A stretch of 32,435 nt of DNA from Actinomycetes bacterium (GTDB taxonomy: Bacteria > Actinomycetota > Acidimicrobiia > Acidimicrobiales > Ilumatobacteraceae): contig JANYDH010000171.1 in the NCBI GenBank assembly GCA_025359865.1, positions 1 through 32,435 of the forward strand, in the 5' to 3' direction. Position 1 is the stretch's first letter. Each line of letters begins with the position of its first letter. The position numbers were made by a program, and so were the translations under genes. Below, piece after piece: positions 1 to 32,435 of the stretch. The notes below the pieces were generated by a model, which was not told the origin of the DNA, ran no database searches, and worked only from the letters and a program-made list of their open reading frames with translations.

Positions 1-53
1 CCCCCAAACCCCCCCACCAAAGCTCAAATTTGGGTGAGGCAGAACCGCAACAG

Positions 54-83
54 TTGACAGTACGTGTGACAATACCGTAGGTT
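54..83 (+). promoter_or_regulatory. putative promoter of the sulfatase gene
   Basis: A consensus -35 TTGACA lies at 54-59. After an 18-bp spacer comes a TAGGTT box (TANNNT) at 78-83. Transcription would begin near position 90, leaving a leader of about 58 nt that contains a GGGGGA ribosome-binding site before the ATG at 148. The assignment rests on motif match and spacing alone. Confidence 0.45.
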
Positions 84-147
84 GCTGGATTGGAGCAGGG
101 GCTGCAACGAATCGGTCGCGGGCCGGAAGAGCGAATGGGGGATTGAG

Positions 148-2418
148 ATGTCGAGACCATCACGGTTCGAGGGCACGATCGGACGCACCATCGCTGAGTC
201 GGAACCGTGGTTCGACGAGGCGCCACACCCCGGTGACGACGCTCCGAACGTGGTCATCGTGTTGCTCGATGACACCGGCTTCGCCCAGTTCGGGTGCTAC
301 GGCTCCGGCTCCGATATTGACACCCGGCACATCGATGCCTTGGCAGCGGGTGGCCTGCAGTTCACCAACTTCCATGTGACACCGCTGTGTTCGCCGACGC
401 GCGCGTCGCTGCTCACCGGTCGATCGCAGCATGCGGTCGGCATGCGCGGCGTGTCGAACTTCCGGACCGGCTTCCCGAACATGCTCGGCCACATCTCGGT
501 CCACGCGTCGACCATCGCCGAAGTACTTCGAGACGACGGGTACACCACGTTCTGTGTGGGCAAGTGGCACCTCGCTCCGATGGAGCAGTGTTCGGCCGCC
601 GGCCCCTTCGACCAGTGGCCGCTCGGCCGCGGCTTCGACCGGTTCTACGGCTTCTTGGATGGCGAGACCGATCAGTTCCATCCCGAACTCGTCTGCGACA
701 ACCACCCCATCGAAGCGCCCGGCTTGCCCGAGGATGGGTATCACCTGTCAGAGGACCTAGTCGACCAGGCCCTGCGGATGATCTCCGACGCGAAAGGTGT
801 GCGCCCCGACCGGCCGTTCTTCACGTACCTGGCGTTTGGCGCCACTCACGCCCCGCACCAGGCGCCGGCCGAGTACATGGCGAAGTATCGGGGAAGCTTC
901 GATGAAGGCTGGGATGTCATCCGCCAACGGTGGTACGATCGTCAACTCGCCACCGGTGTACTACCGGCGGGAACACAGCTCGCGCCTCGAAACCCTGGAG
1001 TCGATGCCTGGGATGATCTCCCCGAGAACCAGCAGCGGCTGGCGTGTCGTCTACAGGAGGCGTTCGCCGCATTTCTCGACCACACCGACGACCAGATCGG
1101 GCGTCTAGTCGATGGACTACGCACGCTCGGACAGCTCGACAACACGATCCTGATCGTGCATGCCGACAACGGAGCGTCGCAAGAAGGCGGCCCGTTCGGT
1201 GTCATGCACGAGATGAAGTTCTTCAACGGCATTCTCGAACTGCCCGACGAGGCGATCGCCAGGGTGGACGACATCGGCGGCCCACACAGCCACACCAACT
1301 ATCCATGGGGCTGGGCCCAATGCGGTAACACGCCATTCAAGTGGTACAAACAGAACACCCATGAGGGCGGGGTCCACGTCCCGATGGTCCTCCACTGGCC
1401 TCGCCGGATCTCGGGCGTCGAGCGCGGTTCGAAGCGTGATCAGTTCGTCAACGTGTCCGATATCGCCCCGACCGTCTATGACGTGCTCGGCATCACCCCT
1501 CCGGCTGTGTACCGCGGCATTGCTCAACTTCCGGTGACCGGTCATTCGTTCGCCCACGTGCTCGACAGCCCAGATGCACCGTCGGCCAACGCCCTCCAGT
1601 ACTTCGAAAATGGGGGCAGCCGCGCATTGGTCGCGGGGGACTGGAAGGCCGTCTGCAAACACAACCCCGGAGCCGACTTCGACACAGAGCCGTGGGAGCT
1701 GTACCACATTGCTTTCGACCGGTCCGAGTGCCACGACCTTGCCGCTGAGCAGCCACACAAGCTCGCCGAACTCATCGCGTTGTGGTGGGTCGAAGCGGAC
1801 CGTCACGGTGTGTTGCCGCTCGACGATCGGGGCCTCGAACTGTTCGGCGTCCGCTTTCGCGACAAGTCGCCGCACCCGGAAAGCAAGCGTTACGTCTATC
1901 GGCCGCCGATGTCGCCGATGCCCGGCCAGGCCACCGCCCCGATTGCCGGGCGAAGCTTCGATCTGATAGCCCGTATCGACCGTACAGCCGATGACGAAGG
2001 TGTGCTGTTCGCCACCGGTACTGAGAACTCTGGTATCGCAGTATTCGTGCAGAACAACCGTCTGGTGCTCGACTACAACGCGTTCGACGACCACTCGGTG
2101 ATCGAGAGCGACGTCGAGGTACCGGTAGGCGCATCGGTGCTGACGGTTCGGTTGCGACGTGGTAGCGGTCGGTCCGGTTCTGCTGAACTCGACATCGACG
2201 GAGTGGCGGCAGGACACGTCGATCTTGCGCTGTTCATGCGGATGATCTCATCGGTCGGCGCCAGCGTCGGCTACAACCATGGATCTGCGGTGTCCACACG
2301 GTACGCGGCCCCGTTCGCCTTCACGGGCAAGCTCCACGAGGTCGTGATCGAGTTGGTCGGAAGGCCCACTGCTAGCGCTGCCGAGGCCGCAGCCCGCGCC
2401 GAGATGTCGCGACAGTAG
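148..2418 (+). CDS. type I sulfatase (arylsulfatase family), 756 aa
   Basis: This is a formylglycine-dependent sulfatase that hydrolyses sulfate esters. The signature CSPTR is present with Cys81 as the residue converted to formylglycine, followed by ASLLTGR. Metal and substrate motifs are visible: VVIVLLDDTGF near residue 35, GKWHL, and HADNGASQEGG with the Asp-Asn calcium ligands. The catalytic domain covers roughly residues 30-550. The C-terminal ~200 residues look beta-rich, as in large sulfatases of the AtsA/AslA type. No signal peptide is seen, so a cytoplasmic location is likely. The start at 148 is chosen because GGGGGA lies 5 nt upstream; an in-frame ATG at 82 has no ribosome site and sits inside the presumed promoter. 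No anaerobic or FGE-type maturase gene is nearby. The natural substrate cannot be read from sequence. Confidence 0.93.
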   Translation: MSRPSRFEGTIGRTIAESEPWFDEAPHPGDDAPNVVIVLLDDTGFAQFGCYGSGSDIDTRHIDALAAGGLQFTNFHVTPLCSPTRASLLTGRSQHAVGMRGVSNFRTGFPNMLGHISVHASTIAEVLRDDGYTTFCVGKWHLAPMEQCSAAGPFDQWPLGRGFDRFYGFLDGETDQFHPELVCDNHPIEAPGLPEDGYHLSEDLVDQALRMISDAKGVRPDRPFFTYLAFGATHAPHQAPAEYMAKYRGSFDEGWDVIRQRWYDRQLATGVLPAGTQLAPRNPGVDAWDDLPENQQRLACRLQEAFAAFLDHTDDQIGRLVDGLRTLGQLDNTILIVHADNGASQEGGPFGVMHEMKFFNGILELPDEAIARVDDIGGPHSHTNYPWGWAQCGNTPFKWYKQNTHEGGVHVPMVLHWPRRISGVERGSKRDQFVNVSDIAPTVYDVLGITPPAVYRGIAQLPVTGHSFAHVLDSPDAPSANALQYFENGGSRALVAGDWKAVCKHNPGADFDTEPWELYHIAFDRSECHDLAAEQPHKLAELIALWWVEADRHGVLPLDDRGLELFGVRFRDKSPHPESKRYVYRPPMSPMPGQATAPIAGRSFDLIARIDRTADDEGVLFATGTENSGIAVFVQNNRLVLDYNAFDDHSVIESDVEVPVGASVLTVRLRRGSGRSGSAELDIDGVAAGHVDLALFMRMISSVGASVGYNHGSAVSTRYAAPFAFTGKLHEVVIELVGRPTASAAEAAARAEMSRQ

Positions 2419-2462
2419 CCAGATCCGATCAACCGCCCGCCGTATCAACCGCCCTACCTGCA

Positions 2463-2530
2463 CCCCCACCGCACCAGCATCCCCACCGAACCAGCGCCCC
2501 CACCGCACCAGCATCCCCACCGAATCAGCA
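2463..2530. repeat. 34-bp tandem direct repeat, two copies
   Basis: Two adjacent 34-bp units (2463-2496 and 2497-2530) share the core CCCCCACCGCACCAGCAT followed by CCCCACCGA. Each unit is itself two diverged 16-18 bp halves. The block fills most of the gap between the sulfatase stop and the ribosome-binding site of the next gene. Apart from this C-rich repeat, the 2419-2558 interval shows no hairpin or promoter that I could identify. Confidence 0.75.
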
Positions 2531-2558
2531 CCCTCGAATCCGAGAACAAGGAACAACG

Positions 2559-3407
2559 ATGAGCGACACCAGAAGCCCCCGTTATGGCACGATCGACACC
2601 GCATACGCGATGCGTCTGGCGACCACTCCAGCCGACCAAGACGGTCCGGTGTGGATGGTCAACTTGATGAAGTACCGCCCGCGGGCTGACTACTCCGACG
2701 GCCGCGAAACCGGGGTCACAGGCCGCGAAGCAGACGATCTCTACGCGCCGTACGAATCCTTGGCCGCCATCGGCGCCGAGATCGTGTTCGTCGGCGAGGT
2801 CGAGCAGCAACTAGCCGGTGTTTCCCCTGTGTGGGATCGCATCGGTGTCGTGAAGTATCCCACCCGCCGCGCGTTTATCGAGATGCAGTCGCGAAAGGAC
2901 TTCCAGGACAAGCACGTCCACAAAGACGCTGGTATGGAGGCCACCATCGTGATGGTATGCCATCCGGTCCCGTCGCCGACCATGCCGGAGGGTCTCATTG
3001 AGGTCGATTGGAGCGATGTAGCCCATCCGCCCACCGCAGACGATGGCTCGGTCGTGGTGTTGCACGTCATCCGGTTTGCTGAGGCTTCTCCGGCCGATGT
3101 CACTCCTGCCGATGTCACTCCGGCGGAGATGGAGGCCTACCAGGTCGCCGCCGCTGCAACCGCGGTGCCCTATGGTGTTCGTATCGGCGCATGGTTGGCC
3201 GCCGAGGGCACCATCGTCGGTGACGGGCGCACCTGGGATCAGGTTCGGTTCAACGTGTTCCCCAGTAGGGCTGCGTTCATGGCGGTGGCCATGGACCCTG
3301 CCCGGCTCGAGGCACAGAAGAACTTCCGCGAGGTGGCGATCGCCGACACGTACACGATGATCGTGCGCCCGGTGATCGACCGCTTGGCCCAATCGTTCCC
3401 GGCCTGA
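2559..3407 (+). CDS. tandem DUF1330 (dimeric alpha-beta barrel) protein, 282 aa
   Basis: The N-terminal half (about 25-135) is a DUF1330-type unit: VWMVNLMKYRPRA, then GAEIVFVGEVEQQL, then WDRIGVVKYPTRRAF, then MQSRKDFQDKHVHKDAGM. The C-terminal half (about 160-275) repeats the layout in diverged form (VVLHVIRFAE, then TWDQVRFNVFPSRAAFMAV, then FREVAIADTYTMIV). Single-domain members are about 95 residues, so this is a two-domain fusion that would form an internal pseudo-dimer. No enzymatic function is established for the family; related ferredoxin-like folds include monooxygenases and dehalogenases. AAGGA six nt upstream of the ATG supports the start. A short APADVTPADVTP direct repeat lies in the linker. 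Co-transcription with the sulfatase 140 bp upstream is possible. Confidence 0.85.
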   Translation: MSDTRSPRYGTIDTAYAMRLATTPADQDGPVWMVNLMKYRPRADYSDGRETGVTGREADDLYAPYESLAAIGAEIVFVGEVEQQLAGVSPVWDRIGVVKYPTRRAFIEMQSRKDFQDKHVHKDAGMEATIVMVCHPVPSPTMPEGLIEVDWSDVAHPPTADDGSVVVLHVIRFAEASPADVTPADVTPAEMEAYQVAAAATAVPYGVRIGAWLAAEGTIVGDGRTWDQVRFNVFPSRAAFMAVAMDPARLEAQKNFREVAIADTYTMIVRPVIDRLAQSFPA

Positions 3408-3501
3408 TCGCAACGCCACGCCCACCTCCAACTGATCGGCGGGGCCCGTTCTCGTCAGGCCCGACACTGCGTCCTGACCGAATCACTCCGGACCGCCCGG
3501 G

Positions 3502-3507
3502 TAGGGT
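3502..3507 (+). promoter_or_regulatory. -10 box TAGGGT for a leaderless transcript
   Basis: TAGGGT fits TANNNT and ends exactly 6 nt before the ATG at 3514, so transcription would start on the A of the start codon. This selects the second of two adjacent ATG codons (3511 and 3514). The same geometry recurs before several other genes in the window. Confidence 0.55.
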
Positions 3508-3513
3508 CCGATG

Positions 3514-4131
3514 ATGATTCATGCTCGTTCTACCCTCGTTGGACTCTCGGTCGTGATCAGCGTATTGAGCGGTTGTGGCAGTTCGTCGGGTACCCCTGCG
3601 GGCCAGAGCGCCTCTACTGCCCCGACCACCCTGACCACCCCGACCACCCTGACCACCCCGACCACCCCGACCACCCCGACCACAACCGCAGCCGGGGTGC
3701 CTGCGAGCGACACACCTGCGACGTTGCCTGCTCAGCCTGCTCAGCCTGCTCAGCCTGATGGCACCGTGCCGACGCAGGCGGCAGCGATCGTTGGCACGTC
3801 GTGGATACTCGACGCAATGATGACCGTCGGCGGCTTGCAGCCGGTGCCGGCGGGGCACGGCGCCGGGCTCACGATCAGCGCCGATGGCCGGGTTGAAGTG
3901 AACACCGGCTGCAACATCGGCTCTGGGAAGGTGACCTTCACCGGTGAATCCACGATGTCGGTCGGTCCGCTGGCGCTCACGCTCAAGGCATGCGCCGACG
4001 ATGTGAGCGCGATGGAGGCCGGGATGCTGGCGAACCTGGCCGAGACGCTCGACTGGTCGGTTCAAGGCGACGTGCTCATCCTCATTCCGACGACGATCAC
4101 CGACGTTGGTCTCCACTTCACCGCAGCGTGA
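3514..4131 (+). CDS. META-domain lipoprotein (HslJ-like), 205 aa
   Basis: A signal peptide with lipobox LSGC near residues 17-20 predicts lipidation on that Cys and anchoring to the outer face of the membrane. A low-complexity linker follows (about 25-85), with TTP/TTL repeats and three QPA repeats encoded by near-identical 9- and 15-bp units. The C-terminal ~110 residues form a META domain: IVGTSWILDAM, then LTISADGRVEVNTGCNIGSGKVTF, then LALTLKACADDVSAMEA, with the typical NTGCN and Cys-containing TLKAC segments. META proteins are linked to envelope stress and small-molecule tolerance in other bacteria; here the role is inferred. The gene is probably monocistronic, with its own promoter just upstream and a strong hairpin touching the stop codon. 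Confidence 0.88.
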   Translation: MIHARSTLVGLSVVISVLSGCGSSSGTPAGQSASTAPTTLTTPTTLTTPTTPTTPTTTAAGVPASDTPATLPAQPAQPAQPDGTVPTQAAAIVGTSWILDAMMTVGGLQPVPAGHGAGLTISADGRVEVNTGCNIGSGKVTFTGESTMSVGPLALTLKACADDVSAMEAGMLANLAETLDWSVQGDVLILIPTTITDVGLHFTAA

Positions 4132-4175
4132 TCTGGGCACCGCCAGTGGGCTATAGCTCACTGGCGGTGCCCAGA
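4132..4175 (+). terminator. perfect long hairpin after the META gene
   Basis: Arms 4132-4148 and 4159-4175 are perfect 17-bp complements (TCTGGGCACCGCCAGTG and its reverse complement). The 10-nt centre is GGCTATAGCT. The hairpin begins at the base after the TGA. No U-tract follows, which is usual for strong GC-rich terminators in actinobacteria. It could also protect the 3' end of the mRNA. Confidence 0.7.
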
Positions 4176-4296
4176 CCGTGTGCCGAGCGAAAGGTGCCCG
4201 TACCCGGTCGATCGTGACAAAGGTCCGTAGTGCCGGAGCGGTGTCGGTGCGTACGGTGTCCGTGGGAACCGACCAACACCCGACGACCAACACTCG

Positions 4297-4368
<72 letters not shown>

Positions 4369-4387
4369 CAGAAAGCGAGCATTGCAG

Positions 4388-4780
4388 ATGAGCTATCAGC
4401 ACGCGATCGTTTGGCTCGACCATCATGAGGCGCGAATCATCGACTTCAGTGTGGATGACAAGCACGTGGTGACCGTCCAGCAAGAAGGGGGCCAACGAAA
4501 GGTGCACCTCAAGTCCACGGTGATCGGCTCTGGTAAGGCGAAGCAAGACCACCACTATTTTGACGAGATCGTCGAGTCGCTCGGCAACGTACGTGAGATC
4601 CTCATCACCGGTCCTGGATCGGCTAAAACAGAGTTCAGCAAGGACCTGGCCAAACGGCATGCAGACGTAGCCAAGCGGGTGGTGGGTATCGAATCACTCG
4701 ACCACCCGAGCGACGGAGAGCTACTCGCATATGCGAAGAAATCGTTCAAACGCATCGACGCGATGCTCGGCGATCATTGA
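4388..4780 (+). CDS. baeRF/eRF1-domain-like 'translational machinery' protein, 130 aa
   Basis: The protein starts MSYQHAIVWLDHHEARIIDF and continues with QDHHYFDEIVESL, then REILITGPGSAKTEF, then VVGIESLDHPSDGELLAYAKKSFK. This pattern matches small bacterial proteins annotated as translational machinery or host-attachment-like, related to the central domain of eRF1/Pelota (the baeRF superfamily). The GPGSAK segment and the final DHPSDGELLAYA block are the most family-specific parts. A ribosome-rescue or peptidyl-tRNA-linked role is inferred from the fold family, not shown. ATG 4388 is preferred over the in-frame TTG at 4382 because known members begin with MSxxHAVVW-type sequence. The ribosome-binding site is weak (GAAAG about 12 nt upstream). 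The gene stands alone. Confidence 0.7.
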   Translation: MSYQHAIVWLDHHEARIIDFSVDDKHVVTVQQEGGQRKVHLKSTVIGSGKAKQDHHYFDEIVESLGNVREILITGPGSAKTEFSKDLAKRHADVAKRVVGIESLDHPSDGELLAYAKKSFKRIDAMLGDH

Positions 4781-4830
4781 TCGGTAATTCTGTATATCCA
4801 CCCTCACGCCCGAACGGGTCTGTGCCGATC

Positions 4831-4836
4831 TAGCCT
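4831..4836 (+). promoter_or_regulatory. possible -10 box TAGCCT for the large GGDEF/EAL gene
   Basis: TAGCCT (TANNNT) ends 9 nt before the ATG at 4846, and there is no Shine-Dalgarno sequence between them. This suggests a nearly leaderless transcript with about 2-3 nt of leader. The fit is weaker than the exact 6-7 nt cases elsewhere in the window. Confidence 0.35.
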
Positions 4837-4845
4837 TTCAACGTC

Positions 4846-7800
4846 ATGATCACCGACCCTCGCGACCAGTCAGACGACTCCGTCGGTGGACGTTGCGCGA
4901 GCCGTCAGCAGTTGCTCGATGAGATCGAGGCCTGGCAGCAAGTCGGTGGAGAACTCGGCGTGATCCACCTCGATCTCGATCATTTTCATCACGTCAACAC
5001 TCGTTTTGGTCAACACGTCGGCGATGCGGTGCTCCTCGCTGTCGGGGAACGCCTTCGCGAGTGTTCGCCGTCGAACGGCGTGATCGCCTCGGTCGATGGC
5101 GATGCGTTCTTGGCATTCGTCCCCGGCGCGGATGCGGCATCCGTACGCGCTGTCGCCGAGCGACTACTGGGTGTTGTTGCAGCGCCGATGGTGGAAGGCA
5201 CCGACCACATCCAACTCCGTGCTACGGCAGGAATTGCCTGGCGGATGGACTCGTATAGCGGGCTCGATCTGGTCGAACAATCCTTTCTTGCGTGCAGGAG
5301 AGCAAAGTCCACGGCGCCCGGCACCGTCGCCGGGTATGAGTTGGCGCTCGGTGATGAGGCGCAGCGTCGCCAGCGTGTGGCCGAAGACCTGCGTCGCGCG
5401 ATCAGCCACAATGAGCTCCGCTTGTACGTACAGCCGAAGGTCGACCTCCGTGATGGTGCCGTCGTGGGCGTCGAGGCACTCGTGCGGTGGCAGCATCCGG
5501 TCGACGGTCTAATGTTGCCAGGACGGTTCCTGCCCGATGCCGAGGCAGCTGGACTGATGGTGGCGATCGGCGACTGGGTGGTGACCGAGGCGATCGCACT
5601 GGCGATGCGCTGGCGTACCATTCGCAATGGTCAGCCGATGCGGATCTGGGTGAACCTTGCGGCACAGCAACTTGCGAAGGGCGACCGGTTGCATGACCGT
5701 GTGCGCGATGCCATCACCACGGGCCTCATCGCTCCCGAGTCGATCGGATTCGAAGTTACCGAGTCGAGTCTTTTGGAGGATCTGCCCAGCGCTGTTGAGG
5801 CGCTGATGTTGCTACGCGAGCTCGGCATCGAGATTTCACTCGACGATTTCGGGACCGGATACTCGTCGCTGTCGTATCTGCGCCAACTACCGGTTACCGC
5901 CGTCAAGATCGATCAGCAATTTGTTGCCGGCATCGGCGGCTCATTGGCGGACGAGGCCATCATCGAAGCGGTCATCGACCTGGCGCACGCACTGGGGTTA
6001 CGCGTTGTCGCCGAAGGGATCGAGGCAGTCGCTCAGGCCGAGGCACTCATCCGGATGGGTGCCGATCGGGCTCAGGGGTACTACTTCGGACGGCCCGTGC
6101 CACCGGAGGACCTCGAACCACGATTTGGGATTGCGTGGTGCGGGGCCGCCGCCCCGACCGTTGTCGGTGCGCGGGGCGACCGTAGGGCCGATGAGTTGCC
6201 GGGCTTTGGGTCGCCGCGCGCGCGCTTGCTGCTGGCGGCGCTCGATGCTGCGCAGGACTCGATCGTGGTCACCGCTGCCGGGGCGGGCCGAATGCTCGAT
6301 CGTCCGATCGTCTATATCAACTCGGCATTCGCGCGCGACTACCGATATGCACCGGGGGACGTGGTTGGCCAGACGATTGAGTTGTTACTGCCCGAACATC
6401 GTGAGTCAGAACTGGTGGACTGGCTCGACGAACTTCACGCCACCCGACGGGCCGGCACCCGCGAGATGATCAACCGTCGATCCGACGGTTCGTTGTTCCC
6501 GACCGAGATAACGGTCAGCCCGATCTCGGACGAGCGCGGTGTCCATACCCACTGGCTGCAGATCGGCCGAGACCTCACCGCGCGGCGCGCGGCTGAGGGC
6601 GACCGGGCTTTGTTCGAGGGCCTCATCGAGCAGACGAGCGCATTGGTGTTCATTGCCGAGACCGGCGGGCAGTGGGTCTATGCGAATGCGGCCATGCGTA
6701 GGGCGATTGGCCTGCTCCCCGATGCTTCGCTCGACGGTGTGAACACCCGCACGGTGCTGCCACCGAGCGAGTTGACGATGATCGGCGAAGTAGTGATACC
6801 GCACTTGCTGGGCAACGGTAGCTGGCGTGGCGACTGCCGGCTCGTGCATCCGGGAACCGGCGCGGTCATTGAGGTGAGCGTCGATGTACAGATGTTCGAT
6901 GATCCGTTACGACCTGATGTGCAGGTGTTTGCAGGAGTGTGTCGCGACGAGACCGACAGTAATGCCCGAAGGTGCGAAGAGGATCGCAGGCGCGAGCTTG
7001 GTGGATTCGCGGCCGAGATAGCGCGACAGTCGTTGGCAAACGATGCACGTCGAGTACTCGCTGATGCTGGGTCAATTCTCGAATCACTCGGCGTGCTGCT
7101 GCGCGCCGACCTCGCATTTCTCAACCGCATCGACAAGGAGCAGGGCTTGCTCACCTTGCTTGGCGAGTGGACGAGCGACCGCTATACGCAGTCCACCGAT
7201 ATGTCACAGCCGCTGCATCTCGACCGGCTGCCACAGTGGATCGCTCATCTCGCGGACTGCGAGCTCAGCATCAGCTCGCAGACTGGCGTCCACGAATCCT
7301 GGCGCGCCGAGGTATCTGCGGTGTTTGCGGATTCGCCGCTTGGAAGCGATGTGTCGGCTCCGCTGCGGATCGGCGGCGAGTTGCTGGGGGTGCTGGGAGT
7401 GGCAACCCGCGACGCCTCCCACGTCTGGTCGGCTGATGAGCTTGGGTGCATCCAGATGGTCGCCGACACGATTGCAGGGGCACTGGCTCGCGAGCGGGCG
7501 TCGAGCGCATTGCGTCTGAGCGAGGAACGGCAATCGACATTGTTGTTGAGTGTCGCCGATGTGCTTGCGGTGATCGATCCGGAGGGAACGATCCGCTACG
7601 TCAACCCGATCATCGAGTCCAAATTCGGGCATCTGCCGACCGAGGTGAGGGGCCGCAACTTCATCGAACTCGTTCACCCGGATGACCAGTTGTTGGCGGT
7701 GACCAGTTTTTCGTCCACCCTTGCAGGCGAACTCCCGCCTATCACAGAGTTGCGGATGATGTGCGCTGATGGAACCTTCATCTGGTGCGATGTCGATACG

Positions 7801-10197
7801 AGCGGTGTCTACCACGAGGTGATCGGAGGGTACATGGTCTCGCTGCGCGATATATCCGGCCAGCGCGCCTCGGTCGCCGCAACCGAACACCGTGCGGAGC
7901 TCGAGCAGGTGGCGCTCGCGGTGTCTCACTGGGCGGTCGAAGTGAAGTCCGAGGACCTTGTCGATGGCCTGGCAAACCGGCTCGCCGAACTCGGTCGAGC
8001 GCTAAACGTCGATATCGCCTTCGTTGACTTGTTCGACGGCGATCAGCTTCGCTCGGTCGGCAATTGGGCACGTACCGGAGCCCCCGCCAAGAGCCTGGAG
8101 ATGCCCGAACACGATGCGTCGATGCCCTCATTGATCGAGCGGTTTCGCACGCTTGTGCCGCTGATCGTCGAGGATATCCATACCCATTCTGAGCCATGGG
8201 CCGATGAGTGGCGAAGTTTTCCTGTTGCCGATCGCGCCGGCGTCAACGTCGCGCTGGTGTCGGAAGGCAGATGCATTGGGGTACTTGGCGTCGCATGCGC
8301 TGACGAACCGCGGCGGTGGAATGACGACGAAATCGCGCTCGTTCAACGCTTCGCTGAGGTTGTGTCCGCACTGTTCGCGCGTCAAGCGATTGAGCTCTCG
8401 CTGCGAACCAGCGAGGAGCGATTGGCTGCGTTGCTCGATGCATCGCTCGACATTGTGGTGGTCGTCGACCAAGACGGTCTCATCACCTACGCCAACGGCG
8501 CCGTGCAGGGTGCACTTGGTTACCGATCATCCGACATGGTCGGTCTCCATGTGCTCACAGTCGTGCACCCGGATGATGCCGCGTTCACTCGATCGCGTCT
8601 CGAGTCGTTGTTGGCCGATGTGCCCACCTCGCGCGTGTCGGTTCGATTGGTCGGGGTCGACGGTTTCGCCGGTTCGTGGGAGATCACCAGCGGCCACCGG
8701 CGCGACCCGGTGGCGGGCGGACGGGTGCTCACGTGTCGCAACGTGACGCAAGAGTTGGCGCAGGAGGCCCAAGATGCCAGGTCGGCTGAGCTGATGGCTC
8801 TCTCGTTCGATGTGGCTCAGCAGGCACTCGACCTCGACTCCAGGGCGTTTTTGGCCAAGCTCGAGAACATCTGCGAGCGAATCGGCCAGCTCATCGATGT
8901 CGACTTCGTGTACGTCGACCAACTCGACGAGGTCGGGGGACAGCTAGTACTGCTGGGGGGTTGGAACCGGGAAGGCACATTCGCCACAGGTCGAACGGTC
9001 CCACTCGATGGTCTGCCTCATTGGGTGGCCCGCCTGCGGCTTGCCGAGCCGATCGTGCGGTTCCACCAGAGCGATCTTGACGACAGCGAGTGGTCGACCG
9101 AGAAGCGACGTGCCTGGGGTGAACACGGCGGGTTGATCGAGGTAGCGATGTCATCAGCCGGTGAACTGTTCGGGGTGATCGGCGTGTCGATGACGTCCGA
9201 CTCGCGGCATTGGAGTCCCGACGAGGTGACGTTCTTACGAATGATCGGCGAGACCATCGCCCACGTGCTCGAGCGAGCCCGTCTCGATGATGCATTGAAA
9301 GACAGCGAGGCTCGGTTCCGGTTGCTGTCGGAAGCTGCTGCCGATCTGATCCTGCTCGTCAGCTCGAAGGGATTCATCACCTACGCCTCGCCATCATCGG
9401 TCGCCGTCGTCGGCTACACGCCCGACGAATTGAACGGGCGGAATACGCTCGAACTCGTCCATCCAGATGACCGCAAGGACGGGCCGGAGCGCCGGCGCCT
9501 TGTGCTGGCGAGGGTCACTTCCACGTCGGAGATGCGGCTCATTCATAAAGACGGGCGCACCATCTGGGTGGTCAACTCCACTTCCGTGGTGCGCCAACCC
9601 GAGATTCCCGACGAGTACCAGTACCGCATCAGTCTGCGCGACATCTCCGATCTGAAGCGCCTGGAGGGTGAATTGGAGTTCCAGGCGCTGCACGACCCAC
9701 TCACCGGTCTTGCCAATCGCACGCTGCTCGCAAGCAGGCTGGCGATCGCCATCGCACGTCGGGCACGACCGAACGATGTGTCCGTGCTGATGATCGATCT
9801 GGACGGCTTCAAGGAGGTCAACGACACCTATGGCCATACCGTGGGTGATGAAGTATTGAGGATGGTTGCCGTTCGGCTCGAACGCCTGACCCGTCCGACC
9901 GACACGCTAGCCCGAGTCGGTGGCGACGAGTTCGTGTTGTTGTGCCCTGAGACCGACGTTGACGGTGCCGTGGCGATCGCTGCACGGATCATCGAGGTGC
10001 TCCACCAGTCATTCACCGGTGAGGGCTTCGAGATCGAGTTCGGAGCGAGCATCGGTGTTGCTCATCGACAGGGTGGCGATGCTGATCCGGAAGCGCTCGT
10101 CAATGAAGCAGACCAGGCGATGTACACGGCCAAACACGCTGGCCGCGGTCTCATCCGCGTTTCGGGACAGACTGAGGATTCAGCCGTTCTTCGGTAG
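4846..10197 (+). CDS. giant GGDEF-EAL-PAS/GAF-GGDEF c-di-GMP signalling protein, 1783 aa
   Basis: Domains in order, with approximate residues: GGDEF-like 20-165; EAL 184-424; PAS 459-580; PAS 585-702; GAF 725-884; PAS 892-1005; GAF 1019-1180; PAS 1185-1300; GAF 1316-1479; PAS 1485-1605; GGDEF 1609-1775. The first GGDEF is degenerate: D84-GDAF replaces the motif, although DLDHFHHVN and GD are kept, so it is likely inactive or nucleotide-sensing. The EAL domain looks active (EALVRW at 210, FEVTES, DDFGTGYSSL at 333, KIDQQF, AEGIE, QGYYFGRP). The last GGDEF (1692-1696) is canonical and has an RPTD inhibitory I-site five residues before it. No membrane segment is evident, so the protein is probably cytosolic. 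It should both make and break c-di-GMP under control of the PAS/GAF sensors. Its 3' end overlaps the convergent acyl-CoA dehydrogenase gene by 18 bp. Confidence 0.94.
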   Translation: MITDPRDQSDDSVGGRCASRQQLLDEIEAWQQVGGELGVIHLDLDHFHHVNTRFGQHVGDAVLLAVGERLRECSPSNGVIASVDGDAFLAFVPGADAASVRAVAERLLGVVAAPMVEGTDHIQLRATAGIAWRMDSYSGLDLVEQSFLACRRAKSTAPGTVAGYELALGDEAQRRQRVAEDLRRAISHNELRLYVQPKVDLRDGAVVGVEALVRWQHPVDGLMLPGRFLPDAEAAGLMVAIGDWVVTEAIALAMRWRTIRNGQPMRIWVNLAAQQLAKGDRLHDRVRDAITTGLIAPESIGFEVTESSLLEDLPSAVEALMLLRELGIEISLDDFGTGYSSLSYLRQLPVTAVKIDQQFVAGIGGSLADEAIIEAVIDLAHALGLRVVAEGIEAVAQAEALIRMGADRAQGYYFGRPVPPEDLEPRFGIAWCGAAAPTVVGARGDRRADELPGFGSPRARLLLAALDAAQDSIVVTAAGAGRMLDRPIVYINSAFARDYRYAPGDVVGQTIELLLPEHRESELVDWLDELHATRRAGTREMINRRSDGSLFPTEITVSPISDERGVHTHWLQIGRDLTARRAAEGDRALFEGLIEQTSALVFIAETGGQWVYANAAMRRAIGLLPDASLDGVNTRTVLPPSELTMIGEVVIPHLLGNGSWRGDCRLVHPGTGAVIEVSVDVQMFDDPLRPDVQVFAGVCRDETDSNARRCEEDRRRELGGFAAEIARQSLANDARRVLADAGSILESLGVLLRADLAFLNRIDKEQGLLTLLGEWTSDRYTQSTDMSQPLHLDRLPQWIAHLADCELSISSQTGVHESWRAEVSAVFADSPLGSDVSAPLRIGGELLGVLGVATRDASHVWSADELGCIQMVADTIAGALARERASSALRLSEERQSTLLLSVADVLAVIDPEGTIRYVNPIIESKFGHLPTEVRGRNFIELVHPDDQLLAVTSFSSTLAGELPPITELRMMCADGTFIWCDVDTSGVYHEVIGGYMVSLRDISGQRASVAATEHRAELEQVALAVSHWAVEVKSEDLVDGLANRLAELGRALNVDIAFVDLFDGDQLRSVGNWARTGAPAKSLEMPEHDASMPSLIERFRTLVPLIVEDIHTHSEPWADEWRSFPVADRAGVNVALVSEGRCIGVLGVACADEPRRWNDDEIALVQRFAEVVSALFARQAIELSLRTSEERLAALLDASLDIVVVVDQDGLITYANGAVQGALGYRSSDMVGLHVLTVVHPDDAAFTRSRLESLLADVPTSRVSVRLVGVDGFAGSWEITSGHRRDPVAGGRVLTCRNVTQELAQEAQDARSAELMALSFDVAQQALDLDSRAFLAKLENICERIGQLIDVDFVYVDQLDEVGGQLVLLGGWNREGTFATGRTVPLDGLPHWVARLRLAEPIVRFHQSDLDDSEWSTEKRRAWGEHGGLIEVAMSSAGELFGVIGVSMTSDSRHWSPDEVTFLRMIGETIAHVLERARLDDALKDSEARFRLLSEAAADLILLVSSKGFITYASPSSVAVVGYTPDELNGRNTLELVHPDDRKDGPERRRLVLARVTSTSEMRLIHKDGRTIWVVNSTSVVRQPEIPDEYQYRISLRDISDLKRLEGELEFQALHDPLTGLANRTLLASRLAIAIARRARPNDVSVLMIDLDGFKEVNDTYGHTVGDEVLRMVAVRLERLTRPTDTLARVGGDEFVLLCPETDVDGAVAIAARIIEVLHQSFTGEGFEIEFGASIGVAHRQGGDADPEALVNEADQAMYTAKHAGRGLIRVSGQTEDSAVLR

Positions 10198-11487
10198 TTC
10201 GCTCCACGGCGTGATGCGCTCGTTGCTCGGCTCCTTGGGCAAGCCGAGCACTCGCTCGCCGATGATGTTGCGCTGTACCTGGTCGGTGCCACCGTAGATC
10301 GGTGGTGCCTGGGCAAAGAGCGCCATCTCGGTGATAAAGGCGAGCATCGGCTGACCGGTCGCCTCGTCGAGCGCTCGGCGCTGAGTGCTGTCGTAGGCAT
10401 GGAGCATGCCGTAGCCGCCGGTGATGGCGAGGCCGAGGTCGCGTGATTGGCGAACGATCTCGCTCATCGAGAGCTTGCCGATGTTGCCGGCACCCGGAAT
10501 GTCGCGTCCGGCGGCTTTTTCTGCCTTGAGCCGCAGTGTCGTGTAGCGACCGATCTCGCCCAGGGTGTGCAGTCGCATCAGCGCTTGGCGGATGTTCGGG
10601 TCGTGGATCTTGCCGTTCTGTTTTGCCGACTCGACGAACATTGCCTGCGCACCCGCAGTCATTGCTCCGCCTCCGCCGCTGCCGGGTGATCGCGGTGCCC
10701 GGACGAAGTCGCCGGCGCGCTTGGGGAGGTCGCCGGCGATCGTGCCAGGGTTGGCCAACGCAACGCCGCTGGTGCCGCCCGCACCCAACCCGCTTCGTTC
10801 GTATGCGAGCGTGGTATTGGCGACCGCCCACCCGTTGTGCAAGCCGCCAATGATGGCGTCGTCGCCCACCCGCGCATCGGTGAGGAACACCTCGTTGAAG
10901 AGTGCCCTGCCCGTCATCTCGCGCAGGGGGCGAACATCGACGAGACCCGGTTGATGCATGTCGATCGAGAACCAGGTGATGCCCTGGTGTTTGGGTGAGT
11001 CGGGATTGGTACGCGCGATCAGCATGCCCATGTCGGCGTAATGACCACCGGACGTCCACACCTTCTGGCCGTTGACCACCCACTCGTCACCGTCTTTCAC
11101 AGCCCGACAGCCGAGTCCGGCAAGGTCAGAGCCGGCACCCGGCTCGCTGAACAATTGGCACCACGCTTGGGCGCCGATGACGATCGGTCGTACGAACCGC
11201 TCGATCTGCTCGGGTGTTCCATGTGTCGCAATGGTCGGAGCGGCGAGCAGCATCCCGAGCCCGCCCGGCGCGCCCAACGCGCCGCGCTCGGCAATGCGGT
11301 TCGACACGGCGATGGCTTCGTTGCGGGAGAGGTCTTTGCCGAACGCACTGGTCGGCAGCGACGGTGATGCCCATCCGGACTGCCCCAGCAGCTGCCACCA
11401 CTCTGCCACGGTGAGGTCGGGGTTCCAGTTTGCATCAAGCCATTCGTCGAGCTCGTCGAGGATGCTCTGCTGCGATCTGTCAGTCAT
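10180..11487 (-). CDS. acyl-CoA dehydrogenase family protein, about 435 aa
   Basis: This is a FAD-dependent alpha,beta-dehydrogenase of acyl-CoA thioesters. Visible motifs are WCQLFSEPGAGSDLAGL (FAD/substrate-binding signature), WVVNGQKVWTSGGHYADMG, ITWFSIDMHQPGL, the central helix region ending in GNIGKLSMSEIVRQ, and the C-terminal IYGGTDQVQRNIIGERVLGLPKEP. Where classic enzymes have the catalytic Glu in YEGT, this one has YGGT. That form is common in actinobacterial FadE homologues, some of which work as heteromers. The start is uncertain: ATG codons at 11487, 11505 and 11523 are in frame, none with a clear ribosome site. 11487 (MTDRSQQ) is taken as the most conservative. The gene is divergent from the SDR gene, which probably serves a related lipid pathway. 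Confidence 0.92.
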   Translation of the reverse strand: MTDRSQQSILDELDEWLDANWNPDLTVAEWWQLLGQSGWASPSLPTSAFGKDLSRNEAIAVSNRIAERGALGAPGGLGMLLAAPTIATHGTPEQIERFVRPIVIGAQAWCQLFSEPGAGSDLAGLGCRAVKDGDEWVVNGQKVWTSGGHYADMGMLIARTNPDSPKHQGITWFSIDMHQPGLVDVRPLREMTGRALFNEVFLTDARVGDDAIIGGLHNGWAVANTTLAYERSGLGAGGTSGVALANPGTIAGDLPKRAGDFVRAPRSPGSGGGGAMTAGAQAMFVESAKQNGKIHDPNIRQALMRLHTLGEIGRYTTLRLKAEKAAGRDIPGAGNIGKLSMSEIVRQSRDLGLAITGGYGMLHAYDSTQRRALDEATGQPMLAFITEMALFAQAPPIYGGTDQVQRNIIGERVLGLPKEPSNERITPWSELPKNG

Positions 11488-11553
11488 GCTCACAGACAAC
11501 TCCATCGTGGCCCGATCATCCAACTCGGGCTACTTGCGCGACGGTGCCGATGA

Positions 11554-11559
11554 GTAGGG
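11554..11559 (+). promoter_or_regulatory. probable -10 box TAGGGT upstream of the SDR gene
   Basis: TAGGGT fits the recurrent TANNNT box. A TTGCGC-like -35 lies about 15 bp upstream. Transcription would start near 11566, giving a leader of about 70 nt that carries the GAGGGGG ribosome site of the SDR gene. This is weaker evidence than for the leaderless promoters. Confidence 0.35.
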
Positions 11560-11637
11560 TCGAGCCCGTCAACGAGCGACGGTGGCGAGCGAAGTCGGGC
11601 GAGGGTTCCCCGACGAGGTCTAAGACGAGGGGGAATG

Positions 11638-12603
11638 ATGGAGCACTTCGAAGGACGGCTGGCAGTGATCACCGGTGGCGGTACGGGCATGGGGCGCGAG
11701 TTGTGCCGGCAGCTGGCAGCTGAGGGGTGTCATGTCGCGATGTGCGATGTGTCGGCCGACAACATGGCCGATTCGCAGGCGCTCAGCCTGGACAGCGCCC
11801 CTGCTGGTACCAGGGTCACGATCCACGAAGCCGATGTCAGCGACGAGGCACAAGCCGTCGGCTTTGCTGCTGCGGTCGCTGAGGCACATTCGACGCAGCA
11901 CATCAATCTGCTCTTCAACAACGCAGGCATCGGCGGTGGCGGCAGCTTCATCAACGATTCACGGGCCGAGTGGGACCGCACGTTCGCGGTGTGTTGGGGA
12001 GGGGTCTATGCGTGTACGAGGGCGTTCATGCCGCAGCTCCTCGCGAGCAGCGAAGGGCACGTGATCAACACCAGTAGCGTCAACGGGTTCTGGGCGTCGC
12101 TCGGCCCCGACATTCCCCATACGGCCTATAGTGCCGCGAAGTTCGCGGTAAAGGGATTCACCGAGGCGCTGATCAATGATTTCAGGGTCAACGCACCCCA
12201 TCTGCAGGCGTCGGTCGTGATGCCTGGTCACATCGGCACGTCGATCGTGATCAACTCTGGCAAGATCCTTGGCCGGGAGCCAAAGGAGCTGACCGCCGAG
12301 CAGATCGAGGCGATTCGCGAACGCTTCACCAAGCGCGGCGTGGATCTGAGCGGTGCCAGCGATGAAGACGTTCGTCTCGGATTGCAGATGCAGGCCGAAT
12401 CGTTCCGTGATACGGCACCCATGACTGCGGCGCAGGCCGCTTCAGTCATACTCGCGGGCGTTCGCAACAACGAGTGGCGAATCCTCGTCGGCGACGACGC
12501 GGTCGCGCTCGATTCCATGGTCCGCGACACGCCGGGCGAGGCGTACGAACGGACCTTCGCCGGACGGTTGGAGGCCGCCGGCATCTTCGGCTTTACCCGC
12601 TGA
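11638..12603 (+). CDS. short-chain dehydrogenase/reductase (SDR), 321 aa
   Basis: This is a classical SDR oxidoreductase using NAD(P). It has the nucleotide-binding GGGTGMGRE near residues 14-22, an Asp in MCDVSADN after beta-2 (favouring NAD), NNAG near 98, INTSSVNG carrying the catalytic Ser, and YSAAK carrying the catalytic Tyr and Lys. The C-terminal extension of about 80 residues makes it longer than the usual 250. The substrate is unknown; the family covers hydroxy-fatty acyl, steroid and sugar alcohols. ATG 11638 is chosen over the overlapping ATG 11635 because GAGGGGG (11627-11633) gives 4 nt spacing instead of 1. A GGDEF gene follows closely on the same strand, so an SDR-first operon is likely. 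Confidence 0.9.
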   Translation: MEHFEGRLAVITGGGTGMGRELCRQLAAEGCHVAMCDVSADNMADSQALSLDSAPAGTRVTIHEADVSDEAQAVGFAAAVAEAHSTQHINLLFNNAGIGGGGSFINDSRAEWDRTFAVCWGGVYACTRAFMPQLLASSEGHVINTSSVNGFWASLGPDIPHTAYSAAKFAVKGFTEALINDFRVNAPHLQASVVMPGHIGTSIVINSGKILGREPKELTAEQIEAIRERFTKRGVDLSGASDEDVRLGLQMQAESFRDTAPMTAAQAASVILAGVRNNEWRILVGDDAVALDSMVRDTPGEAYERTFAGRLEAAGIFGFTR

Positions 12604-12649
12604 GGGTACGATCCTCAAGTTGCAGCCGACCGAGCCGATAGTTCCAACG

Positions 12650-14233
12650 ATGAAAGCCGTGTCGGCGGACGCGATCTGGACATCAGCAACCTTGGCCGAA
12701 ACACTAGGCTACGGTGCGGTGTCGTGCAGAGATGCTTTGGCGCGCTCGGTCCCCATCCCGGCACTGCTGCATTCGGTGGAGGGACTCAGCGCCGATGCAC
12801 AGCTCAGCTGGAGTGCCGTTCTCGCACGCGTGCACGGGCTGGACCGCGCCGGCTTTATGCGGGCATGGTCCGCTGCTCTGCTCGCGCCTGGCGTGCCGGT
12901 GGTCTGCCACGTTCGCGAGCAGCGCGCGTGGGCATGGTGGGAACGAGAAGTGGTGACCCTCAATCTTCTCGATGTGCCCGGCGTCTCGGCGGTGATCTGG
13001 GTGTTTCGTGATGTGGGAGCGGTCCCCACCCCTGAAGCCGGCGAAGCCAGGGAGTTCTCCGTCCCGGGCACCCCGGTCTGGCAATTGTTCCATCTCGACG
13101 AGGTCGGCCAAGTACTTCGCTGTGAAGGGTTCACCCGCGAGATCATCGGCGTGGCGCCACATGAGTTGATTGGCGAGCAAACCCTGGGCGATATCCACCC
13201 TGCAGACGCTGATCTGGTGATCAACACCTGGGTCGAACTGCTCCAGAACCCGGGCAGCAGCGTCTCGTTCATGTCGCGAGCGATCCATCGGGTTACGGGT
13301 GAGGCCCGCTGGTACGAGACGATGATGACGAACTGCCTTGCCGATCCTGATGTGCGTGCGGTGCTGGCGATCAGCTACGACATCGAAGAACGCCGCGCAA
13401 AAGAACAGGCGATCATCTCGAGTGAACGGCAGTTCAGGACACTTGCCGAGCAGATCCCGATTGCCGTGTTCCGCTTGGATCCACTCGGGTCCGTCACGTA
13501 CGCCAATGACCTGTTTCGGCTCACGGTCGGAGCGATCGAGCGGATTCACGATCTGCGCAGAGCCGGCATCGATCGGTGGTGGGCCGAGGTGCTCAGTCAA
13601 GACGAATCGGTCGACATCGTGTTGGAGTTGGGTGAGCGATCAGTCAGGATCAGGGGTCGGTCTCAACGCTCAGAGCGAGGTGCCGACGCACACGCCGGCG
13701 TCGAAGCGGTGATCGGCTCCGTGGAAGACGTCACGGCCGATGTCTTGCGAGCACGTCGGTTGGAGACGTTGGCGCACAGCGACCCGCTCACCGGGCTGGC
13801 GAACAGGCGGCTTCTCGAGCAGTTGTTGGATGAGCTCATCTCTGCGGGTGAGTCGTTCGTCGTGCTCGCCGCCGATCTTGACGGCTTCAAGGCCGTGAAC
13901 GATGCGAACGGCCATCACATTGGCGACCTGGTGCTGGTCGAGATCGCTGGTCGGCTGTCGCAGGCTGTTCGGCCAGGCGATCTAGTAGCCCGAGTCGGCG
14001 GAGACGAGTTCGTGCTGGTCTGTCGCGACGTCACCGATGCGGCGTTGGGCGATCTCGTCATGCGAGTCCGCGCGACCGTGAGCCAACCACTCGACGTCGC
14101 GACGGACAGCCACGTATCGCTGAGCATCGGTACCAGCAGGGTCGATGTCGGCGACGACGGTGCCCGAGTATTGCAACGCGCCGACGTTGCGATGTATGAC
14201 GACAAGCGCCGCATCGTCCACGGTGCCGAATGA
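12650..14233 (+). CDS. PAS-containing diguanylate cyclase (GGDEF), about 527 aa
   Basis: The C-terminal GGDEF domain (about 365-520) is intact: SDPLTGLANRRLL, then LAADLDGFKAVNDANGHHIGD, and the GGDEF signature at residues 450-454. An RPGD inhibitory I-site lies five residues before it. Upstream are two or three PAS-like folds: a poorly conserved one at about 20-130, one at about 140-255 (REIIGVAPHELIGEQTLGDIHPAD), and one at about 260-365 (FRTLAEQIPIAVFRLDPLGSVTYAND). It should make c-di-GMP from two GTP in response to an unknown cytosolic cue. An in-frame TTG at 12620 lies 7 nt after a TACGAT box (12607-12612) and could be the true start. ATG 12650 has no ribosome site either. Confidence 0.9.
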   Translation: MKAVSADAIWTSATLAETLGYGAVSCRDALARSVPIPALLHSVEGLSADAQLSWSAVLARVHGLDRAGFMRAWSAALLAPGVPVVCHVREQRAWAWWEREVVTLNLLDVPGVSAVIWVFRDVGAVPTPEAGEAREFSVPGTPVWQLFHLDEVGQVLRCEGFTREIIGVAPHELIGEQTLGDIHPADADLVINTWVELLQNPGSSVSFMSRAIHRVTGEARWYETMMTNCLADPDVRAVLAISYDIEERRAKEQAIISSERQFRTLAEQIPIAVFRLDPLGSVTYANDLFRLTVGAIERIHDLRRAGIDRWWAEVLSQDESVDIVLELGERSVRIRGRSQRSERGADAHAGVEAVIGSVEDVTADVLRARRLETLAHSDPLTGLANRRLLEQLLDELISAGESFVVLAADLDGFKAVNDANGHHIGDLVLVEIAGRLSQAVRPGDLVARVGGDEFVLVCRDVTDAALGDLVMRVRATVSQPLDVATDSHVSLSIGTSRVDVGDDGARVLQRADVAMYDDKRRIVHGAE

Positions 14234-14240
14234 GTAACTC

Positions 14241-15059
14241 GTGCGGGTGATGACGTGGAACCTGTGGTGGCGGTTCGGGCCGTGGGAGGACCGGATGGCC
14301 GCAATCGAAACCGTCGTCCGTGCCGAGGCCCCTGACGTGTTGTGCCTGCAGGAGGTGTGGGGCAACGGGGGCGACTCGTCAGCAGCTCGACTCGCCGAGG
14401 CGCTCGGGTTTCAGTTCGCACTCACCGACGACCCGTTCGCCGACCGTCGTGCAGCCAGCCCGAATCCGGAGTCGTCAGGCTTTCACAACGCGATTCTCAG
14501 CCGGTGGCCATTGAGGCAACCCGTTAGCCATCCATTGCCGCGTCTAGACGGCAGCGATGGGCATCGCCGCGCGCTCTCCGTCGCAGTCGAGGTTCCAGGC
14601 GGTTCATGGACGGTTGTATCGACGCATCTCGACCATCGCTTCGATGAGTCGGCCGTTCGTCGTCTGCAATGTACGGCTCTACTCCGTGTAGTTGACAGTC
14701 TGCGTGGCGACCCCGCGATCGATGTGCCGGTGATCGTCGCCGGCGATTTCAATGCCGTACCTGACAGCGATGAGATCCGGATGCTCACGGGGCGGGCGAC
14801 GGTGCCGGTGAGCAATCTCGTGCTCAGTGATTGTTGGGAGCATGTCGGCGAGGGAGCAGGCCACACCTGGCGGTCGGACAATCCGTACCAGGCATCGACG
14901 GCATGGCCCAACCGTCGACTCGACTATGTGTTTGTCAGTTGGCCCAGGCCGAAGCCGATCGGCAATCCGGTTGCGGCGCATCTGGCCGGCTTGACCGCAG
15001 TAGCTGGAATCCACCCGAGTGATCATGCTGCAGTGGTAGTCGACCTCATCAGTACGTGA
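14241..15059 (+). CDS. endonuclease/exonuclease/phosphatase (EEP) family hydrolase, 272 aa
   Basis: The EEP (DNase I-like) core is complete: MRVMTWNLWW with the catalytic Asn, APDVLCLQEVW with the metal-binding Glu, VVSTHLDHR with His, VIVAGDFNAVPDS with Asp and Asn, RRLDYVFV with Asp, and HPSDHAAVVVDL with the terminal Asp-His pair. Members cleave phosphodiesters or phosphomonoesters of nucleic acids, inositol phosphates or sphingomyelin; the substrate here cannot be told. No signal peptide is present. The GTG at 14241 is taken because family members begin MRVMTWN; GTG 14247 and ATG 14250 are alternatives. It starts 8 nt after the GGDEF stop codon, so the two are very likely co-transcribed. 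Confidence 0.9.
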   Translation: MRVMTWNLWWRFGPWEDRMAAIETVVRAEAPDVLCLQEVWGNGGDSSAARLAEALGFQFALTDDPFADRRAASPNPESSGFHNAILSRWPLRQPVSHPLPRLDGSDGHRRALSVAVEVPGGSWTVVSTHLDHRFDESAVRRLQCTALLRVVDSLRGDPAIDVPVIVAGDFNAVPDSDEIRMLTGRATVPVSNLVLSDCWEHVGEGAGHTWRSDNPYQASTAWPNRRLDYVFVSWPRPKPIGNPVAAHLAGLTAVAGIHPSDHAAVVVDLIST

Positions 15060-15114
15060 TGTTCGCGTGTGCGAAGTTGCCGTAGGCGGCAGTCGCGTTA
15101 TCGTCGACGCTGGT

Positions 15115-15720
15115 ATGGCTACCTTGCGATTCAGCTTTGGCACGATGGGCTCCGGCAAGAGCACCATGGCGCTGCAGATCCACCACAACCTTGCGAGCCG
15201 CGAACTGTTCGGACTACTGCTGACCACGCTCGATCGCGAAGGCGCCCAGGTAACGAGCCGCCTCGGTGTTGCCGCGGAGGCAATCGAAGTGGTTCCATCG
15301 CTTGACCTGTATGCCCTTGCTGTCGCGAACTGGCCGTTGCACTACCTGGTCTGCGACGAGGTGCAGTTCTACTCGCCGGAGCAGTGCGATCAACTCGCAC
15401 GTGTCGTCGATGATCTCGCGGTCGACGTATTCGCATTCGGGTTGATCACCGACTTTCGTGGGGAGTTGTTCGAAGGCACCCGACGGATGCTCGAAGTGGC
15501 CGATGAGCGCCTGCCGATGCAGGTCGAGGCGCGTTGCTGGTGCGGTGCCCGTGCTACGCACAATGCCCGTGTGGTCAACGGCGAGATTACCTATGAGGGC
15601 GAGACGATCGTGGTCGGCGACACAGGTGTCGGACCCGGCGAGCAGCCGCTGTTCGGCGATGTCGTCCGCTACGAACTGTTGTGTCGCCGCCACTTCGTTC
15701 GAGCCGAACTCGGAAGCTGA
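15115..15720 (+). CDS. tdk: thymidine kinase (type II, Zn-binding), 201 aa
   Basis: This enzyme phosphorylates thymidine with ATP in the dTTP salvage pathway. It has a P-loop GTMGSGKST at residues 9-17, the Walker B-like VCDEVQFYSPEQ, the lid and thymidine-binding region FAFGLITDFRGELFEGTRRML, and a zinc site from CWCGARATHNAR together with CRRH near the C-terminus. The length fits the family (about 190-220 residues). ATG 15115 is preferred because MATLRFSFGTMGSGKS is a typical N-terminus; in-frame GTG 15067 would add an unconserved 16 residues. It lies 55 nt after the EEP gene on the same strand and converges on the HepT gene with only 24 bp between stops. Confidence 0.95.
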   Translation: MATLRFSFGTMGSGKSTMALQIHHNLASRELFGLLLTTLDREGAQVTSRLGVAAEAIEVVPSLDLYALAVANWPLHYLVCDEVQFYSPEQCDQLARVVDDLAVDVFAFGLITDFRGELFEGTRRMLEVADERLPMQVEARCWCGARATHNARVVNGEITYEGETIVVGDTGVGPGEQPLFGDVVRYELLCRRHFVRAELGS

Positions 15721-15744
15721 CAGGGCGCCATGCTACGAACTCGT

Positions 15745-16182
15745 TCAGCCGTGGTCGAGCATCCACTGGGCCACGATCCTGACAAACGCCGCGAAGTCTC
15801 GAGCGGCCGCCGAGCGGGCACTGGCCACGATGGTGAGGTCGATGTCGCCGTACTCGTGAACGAGTAGGTTGCGCATACCGGCGGCCAACGCGAGATCTGT
15901 CGCCAGTTGATGATCGAGCACGCCTGCTTCTGCCGCCGCAAGGAACGACTGGCGGTAGGTCTCTGGGGCTGATCCGCTCAAGGCTCCGATCAAGTGACTG
16001 TTGATCGACACGGCTACCTCGACCAGTTGGGTGAGAATGCGCTCGAGTGCATGGCGACGCAACCTGTCGTTCTCGAGGTCGTGCGCGGTGACATCACCGA
16101 GGGTCTCCAAGTCCGCGAGGAGTTCTCGTAGCAACACCAGACGTGCATGAACCAACTCCGGTGAAATGCGCTTTGGGCTCAC
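15745..16182 (-). CDS. hepT: HepT-like HEPN toxin, 145 aa (module 1)
   Basis: This is a HEPN-domain RNase of the HepT (DUF86) family. The diagnostic RX4HXY motif is present as R104-NLLV-H109-E-Y111. In characterised MntA-HepT pairs, R and H form the RNase site and the Tyr is the residue AMPylated by MntA. The all-helical sequence includes LVLLRELLADLETLG near the start and ATDLALAAGMRNLLVHEYGDID around the active site. The GTG start at 16182 overlaps the MntA stop codon by four bases (GTGA), so the two are translationally coupled, with the antitoxin made first. It converges on tdk. Most likely an mRNA or tRNA-cleaving toxin held inactive by its partner; the RNA target is unknown. Confidence 0.9.
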   Translation of the reverse strand: MSPKRISPELVHARLVLLRELLADLETLGDVTAHDLENDRLRRHALERILTQLVEVAVSINSHLIGALSGSAPETYRQSFLAAAEAGVLDHQLATDLALAAGMRNLLVHEYGDIDLTIVASARSAAARDFAAFVRIVAQWMLDHG

Positions 16183-16586
16183 GGTGCCGCCATGAGTTCG
16201 AGATCGAGACGACGCAACCACCCGGTGGAAAGGCGCTCGGCGTGAGCCTTGGTCTGAGCATCGATGAATGCTCCCGGCACGCGTTCGAACAGGGGGATAC
16301 CGGCGAGTGCTTCTGACCGGAGCACGATTGACGCGGTCTGCAAATCGACCATGTCGAGGACCGCGTCGGGGAGCGCGTCGCTCAATCCGTCGAGCAGTTG
16401 CAGCAGTGCTCCGCCATCGTCGGTGATGACAGCGATATCAAGGTCGTTCGGCGGCGCTTCGGTGACCCGTGCCGCGCTGCCGAACAGCACCGCGACCTGC
16501 ACACCATGCTCGACGAACAAGCTGTCAAGCGCGCCATCATCCGCGAGACGAATCAGAGTGTTCGCAACTGCCCGATGGTCGATCAC
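16179..16586 (-). CDS. mntA: MntA-like nucleotidyltransferase antitoxin, 135 aa (module 1)
   Basis: This is a minimal nucleotidyltransferase with the exact GSX10DXD signature of MntA: G36-S37, then ten residues, then D48-L-D50. A further Asp lies in the VLDMVDL strand. In type VII toxin-antitoxin systems MntA transfers AMP to the HepT tyrosine and neutralises it. The GTG start at 16586 is chosen because a TAGGCT -10 box lies 7 nt upstream. An open frame continues further upstream to 16844, but that part overlaps the P450 coding sequence and is not conserved. The gene sits 47 bp after the P450 stop and has its own promoter. It is coupled to hepT by GTGA. Confidence 0.9.
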   Translation of the reverse strand: MIDHRAVANTLIRLADDGALDSLFVEHGVQVAVLFGSAARVTEAPPNDLDIAVITDDGGALLQLLDGLSDALPDAVLDMVDLQTASIVLRSEALAGIPLFERVPGAFIDAQTKAHAERLSTGWLRRLDLELMAAP

Positions 16587-16593
16587 GTGGCCG

Positions 16594-16599
16594 AGCCTA
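16594..16599 (-). promoter_or_regulatory. -10 box TAGGCT for leaderless mntA (module 1)
   Basis: Read on the minus strand, TAGGCT (TANNNT) ends 7 nt before the GTG at 16586. It lies in the 46-bp gap after the P450 gene, so the toxin-antitoxin pair can be transcribed independently of the P450. Confidence 0.5.
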
Positions 16600-16632
16600 C
16601 GCGGCCCGCGCATGACTGGTGTCGCGGATGGG

Positions 16633-17946
16633 TTACTTCCAGGCGCAGGGAAGATGCTTGATGCCGTTGATGAAGTTGCTTTCGAGATAGCTCGGCTCGC
16701 CGATGGTGCGAATGTTCGGCATCCGCCGGCGGATCTCGTCGAACGCCACCGCAATCTCACGTCGAGCCAGGTTGGCGCCGAGACAGAAGTGTGGGCCGCC
16801 AGCACCGAAGCCTGCTTGCTGAGGCTGCAAAGGCCGGCGCACATCGAAGACGTACGGGTCTGTCCAGATGGCGTCGTCGCGGTCAGCCGAGTTGTACCAC
16901 ATCACCACTTTCTCGCCAGCCGCGATCTTGGTGTCGCGGATGACGACGTCCTCGGTGGCGGTGCGACGGAAGTGGACAACGGGGGTGGACCAGCGAACGA
17001 TTTCATCCACTGCCGTCTTGGTATTGCCGTCGAAATCGTCCCACCAGATCTTGCGCTGGTCGGGGTATTCGGTGAGGGCAAGCAAGCCATGGCTGATGGC
17101 GTTTCGCGTGGTCTCGTTTCCGGCCACCACGAGCAAGATGAAGAACGAGCCGAACTCTGCCGAGGTGAGGCGCTCGCCATCGACCTCGGCCTGCATCAAC
17201 AGGCTGGTGAGGTCGTCGGTGGGATTAGCCAGACGGTCTTCGCCGAGCGCCTGTGCGTAGGCGAACATCCCCATCGCTGCACCGAGCAGAGCGTCGATCG
17301 TGCCACCGAAATCGGGGTCGCCTGCGCCCAGCACGGTGTTGGTCCAGTTGAAGATCTGGGCCTCGTCGGCGGCCGGGATTCCCATCATCTCGCAGATGAT
17401 CTGCAGAGGAAGCGGGGCGGCGATCTCGGTGACGAAATCACATTCGCCGTCGGGAAACTGCTCGAGTACACGGTCGACGACGGTCTTCGCCTTCGCTTTG
17501 ACGTACTGCTCGACCCGGTTGATCTCTTTCGGGGTGAAGCCCTTGGACACGATCGAGCGGAGACGGAAGTGCTTCGGGTCGTCCATTGCGATCATCGACC
17601 CGAAGAACTCAGACATCTCGATCGGTAGGTCCGGGATGTTGCTGCCCTTGCCGCTGATGAACAAGTGCGGGTTGCGGCTGGCGTGCCAGACCTCGTCATG
17701 CCGGGTGAGCGACCAGTAGCCGGGTCCGACGGGGAACGGGGAGTCCGGGAAGTCCCACTCCTTGTAGAAGCGCAAGGTCGGCGCCTGGCGGAGCGCCTTG
17801 AACGCACCCTCGCGGTAGTTTCGCGGCTTCAACCAGAATGCAGGGTCGGACAGGTCGAACGAATCGATCTCGACCTCAGCCGGTACGAAAGCCGGTACGA
17901 AAGCCGGCGCGACCAGGATGGTGGAAGGCGTCTGGAGATCCGACAT
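16633..17946 (-). CDS. cytochrome P450, 437 aa
   Basis: This is a bacterial class I haem monooxygenase. The haem loop FGAGGPHFCLGANLAR contains the iron-ligating Cys388. The I-helix oxygen-activation segment is VVAGNETTRNAISHG. An ETVR-type pair is represented by DEIVRWSTPVVHFRRTA with the K-helix E and R. The meander and C-helix regions also look intact (DDPKHFRLRSIVSKGFTP). The AGNETTRN helix and overall layout resemble the actinobacterial CYP124/125/142 group, which acts on sterol side chains and branched lipids; substrate assignment is inference. No ferredoxin gene is adjacent. ATG 17946 is selected because TACGAT lies exactly 6 nt upstream; an upstream in-frame GTG at 17979 overlaps this promoter. 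The N-terminus has a duplicated VPAFVPA segment. Confidence 0.95.
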   Translation of the reverse strand: MSDLQTPSTILVAPAFVPAFVPAEVEIDSFDLSDPAFWLKPRNYREGAFKALRQAPTLRFYKEWDFPDSPFPVGPGYWSLTRHDEVWHASRNPHLFISGKGSNIPDLPIEMSEFFGSMIAMDDPKHFRLRSIVSKGFTPKEINRVEQYVKAKAKTVVDRVLEQFPDGECDFVTEIAAPLPLQIICEMMGIPAADEAQIFNWTNTVLGAGDPDFGGTIDALLGAAMGMFAYAQALGEDRLANPTDDLTSLLMQAEVDGERLTSAEFGSFFILLVVAGNETTRNAISHGLLALTEYPDQRKIWWDDFDGNTKTAVDEIVRWSTPVVHFRRTATEDVVIRDTKIAAGEKVVMWYNSADRDDAIWTDPYVFDVRRPLQPQQAGFGAGGPHFCLGANLARREIAVAFDEIRRRMPNIRTIGEPSYLESNFINGIKHLPCAWK

Positions 17947-17952
17947 GAGACG

Positions 17953-17958
17953 ATCGTA
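17953..17958 (-). promoter_or_regulatory. -10 box TACGAT for the leaderless P450 transcript
   Basis: On the minus strand TACGAT (TANNNT) is followed by exactly 6 nt and the ATG at 17946, so the mRNA should begin at or next to the start codon. No Shine-Dalgarno sequence is present. Confidence 0.5.
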
Positions 17959-17982
17959 GCGGAATCGTCTCATCACCACCCC

Positions 17983-18042
17983 GTCGGCGTCTGTGAGGTT
18001 CCGGCAGCCCAGCTTGCATCCAACCTCACGACTCCCGCCGAC
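17983..18042. repeat. two-step inverted repeat in the divergent P450 / PIG-L intergenic region
   Basis: An outer pair, GTCGGCG (17983-17989) and CGCCGAC (18036-18042), and an inner pair, GTGAGGTT (17993-18000) and AACCTCAC (18022-18029), are nested symmetrically around a 21-nt centre. All 15 paired bases match; a 3-nt and a 6-nt internal bulge separate the two steps. The element sits upstream of both divergent -10 boxes and may be a shared regulatory site or a structure-forming element. Confidence 0.65.
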
Positions 18043-18073
18043 ACGAACTTCAGCAATACGGATTCACGCTCAT

Positions 18074-18079
18074 TAGCCT
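18074..18079 (+). promoter_or_regulatory. -10 box TAGCCT for the leaderless PIG-L gene
   Basis: TAGCCT (TANNNT) ends exactly 6 nt before the ATG at 18086. There is no Shine-Dalgarno sequence, which fits a leaderless transcript. Confidence 0.55.
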
Positions 18080-18085
18080 GTACGT

Positions 18086-18802
18086 ATGCTCTCACCTTCA
18101 CAGATCGAGCGGGTACTGGTCGTGACTGCTCACCCCGACGATGTCGACTTCGGTGCCGCCGGCACGGTGGCGGTGCTCACTGATGCTGGCGTCGAGGTGA
18201 CCTACTGCCTCGTCACCGATGGTGATGCCGGGGGGTTCGACCTCACGATCCCACGGCCCGAGATGGCTTCCCTGCGGCGTGTCGAACAGGCCCGCGCGGG
18301 CAAAGAGGTGGGTGTCGAGCAGCTCGTGTTCCTGGGCCACGGCGACGGGCGAGTGGTCGCCGATCTCACGTTGCGGCGTGACATCAGCCGGGTGATCCGT
18401 CAGGTTCGCCCAACGGTCGTCATTCAGCAGTCGCCAGAGTTGAACCTCGACCGCATCTACGCCAGCCATCCCGACCACGTCGCGGCGGCGCAAGCGTGCA
18501 TTGCTGCGGTCTACCCGGATTCGCGCAATCCGTTCGCCTACCCGGAACTCATCGCCGAAGACCTGGCTGCTTGGACTGTACCCGAGGTGTGGGTGATGGG
18601 TGGTCCACAGCCCGACGCTCACGTCGACGTCACCGACCAGGTCGACCGTAAGATCCGCGCACTGCTCTGCCATGAGACACAGCACGTCGACCCGGTCGGA
18701 ACCGAGCAGCGCGTACGCGCCTGGTTGCAGGCGGTCGCGGCAACGTTCGGTCTTGCCGAAGGACGCTTGGCGGAGGCCTTCCAGGTCGTCGACACCCGCT
18801 GA
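18086..18802 (+). CDS. PIG-L / LmbE family N-acetyl deacetylase, 238 aa
   Basis: This is a zinc-dependent deacetylase of the LmbE/PIG-L fold, which in actinobacteria includes MshB (GlcNAc-inositol deacetylase) and mycothiol conjugate amidase. The metal motif AHPDD is at residues 15-19 with the catalytic Asp, and the third zinc ligand is in the YASHPDH segment. TYCLVTDGDAGG and LVFLGHGDGRV match the conserved core. The length (238) is shorter than MshB (about 300), so a general sugar or antibiotic deacetylase is as likely as a mycothiol enzyme. It is divergent from the P450 and is followed 58 bp later by the second MntA-HepT pair, which has its own promoter. Confidence 0.9.
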   Translation: MLSPSQIERVLVVTAHPDDVDFGAAGTVAVLTDAGVEVTYCLVTDGDAGGFDLTIPRPEMASLRRVEQARAGKEVGVEQLVFLGHGDGRVVADLTLRRDISRVIRQVRPTVVIQQSPELNLDRIYASHPDHVAAAQACIAAVYPDSRNPFAYPELIAEDLAAWTVPEVWVMGGPQPDAHVDVTDQVDRKIRALLCHETQHVDPVGTEQRVRAWLQAVAATFGLAEGRLAEAFQVVDTR

Positions 18803-18848
18803 CCGCATCGTTGTAGAGAGCTGTCCGGCTTCAACCGCTGGGCAGCAG

Positions 18849-18854
18849 TAGGGT
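18849..18854 (+). promoter_or_regulatory. -10 box TAGGGT for leaderless mntA (module 2)
   Basis: TAGGGT (TANNNT) ends exactly 6 nt before the ATG at 18861. The arrangement parallels module 1, where TAGGCT precedes mntA by 7 nt. Confidence 0.55.
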
Positions 18855-18860
18855 GAGCGT

Positions 18861-19280
18861 ATGTCTGGAGACGGCGTGGCGCCGAGATCTCGCTGGACCG
18901 CCGATGGCGAAGCAGCGGTGAGGGGGTTGGTGACTACAGCGCTGCAACAGGCGGGTGCCTCATTTGCGCTTGTGTTCGGTAGCCGTGCACGCGGTGACGC
19001 CGACCCTGGTTCCGATCTTGATATCGGCGCGTGGTGGCCGACGTCTCCGCCAACGCCTTGGGCAGTCGAGGTGCCGGCAGGTGTTGACCTGCTTGTGCTG
19101 AACGACGCCCCGCTGGAACTTGCCGGACGTGTGGCATGTGAGGGTGTCTTGCTCTTCGACGACGACCCGCCGGCGCGGGTGTTATGGGTTGCGACTACAC
19201 GAAAGATCTGGCTCGATGAACGGCCGCGCTTTGCCCAGGCGCACAGAATCTTTCTCGATGTTGCCGCTCATGGTCGATGA
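18861..19280 (+). CDS. mntA: MntA-like nucleotidyltransferase antitoxin, 139 aa (module 2)
   Basis: This protein has the exact MntA signature GSX10DXD: G40-S41, ten residues, D52-L-D54. A third acidic strand follows (VDLLVLNDAPLELAGRV). The C-terminal part, EGVLLFDDDPPARVLWVATTRKIWLDERPRF, matches the usual MntA tail in which a Y/F-rich helix follows the fold; module 1 lacks a close match to this tail. The predicted role is AMPylation and silencing of the downstream HEPN toxin. Little sequence is shared with the module 1 antitoxin outside motifs, so the two pairs are not a recent local duplication. The gene overlaps hepT by 11 bp. Confidence 0.9.
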   Translation: MSGDGVAPRSRWTADGEAAVRGLVTTALQQAGASFALVFGSRARGDADPGSDLDIGAWWPTSPPTPWAVEVPAGVDLLVLNDAPLELAGRVACEGVLLFDDDPPARVLWVATTRKIWLDERPRFAQAHRIFLDVAAHGR

Positions 19281-19704
19281 GGGGCGCATCGCTCGACTGC
19301 TCCGAGGCATCTCGGACAGGTCGGCCCGGTTGCATGCGGCCGCCGCAACACGAGACGAGATTCACGATCCGTTGTGGCTCGATGGTGTCAAGTACCTCTT
19401 CGTCACGATCATCGAAGGCTGCGTCGATGTCGCCCATCACCTTGCTGCCTCCGAGAAGTGGCAGCCACCCGACAGCAATGCTGCGGCACTGCGAGCCATG
19501 GGCGAGCGAGGTGTCATTGACGCGGAACTCGCGACGCATCTGGCGTCTGCTGTGGGCTTTCGTAACGTTCTGGTGCACCAATACGCAGCGGTCGATGATC
19601 GAATCGTGATGTCCGTTCTCGACCGGATCGACGAGTTCGACCGCTTCGTAGCAGCAACCAGCGCCTGGGTGCTCCGGCGAGAGCACGGCGCTGGCGACCG
19701 CTGA
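19270..19704 (+). CDS. hepT: HepT-like HEPN toxin, 144 aa (module 2)
   Basis: This is a HEPN RNase-type toxin with RX4HXY as R98-NVLV-H103-Q-Y105. The helix before the active site, DAELATHLASAVGFRNVLVHQY, aligns with module 1 (DHQLATDLALAAGMRNLLVHEY), and the N-terminal helix DGVKYLFVTIIEGCVDVAHHL is a standard HepT/DUF86 feature. The Tyr is the expected AMPylation target of the partner. ATG 19270 lies 11 bp inside the mntA 3' end; ATG 19258 is an in-frame alternative. Translational coupling to mntA is likely. No sequence feature shows which RNA is cut. Confidence 0.9.
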   Translation: MVDEGRIARLLRGISDRSARLHAAAATRDEIHDPLWLDGVKYLFVTIIEGCVDVAHHLAASEKWQPPDSNAAALRAMGERGVIDAELATHLASAVGFRNVLVHQYAAVDDRIVMSVLDRIDEFDRFVAATSAWVLRREHGAGDR

Positions 19705-19743
19705 ATCAACGATTCGCCATTTCACTCGACGGGCAGCGCTGGA

Positions 19744-19781
19744 TACACTTCCGAGATCGACTTGACCGTCGGGTCAAGTCG
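19744..19781 (+). promoter_or_regulatory. thiolase promoter with overlapping palindromic operator
   Basis: A TACACT box (TANNNT) at 19744-19749 predicts a transcript start near 19756. A perfect palindrome with 10-bp arms, CGACTTGACC (19758-19767) and GGTCAAGTCG (19772-19781) around a 4-nt GTCG centre, covers the first transcribed bases. Such a position is typical of a repressor operator of the TetR or GntR type, though a 5' leader hairpin is an alternative. No regulator gene is adjacent. The leader continues to an AAGGGGA ribosome site at 19807-19813. Confidence 0.55.
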
Positions 19782-19819
19782 CGTCACCGAACGCCATCTC
19801 GGAACCAAGGGGATTCACC

Positions 19820-21022
19820 ATGACCGAAGCCGTCATCGTTGCTACTGCTCGCAGCCCGATCGGCCGCGCCAACAAAGGATCGTTGGCCACCATGCGGCCA
19901 GATGACATGAGTGCGCAGATCATCAGCGCGCTGATGGCCAAGGTTCCTCAGGTACAGCCCAGCCACATCGACGATCTGATGATGGGCATCGGACAGCCCG
20001 CGGGTGAGGGCGGCTTCAACATCGCTCGCGTCGTAGCCATTCTGTCCGGCCTCGACGACGTTCCGGGCGTCACCGTCAATCGCTACTGTTCATCGAGCCT
20101 GCAGACCATTCGGATGGCGTTCCATGCCATCAAGGCCGGCGAAGGCGATGCGTTCATCGCCGCAGGCGTCGAGACCGTCAGCCGCTACTCCTCTGGCGCC
20201 TCCGACACGGCCCCGAATGCGATCTTCAAGCCCTCCGGTGAGCGCACCAAGGGTCGCTCACAGGGCGGCCAAGGCGCGTGGACCCCGCCAGAGGGTCTGC
20301 CCGACATCTACATCGCGATGGGCCAGACAGCGGAGAACGTAGTCGAAGTCGAAAGCGTGTCTCGTGAAGACATGGACCACTTCGGTGTCCGTTCGCACAA
20401 CCTGGCGTGCGAGCACGTCGAGAACGGATTCTTCGAACGCGAAATCACCCCGATCACATTGGCCGACGGCACCGTGGTGTCGAAAGACGACGGTCCACGC
20501 GCCGGCACCACATACGAGGCGGTCAGCCAACTGAAGCCGGTCTTCCGCCCGGATGGCACCATCACCGCCGGCAACGCCTGCCCACTCAACGATGGGGCTG
20601 CCGCAGTGCTCGTGATGAGCGACACCAAGGCAAAAGAACTCGGGCTCACGCCGTTGGCCCGGATCGTGTCATCGGGCGTGTCCGGGCTGAACCCCGAGAT
20701 CATGGGCCTTGGCCCGATCGAGGCGTGCCGTCAGGCGCTCCGGCGTGCGGGTATGACCATTGACCAGATCGACCTCGTCGAGATCAACGAGGCGTTTGCG
20801 GCCCAGGTCATTCCGTCGGCTAAGCATCTCGGCATCCCGATGGAGAAACTCAATGTACAAGGCGGCGGGATTGCGCTCGGCCACCCATTCGGCATGACTG
20901 GTGCCCGGATCATGACCACCTTGCTCAACGGTCTGCAGTCGCGAGGCAAGACGTTCGGCATGGAGTCGATGTGCGTCGGCGGCGGGATGGGTATGGCGAT
21001 GATCGTCGAGCGCCTCAGCTGA
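19820..21022 (+). CDS. thiolase (acetyl-CoA C-acyltransferase), 400 aa
   Basis: This thiolase condenses or cleaves 3-ketoacyl-CoA. The nucleophilic Cys90 is in NRYCSSSLQ, the second active-site segment is EINEAFAAQV, the catalytic His is in GGGIALGHPFGMTGAR, and the proton-shuttling Cys is in MCVGGGMGMAMI. The length (400) matches degradative thiolases. HPFG instead of HPLG, and GMGMAM instead of GQGIA, place it in the FadA/FadA5-like actinobacterial branch, which includes steroid side-chain thiolases; this is inference. A strong AAGGGGA site lies 6 nt before the ATG. The TGA overlaps the convergent MFS stop in the 8-bp palindrome TCAGCTGA. Confidence 0.94.
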   Translation: MTEAVIVATARSPIGRANKGSLATMRPDDMSAQIISALMAKVPQVQPSHIDDLMMGIGQPAGEGGFNIARVVAILSGLDDVPGVTVNRYCSSSLQTIRMAFHAIKAGEGDAFIAAGVETVSRYSSGASDTAPNAIFKPSGERTKGRSQGGQGAWTPPEGLPDIYIAMGQTAENVVEVESVSREDMDHFGVRSHNLACEHVENGFFEREITPITLADGTVVSKDDGPRAGTTYEAVSQLKPVFRPDGTITAGNACPLNDGAAAVLVMSDTKAKELGLTPLARIVSSGVSGLNPEIMGLGPIEACRQALRRAGMTIDQIDLVEINEAFAAQVIPSAKHLGIPMEKLNVQGGGIALGHPFGMTGARIMTTLLNGLQSRGKTFGMESMCVGGGMGMAMIVERLS

Positions 21023-22262
21023 CCAGTCGTTGTGTCGTTTCGGTCGACGGAGGTTGCGCCATTGGAGGTTGCGTCATTGGTGGTGCGCCGACTGGTGGTG
21101 CGACTAGCGGTGATCTCAATGTCAACATCGTCGCGATGAGCGCGCACACGAGCATGATTCCGCCGGCTATGGCAAAGACGGCCCCGGCGCCCAACGCACC
21201 GTAGATCGCTGGGGCCGCGAACGATGCGGTGGCTGCCGCCAAGAGTTGCCCGCTGCCGGCCAGCCCCTGGGCTGCCCCGGCTCGACCGATCGCGGCCGCG
21301 GCTGCCACCGCAGCTTGCCCCGCCGGGACTGCCATCGCCTGCACAGAACCTTCGAGCATCAACACGCCCACGATCACCAGTGGAACGGTGATCAGCCCGT
21401 AACTGGCGGTGCACAGCGCGGCGATTGCCATCGCAACGACACCCACGCGTACCGGGCCGAGACGATCAGCGAGTCGTCCACCGCGAGTGGCGAGCAGGGC
21501 AAAGGGAATGCCGTACATGAGAAAGCTCAATCCGACCAGGATGTTGGATGCCCCACGGTCGGTCAGGTAGCGATCCCACAACGCATCGAATACCCCGATC
21601 GGCAAAAACAGCCCGACTGCCAACAACATCGCGACCTTCATGTCGCGACGCCGAAGAAGATCGATCCCGATTCGTTGACGCCGCTCGGACCGATGAGGTT
21701 CCGGCAGGCGCCGGCCGACGAGAGTCACGGCTGCTGCGGCGGCTGCCGTGCTGCACACGAGAAAGGGCCAACGCAACCCGAGCGGTCCAACGAGGGCACC
21801 GCCGATCACGGGGCCGGTGACGAATCCGGCCAACTCGATTCCGCCAAGCCGGCCGAGTCGTTCAGCGACCCTTTCGTCGGACATGCTCGCGACGATCGAC
21901 CGCGCCGCGGGCGTGAAGACGCCGTTGGAGAGTCCGAGGATGCCTCGGGCGGCGATGAACATCGTGATCGACGAACTCCCGGCGAACACGACCCCGCCGA
22001 CGACCGCCAGCGTGAGCCCAGCGATGAGCAGCGCTTTGGAATGCCCGTGATCGGCGTAGGGCGCGATGAACAGTTGGGCAAGAACGCCGACGACGAAACC
22101 GGAACCGGCGATCCATCCAAGTCCGGCATCGCTGAACCTGTACTTGTCTTGCAGGTCGCTCAGCACCGAAAACACCACACTGTTCGACACGCCGATCGCG
22201 AAGCTGGCTGCGAGCAGTGTGTTCAAGCCGTCGTCAGCTCTACGAGCGTTGCGGCGGCTCAC
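21015..22262 (-). CDS. MFS transporter, 415 aa
   Basis: This is a Major Facilitator Superfamily membrane protein with about 12 predicted segments. The first is LNTLLAASFAIGVSNSVVFSVL. The loop between helices 2 and 3 contains APYADHGHSKALLIAG, and the corresponding loop in the second half is RGGRLADRLGPVRVG; both match the MFS GxxxDRxGR-type motif A. GILGLSNGVFTPAARSIVA is a typical helix 4 with the RxxxG pattern of drug-efflux members. The C-terminal tail has short PPM/AQPP repeats. GTG 22262 is the start because it overlaps the upstream gene's stop codon as GTGA; the open frame continues upstream to 22523 but encodes only Arg-rich shadow sequence. A drug or metabolite exporter is most likely, substrate unknown. 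Confidence 0.92.
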   Translation of the reverse strand: MSRRNARRADDGLNTLLAASFAIGVSNSVVFSVLSDLQDKYRFSDAGLGWIAGSGFVVGVLAQLFIAPYADHGHSKALLIAGLTLAVVGGVVFAGSSSITMFIAARGILGLSNGVFTPAARSIVASMSDERVAERLGRLGGIELAGFVTGPVIGGALVGPLGLRWPFLVCSTAAAAAAVTLVGRRLPEPHRSERRQRIGIDLLRRRDMKVAMLLAVGLFLPIGVFDALWDRYLTDRGASNILVGLSFLMYGIPFALLATRGGRLADRLGPVRVGVVAMAIAALCTASYGLITVPLVIVGVLMLEGSVQAMAVPAGQAAVAAAAAIGRAGAAQGLAGSGQLLAAATASFAAPAIYGALGAGAVFAIAGGIMLVCALIATMLTLRSPLVAPPVGAPPMTQPPMAQPPSTETTQRLVS

Positions 22263-22717
22263 TCGTAGATCCGGGTCGGTAGGTCGGCCCGGATACGTAC
22301 GACTTCTGGTTCGTGGGGCAACTGGAAGGCACGCACGACGTACTGTGTTCCGCCGGCCATCAGTTCGGCCAGTACCCACGAGGCAGACGAGTCGCGTTGT
22401 CCATCGCCCAGTGGATGGAGCGCGTCGACGTCGAGTCCAGCGGTGTCGGCTTCGGCATGCCACAACGCGACGAGCCCGCGCCGCAAGGTTGGCTCGCTCA
22501 TCAGATCGCTTCCGACAAGGCACAGTTCCACGGTGGTGATCGCAACGAGTTGTACCTGCGAGACATCGATTTCATTGCCGACGAGTTCGCCGTCGAGCAT
22601 GACGACGACCGCCGCGCCGCCTTCGGCCATCTCCCCGATGAAGCCGTAGCGCACCAGCGGCAACCCATCGTCACCGTCACACTCGACGCGAATCCGGTCG
22701 CCCGGGCCGAGACTCAC
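22259..22717 (-). CDS. conserved-looking protein of unknown function, 152 aa
   Basis: I do not recognise this family. The protein is soluble, acidic and without a signal peptide. The first 60 residues look beta-rich (SLGPGDRIRVECDGDDG, then YGFIGEMAEGGAAVVVMLDGELV). A central helical part follows (LMSEPTLRRGLVALWHAEADTAGLD) and then another beta stretch (SWVLAELMAGGTQYVVRAFQLP). It is judged real because it is locked between two genes by GTGA overlaps at both ends: its GTG start overlaps the serine-hydrolase stop and its TGA overlaps the MFS start. Its codon use matches its neighbours. A role with the MFS exporter or the hydrolase is suggested only by this coupling. Confidence 0.75.
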   Translation of the reverse strand: MSLGPGDRIRVECDGDDGLPLVRYGFIGEMAEGGAAVVVMLDGELVGNEIDVSQVQLVAITTVELCLVGSDLMSEPTLRRGLVALWHAEADTAGLDVDALHPLGDGQRDSSASWVLAELMAGGTQYVVRAFQLPHEPEVVRIRADLPTRIYE

Positions 22718-23556
22718 CCCGAGCCTGCAACGTGTTCGAGCAGCACCGCATCGCTGAGAGCCGGCCACAGCACGAGGGCCTCTGCTGCCCACTCATCGAA
22801 CGCCCGGTCGGTGAGTGCGATGCAAGCAATGCCCCCTCCGGCTGCGGCCACCTGATCCACCCACAGAAACGTACCAGAGCCGCCGAAGTGGCCAACCGTG
22901 GCGGGCGAATTGCGGGTGCCGGTCCAATGCGGTTGTTTGTCTCCTCGGATCTCGATGCCCAACCCCCATGGGCACGGATCGAACCGGCCGATGCCCGGGA
23001 TGATGCCGGCGAGGTCGGCAAACACTGGGTTCGTCGCCTCGGTTGCCGTGGCGGCAGAGATCAATCGGGGAATGAGCAACTCTCCGGCGAAGGCGACAAG
23101 GTCGGTGATCGTGCTCCACATCTGGTGCGCGGGGGAGCCGCGAAGCGTGCTGGCCGACATGCCGAGCGGGGCGAAGACTGCCTCGTGCAGGTAGGCATCG
23201 AATGGCATCCCCGCTGCATCGGCGACAGCTGCGGCGGCAAGCTCGATCCCGGTGTTCGAGTAGATCCTGCGACGACCCGGTCGCGTGATCGGATCAGGAC
23301 CATCGAACCCATACCCACCCGCATGAGCGAGCAGATGACGCAGTGTGCACCCCGGTTGCCCTACGGGCGAGTCGAGCGAGATGATGCCTTCCTCGACAGC
23401 GACGAGCATTGCCCATGCGCTGACCGGTTTGGCGATCGACGCGAGTCGGTACCCGTGGTTCGGGTCTCCGATGGTCGTGACCGAGCGGTCGGAGTGGAGT
23501 ACGGCAGCGCTTACCTTTCCGACGGGCCATGTAGATGTGAGACCCAAAGCAGACAC
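22714..23556 (-). CDS. serine hydrolase, class C beta-lactamase / penicillin-binding-like, 280 aa
   Basis: This is a serine beta-lactamase-fold hydrolase. SxxK is present as SIAKP (YRLASIAKPVSAWAM, around residue 40). The Tyr-Asn motif is YSNTGIELAAA. The third motif, usually KTG or HxG, is HFGGSGTFLW. Members include D-Ala-D-Ala carboxypeptidases, esterases such as EstB, and class C beta-lactamases. At 280 residues it is shorter than AmpC (about 360), and it has no signal peptide, so an intracellular esterase or peptidase role is more likely than antibiotic resistance. The GTG start follows the DAHP synthase stop by 21 nt, so it is probably in the same operon; no ribosome site is clear. Confidence 0.88.
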   Translation of the reverse strand: MSALGLTSTWPVGKVSAAVLHSDRSVTTIGDPNHGYRLASIAKPVSAWAMLVAVEEGIISLDSPVGQPGCTLRHLLAHAGGYGFDGPDPITRPGRRRIYSNTGIELAAAAVADAAGMPFDAYLHEAVFAPLGMSASTLRGSPAHQMWSTITDLVAFAGELLIPRLISAATATEATNPVFADLAGIIPGIGRFDPCPWGLGIEIRGDKQPHWTGTRNSPATVGHFGGSGTFLWVDQVAAAGGGIACIALTDRAFDEWAAEALVLWPALSDAVLLEHVAGSG

Positions 23557-23577
23557 AGTCGACTGGTGGAACAGTAG

Positions 23578-24933
23578 CTAGGCGAGGTCGCTGGTGCGGA
23601 GCATCTCGGCGACGTGGAAGGCCAGATCGAGACTCTGACGAGCGTTGAGGCGCGGATCGCAGACCGTGTGATATCGATCGACGAGTTGCGAATCGAGGAT
23701 CTTGTCGGCACCACCGATGCATTCGGTGACGTTGTCGCCGGTGAGTTCGACGTGGATCCCCCCGGGCCAGGTGCCCTCGGCATGGTGGGCGCGGACGAAG
23801 CCGTCGATCTCGGCACAGATGTCGGCGAAGTCACGGGTCTTGTGGCCGGTGGCCGATGTGAACGTGTTGGCATGCATCGGATCGCACGCCCAAACGACGG
23901 GGTGGCCAGCGTCGTGGACGGCCCGCAGGATGGGGCGGAGCGCTTGTTCGACGTTGGCGGCCCCCATCCGGCTGATGAGGGTGAGTCGTCCCGGGATGCG
24001 GCCGGGGTTGAGTTTCTCGCACAGATCGATCACGTACCCGGTACCGGTGGTAGGGCCGATTTTGCAGCCGATCGGGTTGCCGACACCGCGCAGGAATTCG
24101 ACGTGGGCACCGTCGAGTTCGCGGGTTCGCTCACCGATCCACAACATGTGGGCCGAACAGTCGTACCACCCACCGGTGAGCGAGTCCTGGCGGGTGAGTG
24201 CCTCTTCGTAGCCGAGTAGGAGTGCTTCGTGGCTGGTGTAGACATCGACCTGGTTGAGGTTCGGGTTGCTGTCGGTATCGATCCCGCAGGCGCGCATGAA
24301 GTCGAGCGCGCGATCGATCTCGCTGGCGATCTGTTCGTACCGACGGCCCTCAGGGCTCGACGCAACGAACTCCTGAGTCCAGGCGTGCACCCGGCCGAGG
24401 TCGGCAAATCCACCCTTGGTGAACGCCCGCACCAGGTTCAACGTGGACGCCGATTGGTGGTAGGCCTGAACCAGACGTTCGGGGTTCGGTGTACGGGCGG
24501 CTTCGGTGGCCATGGGATCATTGACGATGTGGCCCCGAAAGCTCGGCAGTTGGAGGTCGCCGACCTGTTCGTACGGCGTGGATCGCGGTTTGGCGAACTG
24601 TCCGGCGATGCGTCCTACCTTGACGACCGGGACGCCGAGTGAGTACGTGAGCACGACGGCCATCTGCAGGATCACGCGCAGTTTCTCGCGGATGTTGATC
24701 GCGGAAAACTCCTCGAAGCTTTCGGCACAGTCACCGGCTTGCAACAAGAACGCGTTTCCTGCCGCGACCTGGCCGAGCGATGCCTGCAATGATCTCGCCT
24801 CGCCTGCGAAAACGAGCGGCGGGAAACCGGCAATCTGCTTGAGTGCGCGGTCGAGGTCGCCCTCATCGGGCCAGTCGGGTTGTTGGCCGGCCGTGTGCGA
24901 TTGCCACGACGATGGAGTCCATGCCTTTACCAC
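23578..24933 (-). CDS. aroG: type II 3-deoxy-7-phosphoheptulonate (DAHP) synthase, 451 aa
   Basis: This enzyme catalyses the first step of the shikimate pathway, condensing PEP and erythrose-4-phosphate. Type II motifs are clear: WTPSSWQSHTAGQQPDWPD at the N-terminus, LLQAGDCAESF with the metal-binding Cys69, RIAGQFAKPRS, SAHMLWIGERT, GCKIGPTT, LISRMGA, VVWACDPMHANT, and GIHVELTGDNVTECIGG carrying a metal-binding Glu. The length fits the mycobacterial and plant type. GTG 24933 is taken as the start because TAACCT lies 7 nt upstream; an upstream ATG at 24990 lies inside the preceding gene and adds a Ser/Ala-rich segment not typical of the family. The following hydrolase, unknown protein and MFS transporter run in the same direction. 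Confidence 0.96.
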   Translation of the reverse strand: MVKAWTPSSWQSHTAGQQPDWPDEGDLDRALKQIAGFPPLVFAGEARSLQASLGQVAAGNAFLLQAGDCAESFEEFSAINIREKLRVILQMAVVLTYSLGVPVVKVGRIAGQFAKPRSTPYEQVGDLQLPSFRGHIVNDPMATEAARTPNPERLVQAYHQSASTLNLVRAFTKGGFADLGRVHAWTQEFVASSPEGRRYEQIASEIDRALDFMRACGIDTDSNPNLNQVDVYTSHEALLLGYEEALTRQDSLTGGWYDCSAHMLWIGERTRELDGAHVEFLRGVGNPIGCKIGPTTGTGYVIDLCEKLNPGRIPGRLTLISRMGAANVEQALRPILRAVHDAGHPVVWACDPMHANTFTSATGHKTRDFADICAEIDGFVRAHHAEGTWPGGIHVELTGDNVTECIGGADKILDSQLVDRYHTVCDPRLNARQSLDLAFHVAEMLRTSDLA

Positions 24934-24940
24934 GCCTGCA

Positions 24941-24946
24941 AGGTTA
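24941..24946 (-). promoter_or_regulatory. -10 box TAACCT for the leaderless DAHP synthase gene
   Basis: On the minus strand TAACCT (TANNNT) ends 7 nt before the GTG at 24933. The box overlaps the last codons of the upstream membrane-protein gene, so DAHP synthase can be transcribed separately from the glycosylation genes. Confidence 0.5.
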
Positions 24947-26890
24947 GCGACGGCGCTGGAGCTGGCGGCAGAGCGTTTCGTTGCGGTCACTGATGACAGT
25001 GAATGAACTCGAAGGGATCATGGTGCCCGGTGGTACTGCGAAGCTGAACAGCGCGAGGTGGCCGTCAGCGGTGACAGAGAGTTCCTTGGTCACGGGATCC
25101 GCGATGATGCGTACGGCGACCGTGGATCCGGCTTGGGTGACTGGTGCGCCGGTCACTGTCGCCTCGCCGGTTCGCAACTCGAATCGCATCGGTCCACTGC
25201 CATCGGCCACCGCAACGATTGTCCAGCTCGCGCCTGCTTCGTCGGTGCCTTCCACGAGAGCCGTCTCGCCGGCAGGATCGAACACGAACCTGCCCGTCAA
25301 CTGGAGCATCCCTTGCGCGCGTTCCAGCGCGACCCACGATCCCTGCTCAGCGATGTACACCGCGATGCAACCGCCGGTGGCGCTCTCATCAACGGCGACG
25401 ACTCCATCGCGGGGCACAGGGAGGCCGGGATCGAAGCCGATCAAACCTGGTGCGGGGTTGCCGAACAATTGATCATCAAGTTGATACCGCCACGCGGTGA
25501 AACCGGGTTCCTTCAGGTTCTGGACCCAGATGGCCAGACTCACGTTGCACCACGTGCCCCACACGACGAGCGATCCAACAGCAGTCTGTGCAAGGCGCCG
25601 TGTGGCTCTGCGGCCGGGCATCGGTATCGCGGCGATGGCGATAGCGCCTGGAACCATCAGCATCGGCAGCATGTCGACCAGGTACCGATTCGCGACGAAC
25701 CCGATGATGAAGCTGGGCGCGGCCGCCACAGCGGCGCCGATCAGCAGGGCGGTCCACGGCCAGGCTCGACGTCGGAGCACGATGACCGTGCCTGCCAGGC
25801 CGGCGAGGAGTAACAGGGTGGCCGATGCAGTGAGCGAGGCTGACGGGCTACTGGTTTCGAGCGGGTATGACCCGTAGTCCGGCGCCAACGGACCGAACCG
25901 GATGAATGGTGCCAGGCGTTCGAACCGTACCGTGTCGGGCCTCAAGTACTGTGCCAGCGTGGTGGGTAAGAACCGGAGGCTGAAGAAGCTCTCGTGGTTG
26001 CCGGCGAACCATGCGGCCCGGGAGGCATCTTGCAGGCTCAGGAGCTGTCGTCCGCCGGGAAGACCGAACAGCGAACCGAACTTGGCGACGTTGACCGCCA
26101 AATGCACGACGACGCCCGTTGCCGCTACGCCAACCATCTCGACCGAGCGGGTTCGTGCCCGCCGCCAGAGCAGCAGGCCGATCAGCACCAGTCCCACTGT
26201 CGCGCCGAATCCGACCGGGGCGCGGGTGAGTGTCGCGGCCGAGGCGGCGACCCCAGCCATAATGGCCGACCGCCGTGATGGTCCGTTCCAACACCGCAGC
26301 GCAGCCACGATCGCCCACACCCCAAAAGCTGCGGCCCACAATTCGGTCTCGTGGTACACGCTGACCCAACCGGCAAGGAACAGCACCGGCGAGCAGGCGA
26401 CCGCGGCAACGAACAGCGGTGTGCGCCACCAGACATCACGGTTGCGATCGGGCCAGATACCGGTGGCCCATTGGCGGGCCAATTCAGCCAGGTGGAACGC
26501 GGCCGTCAACAACGCGACGAACCCAACGGTCATCGAGAGACGTACCAGTCGGCCGGTGAACAACTGGCCGAAGAGAGCGAACGGCAGTCGCACCAGCGAA
26601 AGCAAAGGTCCGTAGTACAGATACGTCTTGCCGTCGATCAAGAAGCCCTCGGGACCAGGGATGCCGGGGCGAACGTCGATCCTGCCGTGCAATAGCGAGC
26701 GCGCCTGCTCGTCGTAGAAGTCGGTGCTGAAGCCGCCACGAGCGAACAGGTCCCATGGGCGCCAACGACACAACACGAGCACGAACAGCGTTGTCGCGAT
26801 CGCGATGGTCCACCGTGAGGTTCGCAGCGACCTGGGCGACGCCGCGAACTGGGCGTCAGCGAGTGCGGTCGGTGCGGTCTGACGCCACAT
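24944..26890 (-). CDS. polytopic membrane protein, probable GT-C-type glycosyltransferase, about 648 aa
   Basis: Roughly ten hydrophobic helices lie in residues 28-450, beginning with WTIAIATTLFVLVL. The first external loop (FSTDFYDEQARSLLHGRIDV, then GKTYLYYGPLLSLVRLP) has the acidic and aromatic pattern seen in GT-C lipid-linked sugar transferases, where an Asp near the first helix is catalytic. The C-terminal ~180 residues are non-membrane and beta-rich, possibly an external carbohydrate-binding-like domain. ATG 26890 overlaps the end of the upstream gene by 35 bp; an ATG at 26935 is possible. Coupling with the GT2-methyltransferase gene suggests a joint role in making a cell-envelope glycan or glycolipid. 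The enzyme class is inferred, not certain. Confidence 0.75.
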   Translation of the reverse strand: MWRQTAPTALADAQFAASPRSLRTSRWTIAIATTLFVLVLCRWRPWDLFARGGFSTDFYDEQARSLLHGRIDVRPGIPGPEGFLIDGKTYLYYGPLLSLVRLPFALFGQLFTGRLVRLSMTVGFVALLTAAFHLAELARQWATGIWPDRNRDVWWRTPLFVAAVACSPVLFLAGWVSVYHETELWAAAFGVWAIVAALRCWNGPSRRSAIMAGVAASAATLTRAPVGFGATVGLVLIGLLLWRRARTRSVEMVGVAATGVVVHLAVNVAKFGSLFGLPGGRQLLSLQDASRAAWFAGNHESFFSLRFLPTTLAQYLRPDTVRFERLAPFIRFGPLAPDYGSYPLETSSPSASLTASATLLLLAGLAGTVIVLRRRAWPWTALLIGAAVAAAPSFIIGFVANRYLVDMLPMLMVPGAIAIAAIPMPGRRATRRLAQTAVGSLVVWGTWCNVSLAIWVQNLKEPGFTAWRYQLDDQLFGNPAPGLIGFDPGLPVPRDGVVAVDESATGGCIAVYIAEQGSWVALERAQGMLQLTGRFVFDPAGETALVEGTDEAGASWTIVAVADGSGPMRFELRTGEATVTGAPVTQAGSTVAVRIIADPVTKELSVTADGHLALFSFAVPPGTMIPSSSFTVISDRNETLCRQLQRRR

Positions 26891-28313
26891 CGAGAACCGG
26901 GCTGACAGACAACTCGTAGACGAACTGGTAGGCAAACAACGTTGGCCACATTCGCACCAGGGCGCGGTCGATCAGTGCCGCCAGTAGCCCAAGCCTGCCT
27001 TCGGTGCGGACGCCAAGCGCATCGAACGGCACGCCGGTGTGGCACCGGGCAATTGGTACGAGCGCTGCTTGTTCCGTCACTCGGGCGAACGATCGACGTG
27101 TAAAGAACCGCATGTGTGTGGCGTCGAGGATGCCGCGCTGGTCGTAGTCGAACAGGCCCAGGGCGATGCGACCGCGTGGGTACCAGTGGGAGATGTTTGG
27201 CACACTGGCAATCAGCGTGCCGCCACGCCGGAGACGTTGAGACATCTCAACGAGCAGTCGGTCGGGCCGTCGAACGTGCTCGATGACGTCGGCAGCGATG
27301 ACCACGTCGAACCCATCGCCTACGTCGTCGGGAATGCCATCTTCAAGATTGGCGTGCACGAAGTGATGCATCCGGTCGCGAACACCGGGTTCTTCGGTGA
27401 GGTCGACTCCGGTGACTTGATGCCCTTGGTCCATCAACGCCTTGGCGAGCCAGCCGGGCCCGCAGCCGACGTCGAGCACCTTCATCGGCAGCCGAGCCTG
27501 CATCATCTGGAGTACTCGACCGTGTGAACTGTGCGCCGAAGGCTTGTATGCGTATGCCTCGGCGACGTGACCCAGGCGGCCACGGCCGAATCCTGTGCGG
27601 CCGAACTTGTACCGCAACGTGTCGATCGCGACGTCGCGGGCGTACACCATGCCGTTGACGTGGCAGATCTCGCCGCCGTAGTAGGTGGGGATCGGCACCT
27701 CAACGATGCGTTGCTCGGCAGCGAGGAGTTGGAGGATGATCTCGGTGTCGAAGTCGAATCCATCGCTGTTGCCCAAGAACGGCAACTCGGCGAGGGCACT
27801 GACCTTGTAGGCGCGATAGCCGGAATGCCATTCACTGAGTTGGGCGCCGGTCACAGCGTTCTGAAATGTGGTGAGTACGCGGTTGCCGAAGTATTTGTAC
27901 GTCGGCATCCCACCCTTACGAGCGGCGCCGGGGGTCATCATCCTTGAACCGAAAACCGCGTCGGCCTCGCCTGCCAGGATCGGGGTCACCAGGTCGCCCA
28001 TCACCTCGGGTGCGTACTGGCCATCGCCGTGGAGCATCACCACCACATCCCAACCATGGTCGATGGCATAGGTGTACCCGGCCTTTTGGTTACCGCCGTA
28101 GCCGAGGTTGGTGGGGTGACGCAGGATCGTGAGCGGCAGATGGTCAACGGACTCGAGGTACTCCGTGGCCACTTGAAACGTGCCGTCGACGGAATAGTCG
28201 TCCTGCACCAGCACTTCGGTCAATTGAGTGCGCATCTCGTGAGGGATGCGGTCAAGGACATCAGCAAGCGTGGATTCGGCGTTGTACGCGACAACGAGCA
28301 CGCCGACCTTCAT
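26856..28313 (-). CDS. GT2 glycosyltransferase fused to a SAM-dependent methyltransferase, 485 aa
   Basis: Residues 1-245 are a GT2 domain of the dolichyl-phosphate-mannose synthase type: VGVLVVAYNAESTLADVL, then VLVQDDYSVDGT, then LGYGGNQKAGYTYAI, then VVMLHGDGQYAPEVM in the nucleotide-sugar/metal site, then DFDTEIILQLLAAEQRIVEVPI. Residues 272-430 are a class I methyltransferase with VLDVGCGPG (Asp281), VTGVDLTEE, DVVIAADVIEHV and LRRGGTLIASVPN. No membrane helices are seen. It would transfer a sugar, perhaps to a polyprenyl phosphate, and methylate a sugar or lipid. ATG 28313 has TACGCT 7 nt upstream, so it is probably leaderless and first in an operon with the membrane protein downstream. 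Confidence 0.92.
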   Translation of the reverse strand: MKVGVLVVAYNAESTLADVLDRIPHEMRTQLTEVLVQDDYSVDGTFQVATEYLESVDHLPLTILRHPTNLGYGGNQKAGYTYAIDHGWDVVVMLHGDGQYAPEVMGDLVTPILAGEADAVFGSRMMTPGAARKGGMPTYKYFGNRVLTTFQNAVTGAQLSEWHSGYRAYKVSALAELPFLGNSDGFDFDTEIILQLLAAEQRIVEVPIPTYYGGEICHVNGMVYARDVAIDTLRYKFGRTGFGRGRLGHVAEAYAYKPSAHSSHGRVLQMMQARLPMKVLDVGCGPGWLAKALMDQGHQVTGVDLTEEPGVRDRMHHFVHANLEDGIPDDVGDGFDVVIAADVIEHVRRPDRLLVEMSQRLRRGGTLIASVPNISHWYPRGRIALGLFDYDQRGILDATHMRFFTRRSFARVTEQAALVPIARCHTGVPFDALGVRTEGRLGLLAALIDRALVRMWPTLFAYQFVYELSVSPVLDVASDRTDRTR

Positions 28314-28320
28314 GAAAGCC

Positions 28321-28326
28321 AGCGTA
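28321..28326 (-). promoter_or_regulatory. -10 box TACGCT for the leaderless GT2-methyltransferase gene
   Basis: On the minus strand TACGCT (TANNNT) ends 7 nt before the ATG at 28313. It lies in the 81-bp gap after the sigma factor gene; this gap shows no other clear element. Confidence 0.45.
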
Positions 28327-28394
28327 CTCGTTGTACCGAGGGAAGTGAGTTGTCGTGCCTGTGGTCGTGCCTGTTGTTCTGCCCTGTGTCGTGC

Positions 28395-29222
28395 TCAGGC
28401 GGCGAGGATCCGCTCGGCATCCTCACGGAGTCCGGCTACAGCCCGACTGACCAACCGGCGAGCAGCCTCGGCGGTGACGCCCAGGTTTTCGCCGACCTCA
28501 CGGAAACTCTTGCGCTCACCGTCGAGCAGACCGAAGCGTGCCTCGACGGCATAGCGGGCGCGCTTGTCGAGCGTGCCGAGCAGTTCGTCGAGCAGATCGC
28601 TGTCGACGATGGCCATCACGGCGTCTTCTGGGGTTCCGTCACCGTTGGCCATGAGGTCGCCGAGGGTTGCGTCGCCGTCGTCACCAATGGTTTTGTCGAG
28701 CGACACCGGGGTGGTCAGGCGGTGCAGTTCGGCGTTGCCGATGTCGAGGGTCTCGCCATCACCGCTGGCTTGACGCAACGCAGCACGAAGGCTCGCCGAG
28801 CGATCGCCGGGAATGCGGATGAGGCTGGCCTTCTGGTCGAGTGCACGGCCGATGGCCTGGCGGATCCAGAATGTCGCGTAGGTAGAGAACTTGAACCCTC
28901 GCCGCCAGTCGAACTTGTCGACAGCGTGCTCGAGGCCGAGGTTGCCCTCTTGGATGAGATCGAGCAGGTCCATGCCTTGGGGGAGGGGGTAGCGGCGAGC
29001 AATGCTCACCACGAGGCGCAGGTTGGAGCGGATGAAGCGATCCTTGGCAGAAGCGGCTGCAGCCACAGAGGCCTTCAGCGCTGCGCCCTTGTCGCCGTTT
29101 GCGAGGCGATCGGCCGCTGCACGGCCAGCTTCGATGACGCGAGACAACTCGCGCTCTTCTTCCGCATTGAGCAAGGACACCTTACCGATGTCGTTCAGGT
29201 ACAATCCGATTGAGTCATTCAT
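28395..29222 (-). CDS. sigma-70 family RNA polymerase sigma factor (group 2/3), 275 aa
   Basis: Region 1.2 is DSIGLYLNDIGKVSLLNAEEERELS. Region 2 is intact: RFIRSNLRLVVSIARRY, then LDLIQEGNLGLEHAVDKFDW, then GFKFSTYATFWIRQAIGRAL, which recognises and melts the -10 box. Region 3 is short. Region 4.2 is a helix-turn-helix, SFREVGENLGVTAEAARRLVSRAVAGLR, diverged from the RpoD consensus (VTRERIRQIEAKAL). The absence of region 1.1 and the short length place it with SigB/HrdB-like alternative factors rather than the primary SigA. ATG 29222 gives a start at region 1.2; an in-frame TTG lies at 29237. It has its own near-consensus promoter upstream, and its regulon is unknown. Confidence 0.93.
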   Translation of the reverse strand: MNDSIGLYLNDIGKVSLLNAEEERELSRVIEAGRAAADRLANGDKGAALKASVAAAASAKDRFIRSNLRLVVSIARRYPLPQGMDLLDLIQEGNLGLEHAVDKFDWRRGFKFSTYATFWIRQAIGRALDQKASLIRIPGDRSASLRAALRQASGDGETLDIGNAELHRLTTPVSLDKTIGDDGDATLGDLMANGDGTPEDAVMAIVDSDLLDELLGTLDKRARYAVEARFGLLDGERKSFREVGENLGVTAEAARRLVSRAVAGLREDAERILAA

Positions 29223-29333
29223 GGCAATTGTTCTCAACTTCTCTGTTCGTCGTTACATTCCGCGCGGGTGACGTGTCGTTTGGCACACCGGCAGAGATCG
29301 GCGGAGGTGATATTCGGGGGGACATGGAACTGT

Positions 29334-29362
29334 ACTACAGATGTCAAGCCCTGTCCTGTCAA
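29334..29362 (-). promoter_or_regulatory. near-consensus promoter of the sigma factor gene
   Basis: On the minus strand, -35 TTGACA (29362-29357), a 17-bp spacer and -10 TGTAGT (29339-29334) give a standard sigma-70 promoter. A second TTGACA (29347-29342) lies inside the spacer. Transcription would start near 29327, leaving a leader of about 105 nt, long compared with the leaderless genes nearby. No obvious riboswitch was seen in it. Confidence 0.55.
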
Positions 29363-29413
29363 GAACGTCCATGACGGGCGGATTCCTGCACGTAGGGTGA
29401 TCGGTCCCGCCTC

Positions 29414-29419
29414 TAGACT
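29414..29419 (+). promoter_or_regulatory. probable -10 box TAGACT of nadD
   Basis: TAGACT (TANNNT) ends 8 nt before the GTG at 29428, giving a leaderless or near-leaderless transcript. A second TAGGGT box lies at 29393-29398. The 205-bp divergent gap 29223-29427 holds this and the sigma factor promoter and no gene. Confidence 0.4.
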
Positions 29420-29427
29420 GATACTTC

Positions 29428-30042
29428 GTGTCGCAGAGCCCTCCAACATCAGTCCCGCGCGCCCGGGTCGGCCTTTTCGGTGGCACGTTCGACCCACCCC
29501 ATGTGGGGCATCTTGTCACGGCGGTCAACGTCCGCCACGCACTGCGGTTGGACACCGTGATCTTGATGGTGGCCAATGTGCCCTGGCAAAAGCAGGGGCA
29601 TCGCGTAATCTCTCCTGCCGATCATCGCCTCGCGATGGTCGAGGCAGCGGTGTGTGGAGCCGAGGGCCTGATCGCTGGCCGTACCGAGATCGACCGAGGG
29701 GGACCGAGCTTCACTGCCGACACGCTTGCCGCTCTGGCCGACGAGCATCCTGGTGCCGAATTGTTCACGATCGTGGGTGATGATGCCGCTGCGGGCATCA
29801 CGACGTGGGAGCGACACGACGAGGTCGTTCGCTCCTCGACCCTTGTGGTGGTGGATCGCCCTGGTGCTCCGGTTCAGCTACCTGAGCAGTTCGACTGGCA
29901 GCGGGTCGAAGTTCCTCGCCTCGATGTATCCAGTACCGATTTGCGTGCACGCGTTCGTGAACACCGTCCGCTCGACTACCTTCTCACCGAGGCGGTTCTG
30001 CGGTATGTGCGTGCCCACGCCCTGTATCAGGAGTCAGAGTGA
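29428..30042 (+). CDS. nadD: nicotinate-mononucleotide adenylyltransferase, 204 aa
   Basis: This enzyme adenylates nicotinate mononucleotide to deamido-NAD in NAD biosynthesis. The nucleotidyltransferase signature GGTFDPPHVGHL carries the catalytic H25-x-x-H28. FTIVGDDAAAGITTWERHDEV matches the NadD substrate-binding region, with Trp. The SSTDLRARVREHRPLDYLL segment is the family ISSTxIR motif that binds ATP phosphates. Length is typical. The GTG start fits the upstream -10 box. It leads a tight operon: the next gene starts within its stop codon (GTGA). Confidence 0.96.
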   Translation: MSQSPPTSVPRARVGLFGGTFDPPHVGHLVTAVNVRHALRLDTVILMVANVPWQKQGHRVISPADHRLAMVEAAVCGAEGLIAGRTEIDRGGPSFTADTLAALADEHPGAELFTIVGDDAAAGITTWERHDEVVRSSTLVVVDRPGAPVQLPEQFDWQRVEVPRLDVSSTDLRARVREHRPLDYLLTEAVLRYVRAHALYQESE

Positions 30043-31199
30043 GCGCATTGTCCTCGCAGCGCCGTCGCCGTTCGCTTGCGATGTTGGCCGCCACGCTGTC
30101 CGTTGTTGCCGCAGTACCGCTGTTGGGGTATGTCGGGGTACGCGCCATCCTTGATTCACGGGGTGGCACTGACGCCCTGAAGAACAACCTGCCGGTTGTC
30201 GCGTTTCCAGACACAGCTACTGCCGCTCTCATCACATCGAACGGCGCTGGTCGCCTCACGAGCGTCACCGTGTTCGTGTTGAACCCCGCGGGCATCGGCG
30301 GATCGGTCATCTCGGTACCGGTCAGCGCAGATTTCGGTTTCACCGACGACAACCGGATGTCGTTACAGGACGCCTATGAGCAAGGCGGACTTACCGACAC
30401 TGTCGATGCACTCGGATCGTTGTTGCCGCTCACCATCAACTTCTCCGCCGAGCTCGATCCACAGCAGTTGGATGCGGTCCTTGCACCCTATGCACCATTT
30501 CCTGTTCAGCTCACCAGCACGACGGCCGCCACTGCGGGCCACGACGAGATTCCTGCCGGCCTGCGTTCGCTCGACTCCGGCCAGGCCGTACAGGTGCTCA
30601 CTTCGTCACCGGCCGAGGGTCAACTCGAAGCGAGCCGTCGTCCAAATGTGGAAGCGATCTGGGTGGGTGTTGTCTCCGCTGTCGGCACTGGGCACAACTC
30701 CGCCGACGTCATCGCCGAGGTGGCACCGGTCTCTTTCGATGATCTAGCCGCCCATCTGTTTGCCGGCACCACCCAGACTCGGGGCCTTACCGTGCAGGCG
30801 TTGACGCCACCGCAGAATCCCAAGAACATCGATGTCGAACAACTTGACCGTTCCGAAGCGGTGTTCGTCTTCGCCAGCGTTTGTCCCGGTGCAATGTCAC
30901 CGACCGCCGATGGGCCGACGTTCCGCCTGATCGCACCCCCCGGCTTCGATGCTGCGGTGAAACGAACCATCGACAAGCTGCTGTTCTTCGGTGGCAACAT
31001 CGTGTCAGTCGACACCACGGCTGCGCCACAGCCCGGTACCGTGTTCTATGTGCCCGACGACGTCCTTCGTGTCGACGCCGCGTCCACCAATCTCATCCTC
31101 GGTGATTTCACCTTCGGGACCCCCACCGAGCGCATTGATGGCGTCGATATCACGGTGGTGCTTGGCACCGACTACCTCTCGAAAGCGGCTCTGTCGTGA
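30039..31199 (+). CDS. membrane-anchored LytR-C / degenerate LCP-like protein, 386 aa
   Basis: A single N-terminal helix (about 14-38, LAMLAATLSVVAAVPLLGYVGV) follows a QRRRR stretch, giving an inside-out orientation with the rest outside. Residues 55-240 resemble a diverged LytR-CpsA-Psr domain (VTVFVLNPAGIGGSVISVPVS, then MSLQDAYEQGGLTDTVDAL). The IPRDT arginine typical of active LCP ligases is absent. Residues 275-380 resemble LytR_C, ending IDGVDITVVLGTDYLSKAAL. Proteins of this kind sit between nadD and rsfS in many actinobacteria. AGGAG lies 5 nt before the GTG, and both ends overlap neighbours as GTGA. A scaffold or regulatory role in cell-wall polymer attachment is inferred. Confidence 0.78.
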   Translation: MSALSSQRRRRSLAMLAATLSVVAAVPLLGYVGVRAILDSRGGTDALKNNLPVVAFPDTATAALITSNGAGRLTSVTVFVLNPAGIGGSVISVPVSADFGFTDDNRMSLQDAYEQGGLTDTVDALGSLLPLTINFSAELDPQQLDAVLAPYAPFPVQLTSTTAATAGHDEIPAGLRSLDSGQAVQVLTSSPAEGQLEASRRPNVEAIWVGVVSAVGTGHNSADVIAEVAPVSFDDLAAHLFAGTTQTRGLTVQALTPPQNPKNIDVEQLDRSEAVFVFASVCPGAMSPTADGPTFRLIAPPGFDAAVKRTIDKLLFFGGNIVSVDTTAAPQPGTVFYVPDDVLRVDAASTNLILGDFTFGTPTERIDGVDITVVLGTDYLSKAALS

Positions 31200-31555
31200 A
31201 CGTCTCCGATTCCGAAGCGCTGGCATGTACAGCCGCGCTCGCCGCCGATGAACGCAAGGGTGAGCAGATCAGCATTCTTACGGTCGGCGACCTGTTGCAG
31301 ATCACCGAGTTCTTCGTTATCGCAAGCGCGTCGAACCGACGTCTGGTACGCAGCATCGTCGAAACCATCGAAGAAAAAGTGAAGCTGCACCACGACCGCT
31401 CACCGTTGCGCATCGAGGGCATCGCCGAACTGCAGTGGGTACTCATGGACTACGGCGATGTCGTCGTACACGTGTTCACCGATGAGACCCACGACTACTA
31501 CGAAATCGAGCGGCTGTATCGCGACGTGGTACGGGTCGACTGGACCGCCGACTGA
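31196..31555 (+). CDS. rsfS: ribosome silencing factor RsfS, 119 aa
   Basis: This RsfS/Iojap family protein binds ribosomal protein uL14 and blocks 30S-50S joining in starvation. Typical blocks are present: DERKGEQISILTVGDLLQITEFFVIASASNRRLVRSI, then PLRIEGIAELQWVLMDYGDVVVHVFTDETHDYYEIERLY. The length and the closing DYYEIERLYRDV are characteristic. The GTG start overlaps the upstream stop as GTGA, so it is translationally coupled to the LytR-type gene. Confidence 0.97.
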   Translation: MNVSDSEALACTAALAADERKGEQISILTVGDLLQITEFFVIASASNRRLVRSIVETIEEKVKLHHDRSPLRIEGIAELQWVLMDYGDVVVHVFTDETHDYYEIERLYRDVVRVDWTAD

Positions 31556-31556
31556 A

Positions 31557-32312
31557 GTGGACCGCAATCGTCGGCTAGCGCGTCTGTTGACGGCTGGCCG
31601 ACGTCAGGTTGCGGGACGACGTCATGTGGTGGGTCGCCGTCATGTGGTGGGCCACCGTCATGTGGTGGGTCGCCGTCGGGTGGTCTCGGTCGTACACCGG
31701 GTGGGTTCGACCCGGACGCAGGAAGGTCGGTCCGTCGGTCCGTCGTTGTCGGGACGATTCGATACGGCACAGCTACCGGTCATCGCCGCCGACCCCGTCA
31801 CGGTCACGGTGGCGCGCCGGATCGAGCCGGGTTGGGAAGCCGAGTTCTTGAAGTGGGCCGATGAGTTGATCACCGCCGTTCAGCGGCAGCCGGGCTGCCT
31901 CGGCGCAGCCGTGCTCCACCCCGGTATCGCAGGCGGTGAGTATCAGATCGTCGTGCGGTTCACCGATGGCCTCACCTTGCGGCACTGGGAACGATCAGAA
32001 GAGCGAAACGAATTGATGGAACGCGCCGACCGGTTCGTCATGAGCACCCGGCTACAACGCACCGTCGGAGTCAATGCATGGTTCGAGGCTGCCGCGCACG
32101 CCGAGCCACACCGGCCGCGCTGGAAGCGGATCCTGTTCGACGTTGCGTGGGTCTACCCCGTCTCGCTGGCGATGGCCATCTTCATCTCGCCGTTGCTGGG
32201 CAGGCTGCCCGTGTTCGAGCGCGTGCTGCTGGGCGCCACGATCATCACGGGGGCAATGAGCTTCGCAATCGGACCGCTCCGACGATGGAATCGCAAGAGA
32301 CGCCGTCTCTGA
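31557..32312 (+). CDS. membrane-associated antibiotic-biosynthesis-monooxygenase (ABM) domain protein, about 251 aa
   Basis: The ABM ferredoxin-like domain runs from about VTVTVARRIEPGWEAEFLKWADEL to RTVGVNAWFE (about residues 82-180), with QPGCLGAAVLHPG and YQIVVRFTDGLTLRHWERSEER in between. Two hydrophobic helices follow (FDVAWVYPVSLAMAIFISPLL and VLLGATIITGAMSFAIGPL) and then a basic tail WNRKRRRL. This ABM-plus-two-helix form is known as a conserved family of unknown substrate. The GTG start is one base after the rsfS stop and gives an Arg/Val/His-rich N-terminus encoded by 18-bp repeats. Translation may really begin later, so the first 75 residues are doubtful. Confidence 0.78.
   Translation: MDRNRRLARLLTAGRRQVAGRRHVVGRRHVVGHRHVVGRRRVVSVVHRVGSTRTQEGRSVGPSLSGRFDTAQLPVIAADPVTVTVARRIEPGWEAEFLKWADELITAVQRQPGCLGAAVLHPGIAGGEYQIVVRFTDGLTLRHWERSEERNELMERADRFVMSTRLQRTVGVNAWFEAAAHAEPHRPRWKRILFDVAWVYPVSLAMAIFISPLLGRLPVFERVLLGATIITGAMSFAIGPLRRWNRKRRRL
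31603..31674 (+). repeat. 18-bp tandem repeat at the 5' end of the ABM gene
   Basis: Three near-identical 18-bp units, GTCATGTGGTGGGTCGCC and variants, occupy 31621-31638, 31639-31656 and 31657-31674. A diverged unit precedes them at 31603-31620, and a partial one follows. In the chosen frame each unit encodes RHVVGR-like hexapeptides. The units keep an open frame. Confidence 0.85.
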
Positions 32313-32317
32313 TCACG

Positions 32318-32345
32318 TTGGGATCTGTGCCGGCACGTTGATAAT
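32318..32345 (+). promoter_or_regulatory. probable promoter of the tRNA-Ala gene
   Basis: -35 TTGGGA (32318-32323), a 16-bp spacer and -10 GATAAT (32340-32345) lie 16 nt before the tRNA 5' end. The upstream coding end (32296-32310) contains a 6-bp stem AGAGAC/GTCTCT with a 3-nt loop that could weakly terminate the operon. Confidence 0.4.
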
Positions 32346-32361
32346 CTCTGTCGTCCCTCAC

Positions 32362-32434
32362 GGGGCTGTAGCTCAGTTGGCAGAGCACTTCCATGGCATG
32401 GAAGGGGTCAAGGGTTCGATTCCCTTCAGCTCCA
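32362..32434 (+). tRNA. tRNA-Ala (anticodon GGC)
   Basis: The sequence folds into a full cloverleaf. The acceptor stem is GGGGCTG with CAGCTCC (one G-U), the D-arm GCTC...GAGC, the anticodon stem CTTCC/GGAAG with loop ATGGCAT (U33 then GGC), the variable loop GGGTC, and the T-arm AAGGG-TTCGATT-CCCTT. The discriminator base is A at 32434. GGC reads GCC/GCU alanine codons. The window ends one base later, so an encoded CCA cannot be judged. Confidence 0.96.
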
Positions 32435-32435
32435 C

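Follow-up and report, generated by a model that had tools for sequence, protein, structure and literature searches.

The window analyzed here, a stretch of 32,435 nucleotides, encodes a 1783-residue protein in which a GGDEF-EAL tandem opens the chain, eight PAS and GAF sensor domains follow, and a second, intact GGDEF domain closes it. On balance we interpret this protein as a soluble c-di-GMP turnover enzyme in which a GTP-gated phosphodiesterase would be tethered to a sensor-gated, feedback-inhibited cyclase.

The protein is called P below and its paralogue Q; G and L numbers denote the genomes and loci that were compared. The gene (4846..10197, plus strand, as are all parts of it given here) has collinear homologues and is open from the ATG at 4846 to the stop codon at 10195-10197. 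Pfam searches with the whole protein and with ten separate segments gave the order GGDEF-EAL-PAS-PAS-GAF-PAS-GAF-PAS-GAF-PAS-GGDEF. The degenerate N-terminal GGDEF domain (residues 18-156; 4897..5313; 69 bits) has no sensor ahead of it, lacks an RxxD I-site and contains DGDAF as its motif (residues 84-88; 5095..5109). The EAL phosphodiesterase domain that follows (residues 180-417; 5383..6096; 233 bits) carries E210, N270, E303, D333, D334, K354, E390 and Q410, eight positions whose catalytic roles we presume from RocR. At the other end, the predicted diguanylate cyclase domain (residues 1614-1767; 9685..10146) scored 158.8 bits, the highest value among the 29 GGDEF matches in the genome. Its GGDEF motif occupies residues 1692-1696 (9919..9933), and the RxxD of an I-site, R1683-D1686 (9892..9903), lies five residues ahead of it. 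An initial annotation of this DNA had described a degenerate GGDEF and a complete EAL at the start of the chain and an intact GGDEF with an I-site at its end, and these Pfam matches and motif residues bear out all three domains and their order.

The sensor array consists of PAS1 (residues 485-579; 6298..6582), PAS2 (about 595-641; 6628..6768), GAF1 (744-880; 7075..7485), PAS3 (899-1003; 7540..7854), GAF2 (1039-1174; 7960..8367), PAS4 (1191-1301; 8416..8748), GAF3 (1339-1473; 8860..9264) and PAS5 (1490-1602; 9313..9651). Seven of these eight domains exceed their own Pfam cut-offs, GAF1 with 27.4 bits against 22.4, and PAS2 falls just below with a weak partial match of 21.9 bits against 23.1. 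The annotation had counted eight sensors separating the catalytic heads by about 1200 residues, and both figures hold, the distance from the end of the EAL domain to the start of the C-terminal GGDEF being ca. 1,197 residues. No CBS domain was found between the heads by Pfam on the whole protein. Among the best 25 of 47 NCBIfam matches just the two domain models exceeded their cut-offs; all 23 equivalogs of c-di-GMP proteins stayed under the curated value, the best being DibA with a score of 501 against 980. A segment is usually taken as membrane-spanning above a Kyte-Doolittle mean of about 1.6. The most hydrophobic 19-residue stretches come near this threshold, with 1.65 in P and 1.74 in Q, but that of P belongs to the EAL domain (residues 371-389) and that of Q to the GAF3 region. 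A membrane protein was rejected for this reason, and P is read as soluble.

Conservation of the heads was counted in a family alignment of 12 rows for 10 copies, over the rows that cover a given position. All 9 rows that cover E210 of the EAL domain have it, and the remaining seven catalytic positions are filled in 10 of 10; the same residues are invariant in alignments A1 (four proteins) and A2. The EAL domain of G596 has DDFVTGYSS in place of DDFGTGYSS. The C-terminal GGDEF motif and the R and D of the I-site are each found in 9/9 rows. Every covering copy thus has the full catalytic motifs of both heads, and both heads are under purifying selection, which speaks against a protein with mainly one activity, phosphodiesterase or cyclase, whose other head would bind c-di-GMP or GTP as a receptor and not turn it over. 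We consider such a division unlikely. It has a parallel in RapA, the homologue of the EAL-CBS-GGDEF protein PA3258, which is described as a phosphodiesterase (PMC12900916; PMC3032545).

The first GGDEF domain is variable. Its motif reads DGDAF in four rows, EGDSY in two, and GGNGF, QGGAF and -GPTF in the remaining ones, and the motif Glu is present in none of the nine covering rows. Each of the 19 ordinary relatives that A2 sets beside P has this Glu, so its loss is a trait of the family. D43, N51 and D60, which we take to correspond by position to D327, N335 and D344 of PleD, are retained in 9/9 rows. The third motif residue is D in 6/9 rows and D45 is present in 8/9; since neither is universal, GTP binding may differ among the copies. 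D344 is reported as a guanine-binding residue of PleD, and the degenerate GGDEF domain of Caulobacter CC3396 (PdeA) binds GTP and activates the adjoining EAL domain (PMC7288161). The first GGDEF domain of P has likewise lost its motif and kept guanine-site residues, and by analogy with CC3396 the N-terminal half of P may be GTP-gated. CC3396 is not known to carry a PAS/GAF array with an active cyclase behind it.

Between P and Q the EAL and C-terminal GGDEF domains are 65% and 66% identical, the sensors 38-50% and the degenerate GGDEF 41%. Values of dN/dS were below 0.5 in every domain compared. For the pair G595/G596 they were 0.05 for EAL, 0.11 for the degenerate GGDEF, 0.15 for the C-terminal GGDEF and 0.13 for the whole gene; the sensors gave 0.08 (PAS2), 0.09 (GAF3), 0.11 (GAF2), 0.13 (PAS5), 0.14 (GAF1), 0.35 (PAS4) and 0.37 (PAS3). 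Five sensors are in this pair at least as constrained as the C-terminal GGDEF, so a stronger conservation of heads than of sensors is clear just in the other comparisons. In G595/G593 the EAL domain gave 0.13 and the C-terminal GGDEF 0.17, against 0.26-0.46 for the sensors, and in G002/G001 the degenerate GGDEF and EAL domains gave 0.02 and 0.04. The PAS1 value of the latter pair (0.19) was disregarded because the G001 piece leaves frame there.

The middle of the protein is largely made of tandem PAS-GAF units, each about 300 residues long: PAS3-GAF2 matches PAS4-GAF3 with an E-value of 2e-33 and PAS2-GAF1 matches PAS4-GAF3 with 9e-24. PAS1 has no clear kinship to the other sensors (best E-value 0.14). 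The G019 copy is without PAS3, GAF1 running straight into GAF2, which indicates that single sensors have been gained or lost. Except around this missing domain, the linkers between PAS1 and the C-terminal GGDEF, including the one that follows PAS5, have a constant length in all covering rows. In the six full-length proteins these linkers hold no indels, and the EAL-PAS1 linker (6115..6231), with two, is the sole linker from EAL onward that has any. We treat the absence as a hint, since for the 15 events listed along 1,310 residues, of which 226 are in linkers, our arithmetic puts its chance occurrence at about 0.06. The composition of the ten linkers follows the same division: proline and glycine make up 25% of the EAL-PAS1 linker, the highest value, 15% of the GGDEF-EAL linker and 0-6% of the other eight.

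The EAL-PAS1 linker is Pro/Gly-rich yet not featureless. Its length varies by one residue, and 9 of 10 rows share the core LPGFGS[PA]RARLL, which is altered in Q. An AlphaFold2 model of residues 1-470 shows folded GGDEF and EAL domains with a mean pLDDT of 83 and values below 50 for residues 428-455; the low values in the predicted hinge may reflect the other rows of A2 being cut near the end of EAL. A hinge with a conserved core may dock rather than decouple. This bears on the main alternative, a coupled push-pull in which the array would drive the heads in opposite directions, one signal switching synthesis on and hydrolysis off. PAS1 does adjoin the EAL domain, the linker core may transmit a signal, and the domain order is kept down to about 42-50% identity. 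Yet the linker that would have to carry the signal is the one richest in proline and glycine and the sole one from EAL onward with indels, and no sensor lies N-terminal to the GGDEF-EAL tandem. We regard this coupling as possible but rather doubtful. Independent control of each head, as suggested in the initial annotation, fits the linker pattern; the control itself is something that we infer, and it may be that the sensors act on the cyclase alone.

The paralogue Q lies on contig C83 (L030:6481-11817, minus strand), has 1778 residues in the same domain order and is 49% identical to P across 1757 aligned residues. The whole genome holds 16 EAL matches besides the GGDEF matches, and by coordinates 12 frames contain both domains; 10 are of the usual GGDEF-EAL type and two, P and Q, have a further GGDEF far downstream. 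The family was found in all five genomes of the genus. Across the bacterial family, 9 of the 221 genomes, belonging to 3 of the 27 genera, carry it, and the copies number 10 in total. Eight of these genomes gave matches to the sensor region at E-values up to 1e-70, and G001, known from the N-terminal part, is the ninth. Single open frames of 1778-1789 residues are present for P, Q, G002 and G004, and of 1819 and 1817 residues for G595 and G596. The other four copies are interrupted by a contig end or by a shift of frame: that of G001 has a contig end and a frame change near residue 483 (L048), that of G003 (L045) a frame change near residues 1057-1086, that of G019 spans two contig pieces (L046/L047), and that of G593 begins at a contig end.

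The gene might in principle be a fusion, produced by assembly or gene calling, of a GGDEF-EAL gene with an adjacent PAS/GAF-GGDEF gene, and the mid-gene frame shifts in two of the ten copies (G001 and G003) could be taken in this sense; they may also be due to assembly error or recent decay. We consider a fusion highly improbable because the same domain order is found in a full-length paralogue on a separate contig and in collinear copies of other genomes, with intact single frames in P, Q, G002 and G004, open frames in G595 and G596 and conserved downstream genes. An assembly fusion at the window locus, the objection foreseen in the annotation, is thereby refuted. Nor did a search of the 221 genomes of the bacterial family, with up to four candidates scored in each, find a parent cyclase carrying this array as a protein of its own: beyond the family it gave two matches at E-values up to 1e-50, in G521 and on C201 of G596, and both proteins (L202 and L204) end in GGDEF-EAL. 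A plasmid origin was rejected as well, a near search of plasmids returning just one record with a 66-base match.

In 397 genomes of the order, queried with the EAL-PAS1-PAS2 segment, no further member was among the matches listed; the best after P and Q had an E-value of 4.6e-74, and none listed extended past residue 307 of the 540-residue query. Samples of the class (395 genomes) and the phylum (396) also yielded no further member; the three samples overlap, and two or three candidates were scored per genome. When named genomes were scanned, just L049 among the 80 best loci proved to belong to the family (62% identity, the rest being at most 41%), and this locus is the cut, frame-shifted copy of G001. 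In a quick EAL tree nine family rows, including P (L028) and Q (L027), formed one clade with an SH-aLRT support of 99.

Downstream of the P gene lie a convergent acyl-CoA dehydrogenase gene (10183-11523, minus strand) and a short-chain dehydrogenase gene (11635-12600, plus strand). Relatives of both adjoin the family copy in G002, G004 and G003, and Q is flanked by frames whose translations read as aspartate-kinase-like and aspartate-semialdehyde-dehydrogenase-like, so P occupies the shared locus and Q is the displaced copy. The frame just upstream of P (4337-4777, plus strand) has relatives with 53-54% identity that sit downstream of the short-chain dehydrogenase gene in G002 and G004, which indicates that this flank was rearranged. 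About 2.4 kb downstream of P the window contains a PAS-PAS-GGDEF gene (12620-14230, plus strand), whose only matches in the stretches compared are the family genes themselves. The neighborhood of P holds no gene that names a target. At Rfam gathering scores the RNA elements were just a tRNA in the window and just a tRNA in L030; no promoter-like sites were found around the gene, and four terminator-like sites compare with 3.1 in shuffled sequences.

The arrangement of the heads was compared with that of other proteins by sorting 113 frames with an EAL domain, drawn from 105 loci (L049-L128, L172-L194, L202 and L204), a non-random set picked for EAL similarity, long frames or family membership. 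EAL in last place is the rule in this sample: 109 frames end in it, one of them the cut family copy at L049. GGDEF follows EAL in the other four, three family members and one frame at L084. The latter (L084:5220-7229, minus strand; Rhodocyclus gracilis) encodes 670 residues in the RapA-type order EAL-CBS-CBS-GGDEF, with weak EAL and GGDEF scores of 50 and 46 bits, and came up by chance in a locus chosen because of its GGDEF-EAL gene. Another unusual protein, in G015 of the same bacterial family (L184:4169-8641, minus strand; 1491 residues), has the order GGDEF-EAL-GAF-winged helix (Trans_reg_C)-PAS-second EAL; its second EAL domain appears from the translation to lack the EAL motif, so that this chain would unite turnover with DNA binding and a receptor-like EAL.

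Shorter proteins with EAL first and GGDEF last are known, so heads at opposite ends are not new in themselves. RapA and PA3258 have EAL on the N-terminal side, sensors in the middle and GGDEF on the C-terminal side (PMC12900916), an order that P shares only in part, a pseudo-GGDEF standing ahead of its EAL; they differ from P in having a CBS pair in place of eight PAS/GAF domains and no N-terminal pseudo-GGDEF. An N-terminal EAL with a GGDEF after it is also found in Streptomyces (SAZ_08970 type, PMC6205966) and Azospirillum (PMC5845226). The available excerpts describe no long sensor array in these proteins, and report that the Streptomyces type is missing a key EAL Glu and has a GGDDF motif (PMC6205966). 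By sequence and fold the best PDB matches of the N-terminal part of P are the GGDEF-EAL tandems of PA0575 (5m3c, titled with GTP and Ca2+ bound, and the top match of the model of residues 1-470) and MorA (4rnh). In PA0575, which we take to be RmcA, and in MorA the tandem closes the chain; in P it opens the chain and has a mutated GGDEF motif, and the protein finishes with a second GGDEF. The features that appear new are the extra pseudo-GGDEF and the array of eight sensor domains, conserved across three genera in a protein built from known parts. No description of this combination was found in the open-licence literature, where synonyms may go unmatched. The string 'GGDEF-EAL-GGDEF' and opposite-end heads with PAS-GAF and tandem PAS were likewise not found there, nor was 'EAL-PAS' among the matches listed.

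In the reading that we favor, the N-terminal half would be a GGDEF-EAL phosphodiesterase module whose catalytically lost GGDEF probably reads GTP and gates the EAL domain. The C-terminal half would be a PAS/GAF-array diguanylate cyclase, in which signals bound by the array may travel through helical linkers into the last GGDEF, itself probably also subject to product inhibition at the I-site. With a Pro/Gly-rich hinge joining the two halves, the sensors would most likely set synthesis and hydrolysis would follow GTP and local product, so that a single polypeptide could set a local c-di-GMP pool.

Most GGDEF-EAL proteins have the two enzymes next to each other, so that the head under the control of a given sensor is difficult to identify. 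In P some 1,200 sensor residues part the heads, with Pro/Gly-poor linkers of constant length leading to the cyclase and a Pro/Gly-rich hinge to the EAL domain, and truncations can therefore directly test separate inputs for synthesis and hydrolysis. The ten copies also form a natural series on the role of a degenerate GGDEF ahead of an EAL domain. More tentatively, the family may represent a lineage-specific three-headed enzyme, with phosphodiesterase and cyclase dimers at opposite ends of a long sensor rod, the EAL domain gated by GTP through the pseudo-GGDEF and the cyclase both by the rod and by its product acting at the I-site. If this is true, a single molecule would buffer a local pool of c-di-GMP, with a set point given by the GTP level and environmental signals.
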